Source: Terriglobia bacterium
Lineage (GTDB): Bacteria; Acidobacteriota; Terriglobia; UBA7540
NCBI GenBank assembly: GCA_030041095.1
Contig: JASHON010000196.1
Span: 1 to 61,419, forward strand
DNA length: 61,419 nt
Reading direction: 5' to 3'
In this document: one piece after another, positions 1-61,419 of the stretch
Position numbering within the stretch: position 1 is the stretch's first letter
Layout: each line of letters starts with the position of its first letter
Made by a program: the position numbers and the translations under genes
Notes under the pieces: generated by a model
Seen by the model: the letters and a program-made list of their open reading frames with translations, nothing else
What the model was told of the DNA's origin: nothing
Database searches by the model: none

Positions 1-185
1 AGCCCGGTTTAATTGGACAGCACCGTGAAAAATTCCGTGCCCCTGCCGACCCGTTCCCCTCCGCCGCCGGGGGAACCTGGTTTTCAAACCAGCCTTCAGG
101 GGCGAAGTTTGTTCAATAGAATCAACAAGCGGTTTGCTGGCCCGAAGCTAATTTGGACAGCCCTGGGTTTCAAACCCGCCCCTAC
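1..185 (+). mobile_element. Terminal non-coding end of an insertion sequence
   Basis: Positions 148-185 read inward as GTAGGGGCGGGTTTGAAACC on the minus strand. The same 20 bases begin an inverted copy at 61240, just before an IS transposase start, so this is the far end of a same-family element whose transposase lies outside the window. No transposase reading frame is visible in 1-185. A shorter look-alike of the end motif (AATTGGACAGC) occurs at 10-20, and a palindromic stretch at about 75-110 resembles the same end, so two nested or tandem IS ends are possible. The chromosomal flank begins at about 186. Confidence 0.6.
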
Positions 186-260
186 TCAATTTTCAAGGCA
201 GTCAGACTTCACGCTTGTCCACAGGTAAAGATCACAATCAATTTGGAAGTGAACTGCCAC

Positions 261-1922
261 CTATTTCGCGAGCCGAACGCGCAGGATTCCCGGAAAGCGA
301 AACAGGTCTACATGCTGTTCGTCGCCATTCAGCCGGCGGCGCTCAATCCATTGCGTTCCGTGGAACGTTCCTGCATCAATCGAAAGATATTGAGGCGAGC
401 GCAAAGGACCTTCCAGCTCCCAGAAATTGAGCCGAAAGCCCGAGCCGGCAACGATGTAATCATCCGGGCCCAGTTCGATGACGATGCCACCTCCGCGCGG
501 CCGCAAATAACCCGGCTGTTGGGTCGCGGGCGGAGGCCTGAAGAAATATCGAGGCGTGAAGTTGGCCACCGCCGCAAGCGCCGGCGTCAGAAAGAGCGAG
601 CTTTGGTTATCAATGCCTTGAACGATCGAGAACAGTTTCCCTGTGTATTGATACTTCTCGATCGTGGGAAGCAGCGGCTCCAGAACCTTGTAAACCTGCG
701 CCAGGGAGTTTCCCTGCGGCGTTAATTTGCCGGCCTCAACGCCGTCGTCAATGCCGAACGGTGAAAATCCGATGCCATTGAATTCTGCCAGGTCGGCGTA
801 GGCGTATGCAGCAAAGGAAGGAGCAAAAGCGGTCTCCGGAACGAACAGCGGATTGTCTGGCCGATGAAATGCGGCCGCGGTTTCCAGCCATTCCGGCATG
901 TAAATATCCGGCGCAAGGAGGTCAATATGCGGCGCCGCAGCCTTCCAGACGTCCAGGACGTGAATCGTGGGCCCGCCGCTCGGGTATTGGCCGGCCCGCA
1001 CCACCCCCGGACCCACCAGCCAGTTGTTGCAATACATTGGAAGGGGATACGCTCCCTTGCCGGCGGCTGCAACGCCATCCACATAGCGCGCCACGGACCA
1101 GGCGCTGAACGCTTCCGGAGCCAGGCTGCCAAACACTTCCGGCCATGTTCCGCTTGTGCGGAAATGACTCTCAGACCACGCCTCATCGAGCGCAGGCATC
1201 AAGTGATCGCGATGGGCTTCGAGGTAATTCATCAAACGAGCCGGAACGGATGACTCGTAGCGCCGCGTGGCTTTTGGCGAATAGTCCCGGTCGGTTCCGT
1301 AGAGTCCGGTTTCGTTCTCCACTTGCAGCATAATGACGGTGTGTTCCGTAGAATCCACGCTTTTGATGTGCGCCATGACGGCAGCGAAAGCCGTTTCGTC
1401 CGCCTGCTCGGCTGCCTTGCAAAACGGTGAAATCACGTCGATCGGTTGTCCCACTTCATTGATGACGCGAAAATATTTGGCCGGGTCTTCTTTCAGCCAC
1501 GCGGGCGTGTAGCCCATGTTGCCGTTCTTCCACGTGCCAAACCAGAGAACAACCAGATGTAAGCCGTGCTGCCGCGCGCCTTGAATCACGGCGTCAATCG
1601 TGTCGAAATCAAAACGCCCTTGCTCGGGCTCGATCAATTCCCAGTAGATAGGAACCTCGGCAGTGTTCGCGTGCATGGCTACGAGCGAATTCCAGACGGG
1701 GATGAGATCTTTGGGATTCGACGCGCTGGAGTTGTGCGCCTGTCCTCCGAGGACAAGGTAAGGTTTGCCGTCGACGAGCAGTTGATAGTGCCCTCCGGTG
1801 TGAACGAGCTGTGGCGTCGAAGGTGAGGTTTGTGCCGCAAGTCGCGTTGGTACGTAGGAGATGCCCAGTCCTATGCCTGCAGCGAGCAGGACGCGAAAGT
1901 ATTTCCTGAATCCTCTTTTCAT
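261..1922 (-). CDS. Exported beta-galactosidase-like glycoside hydrolase (GH35/GH42-like, DUF5597 C-terminus)
   Basis: The 553-residue protein starts with a signal peptide (MKRGFRKYFRVLLAAGIGLG..., cleavage near AAQ at about 30). A TIM-barrel glycosidase domain follows. The acid/base glutamate should be in LQVENE (about 202-204) and the nucleophile in FVPETAF (E363). The last 150 residues match the DUF5597 type of C-terminal domain. GAGGAGG lies 8 nt before the ATG. The family removes terminal galactose or related sugars from plant polysaccharides, probably in the periplasm or outside. It stands alone on the minus strand between the IS end and the divergent fur-like gene. Exact substrate cannot be told from sequence. 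Confidence 0.8.
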   Translation of the reverse strand: MKRGFRKYFRVLLAAGIGLGISYVPTRLAAQTSPSTPQLVHTGGHYQLLVDGKPYLVLGGQAHNSSASNPKDLIPVWNSLVAMHANTAEVPIYWELIEPEQGRFDFDTIDAVIQGARQHGLHLVVLWFGTWKNGNMGYTPAWLKEDPAKYFRVINEVGQPIDVISPFCKAAEQADETAFAAVMAHIKSVDSTEHTVIMLQVENETGLYGTDRDYSPKATRRYESSVPARLMNYLEAHRDHLMPALDEAWSESHFRTSGTWPEVFGSLAPEAFSAWSVARYVDGVAAAGKGAYPLPMYCNNWLVGPGVVRAGQYPSGGPTIHVLDVWKAAAPHIDLLAPDIYMPEWLETAAAFHRPDNPLFVPETAFAPSFAAYAYADLAEFNGIGFSPFGIDDGVEAGKLTPQGNSLAQVYKVLEPLLPTIEKYQYTGKLFSIVQGIDNQSSLFLTPALAAVANFTPRYFFRPPPATQQPGYLRPRGGGIVIELGPDDYIVAGSGFRLNFWELEGPLRSPQYLSIDAGTFHGTQWIERRRLNGDEQHVDLFRFPGILRVRLAK

Positions 1923-2308
1923 GAATGGTTCCTCCTCAGCAAGCTTACATTATCGGAAAAGCGTCATGCAGAGAAGGCAAGAATCAACCAAGCCACGGAT
2001 TGGATTTCGGGCGGCCATTCAGAGCCTGGTGGTCTTGCCCTTCCTCGGTCCGCGTTCCTTCTTGGGCGCCTTCGCCGCGCTCGCATGCATAACCACCTCG
2101 TCACAAAGCGGCGGGAATTATAGACGCGACCTTGGCGCGCTGCAACACTGGCGAACGAGAACAAGCGCCTCTGAACCGGACGAGAGTTCGCAAGTTCAGC
2201 GCTCGCGTTTGGAGGTAAGCGCATCTTCTCCAGCTAATTTGGTCGCAAACTGTAGAGATGGTAGAGCAAGTGATTTGTTTTGAACCCATAAGTTCGGGTT
2301 AAAAATCC
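1923..2308. other. Divergent intergenic region without a gene
   Basis: About 390 bases between the minus-strand glycosidase and the plus-strand Fur-family gene. Reading frames here are short and lack protein-like composition. Near its downstream edge is an inverted repeat AACCC-N8-GGGTT (2283-2300), 8 bases upstream of the -35 box, which could be an operator. Nothing else is recognised. Confidence 0.5.
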
Positions 2309-2337
2309 TTGACACGGAACGGTGTTTTGCTTAATCT
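2309..2337 (+). promoter_or_regulatory. Sigma-70 type promoter of the Fur-family gene
   Basis: A perfect -35 box TTGACA (2309-2314) is followed after 17 bases by TAATCT (2332-2337), four of six matches to the -10 consensus. Transcription would begin near 2344, giving a leader of about 110 nt before the ATG at 2453. An AACCC-N8-GGGTT inverted repeat sits just upstream (2283-2300). Confidence 0.6.
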
Positions 2338-2452
2338 GGACCGGCCAGTACAGTTTTAAGAGTAGCGGCAGCTTCTTGCAACTTTGTCGCAGGAATGGCT
2401 GGGCGCGCTTCGGCCTGTTTCACAACAAGCGGCGGGCATTGGGGTTTTAATA

Positions 2453-3034
2453 ATGATGGAAGGCGCCGACAGACATGGTTCAGCGGTCGCAAGGAGATGC
2501 GAAGAAGTCGCATCTCCTTGCGACGCGTTAACGGTCGCCCGGCCTGATCCCGGCTTCCTGGCGCGCGAGCTTGCGGCCCACGGCGCGAGAATGACTGCTC
2601 AGCGCCGCATGCTTCTGCAGGTGATCGCGGAAAGTGAAGACCATCTGGATGCAGCGACGCTGCTGCGACGGGCGCGTGCCCGCGACGCTCAAATTCACCG
2701 CGCCACGGTCTATCGCACGCTCGATTTACTGAAGCGCTTCCGTCTTATTGATGAGCTTGACCTCATGCACCTGGAGGGCGAAAAGCACTTTTACGAAGCG
2801 CGCAATAAGTCCGAGCACTTTCATCTGGCCTGCTTGCGCTGCGGGCGCATCGTCGAGCACCGGTCGGCAACCTTCGAACAGTTGAAGAGCGAAATCTCCC
2901 GCCAGACCGGCTTTTCGGTTGATGTCATCCGTCTCGAAGTTGGGGGTGAGTGTCCAGTCTGTCGAGGTGGAAACGCCCGTGCAGACCTGGCGGCTGAACG
3001 GCAGCGGGAACCGCTGAGAGGCTTACAAAAATAA
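2453..3034 (+). CDS. Fur-family metal-responsive transcriptional regulator
   Basis: The winged-helix domain starts around FLARELAAHGARMTAQRR, a Fur-type first helix and MTxQR motif. It continues through RATVYRTLDLL (recognition helix) to a metal-binding domain with HFHLACLRCGR and CPVC, the two CxxC pairs of a structural zinc site. The start is uncertain: ATG 2453 gives 193 aa, about 45 more than a usual Fur, and a second ATG follows at 2456; a TTG at 2384 is also in frame. ATG 2591 would cut off helix 1, so the upstream ATGs are preferred. Codons 12-24 contain a perfect hairpin (2486-2524). The FTR1 iron permease follows 146 bp downstream, so iron sensing is likely, but PerR or Zur cannot be excluded. 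Confidence 0.85.
   Translation: MMEGADRHGSAVARRCEEVASPCDALTVARPDPGFLARELAAHGARMTAQRRMLLQVIAESEDHLDAATLLRRARARDAQIHRATVYRTLDLLKRFRLIDELDLMHLEGEKHFYEARNKSEHFHLACLRCGRIVEHRSATFEQLKSEISRQTGFSVDVIRLEVGGECPVCRGGNARADLAAERQREPLRGLQK
2486..2524. repeat. Perfect 17-bp inverted repeat with 5-nt loop
   Basis: The arm GTCGCAAGGAGATGCGA (2486-2502), loop AGAAG and exact reverse complement (2508-2524) form a perfect 17-bp stem. It lies inside the N-terminal extension of the Fur-family reading frame, just before the first conserved helix. Such a stem in mRNA would be very stable. It could be a translational or attenuation control element, or the scar of a short palindromic insertion that lengthened the N-terminus. 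There is no T-run after it. Confidence 0.75.
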
Positions 3035-3150
3035 AGGGCTTCCCACGGCGTCTCTTTTGGCGAAGGAACCGTGCAGAAGCCCAAGACCGGCAACCCGAAG
3101 GCTGGCGACTCACCCGCAGTATAGGGCAAACCTGCCTCGGTTTCAAGGGA
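3027..3150 (-). ncRNA. Candidate structured small RNA with its own terminator
   Basis: Read on the minus strand, this stretch holds three ordered stems. They are CGGTT...AACCG near 3138-3153, a CAGCC-TTCG-GGTTG hairpin (3104-3091, the classic cUUCGg tetraloop), and GGGCTTC/CACGG...CCGTG/GAAGCCC (3082-3036). The last is followed directly by TTTATTTTTG (3035-3026), which fits an intrinsic terminator. A perfect TTGACA lies upstream on that strand (3187-3182), but I see no good -10 box. The tetraloop and T-run make sense only on the minus strand. It is not a protein gene; acidobacterial RNA families (Acido-1) or 6S RNA are possible, but I cannot confirm either. Boundaries are approximate. Confidence 0.4.
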
Positions 3151-3180
3151 ACCGTTTAAGACGTTGTGTAGCGGAGTTTA

Positions 3181-4218
3181 ATGTCAACGCATCGCGTATC
3201 CCCGGCGGCCATAAACATGGAGCCGCAAAAGGAATTGCGCCTCGCGCCTGCGCGGTGGAGCGCGGTCTCCTGGGCTGCGCTTGCCTTCGCCGTGCTCGTC
3301 GTGGTCGGAGCGCTCGCTTGGCAGGCCATCAGCGCGGCCGGGCAGCCCAATCCTCTGGCACCCCACACACCATTTCCCGCAGCGACGCTCGATATCGCCA
3401 TTCTGGTGTTTCGTGAGGGCCTCGAATGCGTTCTTGTACTCGCCGCCATCACCGCGAGCATGGACGGATCGAGCCGGCCCTATCGGCGGTCGATCGTGGC
3501 CGGAGCTGTGATCGCCTTTGGCGCTACCTTCCTCACTTGGCGAGCGGCCATCGGCGTGATCGACGATCTGGCGCGGCACGTTGGGGCGCTCGACGTCCAG
3601 GCAGGCACAGGGTTGCTCGCTGTTCTCGTTCTGATCATTGTGATGAACTGGTTCTTTCACAAGATGTATTGGACAGGCTGGATATCGCTGCACAACAGGC
3701 GGAAACGCGACTTGCTGGAGAGCGCGCGGGAGGATGGAAGGCGACGAATGCGGCTTTTGCTCGGCTTCGGCTTGCTCGGATTCACTTCGCTCTATCGGGA
3801 AGGCTTCGAAGTGGTACTTTTCCTCCAGGGCTTTCGGCTGAAACTCGGCAGCCGGCCCATCGACTACGGCGTGCTTCTGGGTCTGCTTCTTGCCGGGATC
3901 GTGGCGCTGATCACGTTCGTCGCTCACCGGCGCTTGCCGTATCGGCGAATGTTGGTGATGACGGGTGTCTTGCTGGGGGTGGTGCTGCTGGTGATGGTAG
4001 GTGAACAGGCCCAGGAAATGCAGCTAGCCCACTGGCTGCCGGTTACTCCCATTCCCTGGCTTGCCCGCTTGATCCCGGGCTGGATGGGCCTTTGGTTTTC
4101 CGTCTTCCCGAGTGTGGAGACGTTGGTTGCGCAGGCGCTGGCCGCTCTCCTGGTGCTTGGCTGCTATTTCGCCGCGCGTTTGAGTTTCGGCCGCCGCATT
4201 CGGATCCCAGAATCTTAA
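3181..4218 (+). CDS. FTR1 family iron permease
   Basis: A 345-residue polytopic membrane protein with about seven hydrophobic segments. It carries two copies of the FTR1 iron-binding REGxE motif: REGLE at 78-82 and REGFE at 206-210. In this family these glutamates carry iron across the membrane, as in yeast Ftr1p and bacterial EfeU. No EfeO or EfeB partner is adjacent. ATG 3181 has a weak GCGGAG site; an in-frame ATG at 3217 is an alternative. It sits 146 bp after the Fur-family gene on the same strand, which suggests iron-regulated expression. Confidence 0.85.
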   Translation: MSTHRVSPAAINMEPQKELRLAPARWSAVSWAALAFAVLVVVGALAWQAISAAGQPNPLAPHTPFPAATLDIAILVFREGLECVLVLAAITASMDGSSRPYRRSIVAGAVIAFGATFLTWRAAIGVIDDLARHVGALDVQAGTGLLAVLVLIIVMNWFFHKMYWTGWISLHNRRKRDLLESAREDGRRRMRLLLGFGLLGFTSLYREGFEVVLFLQGFRLKLGSRPIDYGVLLGLLLAGIVALITFVAHRRLPYRRMLVMTGVLLGVVLLVMVGEQAQEMQLAHWLPVTPIPWLARLIPGWMGLWFSVFPSVETLVAQALAALLVLGCYFAARLSFGRRIRIPES

Positions 4219-4428
4219 GATATTTCCATCGAGTCTCACCACCGCGAAAGGCCACCTGAACTACAATTGAAGCAAGAAATCAGCCGGCGCCGGTTGCAAT
4301 ACGACGGCTGATCCGGCATCAGCAAGCATCAGCATCCCCGTCGTTACGGAAAATTTTCGTATGCCCGCTGCCCGGGCCCCGGTAAAATGGCTTGCGGGAT
4401 TTGTTACCCTCAACCTACGGAGGCCTCC

Positions 4429-6207
4429 ATGCGTCTGCGCCACCTCGGTCGAACGATGTTGTGTTGCGTTGTTGGTTTCGTCTTGGTCAACTCCGTGTCG
4501 AGCTCATTGAACGCTGCAAAGACAACCAAGAGCCCCTCGTGCCCGAGCGATAATACCGGGCTAACCCTGCCCCCAGGTTTTTGCGCGACTGTGTTTGCTG
4601 ATGGCATCGGCCATGCTCGTCATCTGGTGGTTGCGCCGAACGGGGTGGTTTACGTCAACACGTGGTCGGGCCGGTATTATGGCAATCAGCCTCCCCATCC
4701 AGGCGGATTCCTCGTAGCCCTCAAGGACACGACCGGCTCTGGAAGAGCCGACGTGATTGAGCGATTCGGCGAAACCGCTCAGCAAGGCGGCGCCGGAGGC
4801 ACGGGCATCGGTTTGTATAGGAATTGGCTTTACGCGGAGGCCAAAGATCGAATTGTGCGATACGCGCTCACTGCCGGCTCCATCGTGCCGCGCGGACCTG
4901 CCCAAACGGTCGTTTCGGGTCTTCCCTTGACCGGCGATCATCCGATGCATCCGTTCATAATCGATAACTCAGGATGGATGTATGTAGACTTGGCTACTCC
5001 AACCAACTCGTGCCAGTTTCAAAACCGCCAGCCTGAATCGCCCGGTCGAAACCCGTGCAGTGAACTTCGAACCCGAGGTGGCATCTGGCGCTATAACGCG
5101 AATAAATTGAACCAGCAATTTTCACCGGCGGCGCGCTACGCTACCGGGATACGCAATGCGGAAGGTTTTGGCATCGATGCCGCCGGCCGGTTATTCGTCA
5201 CGCAGCAAGGGCGAGACCAACTGCATACGAATTGGCCCAACCTCTACAAGGATCCCACTGAGGAAGCAACGCAACCTGCCGAAGAGTTGTTGCTTGTGAA
5301 GCCGGGAGGAGATTATGGCTGGCCCGAATGCTATTACGACGCCGTGCAGCGGAAGCTGGTGCTCGCGCCCGAGTACGGTGGCGACGGAGGGAAACGTGTC
5401 GGTGTTTGCGCGAACAAGCTTGCTCCAGTGGCTGCCTTTCCTGCCCACTGGGCGCCGAACGGTATGGCGCTTTACAACAGAAAACAGTTCCCACCACGCT
5501 ATCGTGGTGGTGTCTTCATCGCCTTTCACGGCTCGTGGGATCGCGCGCCTTACCCGCAAGGCGGGTATAACATCGTCTTCCAGGCGCTTCGTGGAAACCG
5601 CGCATCGGGCGGTTGCGAGGTATTTGCCGACGGCTTCGCGGGACCAGACAAGACTCCGGGCGGAGCTTTGCATCGTCCTTCCGGCGCCGCCGTCGGTCCA
5701 CGTGGGTCGCTTTACGTTTCCGATGATGTCCACGGCACGATCTTCCGGATTGTCTACAGGGGCGGCGCCGAAGACGCCAATGTCGCCGGTACCCCTTGTC
5801 CGCCGCCAACGGCTCCGGCTGGGCCAGTTGTAGAAGCTGCCATCCGGCCGCCGGAAGGAACGCACGCAAACGCCGGTGCGACTGAAACCAGAATGCTTCC
5901 TGTTCCCCCCGGCGCCACCCGGGCGATGGTTGCCCTGGGTGACCGCATTTATCACGGCCACGTGGGCGGAGCCACGTGTACGGGTTGCCACGGCCAGAAT
6001 GGTGCAGGCTCGCTTTTGGGTCCCAACCTTACCGCTAAAACGTACCTGTGGAGCGACCGAAGCTATGCCGGAATCATGAGGACAATCCGGGAAGGAGTGC
6101 CGCACCCTAAAAAATATCGCAGCCCGATGCCGCCCATGGGCGGAGCGCAACTCACTCCACAGCAACTCCGGGCGCTGGCCGCATTTGTCTGGGCCCTGAG
6201 CCATTGA
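4429..6207 (+). CDS. PQQ-type sugar dehydrogenase (sorbosone dehydrogenase-like) with C-terminal cytochrome c
   Basis: ATG 4429 is chosen because ACGGAGG lies 5 nt upstream and it opens a signal peptide; the frame itself runs further upstream. The first 430 residues form a six-bladed propeller of the L-sorbosone / soluble glucose dehydrogenase type (GGTGIGLYRNWLYAEAKDRI, ATGIRNAEGFGID, PSGAAVGPRGSLYVSDD). After a proline-rich linker comes a class I cytochrome c: CTGCH at 517-521 and candidate axial methionines in SPMPPMGG (567 or 570). The enzyme would oxidise sugars or aldoses in the periplasm and pass electrons internally to heme. PQQ use is inferred from the family. The next gene is convergent. 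Confidence 0.82.
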   Translation: MRLRHLGRTMLCCVVGFVLVNSVSSSLNAAKTTKSPSCPSDNTGLTLPPGFCATVFADGIGHARHLVVAPNGVVYVNTWSGRYYGNQPPHPGGFLVALKDTTGSGRADVIERFGETAQQGGAGGTGIGLYRNWLYAEAKDRIVRYALTAGSIVPRGPAQTVVSGLPLTGDHPMHPFIIDNSGWMYVDLATPTNSCQFQNRQPESPGRNPCSELRTRGGIWRYNANKLNQQFSPAARYATGIRNAEGFGIDAAGRLFVTQQGRDQLHTNWPNLYKDPTEEATQPAEELLLVKPGGDYGWPECYYDAVQRKLVLAPEYGGDGGKRVGVCANKLAPVAAFPAHWAPNGMALYNRKQFPPRYRGGVFIAFHGSWDRAPYPQGGYNIVFQALRGNRASGGCEVFADGFAGPDKTPGGALHRPSGAAVGPRGSLYVSDDVHGTIFRIVYRGGAEDANVAGTPCPPPTAPAGPVVEAAIRPPEGTHANAGATETRMLPVPPGATRAMVALGDRIYHGHVGGATCTGCHGQNGAGSLLGPNLTAKTYLWSDRSYAGIMRTIREGVPHPKKYRSPMPPMGGAQLTPQQLRALAAFVWALSH

Positions 6208-6281
6208 TCGGCGTCAAAGAGCGGCGCAAGTGGGATAGACGCTTGGGCGGGTCACTGCGTTTTCGGAGCTGGAGCGCGCTG

Positions 6282-7271
6282 CTAACGACAAATATGAATG
6301 CCGTGCTGCAACGTCCCGCAGTAGAGCAGGCCCCAATGGCCTGCGATGTTGGCGTAGCCGAATACGTCAGTTTCCTCCATCCCCGTGCTGGAAACGGTGA
6401 AGATGTCCGGGTAACGTGATCCCTTGCGGCGTCGCACATAAAACCCCCAGCCGGCGCCCCTGAACCCGTCGCGAACCCTCCCGGCATCGTCAACCACCCA
6501 CCAGATATCACAGCCTCCGTTGCCGCAGAGGCTGTACCCGGTGCCAGGGCTAGGGACGTTGTCGATGATCATGTAGACTCGAGAGGCAGGGGCTCCGGTC
6601 GGTATCTCAACCATCTTTGCGGGCAGTCCGTTCTTCATGCCTTTGAATGCTCCTTGCTTTGCCCAGAGGGAGTACATCGAACCCTTTTGCATCTGCGAAA
6701 GGAGCCATTTGCGAATCTCGGGCGGTCCGTCAGCCACCGGAGTTGCGGTTAGGAACGCGTGTTCGGGGCTGTTGACGAAGCTCTCGAACGTGACCTTCGG
6801 AGGAGGAGCAGGACGGAAGACGCTATGCTGGCCTGGCAGCTCAAAGGCGATATCCTCGGAAGTTCGCACCGCGACAGGGCGCCCGTCTTCCAAAAACGGC
6901 CGGTAGGCGTACTTGGCCGCGGCAGTCATTGCCGCTTTCCAGAGGCAAGCCCACCCTGTCAGGTTCGGACCTATCGAGTCTACGTGCCCGTCCGGAGAGA
7001 TCACCACGCCGACGCGCACGACCCCTTGAATTCCCGCTGCCTTCGCGAATGCCGGATATATCGGCGTAACTTTCTTGATCAGATGAGTGGCCGCGACTTG
7101 CGGCGGAAGGATAATCCATCGCTGCGCGAGCTGGATCCTCTGCTTTTGCTGAGCTGCGACCCACGGTGGAGCGAGCAGCATAAAGGAGAGAGCAGCCACC
7201 AGCCGGAGCCTACGTGATTTTCCCCTCGCTGCCATTGGCCTGAGTATAGCGGGCGCCGGTTGCGTGCTCAA
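6282..7271 (-). CDS. Exported TonB C-terminal domain protein with unknown C-terminal half
   Basis: An N-terminal hydrophobic signal (about 21-41, ending VAAQQ) is followed by a TonB C-terminal fold at about 62-145 (LIKKVTPIYPAFAKAAGIQG, VRVGVVISPDGHV, AYRPFLEDGRPV). The last 180 residues, rich in Trp, Gly and Cys (GYSLCGNGGCDIWWVVDD, HWGLLYCGTLQHGIHICR), match nothing I recognise. There is no proline-rich periplasm-spanning stretch, so it may not be a classic energy transducer for an outer-membrane receptor. ATG at M13 or M14 is an alternative start. Confidence 0.65.
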   Translation of the reverse strand: MSTQPAPAILRPMAARGKSRRLRLVAALSFMLLAPPWVAAQQKQRIQLAQRWIILPPQVAATHLIKKVTPIYPAFAKAAGIQGVVRVGVVISPDGHVDSIGPNLTGWACLWKAAMTAAAKYAYRPFLEDGRPVAVRTSEDIAFELPGQHSVFRPAPPPKVTFESFVNSPEHAFLTATPVADGPPEIRKWLLSQMQKGSMYSLWAKQGAFKGMKNGLPAKMVEIPTGAPASRVYMIIDNVPSPGTGYSLCGNGGCDIWWVVDDAGRVRDGFRGAGWGFYVRRRKGSRYPDIFTVSSTGMEETDVFGYANIAGHWGLLYCGTLQHGIHICR

Positions 7272-7400
7272 GAGCGGGGTTATTCGCGGACAGGAACGCG
7301 CGGCCTGAAAAGCGTCGAAATCATCGACTGCGGTCTATGTCATTAACTGTGACATTTTTATGCCAAGTATTCGGGCACCTATGTCACGAATCCCGGCAAC

Positions 7401-7949
7401 CTATACCGGAACACCAGGACTGGGTTTACGACGGTGAGCAGCGCCGGAGGACAAGCGTGCCAGCGCAATTGTTTTTGCGGTGTCCGGGCCGGGTTCGCTT
7501 CGGAATTCCAAATGGTCCAGCCATTTGATGCTCATGAAACAATCTCCCCCAGGAACGATTAGGCGAACGGGGCCACCGTGCTCCGGAGCCAGCCAATCTC
7601 CGTCTAAGCGGAGAGCCAGCAACACTCGCTTCGCCGGTTCTACGGGCAGCGAAATACTGAAGTCTCCCGCGCTCGCCTGCACGTGTAGGGCATCAGGATG
7701 CGGTCTCGCGAGCAAGAAGACGGCTTCGAGAAGGACTCCACTCCACCTGAGGTTAGGAACGCTCCAACCCTCCCGACACGTAAAATCGTCGATCAGCTCT
7801 TCCTGCGGTAACGATTTCAAATCAGCCAGTGTCAGCGCGAGGCACTTTTCGACCAAGCCGTCGATGCGGACCACGTGGTTTTCGAGAGCCTTGGCGTCCG
7901 GCTGGTGGTGCACTGGCAGCTTGTCCCGAACTTCCACTTTCCGTGGCAT
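7401..7949 (-). CDS. Molybdopterin-binding oxidoreductase (sulfite oxidase/YedY-like domain)
   Basis: The 182-residue protein is a single oxidoreductase molybdopterin-binding domain. The Mo-ligand cysteine is C58 in DDFTCREGWSVPNLRWSGV, and other family signatures are WLAPEHGGPVRLIVPGG and SIKWLDHLEF. It lacks the signal peptide and C-terminal dimerisation domain of sulfite oxidases, so it resembles compact, probably cytoplasmic members. No MsrQ-like membrane partner is adjacent. The substrate is unknown. Confidence 0.78.
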   Translation of the reverse strand: MPRKVEVRDKLPVHHQPDAKALENHVVRIDGLVEKCLALTLADLKSLPQEELIDDFTCREGWSVPNLRWSGVLLEAVFLLARPHPDALHVQASAGDFSISLPVEPAKRVLLALRLDGDWLAPEHGGPVRLIVPGGDCFMSIKWLDHLEFRSEPGPDTAKTIALARLSSGAAHRRKPSPGVPV

Positions 7950-8484
7950 GTCAGTGCCTTTCTTGTATCGTTAAGCCGGAGAGTTCTCCGTCAGGAAAGC
8001 GCGTGTCAGCCTGCCACACCTGTTTCGGGTGCAAATCGATGTGTCAATGCACTGTTCCAGCTCTGGGCCGCGCGTCCACGAAAAGAGAGTGCCTACCCGA
8101 AAACTGTAGCATAAACTCTTGCCCCGTTTGTGGGTAGTGAGATTGCTGATTTTCTCTTCGGCGCTTATTCCGGTTCGAGGGTTTCGGACGCCTTCTCTTA
8201 CGGAGGGATGGCGGCAGGGAGAGCCGGTCCTGCCGCTTTGCGAGACCCGCAAGACCTGAAAAACGACGCCGCATCCACCCGTCGGAGTTTAGCCAGAGGC
8301 GACACCGAAGGGCTGGGCACGCCTTAGCTTCGCTCCGGACAGGCTTTCTCCCCCTGAGAAGAAGGTGGGAGTGGGACCGGGTGAGGGGCTCGCCGCCGCG
8401 CTTTTTCGAGCAGGAATTCCCGCCAACGGCTCTCGCCAGGCCCTCACCGCGTTCTTCCGTGGCTCCGAAAGGCTGGGATGATTC
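7950..8484. other. Intergenic stretch without a recognised gene
   Basis: 535 bases between divergent genes. A small CGGAGA...TCTCCG palindrome lies at about 7977-7990. The part around 8340-8460 has the GC-rich, CTCACC-rich look of dispersed intergenic sequence. Short frames on both strands show no domain or conserved pattern. It should contain promoters for both flanking genes, but no convincing boxes were found. Confidence 0.4.
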
Positions 8485-9561
8485 ATGAGGAAACCGGGAC
8501 CGTCCTGTGTGACGACAGCGCTTCCGAACGACTTGGGGACACTCATTCGCGGTCGTACGCTCGCGCCAGCAGAACGGCATAAACATTCGGTTGATTCCGG
8601 GAATGCGAAACGGCTCCTGCACAGACTGCGAGCGCTGCAAAAAGGCGAGGCTCGTCTGCATGACGACTATCGCAGGGCAATGGCAGAAGCGACAGCGCGC
8701 AGGAAAACCCGCCAGCCCGGCAAGAAGCATAGCGGTCTGACGGGCGCGCCGCCGAAGCTGGCCACGCAAAGTGGATCCGTGCCGCCGGGGCCGAGCTGGA
8801 TTGCGCAGGAGGAGCGGAAGCGGAAAGAGGAGACGGATGAGCTTTGGGAGACAATCCAGGAGGCCGCACGCGCAGTTGTGCCTGCTGCATGGGATGTTGC
8901 GAAAGAGAAGGGCATTCCCTACGCGAGGCGTCTGCTCGAGGGTGGGAAGGCGGAGCTTGAAGAAATCTGCGATGACATCGTGCAAATGATGATCCAGATG
9001 TATGAAACCGCTGAACGGTTACACATGAGCCCTTTCACGCGGGCGAGCGGGCGGAGTTTGACGTCGCTGTGGGGGCTCGGCGATCGGCTGATTGCGCGTT
9101 GCGAAGGGCTCATCCGCGTGCTGGAGGGTCTTGAGAAGGGGTTCGAGTACGGCGGACCGGTGATCGTGGTTCTCGACTGGGTTACCAATATGATAGAACT
9201 CGTGCGCGCCCTTCGAGACCACAACCTACACGACGGCGGACGAACGGTGGCCTTTCACATCACACAAATTGTGATCCTGTCTTTCGTTGGCGCCATTGCG
9301 ATAATGGCGCTCATTTTCGCTGCCATGGGCCTCACCTTCGAGCTGGCCACCTTCGGGAGCCTTCTGGGCATATGCGCGTTGCCGCTCGCATTTTTGAAAC
9401 CAGCGAAGGGCTATCAGAGCCCTTTCGAAAAGGCAGTCACAAACGCCCGAGCCAGCGGGCACACGTATTCGAGAGAGTACATGGAAGCAGTCCACAAATA
9501 CCTCCACGACCCCTCGCCGATCAATCGGATTGACTTAGACCATATCGAGCATGGCATGTGA
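8485..9561 (+). CDS. Unrecognised membrane protein with charged helical N-terminal half
   Basis: I do not recognise this 358-residue protein. Residues 1-120 are basic and low in hydrophobics (ARRKTRQPGKKHSG). Residues 120-240 look helical and acidic (EERKRKEETDELWETIQEAA, GGKAELEEICDDIVQMMIQ). Two adjacent transmembrane helices follow at about 258-305 (IVILSFVGAIAIMALIFAAM, ATFGSLLGICALPLAFL), then a 50-residue charged tail. This two-helix hairpin after a long helical arm occurs in some pore-forming or polymorphic effectors, but no nuclease or toxin motif is visible and no immunity gene is next to it. The start is uncertain; M66 is an alternative. Confidence 0.55.
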   Translation: MRKPGPSCVTTALPNDLGTLIRGRTLAPAERHKHSVDSGNAKRLLHRLRALQKGEARLHDDYRRAMAEATARRKTRQPGKKHSGLTGAPPKLATQSGSVPPGPSWIAQEERKRKEETDELWETIQEAARAVVPAAWDVAKEKGIPYARRLLEGGKAELEEICDDIVQMMIQMYETAERLHMSPFTRASGRSLTSLWGLGDRLIARCEGLIRVLEGLEKGFEYGGPVIVVLDWVTNMIELVRALRDHNLHDGGRTVAFHITQIVILSFVGAIAIMALIFAAMGLTFELATFGSLLGICALPLAFLKPAKGYQSPFEKAVTNARASGHTYSREYMEAVHKYLHDPSPINRIDLDHIEHGM

Positions 9562-9729
9562 GTCAGGCCTCCTGCAGTTTCGGGCGATGCTGCCATGGCG
9601 GCGATCTGCCCGGCTGCGATGACAACTCACCAAGGACTCTTCATCACGGGCGAACTTGCGCCGAAAGCGCGCCAGGACTGATTTAAGGTCTACGCGACTT
9701 CATGGTTCCCCTTCGCTTGACTTTATGAG

Positions 9730-9735
9730 TATAAT
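9730..9735 (+). promoter_or_regulatory. Likely -10 box of the sedolisin gene
   Basis: An exact TATAAT lies 33 nt before the TTG start, leaving room for the AAGGAGG ribosome site at 9758. The TTGACT at 9717 is too close (7 bases) to serve as -35, and nothing better lies at 17 bases. Confidence 0.45.
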
Positions 9736-9768
9736 GACCGGTCCGTAAGAGCGCGCAAGGAGGGGAAC

Positions 9769-12700
9769 TTGCGATCTATCTCGGAACGGAACCATACCTC
9801 TTGGAATATTCGTGCCCTTCAACTTGCGGGCTTGCTGGAGCTTTTCTTTGTCATCGTTGCCGGCGCGCGAGCCCAATCCTCCGGGGCAAAGCCGCAGATC
9901 GTTGAGGCGATAGATCCCGCCGCACGGATAACCCTGCAAGGCAACACGCCACCTTGGGCGCGTGCTGAAAACGACCGCGGCGCCGCGCCGGATGATCTCA
10001 CTCTCGACCGTATGCTTCTGGTCCTGAAGCGGCCTCCTGAACAGGAAACGGCGCTTCGAGAGCTGCTCGTGGAGCAGCAGGTAAAATCGTCCGCGAACTA
10101 TCATCAATGGCTCACCCCGCAGCAGTTCGGAAACCAATTTGGCCCAGCCAACGCCGATATCCAGGTCATCAGCGACTGGCTTGACTCCCAGGGCTTTCAG
10201 ATTGACCGCGTCGCCCGCGGACGATCCGTAATTGAGTTTTCGGGATCTGCCGGGCTGGTGCGGGAAGCATTTCACACCGCCATTCACCGGTACGAAATGA
10301 AGGGAAAAAGCTATTGGTCCAACACAAATGACCCCCAGATTCCAGCGGCATTGGCGCCGGCTATTGCGGGAATCGCTTCGCTGAATAATTTCCCCATCAA
10401 ACCGATGGTCCGGCCAGTCGGCTTTCCCGTGGTTGTCAGGCGCACCGGAGGCCTCGTGCCGCAGTTCACGTTCTCGGGGCCCGACGGAACGGTCTACTAC
10501 GCCCTCACACCGGCGGATTTCGACACCATCTATAACGTGCCGCAGTCGGTGGGCGGCGCGCCCGACGGCCAGGGAGAGACCATCGCCATTGTCGCCGACT
10601 CGAACGTGAACTTGAGTGATTGGAGCAACTTCCGCAGAGCGTTTGGTCTTGCCGCTGCCAATCCTAACGTCATCGTTAATGGGCCAGATCCGGGAATCGT
10701 CTCCGGAGACGAGAGCGAAGCCGATCTCGATATGGAATGGGCGGGAGCCATCGCGCAGTATGCAACCATCGACCTGGTGGTTTCGGAGGATACCACTTCC
10801 ACGCCGGGCATCGGCCTTTCTGCGCTCTATATCGTTGACAATAATCTCGCCCCAGTAATGAGCGTGAGTTACGGATTCTGCGAGGCGTCGCTCGGCGTTG
10901 CCGGTAATGCCTTTTACAATTCGCTGTGGGAGCAAGCTGCCACTGAGGGCATCAGCGTGGTTGTGGCTGCCGGCGATACGGGGTCGGCAGCCTGCGCTGC
11001 CGGCGCCCCTGCAGACGTCGCACAAGCCGCATTGGGCGTGAGCGGAGTCGCTTCAACGCCGTTCGATTTGGCTGTCGGTGGGACTGATTTTGACGATGGG
11101 AGTGACTTATCGCAGTATTGGAGGAGCACGAACAATCCCACGAATGATTCTTCCGTTCTCTCTTATATTCCCGAAATCACCTGGAACGACACTTGCGCCC
11201 AGGTTGGCGACAGCGTCCCGTGTGATTCGCAAGAGGACTTGCTGGACGCCGGCGGCGGCGGACCAAGTTCCTGCGTAACGGTCGACGCCTCGGGAACTAA
11301 TGTCGCCTGCACAGGCGCGGGATATGCGAAGCCCGATTGGCAAACCGGATCAGGCGTGCCATCGGACAGCGCTCGCGATATTCCTGACGTTTCGCTCTTT
11401 TCGGGACTTGGGCGCAACGGAAGTTTCTATCTGTATTGCGAAGCCGATGCGAACCTGGACGGCTCTTCAAGCTGCAACCTTGCGGATGACTCTGAATTCG
11501 AAGGCGCCGGAGGGACTTCATTCTCCGCTCAGGCGTTCGGAGCCATCATGGCGCTCGTCGATCAGAGGACCGGCCAGCGGCAGGGCAATCCGAATTATGT
11601 GCTTTACACGCTTGCCGCGCAGCCCGGCGCAAGCTGCCCGTCCACCCCTTCCAGCGTCCAAAGCACGTCGTGTATCTTCTATGACGTCATCAACGGCAAT
11701 AATTCATTGCCCTGCGATATGTCAGACTGCGGGACGACTGCTTCTACGGGCGGAACGTACGTGCTCATAGTGCCGGGTAGCAATCCGCCCGTGCCGGCCT
11801 GGAACGCCGGACCCGGGTACGACCTTGCCACGGGACTAGGCAGTGTGAACGTCACCAACCTGATTAACAAGTGGAACTCCGTGAGCTTCACTCCGAGTAC
11901 CACTCAACTTACCATCTCGCCCACGACGCTGGCGCACGGCACGGCAGTGACGGTCAGCGCTCAAGTCACAGCGCAGGGAGGCACTCCCACGGGCAGCGTC
12001 TCGCTGCTCGCCGCTCTGAACGGCAGCAATCTTGGCGTTGCAAGTTTTGCGCTCACGGATGGCTCAGCTTCCGGCGCCACCCAGGCCCTCCCGGGCGGAA
12101 CGTACAACGTGACCGCGCACTACCCGGGCAATGGGACTTATGGTGCGAGCGATTCGAACTCGGTTCAGGTAACCGTATCGAAGGAAAGCAGCGTGACCAA
12201 CCTGGGCGTGGTCTCAACCGACTGGGGGACGGGAACCGTAATTAGCACGAATGCCACCAACTTCCCCTACGGCTCGAGCTACCTTTTGAGGGTGAGTGTG
12301 GGGAATTCTGCCGGCAACGCCTGCGCGGCAACTCAAGTGCCCGGCACTGGATGTCCTTCGGGAACCGTGAACCTCACGGACAATGGCGCGCCCTTGGATT
12401 CCAGCGTCTCCAGCCTGAACAGCCTCGGGGTGATGGAAGACGATCTCATCCAGCTTACGGCAGGCGTTCATACCCTGTCGGCATCCTATCTTGGTGACAA
12501 CAGTTTCAACCCGAGCAATTCGGCCCCCGATGTGGTCACAGTGACGCAGGCTCAGACCATGACCGGGTTGGCGGCAAACGGCGAGAATGGCCCCAATATC
12601 CCGTGGGGCAGCACCGTTACCTTGAGGGCCACGGTGAGCGCCCTCCAAAGCAACGGCGCGGCGCCAACCGGCACTGTGCAATTTCTGAATGGCTTAAGCG

Positions 12701-13425
12701 CGAATGACTCGACCCCGATTAGCGGTAACGTATCATATTCAAATCTCCCCACTGGCAACTCTACGGCGCCTGACCTCGTGGCGACTCTTTCAACTACATT
12801 TTCGTCCACGACAACACTGACCGCGCAATACTCGGGTGACCAGAATTACTCCTCGTCGTGGGGCAATAACTCGATCACGGTTGAGCCAGGTTTTGGGGTC
12901 TCTGTCAATCCCGCAAGTGTTACCATTCCAGCCGCCGGCCAATCCGGAACCACAACAGTCACGGTAACTTCCGGAGGAGGATTCAGCGGAGCTGTCACGT
13001 TGAGTTGCCAGTTGCCCACAGCTTTGGCGCAGGCTGCTTGCGCATTCAACCCTCCGGCCGTAACGACTTCCGGCCAAAGCACACTTTCCATCACCACAGT
13101 TGCGCCGCAAGCCGCTGCGGCTCTATTCAAATGGTGGTCGCCAACCGGTTACCTGCCCGCAGGCCTTGGCCTGTTTTGCCTGGCGTCCCTCATCGTCGCC
13201 GGTCTCGCAGCCCGTCGCCGGTTCAGGTTTGCAGCCGCTCTTTCGCTGTCGCTCATTCTATTGTTCTGCCTCACGATGGCCGCCTGCGGCGGTGGCAGCG
13301 GGGCGAGCGTATCCGGTTACACCGTGCCGAATCCAGGCACGCCGGCCGGAACGTACAAGGTCGTAGTACTAGCAACGAACGAGACCATCTCGCTGCCAGC
13401 CACCCTCAACCTTACGGTTCAATAA
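9769..13425 (+). CDS. Sedolisin (S53) serine-carboxyl protease with Ig-like repeats
   Basis: A 1218-residue exported protease. The start is TTG 9769, with AAGGAGG 9758-9764 in front and a signal peptide ending near ARAQ. A pro-kumamolisin activation domain spans about 45-215. The catalytic domain (about 230-700) shows E317 and D321 in ESEADLDMEW, an SYGFCEASLG segment likely to hold the oxyanion Asp region, and S584 in GGTSFSA. Three Ig-like beta-sandwich repeats follow (about 705-810, 815-925, 930-1040), then another sandwich domain and two hydrophobic segments (about 1128-1150 and 1155-1172). Next comes a lipobox-like MAACGGGSG and a short tail. It digests protein outside the cell at acidic pH. 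TATAAT at 9730-9735 is a likely -10 box. Confidence 0.88.
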   Translation: MRSISERNHTSWNIRALQLAGLLELFFVIVAGARAQSSGAKPQIVEAIDPAARITLQGNTPPWARAENDRGAAPDDLTLDRMLLVLKRPPEQETALRELLVEQQVKSSANYHQWLTPQQFGNQFGPANADIQVISDWLDSQGFQIDRVARGRSVIEFSGSAGLVREAFHTAIHRYEMKGKSYWSNTNDPQIPAALAPAIAGIASLNNFPIKPMVRPVGFPVVVRRTGGLVPQFTFSGPDGTVYYALTPADFDTIYNVPQSVGGAPDGQGETIAIVADSNVNLSDWSNFRRAFGLAAANPNVIVNGPDPGIVSGDESEADLDMEWAGAIAQYATIDLVVSEDTTSTPGIGLSALYIVDNNLAPVMSVSYGFCEASLGVAGNAFYNSLWEQAATEGISVVVAAGDTGSAACAAGAPADVAQAALGVSGVASTPFDLAVGGTDFDDGSDLSQYWRSTNNPTNDSSVLSYIPEITWNDTCAQVGDSVPCDSQEDLLDAGGGGPSSCVTVDASGTNVACTGAGYAKPDWQTGSGVPSDSARDIPDVSLFSGLGRNGSFYLYCEADANLDGSSSCNLADDSEFEGAGGTSFSAQAFGAIMALVDQRTGQRQGNPNYVLYTLAAQPGASCPSTPSSVQSTSCIFYDVINGNNSLPCDMSDCGTTASTGGTYVLIVPGSNPPVPAWNAGPGYDLATGLGSVNVTNLINKWNSVSFTPSTTQLTISPTTLAHGTAVTVSAQVTAQGGTPTGSVSLLAALNGSNLGVASFALTDGSASGATQALPGGTYNVTAHYPGNGTYGASDSNSVQVTVSKESSVTNLGVVSTDWGTGTVISTNATNFPYGSSYLLRVSVGNSAGNACAATQVPGTGCPSGTVNLTDNGAPLDSSVSSLNSLGVMEDDLIQLTAGVHTLSASYLGDNSFNPSNSAPDVVTVTQAQTMTGLAANGENGPNIPWGSTVTLRATVSALQSNGAAPTGTVQFLNGLSANDSTPISGNVSYSNLPTGNSTAPDLVATLSTTFSSTTTLTAQYSGDQNYSSSWGNNSITVEPGFGVSVNPASVTIPAAGQSGTTTVTVTSGGGFSGAVTLSCQLPTALAQAACAFNPPAVTTSGQSTLSITTVAPQAAAALFKWWSPTGYLPAGLGLFCLASLIVAGLAARRRFRFAAALSLSLILLFCLTMAACGGGSGASVSGYTVPNPGTPAGTYKVVVLATNETISLPATLNLTVQ

Positions 13426-13649
13426 GCGTCAGGATCAGAGCGGCAGAAATCGATAGGAGTAGCATGCCTGCCATCATCGGTTCTGGAAGAGCACAGTACC
13501 TTCCTTTGCGTTTCTACCTTTCGGACTAATCGAAGCCGCCCCGTATCAGTTGGTCATGTCGCTTCGCGACACCCACGAAGCTATGAAAATGCGCCATTCC
13601 GATCTCCAGGGCGTCCTGGTGACGGAATACCGTCGCATTTTCAAGACAG

Positions 13650-13905
13650 AGCACGACTTCAGTCATGCCGCAAAGATGCTGAAGGAAAAAGAGCTTTACA
13701 GGCTGCGGAAAAACTCGACGCCGCCGCGAACGTGGCGCCGGCATCTTGCCGGCCTCCGTTGAATTGAAGCGAGTTGCCGGCTGGAAGCCGGCGCTACGTC
13801 AACTCCCGAAAAGAGTTTTTCCGCAGGGGCTAAAGCCCCGCGATCGGCGGACCTGAGTCGGCATGACTGAAGTCATGCCCTGATACAGGGGTACGAAGCG
13901 GCTGC
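13650..13905 (-). repeat. REP pair of a RAYT unit (RAYT lost), interrupted by a MITE
   Basis: 13650-13698 is the inverted form of the REP that elsewhere flanks the RAYT start (compare 61135-61200). 13827-13905 is the inverted form of the REP that elsewhere holds the RAYT stop (compare 18441-18540), with the palindrome GGCATGACTGAAGTCATGCC. Between them only the 128-bp MITE remains; no RAYT coding sequence is left. Shared CCGCAG at the junction (13821-13826) between the MITE end and the REP suggests a microhomology deletion that removed the transposase. Confidence 0.7.
13699..13826 (+). mobile_element. MITE copy 1, right end truncated
   Basis: It begins CAGGCTGCGGAAAAACTC directly after a TTTA. 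Two hairpins follow, built on GCGCCGGC-atctt-GCCGGC and GCCGGC-tggaa-GCCGGCGC, and it ends in GAGTTTTTCCGCAG. The last four bases (CCTG) of the right inverted repeat are missing and REP sequence continues. The interior is nearly identical to copies at 16556 and 40019. It has no coding capacity. Confidence 0.75.
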
Positions 13906-13954
13906 CGGAGCCGTGCCCTGGACTATCTACTGTTGCTCAGCAGTGTTGCATTGG

Positions 13955-14045
13955 CATGATGCGGCTCTGCCGCCTGACCTGCGGAAAGGCTTGCCTTTCC
14001 GAGAGCGCCAGCGATCGAATTATTTAGAGAGAGGCTGCGCCTCGC
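13955..14045 (+). repeat. Triple-hairpin dispersed repeat, copy 1
   Basis: A block of about 91 bp made of three successive palindromes: GCGGCTCTGCCGC, GGAAAGGCTTGCCTTTCC, and GAGGCTGCGCCTC after an AT-rich spacer (GATCGAATTATTTAG). Other copies are at 18317-18409 (same strand) and 16781-16874 (opposite strand), and a partial at about 16378-16435. It is always next to the REP/RAYT repeats and is not translated. Confidence 0.75.
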
Positions 14046-14240
14046 GCCGCCTGCTGACCTTGGTCACGATCGGCCGCAACCCGTTGCCGCTGAAATCTGT
14101 CGCGCTTACTCTCGAAAGCGTTCAGCCGTCTGAATCCCGCCACTGGCGCGGTGGATATGTGAGAATCCGGCGTGCTTCTTGCGGGGGTTTCCCAAGCCTG
14201 CTGGAAGGACGGCGAAGCTCGTTCCGATACGAACAAGCCT

Positions 14241-14513
14241 TCATTCGTTCACTCGCTGCACTTTTTTGCGGTTCAGGTACCAGCAGGGCGCGTAGCCGAG
14301 ATGCGGAAACAGGCTGTGGACACAAGTTTGGTTTTGCGGTGTCGCGAAATAAAGGTCGTGCTTGCCGCTTTTGAGAGGAACGGCGTAATAGCGCCGTATC
14401 GTCACCGATCCCAGAATCTGGCGCCCCTTCGGGATGTGGAAGCGTATTGAAATGGTGTCCGCCAGGTAGACTAATACGGCGAGCGCGATCAGAGTCAAAA
14501 GCATTCTTTTCAC
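14241..14513 (-). CDS. Small membrane-anchored protein of unknown function
   Basis: A 90-residue protein. It starts with one hydrophobic segment (MKRMLLTLIALAVLVYLADT) that anchors or exports it. The tail (RRYYAVPLKSGKHDLYF, then CVHSLFPHLGYAPCWYLN) contains two cysteines that could form a disulfide. I associate this pattern with small proteins common in acidobacterial genomes; function is unknown. It lies between repeats and the divergent AlkB-like gene. Confidence 0.65.
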   Translation of the reverse strand: MKRMLLTLIALAVLVYLADTISIRFHIPKGRQILGSVTIRRYYAVPLKSGKHDLYFATPQNQTCVHSLFPHLGYAPCWYLNRKKVQRVNE

Positions 14514-14628
14514 TTGCCCATTATCTCAAACTAACTGGCCGGCCGCTGATCGCCACCTGGCGAAGGCGGGCGTCGACGAGTGGCAGCACGCTGCTATGGA
14601 ATGAGGCCGGAGATAGTGCATATACTGA

Positions 14629-15345
14629 ATGCAGAAAATAGGGACGCGCTTGATGCGTCCGTCGAGCCGCGCGACGATCCGCGAGCACATCCGCCAGGAA
14701 TCACGCCTGACGGCGTCCTCTTCGAGCAGCACGCATATGGAAGCCCTTTGCATTCCGGGAGCGGAAATTTACTACGACAGAAAGTTCCTGCCGCCCGATG
14801 AAGCAACAGCGCTTTTCAACGCCCTGCGCGCGCACTGCGCCTGGGAACGACGCCGAGCTTCATTCAACTATGCCGTGCCTCGGGACGAAGCCTATTACGG
14901 CGATCCGGGAACCGAATACGTCTATTCGCGGCGTAAATACCAGCCACTCGCCTGGATTGCGGAATTGCGCTCCTTGAAGACTCGCGTAGAAGAGGCCACT
15001 CCCGAAGCTGCTTATTCCAACTTGGGGCTGCCGAGGCTGGGCTACAACGCCGTGCTGTGCAATCTATATCGCAACGGAAACGACAGTGTCGGCCTGCACG
15101 CGGACGCGGAGCCGGAAATGGGGCCGGTGATCGCTTCGGTCAGCCTGGGAGCCGAGCGTCTATTTCGCTTCAAAAACCAGAACGGGACCGTTGCCTTTGC
15201 GGAGCGGTTGCCCCATGGCAGCTTGTTGATTATGGCGGGAAGAACCCAGAAGAACCTGAAGCACGAAGTCCCAAAAGAGCCAGGCGTTGCTCTCGCACGC
15301 ATTAACCTGACATTTCGGCACGTTGAACGCGGGATTCTCCCTTGA
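14629..15345 (+). CDS. AlkB-like 2-oxoglutarate/Fe(II) dioxygenase
   Basis: The dioxygenase fold carries the complete active site: H157 and D159 in GLHADAE, H212 in KHEVPK, and R224 with R230 in ARINLTFRHV for 2-oxoglutarate. The YNAVLCNLYRNGNDSVGLH segment is typical of AlkB proteins of the ALKBH2/3 type. These enzymes remove methyl groups such as 1-methyladenine and 3-methylcytosine from DNA or RNA. Residues 1-36 look non-conserved; the true start may be M37 (ATG 14737), which would give 202 residues, close to the family size. Neither start has a clear ribosome site. Confidence 0.8.
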   Translation: MQKIGTRLMRPSSRATIREHIRQESRLTASSSSSTHMEALCIPGAEIYYDRKFLPPDEATALFNALRAHCAWERRRASFNYAVPRDEAYYGDPGTEYVYSRRKYQPLAWIAELRSLKTRVEEATPEAAYSNLGLPRLGYNAVLCNLYRNGNDSVGLHADAEPEMGPVIASVSLGAERLFRFKNQNGTVAFAERLPHGSLLIMAGRTQKNLKHEVPKEPGVALARINLTFRHVERGILP

Positions 15346-15388
15346 TGCTGGGCGCCAGAATTTGCGAAGCCGAAGGGCTGTCCGGTTG

Positions 15389-16129
15389 CTATGCCGCGTT
15401 TTCGAGCGCAATCGCCAGTTGACGCAGATTTTCTAGAATTTGCCGAACTTGAGCGCGCTCCCAATCTTCCGATGTCGAGGAGTCAGCTCGCAGCGATGTA
15501 TAGCGTCCCTGCTCGCCAGCAGTCTCGGCCGGAGGAAGGTTTCTTTCACTTGCCAGCCCTCCTCGAACTCCCCAAACGAGTTGCCCCTTGCTCAGTGCGA
15601 TTTCGCATCGATGAGAGTCGTGGTGGAGCATGCCGGCGATTTGCTGCTTATTCTCCGGCCGCTGAAACCAAGCCATGAAACGGCCAGCATCCTCGCTGAT
15701 GAAACCAAATTCCTTGTCGAGGGCCGCGTCGCCTGACTCGAAGGCGTTCTTCGGCCTCCCGAGGCTCACCGTAGCGCGGGGGAAAATTCCAAACTTGAGG
15801 GGTGACGAGCAGGCAAGCTGAGCCTTGAAATAGACGGGGCCGCGTTTCCCACCGCCAGAGTTGAATAGCTCCGCCTCGCGCCCGCCAAACCGGCCGAACA
15901 GGCGTCCGTGCCGTATTGCCCCTGACCCACCGTCCAATACTTGACCGCGAAGCAGCAAGCGCTTACGGTAGGCGCGGTGCTGGCGGATACCGAAAAAGAC
16001 GAATAAGACAACAACCACAATCGCGGCGAGTACGACATAAAGACCCGCCGTGTTTGAAGCTCCGGCAGCCCAGTAAAGCAAGAGCAGGGACTTCCCCGCA
16101 GGGACCCAGAAACCAGCGACTGTGACCAT
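15389..16129 (-). CDS. Membrane-anchored protein of unknown function
   Basis: GAGGAGTGAG just before the ATG supports the start. Residues 11-48 hold one or two transmembrane helices (SLLLLYWAAG, LYVVLAAIVVVVLFVFFGI). The other 195 residues would be a soluble domain with a mixed alpha/beta look (RGPVYFKAQLACSS, FGFISEDAGRFMAWFQRPEN, HRCEIALSKGQLVW), which I cannot place in a family. It could be a sensor or a bacterial DUF with a PH-like fold, but this is a guess. It is convergent with the AlkB-like gene (43 bp between stops). Confidence 0.6.
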   Translation of the reverse strand: MVTVAGFWVPAGKSLLLLYWAAGASNTAGLYVVLAAIVVVVLFVFFGIRQHRAYRKRLLLRGQVLDGGSGAIRHGRLFGRFGGREAELFNSGGGKRGPVYFKAQLACSSPLKFGIFPRATVSLGRPKNAFESGDAALDKEFGFISEDAGRFMAWFQRPENKQQIAGMLHHDSHRCEIALSKGQLVWGVRGGLASERNLPPAETAGEQGRYTSLRADSSTSEDWERAQVRQILENLRQLAIALENAA

Positions 16130-16435
16130 GGCTCACTCCTCACTTCCAGCCTGGAGAAAGTTCAGTTCCTTACCGGGCTTCTCAGATTCGAAAAACAAGT
16201 CGATTGCAGAATGGCTCGCACGGCCGGCGTAAGCCTCGCCAGCACCGCCTTCGTTTCCATCCTGGACGACGCAAACAGATAAACCAAGGACATTAGCTCC
16301 TTATGTAAGCGGATCGGGTGATGAGAGTCAAGTTTACTTCTTGGAATTTCTAGAGTTGTTGAGAAACGTCGCCCAGGCACCGTGCGGCTCCGCCGCCTGA
16401 CGTGCGGCCAGACTTGAGGAATGTTTTGCCTTTCC

Positions 16436-16765
16436 GGGCGCTTCGGCAGCCGCTTCGTACCCCTGTATCAGGGCGTGACTTCAGTCATGCCGACTCAGGT
16501 CCGCCGATGGCTGGGCTTTAGCGCCTGCGGCTCTTCGCTTTGCCAAGTGGCTGAACAGGCTGCGAAAAAACTCGCCGCCGCCGCGAATGGTGCGCCGGCA
16601 TCTTGCCGGCCTCCGTTTAATTAAAGCGAGTTGCCGGCTGGAAGCCGGCGCTACGTCAACTCCTAAAAGAGTTTTTCCGCAGCCTGTAAAGCCCTCTTTC
16701 CTTCTGCATCTTTGCGGCACGATTAAAGTCATGCCCTGACACGAGGCGGCTTCGATCAATCCCAA
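16436..16765 (+). repeat. REP-RAYT remnant unit with inserted MITE
   Basis: 16436-16531 is the REP that encodes the RAYT C-terminus (GTGACTTCAGTCATGCC palindrome). 16531-16555, read on the minus strand, still encodes FSHLAKRRAAGAKA of the RAYT and stays open to its stop in the REP. The MITE starts immediately at 16556, and the REP that normally precedes the RAYT start follows (16687-16765). So all but about the last 24 codons of the transposase are gone, with one breakpoint exactly at the MITE end. Confidence 0.7.
16556..16686 (+). mobile_element. MITE copy 2 (131 bp)
   Basis: Both ends are present: CAGGCTGCGAAAAAACTC and GAGTTTTTCCGCAGCCTG, with the two GCCGGC hairpins inside. The right flank is TAAA, the expected target core of the REP; the left flank is TGAA, part of the RAYT coding sequence, so the original left flank has been lost. 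The interior is nearly identical to copies 1 and 3. Confidence 0.78.
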
Positions 16766-16780
16766 AATGTAGAAACTCGA

Positions 16781-16874
16781 GGGCGAGGCGCAGCCTCGCC
16801 CTAATAAATTCAGCCGTCAGCACTTTCGGAAAGGCAAGCCTTTCCACACGTCAGGCGGCGGAGCCGCATCATAC
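16781..16874 (-). repeat. Triple-hairpin dispersed repeat, copy 2 (inverted)
   Basis: The reverse complement of the block at 18317-18409: GGGCGAGGC/GCCTCGCCC palindrome first, then GGAAAGGC/GCCTTTCC, then GGCGGCGGAGCCGC. A partial forward copy (CGGCTCCGCCGCCTGACGTG, 16385-16404) lies upstream, so the 16.4-16.9 kb repeat cluster is framed by copies facing each other. Confidence 0.7.
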
Positions 16875-16884
16875 CAATACGACG

Positions 16885-17353
16885 CCGCTGCGCGAATCGG
16901 ACGCAGCCCCTCCCATTTGCCCTTTCAGGTGATACATTTATCTCGTCGGGGCATCGGAGGTGCAGCCATTCTCGAGCCCTTGAGAAAACGTCTATGGCGA
17001 ACGGAAGAGACGGCGTAAGCCCAAAAGGCAGGCTGGAGCTCACCTGGGCGGGTAAGGAAAACCGGCCGTGCCTTGAGCCGCGCATCCTGATCGAGGACCG
17101 GAGGCTTTCCTATGGCGATCCGAGCGCTGAGAATAGGCTCATCCACGGACAGTGAACTCCGTTGATTCAACCCGTGTTGAAACCACCGGTCACCAGTCTG
17201 ATCCGGGCCGCGCGGTTTCATATCATCGAAGAAATCTTTGCTTCGAATAAATTGCAATAACCCCGTGAGCGGTCAAATTTCTCCAATACCCAATCGCCGT
17301 CTGTGCGCGATAACGAAAGATCGGTACATTCAGCACTTGCGAAGGAGAATCGA
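16885..17353. other. Intergenic stretch without a recognised gene
   Basis: About 470 bases between the repeat cluster and the methyltransferase. Frames on both strands up to about 110 codons show no signature or ribosome site. Composition is normal for the window. A promoter for the methyltransferase should lie in 17200-17330, but no clear boxes were found. Confidence 0.4.
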
Positions 17354-18112
17354 ATGGCAAACCCCACTCCAGCCGAAATCGAGGAGAAACTGCGTGGCGA
17401 GAATCTGAACGAGTGGCTCCGCCTGTGGCACACGGAACAGGGTCCGGCGAAGCCGCAGGCGCTGAAGCTCATCGCCGCAGCGATTCCGTTTTCAATTGAG
17501 CAACATCTGCGGGTGCTTGACCTGGGTTGCGGACCAGGCGATGCAGGGCGCAGCATTCACTCCCGATTTCCGCACGCGCGGATCGATTTCGTCGATCGGA
17601 ATGAGTTCTTTGTGGGTCTATGCAGCGCGGTCAATCGACGCGATAGCATCGGCGGGCGAACCTGGGTGCGAGATCTGTCGGAGCCCGGCTGGCAGCGAGA
17701 TCTGGCGAGTGAATACGATGTGGCGGTGGCAGTCAACGCCCTACATTGGTTGAGCATCGAACAGACAACAAAACTCCTCGCCGTCGTCTTTCAGTTGCTC
17801 CGGTCCGGTGGTGTTTTTCTGCTCATGGAGCCAGTGACGGCGGAGCCGCTCTTTGCGCCTGGATTCGAGGCGTGGCAAAAGGAGCAACCGAGCCAGCACA
17901 GCTATGAGAATTGGCAGGTATTCTGGTCGCGCGTGAAAGCCCTGCTGGGCTGCGACTATGGTTTTCTCGGCGACCCTAACAATCAGGATTCTATCGGGGA
18001 CACGCTCTCTGTGAAGCAATGGATTCGTTTGCTCACCAATGGCGGCTTTCAGTCAATCGATATTCTGCTGAGAGACGCTGAGAAGGTTGTCCTGGCCAGC
18101 AACAAATCCTGA
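17354..18112 (+). CDS. Class I SAM-dependent methyltransferase
   Basis: The start is ATG 17354, with GAAGGAG 8 nt upstream, giving 252 residues. The SAM-binding motif I is LRVLDLGCGPGDAGRSI (about 54-70), and motif II acidic residues are in IDFVDRNEFFV. Motif IV is YDVAVAVNALHWLS; the NALHWL pattern occurs in trans-aconitate methyltransferase-like small-molecule enzymes. The substrate is unknown. It stands alone between two repeat clusters. Confidence 0.75.
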   Translation: MANPTPAEIEEKLRGENLNEWLRLWHTEQGPAKPQALKLIAAAIPFSIEQHLRVLDLGCGPGDAGRSIHSRFPHARIDFVDRNEFFVGLCSAVNRRDSIGGRTWVRDLSEPGWQRDLASEYDVAVAVNALHWLSIEQTTKLLAVVFQLLRSGGVFLLMEPVTAEPLFAPGFEAWQKEQPSQHSYENWQVFWSRVKALLGCDYGFLGDPNNQDSIGDTLSVKQWIRLLTNGGFQSIDILLRDAEKVVLASNKS

Positions 18113-18219
18113 TCTCTGGTTCGTAGCGTGCCAGCGCGGAGGTGAGTGAATAGATGGGGTCCTGGATGCACGTTCGCGTAGGCGATCCTCTTCAGTCTCG
18201 AACGAGCTATAGCCTCGGC

Positions 18220-18263
18220 GGTCACCCAAAACCGGCCATGGATGGTCACCTGAAAACCGGCCA
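18220..18263. repeat. Two tandem 20-bp repeats, likely relic of IS terminal repeats
   Basis: GGTCACCCAAAACCGGCCA (18220-18238) and GGTCACCTGAAAACCGGCCA (18244-18263) are imperfect direct repeats 24 bases apart. This motif and its repetition resemble the multiple terminal repeats of IS21-family elements. No IS21 transposase or helper gene is nearby, so it would be a remnant. The family assignment is from memory. Confidence 0.4.
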
Positions 18264-18316
18264 ACGGAGACGCTCTGCCCGGGAGTCTCTACATTTGCTC
18301 AGCGGCGTCGCATGGG

Positions 18317-18409
18317 TATGATGCGGCTTGGCCGCCTGACGTGCGGAAAGGCTTGCCTTTCCGACAGCGTCAGTGATCGAATTATTTAGGGCGAGGCTGC
18401 GCCTCGCCC
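18317..18409 (+). repeat. Triple-hairpin dispersed repeat, copy 3
   Basis: The best preserved copy. GCGGCTTGGCCGC, GGAAAGGCTTGCCTTTCC and GGGCGAGGCTGCGCCTCGCCC are separated by short spacers including GATCGAATTATTTAG. It lies 30 bp before the REP-RAYT remnant at 18441. Confidence 0.75.
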
Positions 18410-18440
18410 TTGCGGTGTCTACATTTCACACGCCGTTTCC

Positions 18441-18868
18441 CGGGCGCTCCGGCAGCCGCTTCGGTACTCCCGTATCAGGGCATGACTTCAGTCATGCCGA
18501 CTCAGGTCCGCCGATGGCCGGGCTTTAGCCCCTGCGGCTTTTCCCTTTGCCAGGTAGCTGAAGCCGTACCGCATAGGGTTGGACACGATGACGAAATCAC
18601 GCAATTGGAATTTCCTCTTCGCCACGTAGGAGCCCAACAGATCGATCATCAGCGTAGCGTTGCGCTCCAATTGCGGCAGGGCTCGTCCCTGGCACGTCTT
18701 GGCGGAGACGAAGAACGTACGCGAAGAGCTCACGATATGGCTCGGGTTGGCATTACGGGTAGGCCGTGACATCAGCAGGGGCTAAAGCCCTCGTTCCTTG
18801 AGCATCTTTGCGGCACGACTAAAGTCATGCCCTGACACGAGGCGGCTTCGATCAATCCCGAAATGTAG
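18441..18868. repeat. REP-RAYT-REP unit with internally deleted transposase
   Basis: A left REP (18441-18540, palindrome GGCATGACTTCAGTCATGCC) and a right REP (18777-18868, GGCACGACTAAAGTCATGCC) enclose a shortened RAYT reading frame on the minus strand. The arrangement matches 60466-61230. No MITE is present here, so the target core GGGCTTTAGCCCC is seen intact at 18522-18534. Confidence 0.75.
18488..18772 (-). pseudogene. RAYT transposase remnant (internal deletion)
   Basis: 94 codons remain of a REP-associated tyrosine transposase (Y1/HUH family, IS200-like). The N-terminus (MSRPTRNANPSHIVSSSRTF) and the start of the catalytic domain (YVAKRKFQLRDFVIVSNP) match the copy at 61134. Where that copy has MPNHMHLLIT, here VSNPMR is joined directly to YGFSYLAKGK near the C-terminus. 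The HUH motif, the catalytic tyrosine region and about 100 residues are therefore missing in one in-frame deletion. The stop codon lies in the left REP. It cannot be catalytic. Confidence 0.75.
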
Positions 18869-19056
18869 AAACTCCAGGGCACCGCTTCAGCCGTTCTGCC
18901 TTTGTTTCTGGGCTGGCCGCTGCAGCCTCCTGCCCCATCGCTAACAGCTTGTTGTCCTCTGCAATTGTTGCTAGACTGAATTCACATTGCGCTCCGGGGC
19001 AGCAACGCACGGAGCGTCAATAAGCGCCGAACCGGTGCGGAGGAAATGCTGCAGCA

Positions 19057-19488
19057 ATGGTAGAAGAAGGGAACCAGAGTTCTGGCTTCAAGGTCGTTGA
19101 CCGCCGGTCGTTTGCGGTGGATGGAACCCGCCGCACGGACGTTACGGCGGAAGAGGCGAAAGCCGCAGCAGAAAAGAGCCGGGTGGCGCAGGAACCTGCG
19201 TCCAGCGCGCTTGACGATCGAGTCGATGAACGGTTCGTCATGCTGGTGGAATTCCTGGGCCAAGCCGCTTTTGCGCATCTTGGAGTCACGGCGGGCCCTG
19301 CCGGCGAAGCGATTCCCATCGACATCGAAAACGCTCGCGTCGCCATCGACCTGCTCGGCGTACTGCAAGATAAGACGAAGGGCAACCTCTCTTCCGCGGA
19401 GCGGAAGTTCTTGAGCGACGTCCTCTTCGAGCTCCACACCCGCTTCGTTGAGATTCAAAAGCGAATCGCCGCCAAGCACAAACGATGA
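19057..19488 (+). CDS. DUF1844 domain protein
   Basis: A 143-residue cytoplasmic protein. The variable N-terminus (KVVDRRSFAVDGTRR) is typical of DUF1844 proteins, and the conserved domain is at about 58-135 (FVMLVEFLGQAAFAHLG, IDIENARVAIDLLGVLQDKT, GNLSSAERKFLSDVLFELHT). The function is unknown. It overlaps the next gene by ATGA (19485-19488), so the two are translationally coupled. Confidence 0.82.
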   Translation: MVEEGNQSSGFKVVDRRSFAVDGTRRTDVTAEEAKAAAEKSRVAQEPASSALDDRVDERFVMLVEFLGQAAFAHLGVTAGPAGEAIPIDIENARVAIDLLGVLQDKTKGNLSSAERKFLSDVLFELHTRFVEIQKRIAAKHKR

Positions 19489-20243
19489 GGCTGACGTTTC
19501 TAGGCACGGGCACCTCGACAGGCGTCCCTAGCCTTGGCTGCCATTGTCCTACGTGTAGCTCGTCCGATCCCCACGATAAGAGAACGCGCTCATCCCTCCT
19601 ACTCGAATTCAACGGGCACATCGTCGTGGTGGATACCACGCCCGACTTCCGCCAGCAGGGTCTGCGCGAGCGCATTGACCGGCTGGACGCCGTCATCTTT
19701 ACCCACACGCACGCCGACCATGTTTTCGGACTCGACGACGTGCGCGTCTTCAACATGCGCCAGAAGAAGCCGATTCCGATTTACGCCGACGCGCATTCGA
19801 TCGAAGACCTGCGGCGCATTTTTAAGTATGTTTTTGAAGGGAACTATCAGGGAGGCGGGATTCCGCAGCTAGAGCCGCACCTCATTGACGGCCCGTTCGA
19901 CCTATGGGAGGAGCGCTTCGTTCCGCTGCCGGTTCTCCACGGCAAGCTGCCCATCCTGGGATTTCGCTTTCGCCGGGTTGCCTATATCACGGACTTTAGC
20001 GCGATCCCCGCGGAAACACTCCCTCTGCTTGAAGACTTGGACGTGCTGATCCTCGACGCGCTTCGCCACGAGCCGCATCCGACGCACTCCACCGTGGCGG
20101 AATCGCTTGAATGGGTTCGCAGGATAAGGCCGCAGCGCGCGCTCTTCACGCACATGGCGCACGATCTGGCGCACGAGTCTACCAACGCCTCGCTCCCTGC
20201 GAATACAGCGCTAGCGTATGATGGCTTGAAACTGGAAGTTTGA
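19485..20243 (+). CDS. MBL-fold metallohydrolase (PhnP-like)
   Basis: 252 residues with the metallo-beta-lactamase fold: FLGTGTSTGVPSLGCHCPTC at the N-terminus, the metal motif HTHADH (74-79), an aspartate in YITDFSAIP, and the later histidine in LFTHMAHDL. The GTSTGVPxxGCxCxxC start is typical of PhnP / RNase Z-like phosphodiesterases. The CxC-x2-C near the N-terminus may bind a structural zinc. The likely reaction is hydrolysis of a cyclic or di-ester phosphate. It is coupled to the DUF1844 gene. Confidence 0.82.
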   Translation: MRLTFLGTGTSTGVPSLGCHCPTCSSSDPHDKRTRSSLLLEFNGHIVVVDTTPDFRQQGLRERIDRLDAVIFTHTHADHVFGLDDVRVFNMRQKKPIPIYADAHSIEDLRRIFKYVFEGNYQGGGIPQLEPHLIDGPFDLWEERFVPLPVLHGKLPILGFRFRRVAYITDFSAIPAETLPLLEDLDVLILDALRHEPHPTHSTVAESLEWVRRIRPQRALFTHMAHDLAHESTNASLPANTALAYDGLKLEV

Positions 20244-20644
20244 TTTGGGGCGCCTTGCCGGGAGCTGGCATCTCACGGCCTCCAGCGATAAATGTGAGAA
20301 TGGCCCGGGACTGGGATGGGGCGGTTTGCAAACTCTTCATGGACCGAAAGCCGTCGACGTCTGATAATATCGTGAAAATTGTGTAGAAGAGAGCGTTTTA
20401 GGCGGTAAGACCACAAGATATAGTGGTTGGCGCTTGCTAGGTGGAAAGACGCGGAAATCCCATGACCAACAAACCCAGTAAGTGTTTTAGAATCAGTGAA
20501 TGTGATATGAGACTCTGCCATCAATCCCGGCAATTGCATGAAAAATAATACTGTTATGCGAATTTGAGTGGCAATATCCCAGTAAGTTTTTGAAAATAGG
20601 TTACATATCTAAAAACTCAGCGTTTTGTCTTTCCAAGTTTATCC
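20244..20644. other. AT-richer intergenic region upstream of ribF
   Basis: 401 bases noticeably richer in A and T than the rest of the window, especially 20380-20640. An 88-codon minus-strand frame (20273-20539) has no recognisable motif. The region probably holds the ribF promoter; several TTGAAA/TATCTA-like words occur near 20590-20615 but with wrong spacing. The base composition suggests DNA of different origin or a control region. Confidence 0.4.
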
Positions 20645-21592
20645 ATGGCGCTCATTCGTAATTTGAGCGAACTTCCGCCGCTGCCGAAGGGCAGTGTGGT
20701 AGGAGTCGGAAACTTTGACGGAATGCACCTGGCTCATCGGGCCTTGGTGGCACGGGTAGTTGACCGCGCCGCTGAAAAGTCAGCCGTGCCCGTAGCCATC
20801 ACCTTTGATCCGCATCCTATTCGCCTGCTCGCACCAGCCCGTGCTCCGAAGCTGCTCACCTCCATCGAGCAGCGCGCGAGGCTGATGGAAGCATTAGGAG
20901 TGCGAGTAGTTGTCGCTCTGCAGTTCAATCGCGCACTGGCCCACTTGAGCCCGGCCGAGTTTGTGCATCAAATACTGGCCGAACGCCTGCACGCCATCAC
21001 GGTGGTGGTTGGCCCCAATTTCCGGTTCGGCTACCGACAGGCCGGGGATGTCGCAACACTTCGGGACCTGGGCGAGGCGGAAGGATTTGGCGTTGAGCTG
21101 CTGGCGCCGGTGCTGGTTCGCGGCGAGCTGGTCTCAAGTACGCGAATCCGCGAGCTTCTCACGTGGGGACAGGTTTATAGGGCGGGAAGATTGCTTGGAA
21201 GGCCATTCTCCAATTCCGGACTCATCGCATCCGGGCTCGGCATCGGCCATCGCCACACGGTTCCCACATTGAACCTTGTGCCCGTCGAAGAGCAACTTCC
21301 GCAAAATGGAGTGTATGTGACGCGGTCGCGCCTGGGCGAAGGTTTCTATAACTCGGTCACCAACGTCGGTCACAGTCCCACGTTTGGTGAGCGTCCCGTC
21401 ACGGTCGAAACTTTCCTTCTCGAGTGTTCAGGCGAAATCCAGGCGAATGAGATGACCGTCGAATATCTTCACCGGCTCAGAGACGAAATCAAATTTCAGA
21501 ATCCGGCGTTGCTGAAAGCGCAGATTCTCGAGGATGCACGGAGGGCGTCGAAGTATTTCCGGCTGCTGGGCGGGCTGCAGCTTTCTCACTGA
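20645..21592 (+). CDS. ribF: Bifunctional riboflavin kinase / FAD synthetase
   Basis: 315 residues, the usual RibF length. The N-terminal FMN adenylyltransferase domain has GNFDGMHLAHRALV, ITFDPHP, GPNFRFGYRQAGD and SSTRIRELL. The C-terminal riboflavin kinase domain (about 180-310) has GIGHRHTVPTLNLVP, NGVYVTR, NVGHSPTFGERPVTVETFLL. It turns riboflavin into FMN and then FAD in the cytoplasm. The 3' end overlaps the convergent TPR gene by 7 bases. Confidence 0.92.
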   Translation: MALIRNLSELPPLPKGSVVGVGNFDGMHLAHRALVARVVDRAAEKSAVPVAITFDPHPIRLLAPARAPKLLTSIEQRARLMEALGVRVVVALQFNRALAHLSPAEFVHQILAERLHAITVVVGPNFRFGYRQAGDVATLRDLGEAEGFGVELLAPVLVRGELVSSTRIRELLTWGQVYRAGRLLGRPFSNSGLIASGLGIGHRHTVPTLNLVPVEEQLPQNGVYVTRSRLGEGFYNSVTNVGHSPTFGERPVTVETFLLECSGEIQANEMTVEYLHRLRDEIKFQNPALLKAQILEDARRASKYFRLLGGLQLSH

Positions 21593-22122
21593 ACTTTGCG
21601 CCGGAGCTCTTCGAGCCTTTGGCGAGCGAGAGCGTAGTCCGGGTTAATGCGCAACGCGGCTTCAAAATGCCGGCTGGCTTCGCGATACAACTCCTTCGCC
21701 ACATAAGCCCGGCCCAGATGATAGTGGGGTAGATGGTGAGAATCGTAGCGGCGCGATTGAAGAGCGCGTTCAAGCCATGGTATGGCTTCGTCGTAACGCT
21801 CGCGGTCGATGAGGTAGCACCCGATGTCGTTATAGGGAGCGCCAAACTCGGGATCGATCTGGATGGCTTTCTTGCACTCCTCAATAGCTTCGTCCAGCTT
21901 ACCTTGATAATGATAGGCCCAGCCGAGAAAGGTGTAAGCTTCAGCAGTCGGATGAAGGTTCAGGGAACGCTTGTAGAGCTCGACGGCCATATCGTATTCG
22001 CCGCCAATTTGATATTGGTAAGCTTCTCTCACCAGCTCCCAAGCTGCCTGGTGCGCTTCCACGCTCATACCCGCGCCCAACCTCCGAAAGGGCAGTTTGC
22101 GCGTCGAAGGATCGATTGTCAA
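21586..22122 (-). CDS. Tetratricopeptide repeat protein
   Basis: 178 residues with about four TPR units from residue 27 on (YQIGGEYDMAVELYKRSLNL, AYTFLGWAYHYQGKLDEAIE, APYNDIGCYLIDRERYDEAI, LPHYHLGRAYVAKELYREAS). There is no signal peptide or other domain, so it is probably a cytoplasmic scaffold. M19 is an alternative start. It runs toward ribF and shares 7 bases with it; its promoter region faces the glnB promoter. Confidence 0.82.
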   Translation of the reverse strand: MTIDPSTRKLPFRRLGAGMSVEAHQAAWELVREAYQYQIGGEYDMAVELYKRSLNLHPTAEAYTFLGWAYHYQGKLDEAIEECKKAIQIDPEFGAPYNDIGCYLIDRERYDEAIPWLERALQSRRYDSHHLPHYHLGRAYVAKELYREASRHFEAALRINPDYALARQRLEELRRKVQ

Positions 22123-22153
22123 CCCCGTGTTTTTCCCGGTTTCGACGCCGCGG

Positions 22154-22182
22154 TTGGTGTTCCCGCGCGCACCGCCTATAAT
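22154..22182 (+). promoter_or_regulatory. Promoter of glnB-glnD
   Basis: TTGGTG (22154-22159) and a perfect TATAAT (22177-22182) are separated by exactly 17 bases, 42 nt before the glnB start. No sigma-54 type GG-N10-GC box was seen, so expression is probably basal. Confidence 0.6.
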
Positions 22183-22224
22183 GTGTTCGTCGCCAGTGAT
22201 TCTCGAGTTGGAGGGTGAGCCCCT

Positions 22225-22563
22225 ATGAAAAAGATCGAGGCGATTATCCAGACCTCGCGCCTTAATCCGGTGAAGGATGCGTTACAGGAAGTGGGCGTGG
22301 ACGGGATGACGGTCTCAGAAGTGCGCGGCCACGGCCGGCAAAAGGGACACACGGAGGTCTACCGGGGAAATGAGTACACGGTGGACCTGTTACCCAAGAT
22401 CAAGGTTGAGATTATCTTGCCAGATGCGCGGGTCGAGCTGGCGGTTCAAGCCATTGTGAAGGCGGCGAAGACCGGGAAAATCGGCGATGGGAAAGTGTTC
22501 GTCTATCCGGTGGAAGAGGCCATCCGCATCCGCAACGACGAACGCGGCGACATGGCATTATAG
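22225..22563 (+). CDS. glnB: Nitrogen regulatory protein P-II
   Basis: Exactly 112 residues, the canonical PII length. It starts MKKIEAIIQTSRLNPVKDAL, has the T-loop with the uridylylation site Y51 (RGNEYTVDLLPKIKVE) and the ligand-binding TGKIGDGKVFV. PII senses 2-oxoglutarate, ATP/ADP and, through Y51 uridylylation, glutamine. GGAGGG precedes the ATG. The enzyme that modifies it, GlnD, is the next gene. No amtB or glnA is adjacent. Confidence 0.94.
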   Translation: MKKIEAIIQTSRLNPVKDALQEVGVDGMTVSEVRGHGRQKGHTEVYRGNEYTVDLLPKIKVEIILPDARVELAVQAIVKAAKTGKIGDGKVFVYPVEEAIRIRNDERGDMAL

Positions 22564-22599
22564 CCTTCAACGTACGATCATTTCCCTCGCAACGGCGCC

Positions 22600-25263
22600 G
22601 TGTCAACCCACTTCATTCCTGCACTCGCGGATTCTTATGCGGCTGAGTTAGCCCGGATCCGAGCCCGATTCGAAGCCGGAGGAGATCCACTCGTCTGCCT
22701 TCGGGAGCGCTCCGCGCTGGTGGACTCCATCGTCTCCCGCCTCTATGCAGATTTCTTCGCGTCCGAAGATGCAGCGCCTCGAAACATCTGTTTGGTGGCT
22801 GCAGGTGGGTACGGACGCGGGGAGCTCTTCCCATCCTCAGACATCGACTTGCTGTTCATTTCATCCGACCCACTTGCGATCAAGAGGTTGCGCGAGCCGA
22901 TCACCGCTCTGGCACGTGCCTTGTGGGATACCCGGATGAGAGTGGGACACACGGCTCGCACGCTGGCCGAATGTGGCCAGCTTCACGCGGGCAATCTCGA
23001 GTTCAGCATTTCGCTGCTCGACGTTCGCTATCTTGCGGGAGAGATGCGGCTTTTTGAGGCGCTTCGCGAAGAAATCGTTCCGCATCTTGCGGCGCGCGAC
23101 CAGCAAGACCTCGTCCGCAACCTCGTCGATGTGACGCGCAGCAGGCACGCGCAGCACGGCGGCACGGTGTTTCAGCTTGAGCCCAATCTCAAGGAGTCGC
23201 CTGGAGGGCTTCGCGACTATCACGTGGCGCGATGGCTTTCACTCATCAACACGCTCGCGGAAAACGCGCGCTGGCCTAAGCCCGAAGAGCTTACACCTCA
23301 TTCACTGCGGGAAGGTCTCGATGGCGCGGTCCGTTTCCTTTCCGCCGCTCGCTGCTTTCTTCACTTTGAGCGCGGCCGGGATGACAACGTGCTCGCCTAC
23401 GAGCTGCAGGACAAAGCGTCTGCCTTGGGACTGGGATTGGAATACGGCCGGCCGGTGAGCGCCGCGCAGTGGATGCGCAATTATTTCCTCCGAACGAGGT
23501 CGATTGCGCGGTTGACCACGCGCCGCATCGATGACGCCGTCTATCCTCGCTCGTCGCTTTATAGTGCCTTCCAGGACTGGCGGTCACGGCTGTCGAATGT
23601 GGAATTCACCGTGGCCCGAGGCAAGATTCTTCCCCGCGCTCCGGCGTCCGGCGAGCCGCCGCTATATTCGATTTTGCGGATGTTCGAAATGGCCGCTCGC
23701 CATTCGCTCGAGCTGAGCCGCGAGGCGGAAGAGTGGGTGAGGCAAGCGGTTAAGAGCGGAGCGGCACGGGAGGGGTTCGAGGCCGTTCCCGGCGGGTCCG
23801 GAACGGCGGACCCTGCGCTTTGGGCGGCGATTCGAAGGATTCTGGTATTACCCAACGCCGCCGGCGCCTTGCGGGAAATGCATGCAACCGGCCTCCTGAT
23901 TGCGTTATTCCCGATCTTTGGCGTCATCGACGCGCTGGTCATCCGTGACTTTTTCCACCGCTACACTGTGGACGAACACACGTTCATGACCATTCAGCAC
24001 CTTTGTGAATTGCGTTCGCCGGTAACGTCGCGCCACAAGGATCCTTCCGAAGAACCCCTCCAGCTCTGGCTCGGCAAGCTGGCTGAACTCTACCAGGAAA
24101 TCGAGAGGCCGGATCTGCTCGCGCTCGCCCTACTGTTCCACGATGTCGGCAAAGGCATGGACGCGCCCGAGCACGTTCAGGGCAGCCTCGAAGCTGCCGG
24201 GCAAGCGTGCGCTCGCCTTGGCCTCGATCTTCCCGATCGGGAAATCGTGCTGTTCCTGATTGCCCACCATCTTGATATGTCTGCCGCGATGACGCGCCGG
24301 GATATTTTCGATCCTGAAACTGCTCGCGGTTTCGCGGAAAAAGTCGGCACGAGCGAACGGCTGAAAATGTTGTGCCTTTTCACTTACGCGGATATTCGTG
24401 CCGTCAATCCTGAAGCGCTGACGCCGTGGAAAGCGGAAACACTTTGGCAACTTTACGCGATGACCACCAATCACCTTTCACGCAGCCTTGACCAGGAGCG
24501 GCTGCCCGCCGTTCAGGAAGGCGCTGAGCCTTTATTATCGGCGCTTCAACTTCCAGGGACCAAGGCGAACCCAGCGGCGTGGAATGCATTCCTGGACGGT
24601 TTTCCGAAACGATATCTTCGTTCCTACCCGGCAGAGCAAGTGGTGCTGCATTTCGGAATGGCTGGCAAACTATCCGAATATCCGGTTCAAGTTAAAGTGC
24701 GGCAGCTTCTTACCGACCATGAGCTATGCGTCGTTACGATGGATCGTCCTCTTCTGTTTGCTTCGATCGCAGGAACCCTGGCAAGCTGGGGCATGAACAT
24801 CCTGAAGGCGGACGCCTATGCCAATCGTCACGCCACCGTTGTGGATGTATTTCGCTTCCACGACTTGCATCGAACGCTGGAGCTGAATCCGTCGGAAATT
24901 CCTCGCTTCGAGCAAAGCCTGAGAGAAGTGCTCATGGGGAAGCGTTCGCTGGAAGAGATGCTGGCGAGCAGAACCGGTAGTTGGTGGCCGCAAGCGAAGT
25001 TGTCTGTCGCCACGCGCGTCGTGTTTAACGATTCCGCCTCTTCGCGCTGCACACTGCTCGAACTGATCGCTCAGGATCGGCCCGGGCTGCTTTATGAGGT
25101 GACTTCAACGCTCGCGGAGCTCGGATGCAACATCGAAGTCGCGTTGATTGATACTGAAGCGCAGAGAGCGATTGACGTATTTTACCTCACAGCCGGCGGC
25201 GGGAAGCTCGAAGCGAGGCTGCAGGATGGCGTGCGCAAGGCGCTGCTTGAGCGTCTTGGATGA
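22600..25263 (+). CDS. glnD: [Protein-PII] uridylyltransferase / uridylyl-removing enzyme
   Basis: 887 residues from a GTG start, the usual GlnD length. The nucleotidyltransferase domain has GGYGRGELFPSS followed by D81 and D83. An NTase-associated helical region contains NLKESPGGLRD. The HD hydrolase domain has FHDVGKGMD (about 514-521). Two C-terminal ACT domains start at about 708 (VVTMDRPLLFASIAGTLAS) and 812 (ELIAQDRPGLLYEVTSTLAE). The enzyme adds UMP to PII when glutamine is low and removes it when high. It lies 36 bp after glnB in the same operon. Confidence 0.93.
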   Translation: MSTHFIPALADSYAAELARIRARFEAGGDPLVCLRERSALVDSIVSRLYADFFASEDAAPRNICLVAAGGYGRGELFPSSDIDLLFISSDPLAIKRLREPITALARALWDTRMRVGHTARTLAECGQLHAGNLEFSISLLDVRYLAGEMRLFEALREEIVPHLAARDQQDLVRNLVDVTRSRHAQHGGTVFQLEPNLKESPGGLRDYHVARWLSLINTLAENARWPKPEELTPHSLREGLDGAVRFLSAARCFLHFERGRDDNVLAYELQDKASALGLGLEYGRPVSAAQWMRNYFLRTRSIARLTTRRIDDAVYPRSSLYSAFQDWRSRLSNVEFTVARGKILPRAPASGEPPLYSILRMFEMAARHSLELSREAEEWVRQAVKSGAAREGFEAVPGGSGTADPALWAAIRRILVLPNAAGALREMHATGLLIALFPIFGVIDALVIRDFFHRYTVDEHTFMTIQHLCELRSPVTSRHKDPSEEPLQLWLGKLAELYQEIERPDLLALALLFHDVGKGMDAPEHVQGSLEAAGQACARLGLDLPDREIVLFLIAHHLDMSAAMTRRDIFDPETARGFAEKVGTSERLKMLCLFTYADIRAVNPEALTPWKAETLWQLYAMTTNHLSRSLDQERLPAVQEGAEPLLSALQLPGTKANPAAWNAFLDGFPKRYLRSYPAEQVVLHFGMAGKLSEYPVQVKVRQLLTDHELCVVTMDRPLLFASIAGTLASWGMNILKADAYANRHATVVDVFRFHDLHRTLELNPSEIPRFEQSLREVLMGKRSLEEMLASRTGSWWPQAKLSVATRVVFNDSASSRCTLLELIAQDRPGLLYEVTSTLAELGCNIEVALIDTEAQRAIDVFYLTAGGGKLEARLQDGVRKALLERLG

Positions 25264-25359
25264 GAATAAAACTGCATGGGATCCTGGCATGCGCATCGTA
25301 CACGCGGTTCCGCTGCAGCCGCCAGGATATCCAGCCACCACCCGCTACATTGAACGGCT

Positions 25360-27792
25360 TCATTCGTATCGTAGCGCGTCTACGGGATCGATCTCTGCCG
25401 CGCGCCGCGCGGGAAGGTAACAAGCCGCGAGTGCGACGGCCAACAACGACAAAGCGACAACAGTATAGGTTGCCGGGTCTGTGGCTGTCACTCCGAAAAG
25501 AAGCTTCGAGAGGAAGCGGGCTAATGCCAGCGCGGCGCCAACGCCAACTGCGATTCCCCATAACGCCAGCGCGCCGCCCTGCCTCACTACCAGTTTCAGC
25601 ACATCTCTTCGTTGCGCTCCAAGCGCCATTCGAATGCCGATTTCATGCGTGCGCCGGCTGGTGGAATACGAAATGACGCCATAAATGCCGACGGCAGCCA
25701 GCGCCAGCGCCAGCCCCGCGAAGATTCCCAAAAGCAGCATGGGAAATCGCCGGTCGGCAATCGAATCCGAAACGATCTCACTCATCGTCTGAACGTTATA
25801 AACCGGCTGGTTGTTGCCGGATCCAAAGACCGCGCTCCTCACGGCCCGCACCAGAGCGTCAACAGGCAGGCGAGACCGCACGATAAACGTCACGCTCCCG
25901 CTGACCGTTTTCATGAATGGGTCGGGAATCTGGTCGAACGGGATGTAAATCTCATTGCGCACAAGATCAGCCGAACCGCCGGCCAGGCTCCAATGTTTCA
26001 CGTGTCCTGCCACACCCACGATCTGAGCCTTCCCGAGCAGCGCGAGCGTCAGCGACTGTCCTACCGGGTCCTGGCCGTGAAAATAGCGGCTGGCCAGCTC
26101 GCGGTCAATCACCACGACGTGGGCGGAGTGGGCTGTGTCATCTTTCGTGATGAAACGGCCGCGCAGTAGCGGAATGCCCATGGCGCGCAGATAGCTGGAG
26201 CTTGTGCAGTAGAACAGCGTCAGAGGCGCTTTATTCCATGCGGTTGGCGTTTCCGATCCCGTCCAAAAGGGAATGTCGTCATCGTTGCCCTCGAGCGGCA
26301 CCAGGTCCGTCACGGCGGTCGCTTTGACTCCGGGAATGCTCTCAATGCGATCGATGAGCTGGCGATAGGCCGTCCGAATCGCGTTGGGCGTCTCCGTGGA
26401 TGCCGGAGAGAGCGCCACCGAAAAAGTGAGCGCGTGCTGGGGGCGAAAGCCCGGATTCACTCCGCTCAGGCGCCACACGCTCTCAATCATCAACCCCGCG
26501 CCTACGAGCAAAACCACGGTGAGCGCCATCTGGAAGATGACCAAAGCGCGCTGCGAACGCTGCCGCCCGCCGCTGACGGTGCGCCCACCTTCCTTGAGAG
26601 TTTCGTGGAAGCGCACTTGTGAATTTTTCAGCGCGGGCGCCAGGCCAAAGAGCACGCCCACGGTCATGGAAACGGCAAACGTGAACAACAGCACCGGCAA
26701 GTTCAGGCCGATATCACCACTGCGCGGCAAGCTGCCCGGCACCGCGGCTACCACGGGCTTGGTTCCCAGGAAAGCCAGCAGCAAGCCCAGCACGCCGCCC
26801 GCTAGCGCCAGGAGCACACTTTCCGTGAACAATTGCCGGACCACGCGCGGCCGGCCGGCTCCAAGAGCCGTGCGAATGGCGAACTCGCGGCTTCGCGCGG
26901 AAGACCTCGCGAGTAACAAATTGGCCACATTCGCGCAGGAAATCAACAGCACCAAAGCCACCGCGCCAAGCAGCATCCAAAGCGTTCGGCTGGCCCAGCC
27001 GACCAGAACTTCCTTAAGCGAAACCACGTTGGCTTCGAGGCCCTGGTCCGCTTTCGGATAGAGCTGATCGAGGCGCCGCTGGACGTTGGCCATATCCGCT
27101 TGCGCCTGGGCAAGGGTGAGTCCAGGTTTCATTCGAGCCATCACTTGAATTCCCGGACTGATCCGCCGGTCGTCAAGCAAGGCAGGACTGCCTTGGCCGA
27201 GCGGTGCCATAATGTCGGCACGGCCCCTCATCTCAAATCCCTTGGGTAGCACACCCACAATCGAATAAGCTTTTCCGTCCAGCGTTATCGATTGACCTAA
27301 AACCTGCGGGCTCGCGCCGAATCGGTGTCTCCACAATTTGTTGCTGATGATTGCTACGGGTGGTCCGCCTTGGTGGTCTTCCTGAGACGTGAATTCGCGG
27401 CCAAGCTGTAATTTCACTCCCAAGGTTGCGAAGAAACCCGCAGAGATGTTTTTGCCCCCAACATGTTCCACCGGTCCGGGGTGAGTGAGATTGAAATCCG
27501 CCCAATTAAAGGCGGCCATACGGATAAATGCTTTGTTATAGCGCCTCCAATCCTTGAAGTTGAGATAGGAAACAGAGCTACGCGTGAAGTGAGAGCTTTT
27601 CTGGAAGACGTTCACCAGTCGGTCCGCATGGCTGTAGGGCAGCGGGCGCAGCAGGACGCCTTCGACCACGCTGAAGATTGCCGTATTCGCGCCAATCCCG
27701 AGCGCCAGAGCGATAATGGCAATGGCCGTGAAACCGCGATCCTTCAACAATAACCGCAAGCCGAATTTCAGGTCCTGGAAAAGCCTTTCCAT
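25360..27792 (-). CDS. MacB/FtsX-type ABC permease of the large acidobacterial kind
   Basis: ATG 27792 is preferred, with GAGGG 6 nt upstream; a TTG two codons earlier is also in frame. The 810-residue protein has two MacB periplasmic domains (about 50-245 and 445-650) and two FtsX permease domains (about 280-400 and 690-805). The N-terminal LKFGLRLLLKDRGFTAIAII and LSLALGIGANTAIFSV-like start and the C-terminal LPARRAAEIDPVDALRYE end are hallmarks. The ATPase is not adjacent. Such permeases are highly multiplied in acidobacteria; transported substrate is unknown, possibly antimicrobials or lipoproteins. Confidence 0.85.
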   Translation of the reverse strand: MERLFQDLKFGLRLLLKDRGFTAIAIIALALGIGANTAIFSVVEGVLLRPLPYSHADRLVNVFQKSSHFTRSSVSYLNFKDWRRYNKAFIRMAAFNWADFNLTHPGPVEHVGGKNISAGFFATLGVKLQLGREFTSQEDHQGGPPVAIISNKLWRHRFGASPQVLGQSITLDGKAYSIVGVLPKGFEMRGRADIMAPLGQGSPALLDDRRISPGIQVMARMKPGLTLAQAQADMANVQRRLDQLYPKADQGLEANVVSLKEVLVGWASRTLWMLLGAVALVLLISCANVANLLLARSSARSREFAIRTALGAGRPRVVRQLFTESVLLALAGGVLGLLLAFLGTKPVVAAVPGSLPRSGDIGLNLPVLLFTFAVSMTVGVLFGLAPALKNSQVRFHETLKEGGRTVSGGRQRSQRALVIFQMALTVVLLVGAGLMIESVWRLSGVNPGFRPQHALTFSVALSPASTETPNAIRTAYRQLIDRIESIPGVKATAVTDLVPLEGNDDDIPFWTGSETPTAWNKAPLTLFYCTSSSYLRAMGIPLLRGRFITKDDTAHSAHVVVIDRELASRYFHGQDPVGQSLTLALLGKAQIVGVAGHVKHWSLAGGSADLVRNEIYIPFDQIPDPFMKTVSGSVTFIVRSRLPVDALVRAVRSAVFGSGNNQPVYNVQTMSEIVSDSIADRRFPMLLLGIFAGLALALAAVGIYGVISYSTSRRTHEIGIRMALGAQRRDVLKLVVRQGGALALWGIAVGVGAALALARFLSKLLFGVTATDPATYTVVALSLLAVALAACYLPARRAAEIDPVDALRYE

Positions 27793-27972
27793 TGCCAACC
27801 CTCGTTTCGCCGCTCACGCTGGATGCAGCGCCATCCACTCATGCGCAGTTGTTTTGCGCTCCTGATAGACTCATACGCGAGATTTGTGGCAGATGTTCCA
27901 GAAACTGAGCGTGGCGAAGAGGCAGGGTCGCCGGCTGCACAGTAAAGCCGGGAATTCTTGTTCTGTTGGAGG

Positions 27973-30672
27973 CTAACCTATCTTCATAACAACTCTTGCG
28001 GGCGTCAATCCAGTTGACCTGGCCAGCAAGACGACGCTTCCGGCCGGTCCAGTGGGGCGAACAATCGCAAGGCATTTGCCGTGATAGGTGGTGGGTTCTG
28101 TCTGGCGAAAACTTCGGACATCCTTGGGATTGGCCGTTCCAGTGGCGGCCAATTCGGCTGCGCCGTCGATCTCAAAGCGCACGGGAACTGCCGCATCAGG
28201 CACCAGATTGCCCGACGGGTCCAGAACGTCGAGCGTTACGTAAGCAAGATCGTTGCGGTCCGGCCGAAGCCGCTCACGGTCTGCCTTCAGGCGAAGCCGT
28301 GCAGGCTTGCCTGCCGTTCGGAGCGCCATCTCGCCAACGGGCTTGCCGCCTTCGAGCGCGATGGCTTTTAGCTCGCCGGCAGCGTATGGCGCCTCGAATT
28401 CCGCCTTGAACTGAGTCTGAAGCGAAACGGCCTTCCTTCCAATCTCGCGGCCATTCAGCAGCAGCCTCACCTGATCGCCTCGTGAGTAGACATGGACGTT
28501 CAGGGTTTTTCCTTCCTGGCCAGGCCACGTCCAGCTTTTAAGCTGGTCCGGCCAACCCCAGGCGCTCACAAGCTGTTGGCTGCCTTCGGGGATCGGGCGC
28601 TCGACGGCCATTTCAAGCTTGCTTCTGCCCCACAGCACTTTTTTGTAAAAGAATTGCGGCTTCTCCTCGCCCAGCAGGTCGATATCTCCACAATAGGAGA
28701 CGAACCATGGATAGTCTTTCGAGAGGCTTTGCGCGAATCGTGCCAGGGGTTCTCCTCCCAGATTGCCTTTAGCCGTGGGAGGTTGAAATAAAGGCATAGC
28801 AGGACCTAGCTCAACATTGCCGATGCCGGCTTCACCCAGATAATCCATGCCGGTCCATACGAAGTTGCCGATCACGTAGGGGAACTTCTCCACGGACTGC
28901 CAATTCTCAAACGCAAGCAGCGGTAATGATTCTGTCCCCATCATGATCCGTTGGGGAAGCCGTTCGTGGTCCTTTTCGTATTCTTCCCACTCGTAGTTAT
29001 AACCTCCCACGTCGAGATATCTAAAGGCAGGGTCGTTATCCGCCCACGGCGCCGGCTTGCCGTCGTCAGAGTTCGGGTTGACGGCAGCAGTGATGAGCCG
29101 CGTATGATCCAGCCGCTCGATTTCATCCACAATTTTCTTGGCTTCCGCCACGCCCAGGGGCGTGGCGCGCTCCGGAATCTCATTGCCGATGCTCCAGAAA
29201 ATGATGCTGGGATGATTGCGGTCACGAAGCACCATGGAGTCGATATCGCCCTGCCACCAATCCTTGAAGTAAAGATGATAATCCTGCGGATTCTTTTGCA
29301 GCGACCATTGGTCAAAAGCTTCATCGATAACGGCTATGCCCAGGCGGTCGCAGGCCTCCAGAAAGCGCGGCGAAGGCGGATTGTGAGCGCAGCGGATGGC
29401 ATTAAAGCCGTGCGCTTTCATCAGCTCAACCCGGCGTTCCTCAGCGCGGTCAATGGCAGCGGAGCCCAACAAGCCATTGGCGTGATGCATGCATCCGCCC
29501 CGCAGTTTTACGACTTCGCCGTTGATGCGAAGGCCACGCCCGGCGTCTGCCTCAATCTTGCGGATGCCGAAAGCGGCGGCTGTTCGATCCATTCTTTCGC
29601 CGCCGGAAACCAGCTCCACTTCTGCGCGATAAAGATTCGGCGCAGAAAGAGACCACAATGCGGGCGAAGAAACGGATATGGATTGCTCCACTTCCGCACT
29701 GCTTCCTGCCGCAATCTGCGCGGACGCTTCGTGTGTGCCTACAACGCGGTTCTTTGAATCCAGCAGCCGGGCCCGGACGCTAAGCTCGCGCGTGGCGTTT
29801 TCCCGGTTCTCAATCTTCGTGCTCACTTTCACACTCGCAACTCGCTCCGAAACTTCCGGCGTCGTCACGTACACGCCCCACAACACCACGCGCACCGGGC
29901 CGGTGACGTTCAGCCACACATGCCGATAGATTCCCGAGCCGGAATACCAACGGCTGTTCCGTCCCGTATTCCGCACTCGCACGGCCATGACATTCTCGCC
30001 CTGGCGATCAAGGTACGGCGTCAGGTCATACGCGAAGCTGGTGTATCCGTAAGGGTGAGAGCCCAGGTGGTGGCCGTTCAGCCAGACGTCGCTGTTCATA
30101 TAGACGCCTTCAAACACGATCTCGGCGTAGCTTGCGGGAAGCATGCCATCAATGATGAAGCGCTTCCGATACCAGCCAACCCCTCCCACGCACCAGCCGG
30201 TGGCGCGCCCGCCTTCACTCAGATATCGGTCAAAAGGGCCGACGCGCAACGGAACATCGGCGCCGCCCCAGACGGCGCACTGGCCGTTCTCTTGCGGCAG
30301 CGGCGGCAGAGCCTCAACGCTCCAATCATGGGGAAGATCGATCGGGCGCCACGCACTATCGTCGAAACTCGCAACTTCTGAGCCGGAAGCGTCTCCGCGA
30401 TAGAAACGCCAGCCGCTATCGAACAACTGATCGCGGTGCGCGCTGGCATGAGCGCTTGCTGCCGCAGACGAGCGAGCCGGTTGTTCTTGAGTGCCGCCGA
30501 GAGCTGCCAGAAGCGGCGCTGCCGTCAGACCTGCAACCATGGATTTGATCGCGTCACGCCTGGGAAGGCCACCCATCTTGTGGCTATCGGTTGGAAGACG
30601 CGTATCTGCGGCTGGCGATTGTTTTGATGTGTCCACTTCTGAATCTCCTTGGAGGCCTCTCGTCGCGGGCAT
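27973..30672 (-). CDS. Exported glycoside hydrolase family 2 (beta-galactosidase-like)
   Basis: 899 residues. AGGAGG 6 nt before ATG 30672 supports the start. A twin-arginine signal (LPRRDAIKSMVAGLTAAPLL, RR at 38-39) leads to the Tat pathway. A sugar-binding jelly roll (about 80-240), an Ig-like domain, and the TIM barrel follow. The acid/base glutamate is in SIGNEIPE (about 495) and the nucleophile in MMGTESLP (about 581). C-terminal domains resemble DUF4982 and the GH2 domain 5 (LRPDRNDLAYVTLDVLD). It removes beta-linked galactose or similar sugars. The alcohol dehydrogenase gene follows upstream on the same strand, 20 bp away. Confidence 0.88.
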   Translation of the reverse strand: MPATRGLQGDSEVDTSKQSPAADTRLPTDSHKMGGLPRRDAIKSMVAGLTAAPLLAALGGTQEQPARSSAAASAHASAHRDQLFDSGWRFYRGDASGSEVASFDDSAWRPIDLPHDWSVEALPPLPQENGQCAVWGGADVPLRVGPFDRYLSEGGRATGWCVGGVGWYRKRFIIDGMLPASYAEIVFEGVYMNSDVWLNGHHLGSHPYGYTSFAYDLTPYLDRQGENVMAVRVRNTGRNSRWYSGSGIYRHVWLNVTGPVRVVLWGVYVTTPEVSERVASVKVSTKIENRENATRELSVRARLLDSKNRVVGTHEASAQIAAGSSAEVEQSISVSSPALWSLSAPNLYRAEVELVSGGERMDRTAAAFGIRKIEADAGRGLRINGEVVKLRGGCMHHANGLLGSAAIDRAEERRVELMKAHGFNAIRCAHNPPSPRFLEACDRLGIAVIDEAFDQWSLQKNPQDYHLYFKDWWQGDIDSMVLRDRNHPSIIFWSIGNEIPERATPLGVAEAKKIVDEIERLDHTRLITAAVNPNSDDGKPAPWADNDPAFRYLDVGGYNYEWEEYEKDHERLPQRIMMGTESLPLLAFENWQSVEKFPYVIGNFVWTGMDYLGEAGIGNVELGPAMPLFQPPTAKGNLGGEPLARFAQSLSKDYPWFVSYCGDIDLLGEEKPQFFYKKVLWGRSKLEMAVERPIPEGSQQLVSAWGWPDQLKSWTWPGQEGKTLNVHVYSRGDQVRLLLNGREIGRKAVSLQTQFKAEFEAPYAAGELKAIALEGGKPVGEMALRTAGKPARLRLKADRERLRPDRNDLAYVTLDVLDPSGNLVPDAAVPVRFEIDGAAELAATGTANPKDVRSFRQTEPTTYHGKCLAIVRPTGPAGSVVLLARSTGLTPARVVMKIG

Positions 30673-30691
30673 CTAATACCTCCTGCACGGC

Positions 30692-31750
30692 TCAGGCAGA
30701 TTTGAGCGAAGCCAGATCGATGGAGAAGCGGTATTTCACGTCAGACTTAAGCAGCCTCTCGTAAGCTTCATTCACCTTCTGTATGGGGATGACTTCAACA
30801 TCCGCGGTGATGTTATGTTGGCCGCAGAAATCGAGCATCTCTTGAGTCTCGGGAATGCCGCCGATGAGCGATCCGGAAAGGATACGATTGCCGAACAGAA
30901 GTCCGAAGGCGGCGACGGCGAGAGGCTTCGGCGCCGCGCCCACAAGGGTAAGATTGCCACCACGGCGGAGGAGATTGATGTAGGCGTTGATGTCGTGATC
31001 GGCCGAGATGGTGTCAAGAATGAAGTCGAAGCTGCCGGCGTGTTTCTGCATCTCGCCGGCATGGCGCGAAACGACCACGTCGTCTGCGCCGAGTTGGCGC
31101 GCGGCTTCCTTTTTGCGGGATGAAGAGGTGAAGACGACGACGTGGGCGCCGAATGCATGCGCAAATTTCACGCCCATGTGACCCAATCCGCCGAGACCGA
31201 CGATGCCAACCTTCTTGCCCTTGGTAACGCCCCAGCGACGCATGGGCGAGTACGTAGTGATGCCGGCGCAGAGAAGCGGCGCCGCTCCGGCCAAATTCAG
31301 ATGGGAAGGAACGCGCAGGACAAAGTGCTCGTTGACGACTACGCTTTCGGAGTAGCCACCAAAGGTAACGCCTCCAATTTGCTTGTCCGGCGAGTTAAAC
31401 GTGAAGGTCAGGTTCGGGCAAAACTGCTCGAGGCCGGCTTGGCACTCAGGGCAGGCGCCGTCCGAGTCTACCATGCAGCCAACGGCAGCGATATCGCCTG
31501 GCTTGAATCGAGTGACTGCTGCGCCAGCCTTGATAACCCGGCCGACGATCTCGTGTCCTGGGACGCAAGGATAAATCGTAGGATTGACGTTGCCCCACTC
31601 GTTGCGTACCGTATGCAGGTCAGAGTGGCAAATGCCGCAGAAGAGAATTTCAATTTGCAGGTCACGTTCTGACGGATCGCGCCGGGCGATCGTGGTTGAA
31701 GCAAGCGGCGATGTTGCACTGGCCGCAGCAAAAGCTTTTGCGTTATACAT
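30692..31750 (-). CDS. Zinc-dependent NAD(P) alcohol dehydrogenase (YahK/CAD-like)
   Basis: M13 of the longer frame (ATG 31750, MYNAKAFAA) is the normal family start, giving 352 residues. The catalytic zinc ligands are in FCGICHSDLH and PGHEIVG. The Rossmann motif is GIVGLGGLGHMGVKFA. The structural zinc site reads VDSDGACPECQAGLEQFC: the first of the four cysteines is replaced by aspartate. Members reduce broad aldehydes with NADPH. It lies between the GH2 and aldo/keto reductase genes, all on the minus strand. Confidence 0.88.
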   Translation of the reverse strand: MYNAKAFAAASATSPLASTTIARRDPSERDLQIEILFCGICHSDLHTVRNEWGNVNPTIYPCVPGHEIVGRVIKAGAAVTRFKPGDIAAVGCMVDSDGACPECQAGLEQFCPNLTFTFNSPDKQIGGVTFGGYSESVVVNEHFVLRVPSHLNLAGAAPLLCAGITTYSPMRRWGVTKGKKVGIVGLGGLGHMGVKFAHAFGAHVVVFTSSSRKKEAARQLGADDVVVSRHAGEMQKHAGSFDFILDTISADHDINAYINLLRRGGNLTLVGAAPKPLAVAAFGLLFGNRILSGSLIGGIPETQEMLDFCGQHNITADVEVIPIQKVNEAYERLLKSDVKYRFSIDLASLKSA

Positions 31751-31841
31751 GAATGGACGCTCCAGGGTAAAGAATGTTGGACGCATTCAAAATGCGTGAG
31801 GACGCTACCAGCATGAGCCTTCGATTTTGCATCGCATGTCA

Positions 31842-32918
<1,077 letters not shown>

Positions 32919-32986
32919 TTAGATCCACTGAAAAATCACAGTGCAAAGAACGAAGGACTAAAATCCCAGTGGAGGAGATCTTTACA

Positions 32987-34357
32987 ATGAAGAGCCGAGT
33001 AAACAGTCTGCTCCTGTTGGCCGCTTGCATCTTCACGGTAACTTCAATCTCTTGGGCACAATTGCCCCAAGCGCCCGCGGTCCCGCCGCCTGACGCGCGA
33101 TACAAGGCGGATATCCTGGTCATTGTGGCTCATCCTGACGACGAAACGGAAATCACCGGTTACCTGGCGCGTGCCGTCTACGACGAGCATAAGCGGGTGG
33201 CAATGCTCTACTGCACCTGTGGTGGCGCTGGCGGTGATACGGTTTCCTTTGCCCAGGGCCGCGCCCTTTGCGAAGAACGTAAGATTGAGGCGCGCCGCGC
33301 CGACGCCGCGCTCGGCATCACGAACGTGTGGTTCTTGGGCGGGCTCGATACGCCTTCGCAAAACGTGCTCAATTCGCTGGGACACTGGAACCAGGGCACG
33401 GTGCTCGAGCGTGCTGTGCGCCTGGTTCGCCTGACGCGCCCGGAAGTGATCATCACCTGGATTCCTGACTTTGTGGACGGCGAAAACCATGGCGATCATC
33501 AAGCATCTGCCGTCATCGCCACTGAGGCGTTCGACCAGGCAGGGAACGCCACGGTTTTTCCGGCGCAGGTGGCTGCTCCGCGCGACTACGAAAATTACGG
33601 CAATCTCACCGAAGGCCTCGATCCGTGGCAGCCGGAAAAGCTGTACTTCTTTTCGAATCCCGCGTATGCGGCATTCGAACAGGGCCAGGGCCCGGTCTAT
33701 TCCACCACGGACGTTTCTCCCTCGCGTCACGCGCCTTATTACGAGCTGGCAGCTCGCTCCGCAAGCTATCATTTAACGCAGCTTGCGACGGGACCTGAAG
33801 GCTACGAAGCCACGTACCAGGCGTCCCTCGACCAATTCAAGCAGCCGGTGCCATTGATTTTGGGAAAATCATTGGTTGGCGGATCGAGAACGGGCGATGT
33901 GTTCGAAGGGGTCGTTCCCGGGCCAATCTCTTTTCATCCCGTGGCCGGCTACCGTCCCGAGCCTCATTCCGGGCTTTCGATTGAGCTCGGCGGGCCGTGG
34001 CAGTTTTACCACCGCTTCTGGCGTGCGCACGATCCGGATCACATGGCCACGCTCGTCTCGCCGGAAGCCGGCGTGGGAAATGGCGGAACGCTGGCTCTGC
34101 CGGTAATCATTCGCAACGACACTTCCGCACTGGCCGAAGTGACGCTCACGGCGTCAGTGCCCGCTGGCTGGAAAGTGAATTCGGGCGAGGCTGTCTATCC
34201 GGTGAATGCTGGCGGCTTTTATCCCACTCGCGTTGTTTTTGCCGCTCCCGCGGGCGCACGGCCCGATTGGCAGACGCTGACGCTCAAAGCCGAGTCGAAC
34301 GGAGAATCCGTGGGAGAACTTTCATTTCGAGTGAGCTATGGAAGGAGTGGCCCTTGA
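32987..34357 (+). CDS. Exported PIG-L/LmbE-like deacetylase
   Basis: ATG 32987 is chosen: GGAGGAG lies 9 nt upstream and it opens a signal peptide (MKSRVNSLLLLAACIF... SWAQ). The mature 456-residue precursor has the zinc-binding AHPDDE (48-53) and a later NHGDHQAS, as in GlcNAc-PI and mycothiol-type N-deacetylases. The last 110 residues form a beta-sandwich (LALPVIIRNDTSALAEVTLT, VPAGWKV) like NEW3 or CARDB carbohydrate-related domains. It may de-N-acetylate a sugar outside the cytoplasm. Substrate unknown. Confidence 0.85.
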   Translation: MKSRVNSLLLLAACIFTVTSISWAQLPQAPAVPPPDARYKADILVIVAHPDDETEITGYLARAVYDEHKRVAMLYCTCGGAGGDTVSFAQGRALCEERKIEARRADAALGITNVWFLGGLDTPSQNVLNSLGHWNQGTVLERAVRLVRLTRPEVIITWIPDFVDGENHGDHQASAVIATEAFDQAGNATVFPAQVAAPRDYENYGNLTEGLDPWQPEKLYFFSNPAYAAFEQGQGPVYSTTDVSPSRHAPYYELAARSASYHLTQLATGPEGYEATYQASLDQFKQPVPLILGKSLVGGSRTGDVFEGVVPGPISFHPVAGYRPEPHSGLSIELGGPWQFYHRFWRAHDPDHMATLVSPEAGVGNGGTLALPVIIRNDTSALAEVTLTASVPAGWKVNSGEAVYPVNAGGFYPTRVVFAAPAGARPDWQTLTLKAESNGESVGELSFRVSYGRSGP

Positions 34358-34459
34358 CGCGAATAGCGTCGAACCATCGAACGGCGCAGGCGGACTACTT
34401 TGGTTTTTCGTGCCCATCTTAATTCTCGCTAGGCGAGCCGTTTTGTTTGAGTCTGTCGG

Positions 34460-35284
34460 TCAAGGCAGGATCGCGAAGGCGCGCGCCGGAAAGCCCAGAC
34501 CGTGTTTCGGCTTGGGCCAGGTCACGACGATCAGGGCTCCCGTCGCCGGAACTTCATCCAGATGGGCCATTGCTTCAATCTGCCAATGGCCGTGCCTCAG
34601 CAGCCATTTCTCAGACTTAAGATCTTTGCTGGTGTCGGTGTCCAAAGACTCATGCCCGTTGGCGACGATGCCGCGCCTTTCGTAGAGGAACTTGATCGCC
34701 TCGAACGACCACGCTGGAAATGGGTAGCGTTTGAAGCGCTTGGGGTCAGAGGTCCAGTCCTTGTCCATGTCAGTGCGCAGCGCGGCGAAGCATCCGGCCG
34801 GCACGCGGCCGTGCTTGCGCTCCCAGGCCCGGATGTCCGCAACCGTGAGTGCGTGGTTAGGATCCTTTTTAAGCAACGGAGTCATGTTGAAAACCACCAG
34901 CGGGAGGATCATCTGCTTGACCGGGATTTCATCCATCGTCATGCCGTTCGGGTCGAAATGAGCGGGCGGATCAATGTGGGTACCGTATTGCCCGACCATC
35001 GAGTAGAAGAAGGCGTGAAAACCGTCCCGGGCGATGGTGTAAGGACGCCCCGTTTGAGGGTTTGCGGCGAGTGAAAAAGTGGCCGGGCCGAATCCTTTCC
35101 ACACGGGTGTCAGCGGGCTGAACGTATGCGTGAGGTCGACAAACCGCTTCGAGGAAATAATTCTGTAAGCCTCGGCAAGCGAATCGTTCTGGGCGAAAGC
35201 GGCGGAAACGCCGGTGGAGACGAGAACCAACGATAACGCTGCTGCAATCAGGTTGAAGCGAACTGTGGACTGCTTGCGAATCAT
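34460..35284 (-). CDS. Exported cyclase family protein (kynurenine formamidase-like)
   Basis: The start is ATG 35284, where GGGAGG lies 5 nt upstream and a signal peptide opens (MIRKQSTVRFNLIAAALSLV ... AFAQ). The fold signature of the metal-dependent cyclase/formamidase family is present: FVDLTHTFSPLTPVW and QYGTHIDPPAHFDPNG, with His and Asp metal ligands, plus a later histidine in GHESLDTD. Family members hydrolyse amides or esters such as N-formylkynurenine. Its export signal is less usual. It converges with the deacetylase gene. Confidence 0.83.
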   Translation of the reverse strand: MIRKQSTVRFNLIAAALSLVLVSTGVSAAFAQNDSLAEAYRIISSKRFVDLTHTFSPLTPVWKGFGPATFSLAANPQTGRPYTIARDGFHAFFYSMVGQYGTHIDPPAHFDPNGMTMDEIPVKQMILPLVVFNMTPLLKKDPNHALTVADIRAWERKHGRVPAGCFAALRTDMDKDWTSDPKRFKRYPFPAWSFEAIKFLYERRGIVANGHESLDTDTSKDLKSEKWLLRHGHWQIEAMAHLDEVPATGALIVVTWPKPKHGLGFPARAFAILP

Positions 35285-35543
35285 GGAGCCTCCCGGATGC
35301 GCCACCTCTTCCCACAACGGTTGAGGAAGGGATTTTTCAATTGTGGCGGAACGTCTTGCTGGATTGTTATGGTATCACCCACTCGGCGCCGGGTCTAAAC
35401 ACTTACAGTCCGCCGTGAGCTGCTCTCCGGGTGGGCGACCCGGTCTGGGCCAGGCTCCGGGGTCAGGCCGCTGAATCTTGTGCTTTCATTTCCCGCCAAA
35501 ACGAGATAAGGTTTCGTTTCTTCAATTCCGGAGGCGACGAACT

Positions 35544-38219
35544 ATGGCAAAAAGACAAAAGAATGCGCGCAGGCGCGTGAGCCGGCGGGAGTTTATGACG
35601 CTTGCCGCGGGCAGCGCGGCGCTGGTTATGACGTCCGGGCTGCAGAAACCGGCATTGAGCGAGGGACTGCCGATTCCGGCGGCGATGAGGAATGAGGCGC
35701 TGGATACCGGCGGCATTGCTCTGGAACATTTCCAAAAGGCACGCCAGCGGGCTGCGGCAATTGTGGCCCAGATGAGTCTCGAAGAGAAAATCTCCCAGTT
35801 TGGCACCCTCGTTCCCGCGATACCGCGCCTCGGCCTGCCCGCATTCAATTTTTACGCCAGTGAAGCTCTGCATGGCCTCATCCATAGCGGTCCCATCACG
35901 TCGTTCCCGTTGCCGCTGGCCCTCGGCTGCTCGTGGAACCGGCCGCTGATCGAGCGGGTTTTTACGGCGGTCTCCGACGAAATATGGGCGTGGCACAAGA
36001 AGAACGGACAGGGACTGGCAATGTTTTCGCCGCCGACCGTCAATATGGGCACGCGCGATCCCCGCTGGGGCCGCATCGGCGAAAACTACAGCGAAGATCC
36101 CTACCTCGTTGGACAAATGGCGATTTACACCATCCATGGGATGCAGGGCCGCGACACGCAATACCTCAAAACGATTGCCTGCGCCAAGCACTTTTGTGCC
36201 AACGACACTGAGGACGACCGTGAAGAAACTTCTGCGACAGTCGATCCGCGCAGCTTTTGGGAGTATTATTCCCGCGGCTTTGAGGCGTGCGTCAAAGAGG
36301 GACACGTATTCACCGTCATGAGCTCTTACAACGCGATGAACGGAATACCCACCACAGCCAACCGGTTTCTCCTCACCAGTCTTCTGCGGGATCGCTGGGG
36401 ACTACGTGGCTACGTCGTGTCGGATTGCGACGCAGTGGGCGACATCTGCAGCACCCATCATTTCGTGCCTACGCTTGCGGAGGCGGCGGCGCTCGCTGTA
36501 AACGCCGGCTGCGATATCAATTGCGGAAGCACGCTTCCACAGAATCTGGGTAAAGCCGTAGACGAGATGCTCATCAGCGAATCAGTGCTCGACCATTCTG
36601 TCACGCGATCGTTGACGGGCCGCATACTGCTCGGTGACCTGGATCCGCAGGATCAGAGTCCGTACAGTAAGATTCCGATTTCCTGCCTGGAGAGCCCCGC
36701 ACATCGCACGTTGGCCCGCGAGGCGGGCCGGCAATCGGTTGTGCTTTTCAAGAATGAGAACCACACGCTACCGCTCGAAAAGGGCCGAATAAAGAAGCTT
36801 GCCGTCATTGGCCCCATGGCGGCTACCTGCCATTTGGGAAACTATAGCGGCGTTCCGGATTATCGGGTGTCGCCGCTCGCAGGCATCATGACCTATTTGG
36901 GCATTGGCAGCGGCCCAGCCTACCAGAAACGCGCTTCTGATTTTTTGCGAACGGGCGCTCAGCCGGGCGCCAGGTCCTTCATCGCCGGCCCGCAATTGGA
37001 ATGGTGCAGTGAGGGAGGGGAAGCCTTAACAGGAATTCATGACGGCTCATGGGCGGAGTATACAGACGTTGCGTTCACGGGCGCCACGGAATTTCACGCG
37101 CGTGTTGCCGGTGACAGCGCCGGGGGAAGTATTGAAGTGCGCCTCGACCAGATACGAGGTCCTGTGGTCGCAAAGGTCGGCGTCACGAACACGGACGGTT
37201 GGCAAAAGTGGGCGAACGTTTCTGCGCCGCTACAATCCGTTACGGGCGCGCACTCGGTTTTCCTGCATTTTGTGGGCGGTTCTGGACTGCTGTTCAGCTT
37301 GGAGTCATTCAGTCTGACGCCGGAGCGTCCAGCGCCGCCGCCACCCCCTGGAACCCTGGAAGTGATCTACGCGGAGGGTTGCACCGTCACGGGCGAGAAA
37401 GACCCTGCAGAATTCGCCAAAGCTGTGAACGCCGCTCAAGAAGCCGATGCCGTGCTGGTGTTCGTCGGCGCCAATCAGCAAGTGGATCGAGAGGGGCACG
37501 ACCGCAACTTCATCAATCTGCCGGGCGTTCAGCACGAGTTAGTGCAGACGGTCTATGCAGCAAATCACCGCACTATTCTGGTGATTTCCTCGAACGCTCC
37601 CGTCGCTGTGAACTGGGAAGAGGAGCATTTGCCAGCAATCGTAGGCGGACTCTTCCTGGGCGAGCAGCAAGGCCTCGCGCTCGCCGATGTTCTGTTCGGA
37701 GCGTATAATCCCGGCGGTAAATTGAACACTACCTGGTTCCGGAGCGTTCAAGACCTTCCGGACTTCCATGATTACAACATCCGCCACGGGCGCACCTATA
37801 TGTACTTCAAAGGCAGCCCTCTCTATCCGTTTGGGCACGGCCTGAGCTATACCACGTTCCGTTACAAAAACCTGCGCATCAGCGATGACACACTCGGGCC
37901 CGGTGGCAAAGTCACGATGAGCCTGGATGTGACGAACACAGGCAGCCGCGACGGAGATGAAGTTGTTCAAGCTTACGTTCACGTAGCGGGCGTAAAGATC
38001 GAACGGCCCATCAAGCAACTGGTTGGATTCGAACGCGTGTCGATCAAAGCGGGCCAAACCCACACGGTCAGCTTTGAGTTGGCTCATGATGATCCGGCGC
38101 TGTGCTACTGGGACGAGGGGCGCAACGAATTCGTGGTTGAGCCCGGCGCCGTTGAGATTATGATGGGCGCTTCGTCTGCAGATATCAGGCTTCGGGGCCA
38201 GGTGAAGCTTATGGCGTAG
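35544..38219 (+). CDS. Exported GH3 beta-xylosidase/glucosidase with inserted CBM6-like domain
   Basis: ATG 35544 has GGAGG 9 nt upstream and opens a Tat signal (VSRREFMTLAAGSAALVM), giving 891 residues. The GH3 barrel holds the nucleophile D294 in YVVSDCDAVGDI, a form typical of the plant/fungal beta-xylosidase branch. The alpha/beta sandwich domain is split by about 100 residues (about 500-597, WAEYTDVAFTGATEFHARVA to LLFSLESFSLTPE) that look like a CBM6 sugar-binding module. A fibronectin III-like domain ends the protein. It would release xylose or glucose from xylo-oligosaccharides. GH51 follows on the same strand. Confidence 0.88.
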   Translation: MAKRQKNARRRVSRREFMTLAAGSAALVMTSGLQKPALSEGLPIPAAMRNEALDTGGIALEHFQKARQRAAAIVAQMSLEEKISQFGTLVPAIPRLGLPAFNFYASEALHGLIHSGPITSFPLPLALGCSWNRPLIERVFTAVSDEIWAWHKKNGQGLAMFSPPTVNMGTRDPRWGRIGENYSEDPYLVGQMAIYTIHGMQGRDTQYLKTIACAKHFCANDTEDDREETSATVDPRSFWEYYSRGFEACVKEGHVFTVMSSYNAMNGIPTTANRFLLTSLLRDRWGLRGYVVSDCDAVGDICSTHHFVPTLAEAAALAVNAGCDINCGSTLPQNLGKAVDEMLISESVLDHSVTRSLTGRILLGDLDPQDQSPYSKIPISCLESPAHRTLAREAGRQSVVLFKNENHTLPLEKGRIKKLAVIGPMAATCHLGNYSGVPDYRVSPLAGIMTYLGIGSGPAYQKRASDFLRTGAQPGARSFIAGPQLEWCSEGGEALTGIHDGSWAEYTDVAFTGATEFHARVAGDSAGGSIEVRLDQIRGPVVAKVGVTNTDGWQKWANVSAPLQSVTGAHSVFLHFVGGSGLLFSLESFSLTPERPAPPPPPGTLEVIYAEGCTVTGEKDPAEFAKAVNAAQEADAVLVFVGANQQVDREGHDRNFINLPGVQHELVQTVYAANHRTILVISSNAPVAVNWEEEHLPAIVGGLFLGEQQGLALADVLFGAYNPGGKLNTTWFRSVQDLPDFHDYNIRHGRTYMYFKGSPLYPFGHGLSYTTFRYKNLRISDDTLGPGGKVTMSLDVTNTGSRDGDEVVQAYVHVAGVKIERPIKQLVGFERVSIKAGQTHTVSFELAHDDPALCYWDEGRNEFVVEPGAVEIMMGASSADIRLRGQVKLMA

Positions 38220-38244
38220 GCGATGCCAGGAGCCTGACTTTCCG

Positions 38245-38267
38245 GAGCGGCCATTATGTAGCCGCTC
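38245..38267 (+). terminator. Hairpin between the GH3 and GH51 genes
   Basis: GAGCGGC and GCCGCTC (7-bp stem, 9-base loop) lie 26 bases after the GH3 stop. There is no proper T-run, so it may weaken read-through, stabilise mRNA or do nothing. Confidence 0.3.
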
Positions 38268-38302
38268 ACTCATTTCAATTCTTGTAACAGGAGGGCCGTT
38301 CG

Positions 38303-39934
38303 ATGTCGCCGGTGAATCGACGTGATTTCATCTCTCGTGCGTCTGCGCTGGGTTTGGCTCCGCTGGCCCAGGGCTGGCTGAGCGCTGCGCAGACGGAAGA
38401 GCCTGCCGAGCCTGCAACGCCACGCGCTTTTATCGACCCCCAATTTCGCGTCTCCAGACTCGATGGGAACTTGTTCGGATCCTTTCTTGAGCATCTGGGT
38501 CGTGCGATCTACGACGGCATCTACGAGCCTGGCTCGCCGTTGGCTGATGCAGACGGATTCCGTACAGACGTCTTAGCTCAGATTCGTGAATTAGGTGTGC
38601 CGATCGTCCGTTACCCGGGCGGGAATTTTGTCTCCGGCTACAACTGGCTCGACGGCGTTGGACCCAAAAACGACCGGCCCACCGTGCTTGACCGTGCGTG
38701 GGATACCATTGAGAGCAATCAGTTCGGGACCGATGAGTTCATGGAATGGTGCCGAAAAGCAAATACGAAGCCGCTGCTGGGACTCAACTTGGGTTCCGGC
38801 GCCGCGAAGCAGGCCGGGGACCTGGTTGAATACTGCAACCTGGCGAAAGGGACCAAGTGGAGCGATCTGCGGCGTAAGTATGGGCACGAACAGCCCTACG
38901 GAGTGAAACATTGGTGCCTGGGTAACGAAATGGATGGGCCGTGGCAGATCGGCCACTGCACGGCGAAGGAATATGGCTTGAAAGCGGCGGACGCGGCAAG
39001 GCAAATGCGCGCCGTTGACCCTTCTCTGTTCCTTGTGGCCTGCGGCTCGAGTGGGCCGTTCATGCCAACATACCTCCAGTGGGATCGCGAAATGCTGGAG
39101 CAATGTTACGACGTGGTGGACGCGGTTTCGTTGCACCGGTATTTCAACAACACCAGCGAAACCGGCGGGGATAGCCGTCACTACCTAGCGCTGAACCTCA
39201 GCATGGACCGGCAAATCGAGGAAGTGGCAGCGGTTTGCGATATGGTTCGTGGCCGGCTCCATACACCCAAGCGGCTCCATCTTTCATTTGATGAATGGAA
39301 CGTGTGGTATCGGGCGACGGACGGTGACGGCCACAAACAAGTGGCGCCTCACCTTCTGGAAGAAGTTTACAATCTCGAGGACGCGCTGCTTGTCGGCGGC
39401 CTCATAATCACTTTGTTGCGCCACTCCGACCGCGTGCGGATTGCCTGTCTCGCGCAGCTTGTCAATGTGATCGCGCCCTTGATGACCAACGAGCAAACGG
39501 TGATTCGACAGACCATCTATTATCCTTACGCATGGGCGCTCCATAACTGCCGCGGGGATGTCCTGAGGCCCGTCGTTGAATCGCCCACCTACGAAGTACC
39601 CGGCGTGGGTCCGTTCCGGTCCGGGGGTCTGGGGCGCGTTCCTTACCTCGACCTGGCTGTAACTCACGACGGTGAGAGCGGGAAAACTTGCCTGCTGGTG
39701 TTGAATCGCGACCTTGATAACAGTCACGAGCTGGAAGTGATCTGGCGGGCAGAGGCGCCCACCCGCGTGCTAACGAGCCAGGTGCTGACCGGAACGGACT
39801 TGAAAGCTTCGAATACCTTTGCAGAGCCAAACAGGGTGGTCCCTCGAGCCTTGGACGCGCCGGAGCTCCGCGGAACGCGGCTGACGCTCCAAGCGCCCGC
39901 AAAATCGTTCAGCCTGGTTGTGCTCGAAGCGTAA
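38303..39934 (+). CDS. Exported alpha-L-arabinofuranosidase, GH51
   Basis: 543 residues starting with a Tat-type signal (NRRDFISRASALGLAPLAQG). AGGAGG lies 9 nt before ATG 38303. The barrel has the acid/base E209 in WCLGNEMDGPW and the nucleophile E331 in LSFDEWNVWY, the GH51 pair. A C-terminal beta-sandwich domain follows (about 420-543). It cuts arabinofuranosyl side chains from arabinoxylan or arabinan. Most GH51 enzymes are intracellular, so a Tat leader is notable. It pairs with the GH3 gene upstream. Confidence 0.92.
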   Translation: MSPVNRRDFISRASALGLAPLAQGWLSAAQTEEPAEPATPRAFIDPQFRVSRLDGNLFGSFLEHLGRAIYDGIYEPGSPLADADGFRTDVLAQIRELGVPIVRYPGGNFVSGYNWLDGVGPKNDRPTVLDRAWDTIESNQFGTDEFMEWCRKANTKPLLGLNLGSGAAKQAGDLVEYCNLAKGTKWSDLRRKYGHEQPYGVKHWCLGNEMDGPWQIGHCTAKEYGLKAADAARQMRAVDPSLFLVACGSSGPFMPTYLQWDREMLEQCYDVVDAVSLHRYFNNTSETGGDSRHYLALNLSMDRQIEEVAAVCDMVRGRLHTPKRLHLSFDEWNVWYRATDGDGHKQVAPHLLEEVYNLEDALLVGGLIITLLRHSDRVRIACLAQLVNVIAPLMTNEQTVIRQTIYYPYAWALHNCRGDVLRPVVESPTYEVPGVGPFRSGGLGRVPYLDLAVTHDGESGKTCLLVLNRDLDNSHELEVIWRAEAPTRVLTSQVLTGTDLKASNTFAEPNRVVPRALDAPELRGTRLTLQAPAKSFSLVVLEA

Positions 39935-40018
39935 GATGCGTGCCCTGGGATTGGAACGCGGCGAGCGACACCTTCGGCTTATTCGCCGAAGACAATTGGA
40001 TACTATCGAAGCGCTATA

Positions 40019-40148
40019 TAGGCTGCGGAAAAACTCGGCGGTGCCGCAAATGGTGCGCCGGCATCTTGCCGGCCTCCGTTGAATTGAAGCGAGTTGCCGG
40101 CTGGAAGCCGGCGCTACGTCAACTCCCGAAAGCCTTTTTCGCAACCTG
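40019..40148 (+). mobile_element. MITE copy 3 (130 bp) with TATA target duplication
   Basis: A complete solitary copy outside any REP. Ends are TAGGCTGCGGAAAAACTC and CCTTTTTCGCAACCTG. It is flanked on both sides by TATA (40015-40018 and 40149-40152), a clear 4-bp target-site duplication. The interior is the same double-hairpin sequence as copies 1 and 2. It lies 84 bp after the GH51 stop. Confidence 0.82.
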
Positions 40149-40217
40149 TATAGCGGCGGAGTGACGATCAATCCAGAATGAGTCATTCGAGAATCGACCG
40201 GGCCGGCGCGGGCGTAG

Positions 40218-40862
40218 TTACAGCCGCGAGTCTGTCTTCAGAGCTACGGCGAGCCCGTCGCGCAGAGGGATCACGGTCGTGACGAATTGCGGCGCTCGAT
40301 GGAGGAGCCGGTTGAATTTGATGATGGCGCGGGTGGAATCATCCTGCTGAGAATTCTGAGCCACCCGGCCGGACCAGAGCACGTTATCCGTCACAAAGAG
40401 ACCGCCCGGCCGGATGCGCGGACCTGCCAGAGCCAGGGCTTCCGGGTAGGAAGGTTTGTAGACGTCGTTGAAAATCAGGTCAAAGGCGCCTCTCGTCGTT
40501 TTCAGTAACGCGAGCGCGTCGCCGACGAGCAATCGAACCCGGCCCAGCACGCCCGCCCTGCGCAGGTACTTTTCAGCGCGAGCAGCATTGGCCGGGTCTG
40601 AATCCGTATAGAACACCGTTCCGCCCGGTCCAACGGCGCGCGCCAGCCATAGCGTGGAATAGCCGATCGCCGAGCCCATTTCAAATACCCGCCTTGCCCG
40701 CACCGCCCGCGCAAGCTGAAAGAGCACTCTTCCGCAGGCTGGTCCAACAATGGGAACCTGGTGCCGCACCGCGTACCGCTCCATTTCCCGCATTGTGCGA
40801 TCTCGCGGAGGGAGCAGCGAATTAATGTAATCTTCAACAGGTTTTTCGAGGATTCCAGACAT
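40218..40862 (-). CDS. Class I SAM-dependent O-methyltransferase
   Basis: 214 residues, typical of caffeoyl-CoA/catechol O-methyltransferase-like (family 3) enzymes. SAM motif I is RRVFEMGSAIGYSTLWLARA, then FYTDSDP, the metal-binding segment FDLIFNDVYKPSYPE, and GGLFVTDNVLWSGRV. It would methylate a hydroxyl on a small aromatic in the cytoplasm, usually with Mg2+. It lies 27 bp after glgB on the same strand; the two are probably cotranscribed. Confidence 0.86.
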   Translation of the reverse strand: MSGILEKPVEDYINSLLPPRDRTMREMERYAVRHQVPIVGPACGRVLFQLARAVRARRVFEMGSAIGYSTLWLARAVGPGGTVFYTDSDPANAARAEKYLRRAGVLGRVRLLVGDALALLKTTRGAFDLIFNDVYKPSYPEALALAGPRIRPGGLFVTDNVLWSGRVAQNSQQDDSTRAIIKFNRLLHRAPQFVTTVIPLRDGLAVALKTDSRL

Positions 40863-40889
40863 TGGCGTCTCTCCGCTCAGAGAAGTTGA

Positions 40890-42797
40890 TTATGAACCGC
40901 TCTTGAAGACGACGGTCGCGAGTGGGGGCAACGTCAGCAACAATGAAAAAGGACGGTTGTCCCAGGCCATCGGCTCCGCCTCGAGCCCGCCGGCGTTTCC
41001 TCTTCCACTCCCACCGTACTCAGCCGCATCGCCATTCAGAACTTCGCGCCAAAATCTGCCACGTGGCGCTCCAACCCTGTAACCCTCACGGACGACCGGC
41101 GTGAAGTTACAAACCACCAGGATTTCATTTCCTTCCGAACGGCCTTTGCGAACGTAGCTGAGGACGCTCGTGGAGGCGTCATTGCAATTGATCCATTCGA
41201 ACCCGGCAGGATCAAAGTCCAACTCGTGCAGTGCGGGCTCAGCCCGGTAGAGCCGGTTCAAATCTTCGACCCACTTCTGAATTCCTTGATGCGGGGCGTA
41301 TTGGAGCAAATGCCAATCCAGGCTGGCGCCGTCTTTCCATTCGTCCCACTGGCCGAATTCGCCTCCCATAAAAAGCAGCTTCTTTCCAGGCTGCGTGTAC
41401 ATGTAGCCCAGAAGCAAGCGCAGGTTCGCAAATTTTTGCCAGTCGTCTCCCGGCATTTTCCCGAGCAACGAGCGTTTCATGTGGACCACTTCGTCGTGTG
41501 ACAACGGAAGCACGAAATTTTCGGTGAAAGCATAAATCATCCGAAACGTGAGCTCACCCTGATGGTACGAGCGGTAGATGGGATCCTTTGAGAGATAGTC
41601 CAGCGTATCGTGCATCCAGCCCATGTCCCATTTCATTCCAAAACCCAGTCCGCCCATTTCCGTGGGGCGTGAGACCATGGGCCATGCCGTCGACTCTTCC
41701 GCGACGGTTTGAATATCGGGATGATGCCGGTATACGTCAACGTTGAGGTTTCGCAGGAAATCGATCGCCTCCAGATTCTCCTTGCCACCGCTCGGGTTGG
41801 GAACCCATTCGCCGTCTTGGCGGGCGTAGTCCAGGTAAAGCATCGACGCAACGCCGTCCACCCGCAGTCCGTCGGCATGGTAAATGTTGAGCCAGAAAAG
41901 CGCGCTCGAGAGCAGGAAGGAGCGAACCTCATGCCGGCCGTAGTTGAAGATGAAACTCTTCCATTCCGGATGGAATCCCTTGCGGGGATCTTCGTGCTCA
42001 TAAAGATGAGTGCCGTCAAAGAAGCCCAGGCCGTGGCCGTCCGTGGGGAAATGCGATGGCACCCAGTCCAGAATCACGCCGATCCCTCGCCGATGGAGAG
42101 CGTCAACAAGTTGCATGAACTCCTGCGGAGCGCCGTAACGGCTGGTTGGAGCGAAATACCCCGTGATCTGGTAGCCCCAGGATGGGTAATACGGATGTTC
42201 CATAACAGGCAGAAATTCCACATGGGTGAATCCCATGCGTTCCACGTAGGCGGGCAGCTCTCGGGCGAAATCGCGATAACTTAGAACCTCTTCCGGATGC
42301 TCCGGCGACCGCCTCCAGGAGCCCAAGTGCACTTCGTAGATCGCGAGCGGACTCTTCCCGTTGTTCCGGCTGCCGCGAATTTCCATCCACTCCCGATCGT
42401 GCCATTCATAATCAAGGTCCCAAACGATGGAAGCAGTTTGCGGTGCAATCTCGCTATAAAAGGCGAACGGGTCCGCCTTGTCAATCTCATAGCCGTTATA
42501 TCGCGAATAGACCTGGAACTTGTATTTCGTTCCGCGCCCAATGCCGGGGATAAACCCTTCCCACACACCCGAGAGCTGGCGCTGGCGCAGGGGATGATTG
42601 CTCTTCTCCCAAAAGTTGAAATCACCACAGACGCATACGCGCTCAGCATTCGGCGCCCAGACCGCAAAATAGACTCCCTCGTCGTTGGCGTCCCGGACGC
42701 GGTGAGCTCCCAGCTTTTGATAGAGACGGTAGTGCGTGCCTTCGTTGAACAGGTAAAGATCATCATCGCTGATCAGCGAAACGTCGTAACGAACCAT
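40890..42797 (-). CDS. glgB: 1,4-alpha-glucan branching enzyme
   Basis: 635 residues. An N-terminal CBM48 domain ([21 protein letters not shown], about 45-130) precedes a GH13 barrel: [20 protein letters not shown], nucleophile D314 in [15 protein letters not shown], acid/base Glu near 367 in [10 protein letters not shown], and [15 protein letters not shown]. It makes alpha-1,6 branches in glycogen. At 635 residues it is the shorter form that lacks one N-terminal module. GGAGG precedes the ATG. No glgA or glgC is adjacent. Confidence 0.93.
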
Positions 42798-42910
42798 TCG
42801 TCCTCCGGATTATTGGAGCCATTGGAGATGGACTGATGCAGGGAACGCGATGAGCCAGAGAGCCCGCGACGCGCAACGATGGGGAACGACGAAGCCGGGT
42901 CGTTCGTTCT

Positions 42911-43348
42911 TCACTCGTCGCTCGCCACGGCGTTGGGAGTCTCCGGTCGAACGTGAGAGCGAATAAAATCCACGATGTCTCCAGTTGAAGCGCCCGGCTG
43001 AAAGACCGCAGCCACACCGGCCTGTTTCAGCCCAGGGACGTCTTCGTCAGGAATAATGCCGCCCACGACCAGCAGCACGTCGTCGAGTCCTGCGTGGCGG
43101 AGGAGTTCCGCAATGCGCGGAAGGATCGTATTGTGCGCGCCGGACAGGATCGAGATGCCGATGGCATCCACATCCTCCTGCACGGCAGCGCTGACAATTT
43201 GTTCCGGCGTCTGGCGCAAGCCCGTATAGATCACTTCCATGCCGGCGTCCCGCAGCGCGCGGGCGACAATTTTGGCGCCGCGGTCGTGGCCGTCAAGGCC
43301 AGGCTTCGCAACCAGAACGCGAATGTGCCGGTTCATCGGAGCCGTCAT
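42911..43348 (-). CDS. Methylmalonyl-CoA mutase small/C-terminal subunit (B12-binding)
   Basis: 145 residues forming only the cobalamin-binding domain: [12 protein letters not shown] (D19, H21, G24; His is the cobalt ligand), then [15 protein letters not shown] and [19 protein letters not shown]. The catalytic barrel is encoded 63 bp upstream as a separate polypeptide, so the mutase is of the two-chain type (like the archaeal split form). The enzyme interconverts methylmalonyl-CoA and succinyl-CoA. M5 is an alternative start. Confidence 0.92.
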
Positions 43349-43411
43349 CGCGAATAAGAACCAATATTAACATTACCTCGGTGTTCGCCGTGTCCGCCGC
43401 GGTCAATGGTG

Positions 43412-45139
43412 CTATGCAACCGCGGGCTCTTCGTAGGTGCCGAAAACCCGGCGCAGGGCGTCACACATCTCTCCGACGGTCGCGTAAGCCCGGACACATT
43501 CGAGCAGATCAGGCATCAGGTTCCTTGTGGTGCCGGCCGCTTTCGAAAGCGCGTCGAGCGAGGACTGCACGCGCCCGTTATTGCGGCTTTTTCTGAGCGC
43601 GTCGAGCTTCCTGCATTGCTCTCGAGCCGCGCCCGCGTCGATGATCAGCAGATCGATGGGCCGCTCTTCCTCCGCGACATATTCGTTGACGCCCACCACG
43701 AATTTTTCCTTGCGTTCTACGGCTTTCTGGTAGGCATAAGCAGCGTCGTGAATTTCGCGTTGCGGGAACCCTTTTTCGATAGCGGCAACCATGCCGCCAA
43801 ACGAATCGATTCGATCGAAGTAGCCATAACATTCCCGCTCCGTTCGCAGCGTCAGAGCTTCGATGAAGTAGGAGCCGGCCAGCGGATCGACTGCATCAGC
43901 CACGCCGCTTTCGTGAGCCAGCACTTGCTGAGTGCGCAGGGCCAGAGTGGCTGCCTGTTCGGTGGGCAATGCCCAGGCTTCGTCAAGCGAATTGGTATGG
44001 AGCGATTGGGTTCCGCCCAGCACACCGGCCAGCGCCTGGATGGTGGTGCGAATGACGTTGTTATAAGGCTGCTGGGCCGTGAGCGAGCATCCGGCGGTTT
44101 GCGTGTGGAAACGGCACCGCCATGACCGGGGATCGCGCGCGCCAAAACGCTCCCTCATCACCTTCGCCCACACTTTGCGCGCCGCTCGAAATTTAGCCAC
44201 TTCTTCGAACAAATCATTGTGCGAATTGAAGAAGAAGCTTAAGCGCGGCGCAAACTCATCCACGCCTAGCCCGGACCGCAGCACCCATTCGACGTACTCG
44301 ATTCCGTCGCGAAGCGTAAACGCAAGCTCCTGAATGGCGGTCGAGCCCGCTTCGCGGATGTGGTAGCCGCTGATCGAAATCGGATTCCATCGCGGAGTTT
44401 CCCGCGCGGCAAAAACGATGGAATCCACCACCAGCCGCATCGATGGTGCGGGTGGAAAGATGAATTCCTTCTGGGCGATATATTCCTTGAGGATATCGTT
44501 TTGAATGGTTCCTGAGATCTTCTTCCAGTCCGCGCCGCTCTTCTCCGCCGCCACCAGGTACATTGCCCAGACCATGGCGGCGGGCGAATTGATGGTCATG
44601 GAAGTTGTAACGCGCTCCAACGGAAGGCCGCGAAGCAAGGTTTCCATGTCTGCAAGCGAGGAAACGGCTACGCCGCATCTGCCCACCTCGCCTTCCGCGA
44701 ACGGATGGTCGCTGTCATATCCCATCAACGTGGGAAGGTCAAAAGCGATGGAAAGGCCGGTTTGGCCCTGATCGAGGAGGAAATGCAGACGCCGGTTGGT
44801 ATCTTCGGGCGTCCCGAAGCCACTGAACTGACGCATCGTCCAGAGCCTGGCCCGGTACATTTGCGGGTGTATACCGCGTGTGTAAGGGAATTCGCCAGGA
44901 TCGCCAAGATCGCGTTCGCAGTCGAAATCGGCAAGGTCGCCTGGGGTATAAAGCCGCTCGATGGGGACGCCGGAGGTTGTGCTAAAGCCCGGCAAGCGCT
45001 CCGGCGCGCTTTTGAGCGCCTGCTTCAGTACTTTCTCCTCCCACTCGCGTTCAGCCTCGGAGGGCCGACGCGATGAGTTGCTTGCCTGTTCCGCAGTATC
45101 TATCTTGGCTTCCTGGCTCACTTTCCCATTGCAACTCAT
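43412..45139 (-). CDS. Methylmalonyl-CoA mutase large/N-terminal subunit
   Basis: The ATG at 45139 ([12 protein letters not shown]) gives 575 residues; a GTG at 45250 would add 37 residues without conservation. Key family segments are present: [20 protein letters not shown] with the substrate-binding YxR region, [51 protein letters not shown], and [20 protein letters not shown] (catalytic His). It lacks the B12 domain, supplied by the next gene. No epimerase or MeaB-type chaperone gene is in the window. Confidence 0.92.
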
Positions 45140-45270
45140 GCGCCAGCCGATGTCAACGCGCGCAAGATGCGGTCCGCGAGCCGCCGCGGCCTCGTTGCGA
45201 GTGTTGAATGGAGGCCGCGGACCTGGAACGACGGACGAAGGGCGAGACACAGATATCGGGTTTGGGCTCC

Positions 45271-47232
45271 TCAGTGCTGCGTAATGGGGGCGCCGGGAAT
45301 ATTCGGCATACGATTCATATGACCAGAGACCGCATCGGTCAATTCGATGTGGTTAGCGGTGAGCACGGTTCCAGTCGCCTGCTCGAACTGCGTAATCGCC
45401 TGCGCGTAACCAGACTCTGCTGTGACAAGGTTCCCTTCAGCCTGCGTCAGGCTGTTTTGCATCTGAATGACGAGGGCCACCGTCGATTCTCCCACTTTAA
45501 ATTTCTTCTCCTCGTCAACATATTGTTCGCGGGCATAAGTCACCGCCTTTTGCGCCGCGTCGATACGCGCCTGTCCCTGGGTCAGTGCAATTTCCGCCTC
45601 GCGTACGGCCTGATCGATGGCGTTCACCTCCTGTTGATTCTCAGTTTGCAGCATGTGCTCTTCGAGCAGCGCGCGCGCCGCGTCCGCCTGAGCGGCGCGG
45701 TTGAGGATGGGCATTTCGAGCGTAAATCCTACCGAGTAATCGGGGTACTTGTTACGAAACATTTGAGAAAGCGCCTGCGATACACCGCCGGGAAGGTGTC
45801 CAATAATTGGAGGCGATTCCAGTTGCTCCAGGTTGGTTGGCGTGCCGAAAAGTACTTGTTGTCCGGCTAAGCCGCTTGGAGAATACGTGGCGAACGCGTC
45901 CAGCGTGGGTAGCAAAGAATTCCGGTTTGCCTTCAAAACGTAGCCTTCGTATCTCATATTCAGCCGGTTGATATCGATTTCCGGCCGATTCTTGTGGGCG
46001 ATGTCGAGGGCTGCCTGGACTGTGGGAATGCTGCCGGGAATCGGCTGAGGAAACTTGGTGGTCGGGTTGATGGTTACCGTCACCAGCGGGCCGCTCACCT
46101 GTTTCGCAATGTCGTCCTTGATCACTTCCTCTTCCTGGCGGTAAGTGGTTTGAGCGACGATCAGGTTCTGCTGAGCGGTGGCGAGCGACGACTCCGATTG
46201 GATCACATCGAGCGGAGCCAGAGTTCCGATCTTTACCTGTTCTTGATTTTCTTTGAGAAGCTCCTGATTATAGTCCACCGCTTCCTGGGCCACTCGCACC
46301 TGGGCTTTATCCTGGGCGAGCGCCCAGTAGTCATTTAACACCGTGCCGATAACCGATTGAAGTTGTTCGTTAAAGTAAGCCTTGGAAATCTTGATTTCGT
46401 TCTCGGCAATGCGGATGAACTTCGCGTTCGCGCGATAGCCGAAGCCGTTCAGGATGTTTTGCTCGATACCGACGGATAAACCGGTCACTACTTCCGGGTT
46501 GAACAGCGAGTCTGTGGTGTTCGTGGAGTAGCGCTCCCCGCCGGCCGTGATCGAATAGCTTGTGCCGGTTGGAAACTCCTGGCCGAAAAAGACGTCGTAG
46601 TAGCCGGTGTTTCCCGTCAGAAGGGAAACGCCGTTCAGCACGGCGTTGGGCAAGGGCAATACTCCGTATCCCCATCCCGCGGCAAAGCCTACCACCGGAT
46701 CAAACGACCCCACGGCCGAGGACTGACGGACGCTGATGGCGCCGGAAGCCGACCCGGCTCCGCCGGATGCGAAACTGGTCGGCGCAGTGGAAATCCCTCC
46801 GCCGAGTGCACCGGAGAACAGCGCATTGGAGCTAAACATTCCGTTGATGCCGCGTGTTGCCTGGCCGCTGGCTGCCCGCACCCGGTCGATATACGCATAC
46901 TTAGGGTTGTAGCGATCCACGGCGATGTTGAGATTATTCTCAATGGCCAGGGCAAGAGCATCATCCAAAGAAAGGTGCATCACTCCGTTTTGGATCAATT
47001 CGTACAAGAACGCCGTGTTCGCCATGCGAAACGCCGGCACGCGAGGCGGAACGTAAGGCCCGGCAAGGTTGGGAAACCATCGCGTGTGCGTGTAGGTGTT
47101 CCCGACGGCTTGCTGGAAAGTCAACGGCTTGTCAGGTTGACCCTGCGCGACGCACACGGGCACAGTTGTGAGGCAAATGAAAGCCGCGCCGATTGCCGCG
47201 CTTGCTTGCAAACGATTTCTTTTGTAACTCAT
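45271..47232 (-). CDS. TolC-family outer membrane efflux protein
   Basis: 653 residues with a signal peptide ([30 protein letters not shown]). It shows the TolC pattern of two long helical repeats: [47 protein letters not shown], then the second half with [20 protein letters not shown] and [21 protein letters not shown]. It is longer than E. coli TolC (471 mature residues), with a Gly/Ser-rich insert around 130-190. It forms the outer-membrane channel of an efflux or type I system; no inner-membrane partner is adjacent. AAAGGAA precedes the ATG. Confidence 0.88.
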
Positions 47233-47424
47233 TGCTATTCCTTTCCCTTAGACTAAAGAGTATCTACGAAAAATTCCGGTTCCAGGTTTCATGGATCGGC
47301 CCCGGAGAGCGTCAAGCGGGACTGAGAGAAGGTGTTGGGCGATTCCCTGTAATGTGACCTGGAGGTTATCGTACAAAAGTGTATCATGGGCATTGAGCCG
47401 CCAACACCGCCGTAAGAGAACGAC

Positions 47425-49071
47425 ATGCGAATAGCCTTGGCCCAAATCAACACCACAGTCGGCGATTTCGAGGACAATCGCCGCCGAATGGTTGCTTTCG
47501 CCCAACGCGCACTCGCGGAGCATGCTGACCTGGTGGTCTTTCCGGAGTTAGCGTTGTGTGGCTATCCGCCGCGCGACCTTATAGAGCGCCAGGATTTTGT
47601 CCGGCGCGCCGAAAGTGAGTTACTCCGACTGGCGCAAGCGCTGCCGCCACTTCCCGCTTGGGTCGGCTCCGTGCAGCGCTCCGAAGCTTCCCAAGGTAAA
47701 TCGGTCGCGGATATCGCGGCGTTGATTGAGGGCGGGAAGCTGAAGCTGACCTACGCCAAGGCGTTGCTTCCGTTTTACGACGTATTTGACGAATCGCGAT
47801 ACTTCGAGCCAGGGAACGCGACGGCCACGCATCTCGTTGGTGGCGAATGCGTGGGAATGACCATTTGCGAGGATATCTGGAACGACAAGAATTTCTGGAA
47901 GAGGCAATTCTATACGCGCGATCCGGTGGAGGAGACGGTGCGGGCGGGAGCGAGCGTTCTCGTCAATATCGCCGCGTCGCCATATTCTTGCGGCAAAATC
48001 GGGTTGCGAAGAGAGATGCTGCGCGCCATTGCGCGCGAGCGTGGGATTCCCGTTGTTTACGTCAACCTGGTGGGCGGGAATGACAGCTTGGTTTTCGATG
48101 GCTCGAGTTGCGCCCTGAACGCGCGAGGCGAGGTGTGCGCGCAGGCGTGCTCTTTCGAAGAGGACTTGGTCATTTTCGATACGGATTGCGCGACGTCGTC
48201 GATGCACTCTCAGCCCGGCTCGGAAATCGAGTCGGTGTTTAAGGCGCTCGTGTTGGGAGTCCGCGATTATATGCACAAATGCGGATTCGACAAGGCCATT
48301 GTTGGGTTGAGCGGCGGGATTGATTCTTCCGTCGTAGCCGCTATCGCCGCGCAAGCGCTCGGCCGGGAAAAGGTGTGGGGCATCAGCATGCCCGGCCCTT
48401 TCACTTCAGAGGCGAGCATTACCGACGCAAAGCAATTGGCGGCAAACCTCGGTATCTGCTTCCGGGCCATCCCCGTCACTTCCATTTACGAAAGTTACTT
48501 GAGCGCGCTCGATCCGGTGTTTAGCGGGTTGGCACGCGACGCCACGGAGGAGAACATTCAGGCGCGAGTGCGAGGCAACATCCTCATGGCGCTCTCCAAC
48601 AAGTATGGCGCTCTGGTCCTGAGCACCGGCAACAAATCCGAGTTAGCCGTTGGCTATTGCACCCTCTATGGAGACATGGCCGGCGGGCTGGCCGTCATCG
48701 GAGATGTTCCCAAGACCATGGTCTACGAGCTGGCGCGTCATATTAATGCCGCAGCCGGCGATGGTCCCATTCCTAAGGCGTGCCTCGATAAACCGCCTTC
48801 CGCGGAGTTGCGGCCGGGCCAGACAGACCAGGATACTTTGCCTCCCTACGAGGTTTTGGATACGATCCTGCGCGCTTTTATCGAAGAGAGCCTGAGCGCG
48901 GAAGAAATCGTTTCGCGTTACTCTCTAGACCCCGAGACGGTGCGCCAGACCCTGCGCCTTGTCTCGCGGGCTGAGTACAAGCGCCAGCAGGCCGCCCCCA
49001 CGCTCAAGGTCACCGTGAAAGCCTTCGGCATCGGCCGGCGCTTTCCCATTGCGCAGCGGTTCATTCTTTAG
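47425..49071 (+). CDS. nadE: Glutamine-hydrolysing NAD+ synthetase
   Basis: 548 residues of the two-domain type. The N-terminal nitrilase-like glutaminase has the triad E41 (VFPELALCGYPP), K112 (KLTYAKALLP) and C148 (MTICEDIWND). The C-terminal synthetase has the PP-loop SGGIDSS (about 296-302), STGNKSELAVGYCTLYGDMAGG and the KPPSAELRPGQTDQD. It makes NAD from nicotinic acid adenine dinucleotide with glutamine nitrogen. It is divergent from tolC, and its stop lies 1 base from that of the convergent ABC permease gene. Confidence 0.94.
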   Translation: MRIALAQINTTVGDFEDNRRRMVAFAQRALAEHADLVVFPELALCGYPPRDLIERQDFVRRAESELLRLAQALPPLPAWVGSVQRSEASQGKSVADIAALIEGGKLKLTYAKALLPFYDVFDESRYFEPGNATATHLVGGECVGMTICEDIWNDKNFWKRQFYTRDPVEETVRAGASVLVNIAASPYSCGKIGLRREMLRAIARERGIPVVYVNLVGGNDSLVFDGSSCALNARGEVCAQACSFEEDLVIFDTDCATSSMHSQPGSEIESVFKALVLGVRDYMHKCGFDKAIVGLSGGIDSSVVAAIAAQALGREKVWGISMPGPFTSEASITDAKQLAANLGICFRAIPVTSIYESYLSALDPVFSGLARDATEENIQARVRGNILMALSNKYGALVLSTGNKSELAVGYCTLYGDMAGGLAVIGDVPKTMVYELARHINAAAGDGPIPKACLDKPPSAELRPGQTDQDTLPPYEVLDTILRAFIEESLSAEEIVSRYSLDPETVRQTLRLVSRAEYKRQQAAPTLKVTVKAFGIGRRFPIAQRFIL

Positions 49072-49072
49072 G

Positions 49073-49897
49073 TTACAGATCCCTCTGGCCAAAATAGCGC
49101 AGCGCGAGCGCCAGGGCGACCGCAAGGTACACGGCAGCGTATCCGATCATGGTGTGGCTGGGAACCGAAGCATTTGAGAAGGGCGATAGCCGCAGCGCGC
49201 CAACGACGGGCGATTGCATATCGTAGGCGGCGCGACGCCACAGGGATTCGCTCGGCATGATGAGGCTGGCGATAACACCGACGTCCACAGCATGGACGCT
49301 CCGGGTGAGCGCTCCCACCTGTTCGACCCAGCCGCCGAGGAACGCCATGCCAAAGAGCCCCAGAACAATGACGCCGTTAGTGAGTGTTGAGAACGCGGTG
49401 CCGCACAATAGCGTCACGTTAAGCATGAGCAGACTTTCCAGCCAGATCAGCGCCGCGCCACTCGCAAGATGCAGAGCCGTGGCGCCGCTCGCCGCATAGG
49501 CGATGACCGTGACGCCGCCCAGCATGATAGCAAGATACGCAGACATCATGCCGACATAGCCAAGCCATTTGCCGAGAAGCAATTCACTGCGCCGGATCGG
49601 TTTGGTCGCGACGGCGTGAATGGCGCCTGAAGCGATCTCGCCGGAAAGCGCGTCCGATGAAGCAAGCACGGTCATCACCATCGTCAGGAGATCGACGGCA
49701 TAAAGACCAACCATGAGCAAAGCGTTCGGAACTTGCCCGCGAATGAGGCTGGGGGCTCTGGCCATGCTTTTCGTCTGGAAGCGCATGCCGAGCCCGAAAA
49801 GGATGAGGAAGGCCGCGCCTGTGACCAACGCCATCCACACCATTTTCTTTCGCACCGCTTCGCGGAAAGCGGCGCCGGCCACGATCCAGACGCCCAT
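49073..49897 (-). CDS. ABC-2 type transporter permease
   Basis: 274 residues with about six transmembrane helices and an ABC-2 pattern (FREAVRKKMVWMALVTGAAF, SDALSGEIASGAIHAVATKP IRRSELLLGKWLGY). ATG 49897 is preferred, with GGAGG 6 nt upstream; it overlaps the ATPase stop in TGATG. A GTG directly before it is also in frame. With the ATPase it would form an exporter; the substrate is not predictable. Confidence 0.85.
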   Translation of the reverse strand: MGVWIVAGAAFREAVRKKMVWMALVTGAAFLILFGLGMRFQTKSMARAPSLIRGQVPNALLMVGLYAVDLLTMVMTVLASSDALSGEIASGAIHAVATKPIRRSELLLGKWLGYVGMMSAYLAIMLGGVTVIAYAASGATALHLASGAALIWLESLLMLNVTLLCGTAFSTLTNGVIVLGLFGMAFLGGWVEQVGALTRSVHAVDVGVIASLIMPSESLWRRAAYDMQSPVVGALRLSPFSNASVPSHTMIGYAAVYLAVALALALRYFGQRDL

Positions 49898-50835
49898 CAC
49901 AGGCCTCCATCCGGACCGACGATTTGTACGAAAAGGTCTTCGAGCGAAAGATGCTGCGGTGTGACTTCGTAAACGTTCGCGCCGCCCGCGACGAGGTATC
50001 GAATGATTTCGGGAATGGATTCGCTCGAAATCACACTGAAGGATAGCTCTCCATCATGGAGCTGAATCCCTTTCGCCCAGCGCTCGAGCCCGGCCAGCAT
50101 TTCCGGCCGCAGGTTTCCCGCGCGTATGCGGAAGCTTGTGGCGTTTTCGCCGTTGGGCTGAAGGCTCCGGGTTTCAATGACCTCGCCGTGCTTGATGAAG
50201 GCAACCCGATCGCAGGTGACTTCGACTTCGCCGAGAAGGTGGGAATTCAGAAAGACCGCCGCGCCCCGGCTGCGCTCCGCTTTGATAATGTCCCGCACCA
50301 GCCGCCTGCCTGCAGGATCGAGCCCGGAAGTGGGCTCATCCAGAATGATCAGGTCCGGCTTGTTGAGCAGCGCCTGCGCGAGTCCGATGCGTTGCATCAT
50401 TCCCTTGGAAAAATCTCGCAGACGCCTGCGGCGATGCGGCGCGAGGCCTACCAGTTCCAGCAGTTCGGGCACGCGCCGGTAAAGCTCGGAACCTGCCATG
50501 CCGTAAAGCCGGCCGTGAAAGAGCAACAGCTCCTCGGCGCTTAGCCAATCGTAAAAGCGGAAATGTTCCGGAAGAAAGCCGACCTTACGCCGCGCCTCCA
50601 CATTTCCCGCCGGGAATCCGAGGATGCGCGCTTCACCACCCGTCGGCGTAACCAGCCCCAGGAGCATTTTCACCGACGTGCTCTTTCCTGCGCCGTTCGG
50701 ACCCAGGAACCCAAACGCTTCTCCAGGCGATACTTCAAGTGTGAGGCTCTTTACGGCAACCTTTTCCCCAAACAATTTTCGGAGGAAGCGGGTTTGAATG
50801 GCGGGAGAGCCGGATGACTTACATGTGCTGGCCAT
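49897..50835 (-). CDS. ABC transporter ATP-binding protein
   Basis: 312 residues: Walker A GPNGAGKST (45-53), Q-loop region GFLPEHFRFYDWL, an unusual signature DFSKGMMQRIGLAQALL in place of LSGGQ, Walker B LIILDEPTSGLD, and the H-loop VFLNSHLLGEVE. The last 90 residues are the C-terminal regulatory region seen in ABC-2 drug or polysaccharide exporters (GldA/CcmA-like). It overlaps the permease gene by one base (TGATG). Confidence 0.9.
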   Translation of the reverse strand: MASTCKSSGSPAIQTRFLRKLFGEKVAVKSLTLEVSPGEAFGFLGPNGAGKSTSVKMLLGLVTPTGGEARILGFPAGNVEARRKVGFLPEHFRFYDWLSAEELLLFHGRLYGMAGSELYRRVPELLELVGLAPHRRRRLRDFSKGMMQRIGLAQALLNKPDLIILDEPTSGLDPAGRRLVRDIIKAERSRGAAVFLNSHLLGEVEVTCDRVAFIKHGEVIETRSLQPNGENATSFRIRAGNLRPEMLAGLERWAKGIQLHDGELSFSVISSESIPEIIRYLVAGGANVYEVTPQHLSLEDLFVQIVGPDGGL

Positions 50836-50981
50836 TATGAGAAGGGGTTTCGAAATTCGAGAGCGCCAAGTTGACAGCCGTGCCAGAAGTTCTCACTTCT
50901 CATACGGCAGCAGTGTGCGGCGTATGAGTGCGCTCAACAACCCTGTGCCGGTCCTCTTCCGGGCTCAGGCTCGCGATTCGG

Positions 50982-52178
50982 TTAGCTCAGCGAGCCCGCA
51001 AGCGCCACGGCATTGGCGGAATTCCCGGCGCCCATCAGCGAATAGATGATGCCATCTTTCACCCAGATCAAAGTGTACCGCGGCGGCTGGCCATGGAACG
51101 AATTTCCCGTGATCAGCGTCCCATCGACGCCGTCTACGGCCACTTGAGCGGCAGATCCCGCACGGCTGGGAACCGGTACGACGAGCGTGGACGTCCAATC
51201 AACCGTCTGGCAAAACTCCTGAGCTTCATTTGCCGTCATTCCCGCCGCCTGCAGCGCGATTTCCGCCAACTGGCTGATATCCATACCGGGCGGCACGCTG
51301 ACGACTGGGCTGGGCACTTCCACCATCATCATGCAACCGATCGCGCTGATTTTCTGACGCCCTTGAGCGCTTCCTTGCGGCCCAACGGTATGTTGCTCGC
51401 CGTAATCGGCGCAGTTTCCATACCGAATGAATACGCCTTTACCAATGTGGACAGCAACGGTGGCGCCATTCACTGAGGCGGGAATCTGCAGGTCAGGCCG
51501 CCCCAGCTCGTTCATCACTTCCTGCAATCTCTCCTGGTTCAGTGTCATCACATAAGCCTGCTCGCCTTCGACGGCAATCTGGGGCGGCGTGGGTTCGCTT
51601 GCCAAAGTTCGGACCGTAAAACCGGCAAGCTTGCTGGCCTGCGACGCGTTTGACACCGTTACGGGCTTGCCCGGAGAGAGCGTTTCGACCACCTGGTCTG
51701 AGAGTAGTTGGCGAATAGTTGCCTGAGTGTTGGGCCCGGGCGCAACAGCGAAATCGACTGGGACCACGGTCACCCTTTTTACTCGGAGCATATCCAGCAC
51801 GCGCTGGCCCCAAGTGCGAGCGGGCGCAAACGAAACGAGAATCACAGCAAGCGCCGTAAGTGCGGCGCCGCCCCAGGCGGGAAATGGATGAGCGGAGAAG
51901 ACGCGTGCCGCGCCCTTGAGCCAGCTTCGTGAGGGGACTTCCGTCTCTTTCGGCGCTTCAAACTGCGCGAGCCCCTGCTGAGGGCTCGTCGAAACATCGC
52001 CACGCGGCTCGAGGGCAGCCAGTGCGTGACGTACGCGCTCCGCTTCCGCCGCCATCGTTTTCAGCCGCTCCCGGCATCGCGCGCACGAGCCGAGATGTTC
52101 CTCAGCGTGCTGCAGTTCATTCGGTCCCAGTTCGCTATCGATTTTGGCGCGCAACATCACGTCGGAAAGGCAGTTCAT
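50982..52178 (-). CDS. Anti-sigma factor with zinc finger and long periplasmic domain
   Basis: 398 residues. The N-terminal zf-HC2 zinc-binding anti-sigma domain (H28-x3-C-x2-C in HLGSCARCRERL) is followed by a transmembrane helix (about 103-120, WGGAALTALAVILVSFAPA). A periplasmic part of about 270 residues has no domain I recognise (VIRYGNCADYG region, AGMTANEAQEFCQTVDW). It would hold the ECF sigma factor at the membrane until an envelope signal arrives. It overlaps the sigma gene by ATGA (52175-52178). Confidence 0.83.
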   Translation of the reverse strand: MNCLSDVMLRAKIDSELGPNELQHAEEHLGSCARCRERLKTMAAEAERVRHALAALEPRGDVSTSPQQGLAQFEAPKETEVPSRSWLKGAARVFSAHPFPAWGGAALTALAVILVSFAPARTWGQRVLDMLRVKRVTVVPVDFAVAPGPNTQATIRQLLSDQVVETLSPGKPVTVSNASQASKLAGFTVRTLASEPTPPQIAVEGEQAYVMTLNQERLQEVMNELGRPDLQIPASVNGATVAVHIGKGVFIRYGNCADYGEQHTVGPQGSAQGRQKISAIGCMMMVEVPSPVVSVPPGMDISQLAEIALQAAGMTANEAQEFCQTVDWTSTLVVPVPSRAGSAAQVAVDGVDGTLITGNSFHGQPPRYTLIWVKDGIIYSLMGAGNSANAVALAGSLS

Positions 52179-52756
52179 AAATCCTCCTTGTAACGCTTCC
52201 GGAATGCGGCTTCAGCGCGAATCAGCATCACGCCGATCGAGCCGGATTCCGCGTTCAAGATCTGGGCCAGTTCTTTGTAGGAAAAACCGCTAGCGCGCAG
52301 AATGAGGAGTTGCGCTTGAGCGGGGCGAAGCGTGGCAAGCACTGAGCGCACCAGCACGCGCCTTTCGGCGCGCAGAACGTCCTCCAAGGGATTCGGGCCG
52401 TCGAGATTTTGAGCCTGTGCGGCTGCGCGTTCGTAGCGCCGCCGGCGGGCCGTGGCGCGCAGAGCGTCAATTCCCAGGCGCGTTGCCGTGCGGTAAAGCC
52501 AGCCACCCGCATTCCCTTCCTTTGCCGTAATAGAAATCCCTCGCTGATAAAACCTCCAAAAAACGTCATTCGCCAGCTCTTCGGCCTGGGAAACATCTCC
52601 GACGAGCCGGTATAAGACGCTCACCACGCGGCCGTAGTTCTTCAAAAAGAATTCCCGGAAGGCAGCTTCAGAATCCGCCGAATCCCCGCGCACGCCTGCT
52701 GTCTCCTCAGTGAACGTTCCCAGTCCGTTCAAGCCGCCTTGCGCAACCGCGGGCAT
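52175..52756 (-). CDS. ECF-type RNA polymerase sigma factor
   Basis: ATG 52756 is chosen because CGGAGG lies 6 nt upstream; a TTG further upstream is also in frame. 193 residues: region 2 (FREFFLKNYGRVVSVLYRLV to WRFYQRG, GGWLYRTATRLGIDALR) and region 4 (VRSVLATLRPAQAQLLILRA SGFSYKELAQILN). It redirects RNA polymerase to a small regulon, possibly including the ABC exporter just downstream. It is coupled with its anti-sigma factor. Confidence 0.88.
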   Translation of the reverse strand: MPAVAQGGLNGLGTFTEETAGVRGDSADSEAAFREFFLKNYGRVVSVLYRLVGDVSQAEELANDVFWRFYQRGISITAKEGNAGGWLYRTATRLGIDALRATARRRRYERAAAQAQNLDGPNPLEDVLRAERRVLVRSVLATLRPAQAQLLILRASGFSYKELAQILNAESGSIGVMLIRAEAAFRKRYKEDL

Positions 52757-52969
52757 CTGAAGCCTCCGGGCAATCTCTAACTCATAACGTCTCTCGCACG
52801 CGCGATGTGACAAGGCGGCAGTGAGAACCTGGCACAAAAAAACGAAATTGGAACCGCGTAACGGCCCTGGACGGCTGCTGAGCTCCGGGTCGTGAATAAC
52901 TGTTGGCGGTAATCTACGGACATGAACGCAGCAAGTCCGGCCAGCCCCGCTCGAGCTGACATGAGCAAT

Positions 52970-53737
52970 CTACGCGGACGTTTGTGTGGCGAAAGCTCTT
53001 CGGTCGAGCCAGTTGGCCAGGTTCTGGAAGATCTTCAGACCATCCTGAGAATAGTGGGCGGGAAGGGAAGCGCGTTCGGGATGCGGCATGAGTCCTAGCA
53101 CTAATCCCTTTGAATCTACGACTCCTGCAACTCCGCCGGCAGCGCCGTTTGGATTGTCAGGATAGGCATCGGTCGGCCTGCCCGATCGATCCGCGAACCT
53201 CAACGCTACGTGCTTGGCCGGCAGACTCTTTGCGTTCGGAAACAGTGGCCTTCCCTCGCCATGAGCGGAAGGCATTTCAAGAATCGTCCCCACAAGTCCT
53301 TCCGTCCAGACGCAACGAGCCGAAGAGACAAGAAGCCTCACTTTGCGATCCTCAAAATGCGCCGATTGGTTATCCACCAGCGCCATGTCACGCTGGCCCA
53401 TCGAGCGCGACGGAAGAATGCCGGCTTCCACCAGCACTTGAAAGCCGTTGCATATACCGAGTAGCGGTTTGCCGGAATCAAGGAATTTGTGGAGTTGGCC
53501 GGCTAGCTCTGCGACGAGCAGCGCGCCGAAGACTCGCCCTGCCCCAAGATGATCTCCGTAAGAGAAGCCGCCTGGAATGATAGCTGCCTGAAAACTTTCC
53601 AGGCGCGTCTGGCCGGCAGCCAAATCATACAGCAGGACGAGTTCCGCGCGCCCACCTGCACGCTCCACGGCCGCGGCGGTCTCCTCGTGGCAATTCGTTC
53701 CCGGCGCGTAAAGGATTGCGACGAAAGCCGGGTTCAT
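52970..53737 (-). CDS. purQ: Phosphoribosylformylglycinamidine synthase, glutaminase subunit
   Basis: 255 residues of class I glutamine amidotransferase: nucleophile C96 in LLGICNGFQVL, oxyanion region IIPGGFSYGDHLGAGR, and His/Glu in LMPHPERAS near the C-terminus. It supplies ammonia to PurL for the fourth step of purine synthesis. It overlaps the purL gene by ATGA (53734-53737). Confidence 0.94.
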   Translation of the reverse strand: MNPAFVAILYAPGTNCHEETAAAVERAGGRAELVLLYDLAAGQTRLESFQAAIIPGGFSYGDHLGAGRVFGALLVAELAGQLHKFLDSGKPLLGICNGFQVLVEAGILPSRSMGQRDMALVDNQSAHFEDRKVRLLVSSARCVWTEGLVGTILEMPSAHGEGRPLFPNAKSLPAKHVALRFADRSGRPTDAYPDNPNGAAGGVAGVVDSKGLVLGLMPHPERASLPAHYSQDGLKIFQNLANWLDRRAFATQTSA

Positions 53738-56568
53738 TCCAATGCCTCCCGAAACGTGCGGCTCCAGATCTCCGCGAGGACTGCAACTTCCTCCTGCCAG
53801 AGCGTCTTCGCGCCGTCCGTCAGGATCAGGTGCCCTTCTGTAATCACTTCTCCAAGAATGACGTAGGGAACAGACTGTAACGAATCAGTCAGGTCGAAGC
53901 CAGCCGAAACCTCAATGAGTACAGAGCCTATGAATTCTCCGAAAACCAAACCATCCCTACGCGCCCCAGGCCGCTTAGTCGGGGTTGGTAGCACGCGCTC
54001 GAACGCTTCGAAATCGATCCTCGCCCCAAGACCTGAGCCGTAAGCTGCTTCGAACAAGCGAAGCGCCAGTCCGCCTTCGCCGATGGCGCTGGCGGAGACG
54101 TAGCCTGAGTGTGAATGGAGTTCGAGCAAGGCATCCCATACGTCGCGGATTGACGAAGCGGTATAGGCGTCACACAGCCGGTCACCGCGCTGCCCCCGTG
54201 TATCAGCATAAACGCTTCCTCCGAGCGTGTCAGGGTCGGAATGGCCCACCAGGAGAAGTTGATTCCCGGCGTGTTTGAAGTCCTTGGTCACCAGTCGCGT
54301 GACATCGGGCACGCGACCCAGAGTTGTGATGGCAAGCGTAAGCGGCGCATCGATCCGCCGTCCTGCCATTTCAAACGTGCCGGAGCTCGAATCCTTGCCG
54401 GAAATGAACGGGATGCCCAGCTCGACGGAAAAGTCCGCGATGGTCTCAACCATGCGCGTCAAATTCCACGCCACTTCCGGGCGGGCAGGCGGAGTATAAA
54501 AGTTGTCGCAAAGCGCTAATTCCCGGTACGAAGCGCCGGCAGCTACGGCCTTCGTCACCGCTTCAATCATCATCAATTTGGCCATCACTGCCGGATCGAT
54601 TTCGCCGTAAAACGGATTGATGGCCAGCGTGGTGATGAATCCGTAATTCTTGCCGCGAAGCGGGGCGCCGGCGAAAAACCCGGAGGGCATTTGGTGGTTC
54701 TTCCCGCCGTAAGGGCCAACGCTTGTTCGCCCCTGTACTGTGGAATCAAACCGCGCTCCTGCCGCGCTCTGGTCAGAGCAGTGATAATGCCCAAGAACAG
54801 AGTGAAATGCTCCGGACCAGTCTTCATGCGTTACGGGCTCGGGAATGCATAACGGGTTCAGCTTGCGGGAGGGTTCGGACAGGGGAAGAGGGTCTATAGG
54901 GCACGCGCCCCACAGGAAGCTCATCTCGAGATCCACAACTTTCTCACCGCGCCAAAACGCTTCGAGCCGACCGGAATTGGTGAACTCGCCGATCGAGGCG
55001 TAGTTCACTTCGTAACGGTTGAGGATCGCTTGGGCCTCTGCGAGTTTTGCCAGAGGCACGGCAATCAGCATGCGCTCCTGGGATTCCGACAGCAGAATCT
55101 CCCACGCGGTGAGACTTCGGTCCTTGAGCGGCGCCGCGTCAAGATTGAGCCGGACACCCGTCTCCGCGCCCATTTCTCCTGCCGCGCAGGAGATGCCACC
55201 TGCGCCCAGGTCTGAGATGGATCGAATACAGCCGGCGTCTCGCAATGCGGGAATTGCGGAGGTGAAGCGACGCTCGGTAATCGGATGGCCAATCTGGACG
55301 GCGGCAGACTCTTTTTCGAGCGTTTCCGTCGTCATTTGCGTGGAGCTTGCCGTGGCGCCGTGGATGCCGTCGCGGCCCGTCTCACCGCCGACCAGCAGAG
55401 CGAGATCGCCCGGACGGGGATCGTCCTTCAGCGCGTATTGCTTCGGAATCAAGCCGACGGAATGGCCCAAGGCAAGGCACTTGGCATAGCCCGGATGCTT
55501 CCGGTAGAGGGCGTGCATCATTGGAATGCCCATGGGATTCACGTAGTAGGAAGTGGCTCGCACCGATTCCGAGAGAATCAATTGCGGATGCAGAGAGCCT
55601 CGCGGCACTTCGTCTTCCGGCATGAGCGGATCCATCGTTCCCATCACCGTTGTCCCGCCGATCGGGTAAGCGCCTTTCCCGAAGCCCAGCGTGTCACGAA
55701 TGACGCCTCCATGTTTTGTAGCCACGCCTCCAAACGGCGCGATGGAGCTGGGAAAGTTGTGGGTCTCACCCTTTAACGTGATCGCCCAATCTTCGTAAAA
55801 CTCCAGCCCGCCCGCATTGTCTTTGAACGACGAAATCACCAGGGGATGGTCGATGCGCGCGGTGGCTTCCGAGAGCTTTTTCAAAAGGCCGAGGCTCTTC
55901 CAGGTGGTGTGATAGCAATGATCGCTCCATGACTGAATCAGGATTTCAATCTCAGCATCGGTATGGGGCCGGCCGCGGATCGCTTCACGCGCCTGGATCA
56001 CTCTCATTTGGGAAACCGGAGCGTACCAGGAGCGACGGGCAGAAAGTTGCGCGAGCTCAGCGTCGCTGAGTTCGGATAGCGAGACCGTCGTCACCGGATC
56101 CGGCTCGCCCGCCGGGCGGAGAGCCCGCACGCTCTCGTTGGGGCTAAGGATCCGCTGTACGATCTTATTGAAGAGGAATCGGCCGGCAAGCGCACGAGCC
56201 TCGCGGTCGTCGACGCCAAAGAATTGATAGCGCTTGGTCAGCCGGGCCCATTGGATGCCGTTTTCGCCCAGGGCACGTGCCGCAGTGAGAATCGACGGAG
56301 TTTCCGGATCGGTGACTGCAGGGCGGTATCCGATCTCAACGATGGGACCTTTTGCTGGATCAAGCGCGGAAGCCGGTGCCGCCGTTTGATACACGGGGTT
56401 CACGAAGAGCGGCATCAGCCGATTCGCGTCGAAGCTGCCTTCGAGCCACACGACTCGTTCGATGGTCAGATCCGAAAGTTGTGGAAAGCCGCGCCGGCGA
56501 AGGAAAGCCAGCCAGCTCCGTGCTTCGGCGTCATCACGGGAACAAGTGTAGATGCGCTGGATCGGCAT
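53734..56568 (-). CDS. purL: Phosphoribosylformylglycinamidine synthase with fused PurS-like domain
   Basis: 944 residues, about 200 more than a small-type PurL. Residues 1-145 resemble PurS-type halves (IVEIGYRPAVTDPETPSILTAARALG, GRFLFNKIVQRIL). The PurL core then runs from ARREAIRGRPHTDAEIEILI-like linker sequence through QSWSDHCYHTTWKS, KGETHNFPSSIAPFGGVATK, GGETGRDGIHGATASS, and SDLGAGGISCAAGEMG. There is no amidotransferase domain; PurQ is the separate next gene. So the PurS and PurL subunits appear to be one chain. It lies 2 bp after selB. Confidence 0.9.
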   Translation of the reverse strand: MPIQRIYTCSRDDAEARSWLAFLRRRGFPQLSDLTIERVVWLEGSFDANRLMPLFVNPVYQTAAPASALDPAKGPIVEIGYRPAVTDPETPSILTAARALGENGIQWARLTKRYQFFGVDDREARALAGRFLFNKIVQRILSPNESVRALRPAGEPDPVTTVSLSELSDAELAQLSARRSWYAPVSQMRVIQAREAIRGRPHTDAEIEILIQSWSDHCYHTTWKSLGLLKKLSEATARIDHPLVISSFKDNAGGLEFYEDWAITLKGETHNFPSSIAPFGGVATKHGGVIRDTLGFGKGAYPIGGTTVMGTMDPLMPEDEVPRGSLHPQLILSESVRATSYYVNPMGIPMMHALYRKHPGYAKCLALGHSVGLIPKQYALKDDPRPGDLALLVGGETGRDGIHGATASSTQMTTETLEKESAAVQIGHPITERRFTSAIPALRDAGCIRSISDLGAGGISCAAGEMGAETGVRLNLDAAPLKDRSLTAWEILLSESQERMLIAVPLAKLAEAQAILNRYEVNYASIGEFTNSGRLEAFWRGEKVVDLEMSFLWGACPIDPLPLSEPSRKLNPLCIPEPVTHEDWSGAFHSVLGHYHCSDQSAAGARFDSTVQGRTSVGPYGGKNHQMPSGFFAGAPLRGKNYGFITTLAINPFYGEIDPAVMAKLMMIEAVTKAVAAGASYRELALCDNFYTPPARPEVAWNLTRMVETIADFSVELGIPFISGKDSSSGTFEMAGRRIDAPLTLAITTLGRVPDVTRLVTKDFKHAGNQLLLVGHSDPDTLGGSVYADTRGQRGDRLCDAYTASSIRDVWDALLELHSHSGYVSASAIGEGGLALRLFEAAYGSGLGARIDFEAFERVLPTPTKRPGARRDGLVFGEFIGSVLIEVSAGFDLTDSLQSVPYVILGEVITEGHLILTDGAKTLWQEEVAVLAEIWSRTFREALE

Positions 56569-56570
56569 AG

Positions 56571-58541
56571 TTAGAGAATGATCCGCTCGTCGCCGGAGCG
56601 CCGTGTGATGCGCTCGCGGTCCAGATATTCAAGCAACGGGATCGCGTACTTGCGGCTCACGCCCGTCAGCTCCTTGAACGCGGGAACGCTGAGCCGGCAA
56701 TCCTGTTGTTTCCGTTGCGCCAAAAGCTCGCGCAATTCATCGAGAGCGGAATGATGGAATATAAGATCTTCCCCGACTTTGTGCAGTACTTTTTCCTGGA
56801 GCAACAGCTTCAATATCTTGTCAGCCCTTTTGCGGTCCACGCGAACAGAGCCCAGAACTTCTCCGGCTGGCGGCACTCGAAGTCCGGCCGCCTCGAAGGC
56901 TCGAGTGATTTCGTCTCGGGCGGCCTGTTCGTCGCGCGACATCATAATGCCCCGACCCGCCAGCCTCACGCCTTGCTCTTGCACCTCAATCCTTCCGTGC
57001 TGCGCGAGGGTATGGAGCGCAGCCTCGAATGCCGCCGGCGAAGGGAAGCCGTTTTGGGCACTGAAATCTGAACTCCGGTTTTCCCTGCGCGAAATCGCTT
57101 TGGCTGTTCCCCGATCTGGGGAATGCCGCACTTTTGCGCGCAATTCTTCCTTGGCGATGCCCTGGCTCAGCGGCTCGGAGCGATGAAACCGCTCCAGGCA
57201 TTGCACGATGTCATCGCAAAGGAGCTGAAACGCCGCGCCATCGATGAGGCGGCTCATGGGCCGCGTCAGAACCACAATCTGGTTCTTCTCCGCCAATCGG
57301 GCCGCGGTACCCAAAATCTCGTCTTCAGTCCAACCCGTACGCGCCCGGAATGTTTGAATGGTGGCCTCACCCATTTCTCGGACGAGCAGCCCCAATCGCG
57401 CGTCACGGCTGCCACTTTCGAGCGATTCCAGGAATTGCCGTGCGGCCGCATCGCCCATCCGGTGGCGCGCAGGCAAATTGTCCAGAATGATTCCGCCACC
57501 GATGGTGACAACGGGAGAAAATTGACGAATGATGAAGCGGTCGCCGGGCAGATAAAGCCCAGGCTCAGCCAGCCGAAGCTGAACAAAACTCCGCTCATTC
57601 GGCTTGATCTGCTTTCCTTCAATCAAGGCGACTTCGGCAATCGTCTCCGCCGTCCAACAATGGAAATGAACGCGGGAGCGATGCGTCAGCGGCCGAACGT
57701 TAGGAAGAAGAGTGAGCGAACAATCCAGGCGGGCGGTAGCCTGAAAGATATCGGGAAGCGCCAGCGTCATCCCGCGCTCGATATCTCTTGCTTCAATTCC
57801 TGCCAGATTGAGAGCGGCGCGCTGGCCGGCAATCGCAGTTTGCGCTGGAGCGTTGTGTACCTCGATGCCACGGACGCGGAGCCTGCGGCCGGAAGGGAAC
57901 AGCTCCACCTCGGATTCTTTCTGGATGGCGCCGGCAATCAGCGTCCCTGTCACGACAGGGCCAAAGCCCTTCATCACAAACGCGCGGTCAACGGGCAGGC
58001 GGAACAGCGCGTTTTGGGGCTTCGCGCTCGCTTCGCGCCCAATCTGCGCCAAGGCGCCTTTCAGTTCTTCGAGTCCCTCGCCCGTCCGCGCGCTGACGCC
58101 AACCACCGGAGCACCCTCCAGGAATGAGCCCGCAACGAATTCCTGGATTTCCAGACGCACCAAGTCAAGGATGTCACGATCCACAAGGTCGCATTTGGTT
58201 AGCGCCACCAGACCCCGGTTAACACCCAGCAATCTGCAAATATCGAAATGCTCGCGGGTTTGGGGTTTGATTGATTCGTCGGCGGCGATCACCAGCATCA
58301 CGGCGTCAATGCCGGTTGAGCCGGCGAGCATGTTCTTTACAAAGCGCTCGTGCCCGGGAACGTCGATGAAGGCGATGCGAAGCTCATTATCGAAATCGAG
58401 GTGGGCGAAGCCCAAGTCAATCGTGATGCCTCGCCGTTTTTCCTCTTCCAGCCGGTCCGGATTGGTCCCCGTCAGGGCCATGACCAAAGCTGATTTCCCG
58501 TGGTCGATGTGTCCCGCCGTGCCGACAATGACGTGCTTCAT
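56571..58541 (-). CDS. selB: Selenocysteine-specific translation elongation factor
   Basis: 656 residues. The GTPase domain has G1 [11 protein letters not shown] (10-20), G3 [16 protein letters not shown], and G4 TKCDLVD. Domains II and III follow, then about 270 C-terminal residues of winged helices that bind the SECIS hairpin ([39 protein letters not shown]). The [11 protein letters not shown] switch segment distinguishes SelB from EF-Tu. It delivers Sec-tRNA to UGA codons. selA, selD and selC are not seen here. It heads a tight operon with purL and purQ. Confidence 0.93.
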
Positions 58542-58712
58542 AAACCGGGGATTAGGGTTGGGGAACTAGGGATTGGTAATTGACGATTGATGATTTACGA
58601 CTCGCGACTTTGAAACCTCACGTCTCAAGCTCCCACTTTCCACCGAACGTGCGTTTCAATCAGCAAACCGGCAATTGAAAACGCTCAGTCACTGATGCCC
58701 AACCTCCAACTC
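58542..58712. other. Spacer with degenerate GGGATTGG-like repeats
   Basis: 171 bases between selB and greA. The word TAGGGATTGG (58567-58576) recurs inverted as CCAATCCCTA at 58720-58729, inside the last codons of greA. Variants of GGATT/GGAGTT run on both sides. The middle part (TTGACGATTGATGATTTACG) is similarly monotonous. It looks like a decayed short-sequence repeat tract. Confidence 0.45.
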
Positions 58713-59201
58713 CTATCCTCCAATCCCTAACTGCTGCTCGTCATGGATGGTCTGCATGGAACGGACTTCGAATTCGCGGGGGCCATTCGGAGTCCGGATG
58801 GTCACGGTGTCGCCCTGCTTCTTTCCAATCAAACCGCGACCAATCGGCGACGTGGTTGAGATAAGCCCGTTAGCTGCGTCCGCCTCCTCGCTCATCACCA
58901 GCTTGTATTCCACTTCCGTATCGCGATCCAAATCGTAAAGCACCACTCGCGTTCCGAAGCCAATCCGATCCTTCGGAATGTTGTTGAAGTTGATCATGGA
59001 AAGGCCGGCGAGGCGCCTCTGAAGCTGCCCCAGGCGTGCACTGACGTAGTCCTGGCGTTGCTTGGCCATGATGTATTCCGCATTTTCGCTTAGGTCTCCC
59101 AAGGCCCGCGCACGCTTCAGCTCGTTCGGCAACTCGTGGTTCAGTTCGTACTCCAGAGCTTGAATTTCTTCCTCGAGTTTCTTTTTGATTGGAATCGACA
59201 T
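58713..59201 (-). CDS. greA: Transcription elongation factor GreA
   Basis: 162 residues. The N-terminal coiled coil (about 1-75) carries the tip GDLSENAEYIMAK, whose acidic residues reach the RNA polymerase active site and stimulate transcript cleavage. The C-terminal FKBP-like domain ends ...SPIGRGLIGKKQGDTVTIRTPNG. The last residues (QQLGIGG) are encoded by the GGGATTGG-type repeat. A TATAAT lies on the minus strand at 59236-59231. It rescues stalled polymerase. Confidence 0.92.
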   Translation of the reverse strand: MSIPIKKKLEEEIQALEYELNHELPNELKRARALGDLSENAEYIMAKQRQDYVSARLGQLQRRLAGLSMINFNNIPKDRIGFGTRVVLYDLDRDTEVEYKLVMSEEADAANGLISTTSPIGRGLIGKKQGDTVTIRTPNGPREFEVRSMQTIHDEQQLGIGG

Positions 59202-59230
59202 AGGCAGACGTCCTGTGTTGGGATGGTCCT

Positions 59231-59236
59231 ATTATA
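59231..59236 (-). promoter_or_regulatory. Likely -10 box of greA
   Basis: An exact TATAAT on the minus strand 30 nt before the greA ATG. No convincing -35 box at 17 bases. Confidence 0.4.
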
Positions 59237-59266
59237 AGGCATCCGGCTGTCGTCCCGGATAGCTTC

Positions 59267-60298
59267 TTACGCTGGGTGCAGGAGGATCTTGCCGAAGAAA
59301 TTTCGGCCTTCCATTTTCTGCTGCGCGGCTCTGGCCTCTGATAGTTCGAATGTTGAATCGATGACTGCTTTCAAACGGCGCGAGGCAATGAGCTTCAGCA
59401 CATCCATCAACTCACCCTTTCCTCCCATAAACGATCCCAGAAGCGTTCGCTGCCGCCCGAAAAGCGCTTGCAGGTTCAGGGAAACATCGCTGCCGGTGGT
59501 GACTCCGCAGGTCACAAACCGGCCGTAAGTGGCCAGAGATTGGAAACAATCGTTCCACACGGCTGCGCCCACATGCTCGACCACCACATCCACGCCGCGC
59601 TTTGCCGTCATCCGGAGCACCTCATCAGCGATGGACTGTCGCGCATGATTGATCACCTCCTGTGCCCCGAGGCTGCGGGCCTTTTCGAGTTTTTCGTCGG
59701 TTCCCGCGACCGCAATAACCCGCGCGCCCGCCGTGGCAGCAACCTGAATGGCAGCGCTGCCCACGCCCGAGCCTGCCCCGATCACCAGCACATCTTCGCC
59801 CGGCTTCAGTCCGGCTCGCGTCATCAGCATGTGCCACGCCGTCAGGAAAACCAGGGGAACGGCGGCAGCTTCATCAAACGACAGATCACCGGGGATCGGC
59901 AGGACATTGGCTGACGGGGACTTCACGTATTCGGCGTAGCCTCCGTCGAGTTTCAATCCAAACACCGTGTAAGCGCGGCACGCGCTGTCGAGCCCCTTGA
60001 AACATTCCTTGCACTTTCCGCAGCTCAGGCCCGGCGCAAGCAAAACGCGCTCGTCGCGCCGAACGTGCGCGACCGCGGATCCCACTTCCGCCACCGTTCC
60101 GGCAACGTCACTGCCGAGGATATGCGGAAAATTGAGCTGCCAGCCGGGCACACCTTCCCTCAGCCAGATATCGAGATGGTTCAGCGCGCAGGCCCTTACA
60201 CGAATCAAAACTTCGTCTACGCCGATCTTCGGCTCAGGCGCCGATTCGTATTTTAGAACGTCCAGCCCGCCGTGTTGGTGGATTCGCACAGCTTTCAT
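59267..60298 (-). CDS. Zinc-containing medium-chain dehydrogenase/reductase
   Basis: 343 residues of the MDR superfamily: start MKAVRIHQHGGLDVLKYE, then HILGSDVAGTVAEVG. A four-cysteine structural zinc loop (LSCGKCKECFKGLDSACRAY) is complete. The nucleotide-binding VLVIGAGSGVGSAAIQVAAT is of the quinone oxidoreductase type. It would reduce quinones or enones, or oxidise an alcohol, with NAD(P)H. It stands alone after the RAYT locus and before greA. Confidence 0.86.
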   Translation of the reverse strand: MKAVRIHQHGGLDVLKYESAPEPKIGVDEVLIRVRACALNHLDIWLREGVPGWQLNFPHILGSDVAGTVAEVGSAVAHVRRDERVLLAPGLSCGKCKECFKGLDSACRAYTVFGLKLDGGYAEYVKSPSANVLPIPGDLSFDEAAAVPLVFLTAWHMLMTRAGLKPGEDVLVIGAGSGVGSAAIQVAATAGARVIAVAGTDEKLEKARSLGAQEVINHARQSIADEVLRMTAKRGVDVVVEHVGAAVWNDCFQSLATYGRFVTCGVTTGSDVSLNLQALFGRQRTLLGSFMGGKGELMDVLKLIASRRLKAVIDSTFELSEARAAQQKMEGRNFFGKILLHPA

Positions 60299-60494
60299 AA
60301 CTTACCTCCTGCGCTCGCAAGTGACGGAAAGGTACAATTATATGCTGCATACGGTTTACGATGAATCGTTCTGGCCAGAAGAAACAGTTGCCGGAGAGAC
60401 GCGCGCTTGCAAGCCAGGGTATTGGCGGCGCCCAATGCCCCTCTCTTCAGTTCTGCCTTGAAATCGGTGCCCCCGTATCAGGGCATGACTTCAG

Positions 60495-61134
60495 TCATGC
60501 CGACTCAGGTCCGCCCGATGGCCGGGCTTTACAGGTTGCGGAAAAACTCCTCCGAGAGCCCCCAACGGCGCTCCTCAAGGTTTGTAAGTTATTGATTCTC
60601 CGTTCGAGCGACCGCCATTTTCGGCCGATTTTGGCTCCGAAAAACCGTTTTTCCGCAACCTGTTTAGCCCCTGCGACTTTTCGCTTTGCCAGGTAGCTGA
60701 AGCCGTACGGATACTCCTCGGGCGACTCGACCAGCCCCCCTTCACCGGGTTTTCCGCAATATACCTCCGATGCCGTAGAAAACTCTGCTGGTCTTGGACC
60801 CGCACCTCCGAGAAGCCCCGCTGCCAGACTGCGCCCAAGTACCTGAACTCCCTCTTCAGCCGAAAAGAAAATCCACCCTTGATGAATTGCACGGCCTTCT
60901 CAATCGTCATCTCCCCGCTCACCGTGATGAGCAAGTGCATGTGGTTGGGCATGATGACGAAATCATGCAATTGGAATTTTCGCGCCGCCACGTAGGAGAG
61001 CGGCAGATCATCAGCGTAGCATTGCGCTCGGACTGCAACAGGGCCCGTCCCTGGCACGTGTTGGTGGAGACGAAGAACGTACGCGAAGAGTTCACGACCT
61101 GGCCCGGGTTGGCATTACGCGTAGGCCGTGACAT
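60495..61134 (-). pseudogene. REP-associated tyrosine transposase (RAYT), disrupted
   Basis: Reading from ATG 61134: MSRPTRNANPGQVVNSSRTF, then KFQLHDFVIMPNHMHLLITV with the HUH pair HMH, and SFLRHRRYIAENPVKGG with the likely catalytic tyrosine. It is broken three times. A GATC is missing near 61005 compared with the 18.6-kb copy (frameshift). A G-run near 60737-60742 is one G short of the frame that continues GGLVESPEEYPYGFSYLAK. A MITE (60532-60662) splits the C-terminus. The stop would be inside the left REP (60495-60497). RAYTs are single-strand HUH enzymes thought to mobilise REPs. Confidence 0.8.
60532..60662 (+). mobile_element. MITE with different interior, TTTA target duplication
   Basis: Ends CAGGTTGCGGAAAAAC and GTTTTTCCGCAACCTG form 16-bp perfect inverted repeats of the same type as the other three MITEs. 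The 99-bp interior is unrelated to theirs and lacks the GCCGGC hairpins. TTTA (60528-60531) is duplicated at 60663-60666. Removing the element and one TTTA restores the GGGCTTTAGCCCC seen intact at 18522-18534, so the insertion is demonstrable. Confidence 0.85.
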
Positions 61135-61239
61135 CAGCAGGGGCTAAAGCCCTCTTTCCTTCAGCATCTTTGCGGCACGACTAAAGTCATGCCCTGACAC
61201 GCCGCGGCTTCGATCAATCCCAAAATGTAGAAACTCCGG

Positions 61240-61419
61240 GTAGGGGCGGGTTTGAAACCAGGCTTGTCCAAATTAGGTTTTTGAAAAAGGCGGAATCTCC
61301 GGTAAGTTGAGGTTTTGTGTTGCCGCACGATTAATCTCAACTGAAGGAGGTTCCACCGTGAATCGAGTATGCAGCATCTTCTCTCAAATACTCCAGCTTT
61401 TCCCCCGCCTGGAGTTTGA
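61240..61419 (+). mobile_element. 5' end of an insertion sequence
   Basis: The terminal inverted repeat 61240-61277 starts GTAGGGGCGGGTTTGAAACC, the inverted form of 148-185. A leader of 80 bases with AAGGAGG (61344-61350) leads into the transposase start. The element runs off the window. It is inserted next to the REP that ends at about 61230. Confidence 0.7.
61358..61419 (+). CDS. IS transposase, N-terminus only (IS4-like)
   Basis: Twenty codons from GTG 61358: MNRVCSIFSQILQLFPRLEF, cut by the window end. AAGGAGG lies 7 nt upstream. This N-terminal phrase is characteristic, as I recall, of IS4-family transposases with a DUF4372 N-terminal domain. The DDE domain is outside the window. Confidence 0.6.
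   Translation, partial: MNRVCSIFSQILQLFPRLEF

Follow-up and report, generated by a model that had tools for sequence, protein, structure and literature searches.

REP palindromes are an established class of target for bacterial mobile elements. ISPsy8, ISPa11, ISPpu9, ISPpu10, ISRm22 and ISRm19 were published as REP-targeting insertion sequences (ISs) in 2006, and in the excerpts of that report cited here they enter the REP at a fixed point, which is the symmetry axis for ISPsy8 and ISRm22, and most of them make short duplications (PMC1525189). According to the same excerpts, the IS5-family element ISNm1106 has only a type-2 association, that is, it lies near REPs (PMC1525189). RUP, NEMIS and ERIC, as far as the cited sections of PMC3733652 describe them, are short, gene-less, dispersed elements with inverted ends, and so is MITEAba12 in the part of its description used here. 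Those sections of PMC3733652 also describe GTAG REPs and RAYT genes that have either GTAG repeats or different inverted repeats on their flanks, and they note that dimers of REPs are regularly found within other palindromes.

The MITE described here shares the fixed insertion point and the short duplications with the REP-targeting ISs, but by comparison with the excerpted account (PMC1525189) it is gene-less, has IS5-type ends and uses a short palindromic target that also occurs outside REPs. It shares its general build with RUP, NEMIS, ERIC and MITEAba12, and differs from what the cited portions say of them in placing unrelated interiors, several with REP-like hairpins, under one set of ends. 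Insertion into a REP is a published phenomenon, and going by PMC1525189 in part, REPs as targets of mobile elements are not new; what is added here is a sharper target rule.

The window is the whole stretch of 61,419 nucleotides that we analyzed; it is contig C196 of a draft assembly that totals 4.88 Mb in 207 contigs. The insertion near its end, and the locus with which it was compared, consist of the following features.

60532..60662, forward strand: MITE with an interior of type A, 131 bp, ends and length checked; its own genome holds 8 complete type-A copies
60532..60547, forward strand: left terminal inverted repeat, CAGGTTGCGGAAAAAC; 60647-60662 is its perfect reverse complement
60647..60662, reverse strand: right terminal inverted repeat, pairing perfectly with the left end over 16 bp
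60528..60531, forward strand: left copy of the target duplication TTTA
60663..60666, forward strand: right copy of the target duplication TTTA
60524..60671, forward strand: split REP core, GGGC-TTTA / TTTA-GCCCC, enclosing the element and matching the intact core at 18520-18532
18520..18532, forward strand: intact REP core GGGCTTTAGCCCC, paralogous empty site

Read directly from the sequence, the layout is GGGC-TTTA-(131 bp)-TTTA-GCCCC, in which the element splits the GGGCTTTAGCCCC core. Everything that the preliminary description had claimed for this locus is present, namely a 131-bp element, 16-bp perfect inverted ends and an exact TTTA duplication within the REP core, and the insertion is confirmed as real. 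With such ends, and at a length too short for a transposase gene, the element has the makeup of a MITE. An intact REP core had also been reported at 18522-18534; it exists, and its real position is 18520-18532, two bases off. When the 60.5-kb flanks are joined minus one TTTA, 109 of 116 aligned columns are identical to the 18.5-kb locus, which is why we regard that locus as a paralogous empty site. Four joined flanks from outside REPs were searched in G001, a genome of the same genus, without a match, in a search that is uninformative on absence; the empty-site evidence therefore rests on the paralogue.

The ends of this element are repeated throughout its genome. The end motif CAGGYTGCGGAAAA occurs 158 times (85 forward, 73 reverse), while the same pattern read backwards, as a control, occurs not once, which rules out chance similarity as the source of the motif. 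A complete listing of paired 10-bp ends gives 48 elements. In stretches of the genome, rather than the whole of it, allowing up to 3 mismatches per 15-bp end yielded 67 elements, or 65 once 2 nested artefacts were dropped. By interior, 8 of these are type A, 52 type B and 3 type C, with 2 unclassified, and the three types look unrelated to one another. A length of 131 bp is found in 42 type-B copies, in all 8 type-A copies and in one type-C copy. As is usual for a MITE, duplications are present at many sites: 30 of the 65 elements are flanked by exact 4-bp duplications and 3 by exact 5-bp ones, 21 are off by one of the four bases and 11 are further off. In type C (L037, L087:6569, L092, L016), ends that are identical or similar to these enclose a palindromic repeat resembling GTCATGCTGAGCGAAGCGAAGCATC.

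Three further copies lie in the window, each with a pair of hairpins.

13699..13830, forward strand: type-B copy with left flank AGAGCTTTA and TTTA on the left; right end fused to an intact REP core
16556..16686, forward strand: type-B copy with mismatched sides, TGAA on the left and TAAA on the right
40019..40148, forward strand: type-B copy of 130 bp, TATA duplication on both sides in a GCGC/GCGG context, outside a REP core
13735..13794, no strand assigned: inverted pair of GCGCCGGC...GCCGGC hairpins in a type-B copy; same pair at 16592-16651 and 40055-40114

Three of these four window copies had been thought to use the same REP core, which is correct in part. The element at 60532-60662 alone duplicates inside it; the copies at 13699 and 16556 have unlike sides, and the copy at 40019-40148 sits outside a REP. 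At the right end of the copy at 13699, the terminal CCTG is replaced by GGGC, as judged by eye. The REP sequence TTTAGCCCCTGCGG (18524-18540) and the MITE end TTTACAGGCTGCGG (13821-13834) have CTGCGG in common at the same offset from TTTA, and the copy at 13699 passes between the two on its right side; the sharing of CTGCGG is possibly due to chance.

Where the elements land follows a sequence rule. The 30 exact 4-bp duplications comprise 15 of TTTA or TAAA and 15 others, and every one of the 15 others scores at least 6 of 8 for GGC-TNNA-GCC, a score reached by 0.6% of 43,101 control positions, taken at 7-base intervals along the stretches that contain the elements, which overlap in part. This enrichment at duplicated sites rules out random targets. 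Copies without a duplication, or scattered at random, would speak against targeted insertion, and we looked for both: 33 of 65 elements have exact duplications, and the sites outside TTTA cores share GGC-TNNA-GCC.

The genome has 355 perfect GGCTNNAGCC sites (control 99), of which 165 are GGCTTTAGCC in either orientation, with TTTA or TAAA cores (82 and 83; controls 10 and 9); 97 of the GGCTTTAGCC sites extend to GGGCTTTAGCCC, REP status having been checked for part of the sites. Among insertions with exact duplications in perfect sites, 13 are in TTTA/TAAA sites and 1 in another, against 165 and 190 available sites (Fisher p = 0.0006). A GGCTTTA/GGCTAAA core adjoins at least one side of 8 of 8 type-A copies and 17 of 52 type-B copies (Fisher p = 0.0004, by exact match); the remaining 35 type-B copies are likewise an exact-match count, which misses degenerate cores. 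Exact TTTA/TAAA duplications flank 7 of the 8 type-A copies. In G001 we read 24 of 32 copies by eye: 23 have a 4- to 6-bp duplication between GGC and GCC, 18 of these being TTTA/TAAA, and palindromes with differing outer arms are also used. Two G001 loci (L293, L302) have a second MITE nearby in a palindrome of its own, the pairs being 32 and 74 bp apart.

These figures bear on a reading in which the transposase recognizes the REP itself, either as a longer sequence or as a cruciform hairpin, as published for ISPsy8, ISPpu9/10 and ISRm22. The closer contact of type A than of type B with the core, and the 18 TTTA/TAAA cases among 24 copies in G001, are what such recognition would give, whereas the same short palindrome at all 15 of the other exact duplications and the varying outer arms in G001 are not, and we consider REP-specific recognition improbable. 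In the cited excerpts of PMC1525189, a type-1 REP-targeting element has every copy at the same REP point, a pattern that breaks down here, with all type-A copies at the core and type B at 17 of 52. The idea that a REP palindrome is the landing site is partly supported: insertion at the TTTA center recurs, but the target is the 10-bp palindrome GGC-TNNA-GCC, not the REP as such. In other words, it is the match of its core to GGC-TNNA-GCC that makes a REP a landing site. From the 13 insertions against 1, with TTTA cores making up 165 of 355 sites, it follows that, among the versions of a general palindromic target, the REP core is both common and preferred.

Some copies have unlike sides. In four copies in the genome (L033, L049, L059, L065) and one in G001 (L296), the left side is TTTA and the right side TAAA. 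The sides of L049 and L059 resemble the outer halves of two REPs that flank a RAYT-like gene in the window:

60578..61057, reverse strand: RAYT-like (Y1/IS200-type) gene adjoining the split REP, possibly degenerate; PF01797 Y1_Tnp, 44 bits, cut-off 23
61140..61152, reverse strand: another REP core GGGCTTTAGCCCC, beyond the RAYT-like gene as seen from the split REP

Judging from the REPs that adjoin it, this gene would be a RAYT. L049 and L059 would fit an event in which an element in one REP recombined with an element in the other and the RAYT-like gene was lost, and we infer that most copies of the TTTA ... TAAA kind are recombination products of copies in different REPs, such as the two flanking this gene. 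Tobes and Pareja, in the portion of PMC1525189 cited here, explain three mismatched ISRm22 copies by recombination between copies. For the reverse-complement flanks of L296 in G001 and L100 in G019, a genome of the same family, quasi-palindrome repair was considered, with recombination as the alternative. At L100, a type-A-like element lies between GGAAGGGCGGGGCTTCA and its exact reverse complement, and the tetranucleotides are inverted, not direct. Elsewhere in the window, what by eye appears to be a shortened RAYT remnant lies between two inverted REP cores at 18520-18790, which are about 260 bp apart.

The RAYT-like gene also raises the question of whether it could be the RAYT (Y1 transposase) system, and not a DDE transposase, that spreads the element along with the REP. 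This gene adjoins the split REP, and the type-B interiors contain a REPIN-like inverted pair of hairpins. A DDE element is a better fit to duplications that lie outside REP cores and to ends that stay constant while the interiors are unrelated; REP movement by RAYT is not known to produce target duplications. Spread by RAYT is very improbable, the least credible of the readings weighed here. All 6 matches to the GCGCCGGC...GCCGGC hairpin in the window are inside MITE copies; unlike a REPIN, the type-B pair is found in the window only inside a unit bounded by terminal inverted repeats, and none was seen in type A. The likeness to GTAG REPs and RAYT loci (PMC3733652, in part) and to REPINs (PMC3116915, in part) is that type-B interiors contain two inverted hairpins, GTAG-tagged in many copies, and that the target REP here flanks a RAYT-like gene; the difference is that the repeated unit here is bounded by inverted ends and target duplications. 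GTAG/CTAC stands beside the hairpin pair in many type-B copies, as REPIN-like cargo. Under the same MITE ends, G003, G027 and G054 have different hairpin pairs, as read by eye.

An IS5-family element is the likely source of the MITE, judged from sequence. A DDE_Tnp_1 search over five genomes led to a contig of G019 (G019:C79), the transposase of which matches NF033581 at 213 bits (cut-off 140) as well as PF05598 and PF01609, with a reading frame that by eye appears broken near the start. Downstream of this gene, the contig contains the end CAGGCTGCGGAAAAAGCC (read inward), with TTTAGGCC outside; this right end is identical over 15 bp and lies beside TTTA, and the left end is off the contig. 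A G023 transposase, 59% identical to that of G019, is encoded within an IS of 1275 bp that has CAGCTTGCTGAAAAA as its ends and is flanked by GGCACGGCTAAA and TTCAGCCGTGCC; the tetranucleotides beside this IS differ (TAAA and TTCA). More distant relatives with related ends show CTAG duplications (L258/L259, L260, L262) or TTAG (L256), and others have unequal tetranucleotides (L253/L257, L261). The likeness to IS5-family ISs (NF033581, transpos_IS5_4) lies in the transposase of the relatives, the 15-bp motif of the one end present on the G019 contig and the 4-bp duplications, whereas the distant relatives duplicate CTAG or TTAG and this genus uses TNNA between GGC and GCC.

The G019 protein has some match in 26 of 61 genomes. 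In the genome of the window, a search for a close G019-type transposase gave a best match at E 2.5e-4 and 27% identity. An autonomous copy was sought among its 6 DDE_Tnp_1 loci, none of which has both ends at 2 or fewer mismatches (L240 has one end at 1 mismatch); the end-motif places covered are the first 100 of the 158. This genome may have lost its autonomous copy, or the draft assembly may miss it. The IS5 target is YTAR. Copies in this genome depart from it, using TNNA within GGC/GCC, and this line may have exchanged YTAR for GGC-TNNA-GCC as its target.

We surveyed the ends in other genomes. Paired 15-bp ends were found in 7 of 61 genomes, including that of the window. A scan of GTDB contigs for lengths of 118-147 bp gave at least 95 stretches holding at least 100 elements, of which 71 have a 4-bp duplication, 2 a 5-bp duplication and 27 neither. 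The 80 titled stretches among the matches listed come from Terriglobia, Acidobacteriaceae, other Acidobacteria, Bryobacterales, Deltaproteobacteria, Nitrospirae/Nitrospira and Rhodopila, and outside Terriglobia many of the elements among the matches listed have CTAG, TTAG or TTAA. Several Acidobacteriaceae interiors (e.g., L316, L325, L377) contain GGGCTTTAGCCC-like hairpins, and L394 is inserted in sequence resembling such an interior; an element can thus carry its own landing site. Across 396 genomes of the phylum, elements of 111-171 bp were found in 3, including that of the window, and elements of 61-121 bp in none, using in both cases a pattern that needs an A between two gaps and is less sensitive at the extremes. 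A plasmid search gave 4 matches, all of them weak and all spanning less than 80% of the query. In viral contigs we found no CAGGNTGTTGAAAA-type ends and no elements of 60-89 bp with the related CAGGYTGCTGAAAA ends; elements with CAGGYTGCTGAAAA ends of 120, 149, 150 and, twice, 160 bp were present. An end pair 1611 bp apart in a viral contig (L125) has no duplication, lies within long open reading frames and is probably a chance pair.

The part most worth following is the distribution of lengths. We grouped 125 distinct, N-free elements, all with exact 15-bp ends, by blastn of their interiors; one linkage rule gave 17 clusters and the other 21. For modal lengths between 118 and 147 bp, the Rayleigh R at 10.5 bp is 0.71 (n = 16), with p = 0.0002 under a uniform null and 0.0017 when any period from 8 to 14 bp is allowed. 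Under the alternative linkage, R is 0.74 at 10.5 bp (n = 20), reached by 0 of 20,000 uniform sets, with 0.00005 for any period. With the viral-contig CAGGYTGCTGAAAA elements added, there are 130 elements in 21 families, the modal lengths of which are 119, 119, 120 (three families), 131 (five), 132, 139, 140, 141, 141, 143, 144, 149, 149, 150 and 160 bp. These gather near 120, 131, 141, 150 and 160 bp (one family at 160), approximately one helical turn apart. Ignoring kinship, R for the 21 families is 0.70 at 10.5 bp, with a peak of 0.73 at 10.05 bp, and 0.70 is reached by 0 of 5,000 jittered sets (shifts of up to 6) and by 0 of 5,000 uniform sets (110-165 bp). One two-element cluster (137 and 143 bp) was entered as 137 in the first analysis and as 143 in the 21-family analysis.

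Lengths also jump within single clusters, with 109 beside 131 bp in type A and its relatives and 120 beside 131 bp in type B. Lengths between the steps occur as single elements of 125, 128, 129, 135, 137 and 138 bp, and the largest interior cluster spans 125 to 151 bp. Such steps might have arisen by accident, from a few ancestral lengths passed down in families of hidden common origin. Clustering was by blastn only, and deeper homology may remain; the GTDB part of the length sample, at least 95 stretches, covers 118-147 bp and other scans covered other ranges; and the in-between lengths exist. Against an ancestral accident stand the clustering of the 21 family modes, unmatched by any of the shifted sets, and the jumps inside single clusters, and we consider it rather unlikely. 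We lean, by a modest degree, toward a lattice: IS5-related MITEs with unrelated interiors would have lengths spaced by about a helical turn (approximately 109, 120, 131, 141, 150 and 160 bp), selected for the phasing of their ends, while nothing would keep the interiors from containing REP hairpins, which are landing sites in their own right. The elements would be about as long as, or shorter than, the persistence length of DNA, so that their ends would pair well only when facing the same side of the helix, and viable lengths would therefore step by approximately 10 bp.

There are parallels for such a constraint. IS50 is said to offer a precedent in work reportedly by Goryshin et al. in 1994. 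The lengths of internal eliminated sequences (IESs) of Paramecium have a periodicity of about 10 bp below 150 bp, which the cited part of PMC3464196 reads as DNA looping in the excision complex; those are ciliate sequences removed by a domesticated piggyBac transposase, whereas these are mobile bacterial elements (PMC3464196, in part). Among titles and abstract openings in the openly licensed literature, we found no description of this family or of helical lengths in bacterial MITEs.

The family consists of multi-copy elements with the same ends, unrelated interiors, 4-bp (rarely 5-bp) duplications and a common target, GGC-TNNA-GCC. The explanation that best accounts for the whole, and one that we hold to be highly probable, is that a DDE transposase of the IS5 family mobilizes the MITE in trans; this enzyme would bind the CAGGYTGCGGAAAAA ends and use the palindromic target GGC-TNNA-GCC. 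The transposase would act symmetrically on the palindrome, making a 4-bp staggered cut across TNNA, and such a cut would place the insertion at the symmetry axis of any REP with GGCTTTAGCC.

In place of the statement that a mobile element likes REPs, a sequence rule predicts where it lands. The rule offers a reason why a REP-rich genome gathers these elements, and why rearrangements around them may affect RAYT loci. Should the lattice of lengths prove true, sequence alone would report the geometry of an IS5-type transpososome, as the lengths of Paramecium IESs do for a domesticated piggyBac.
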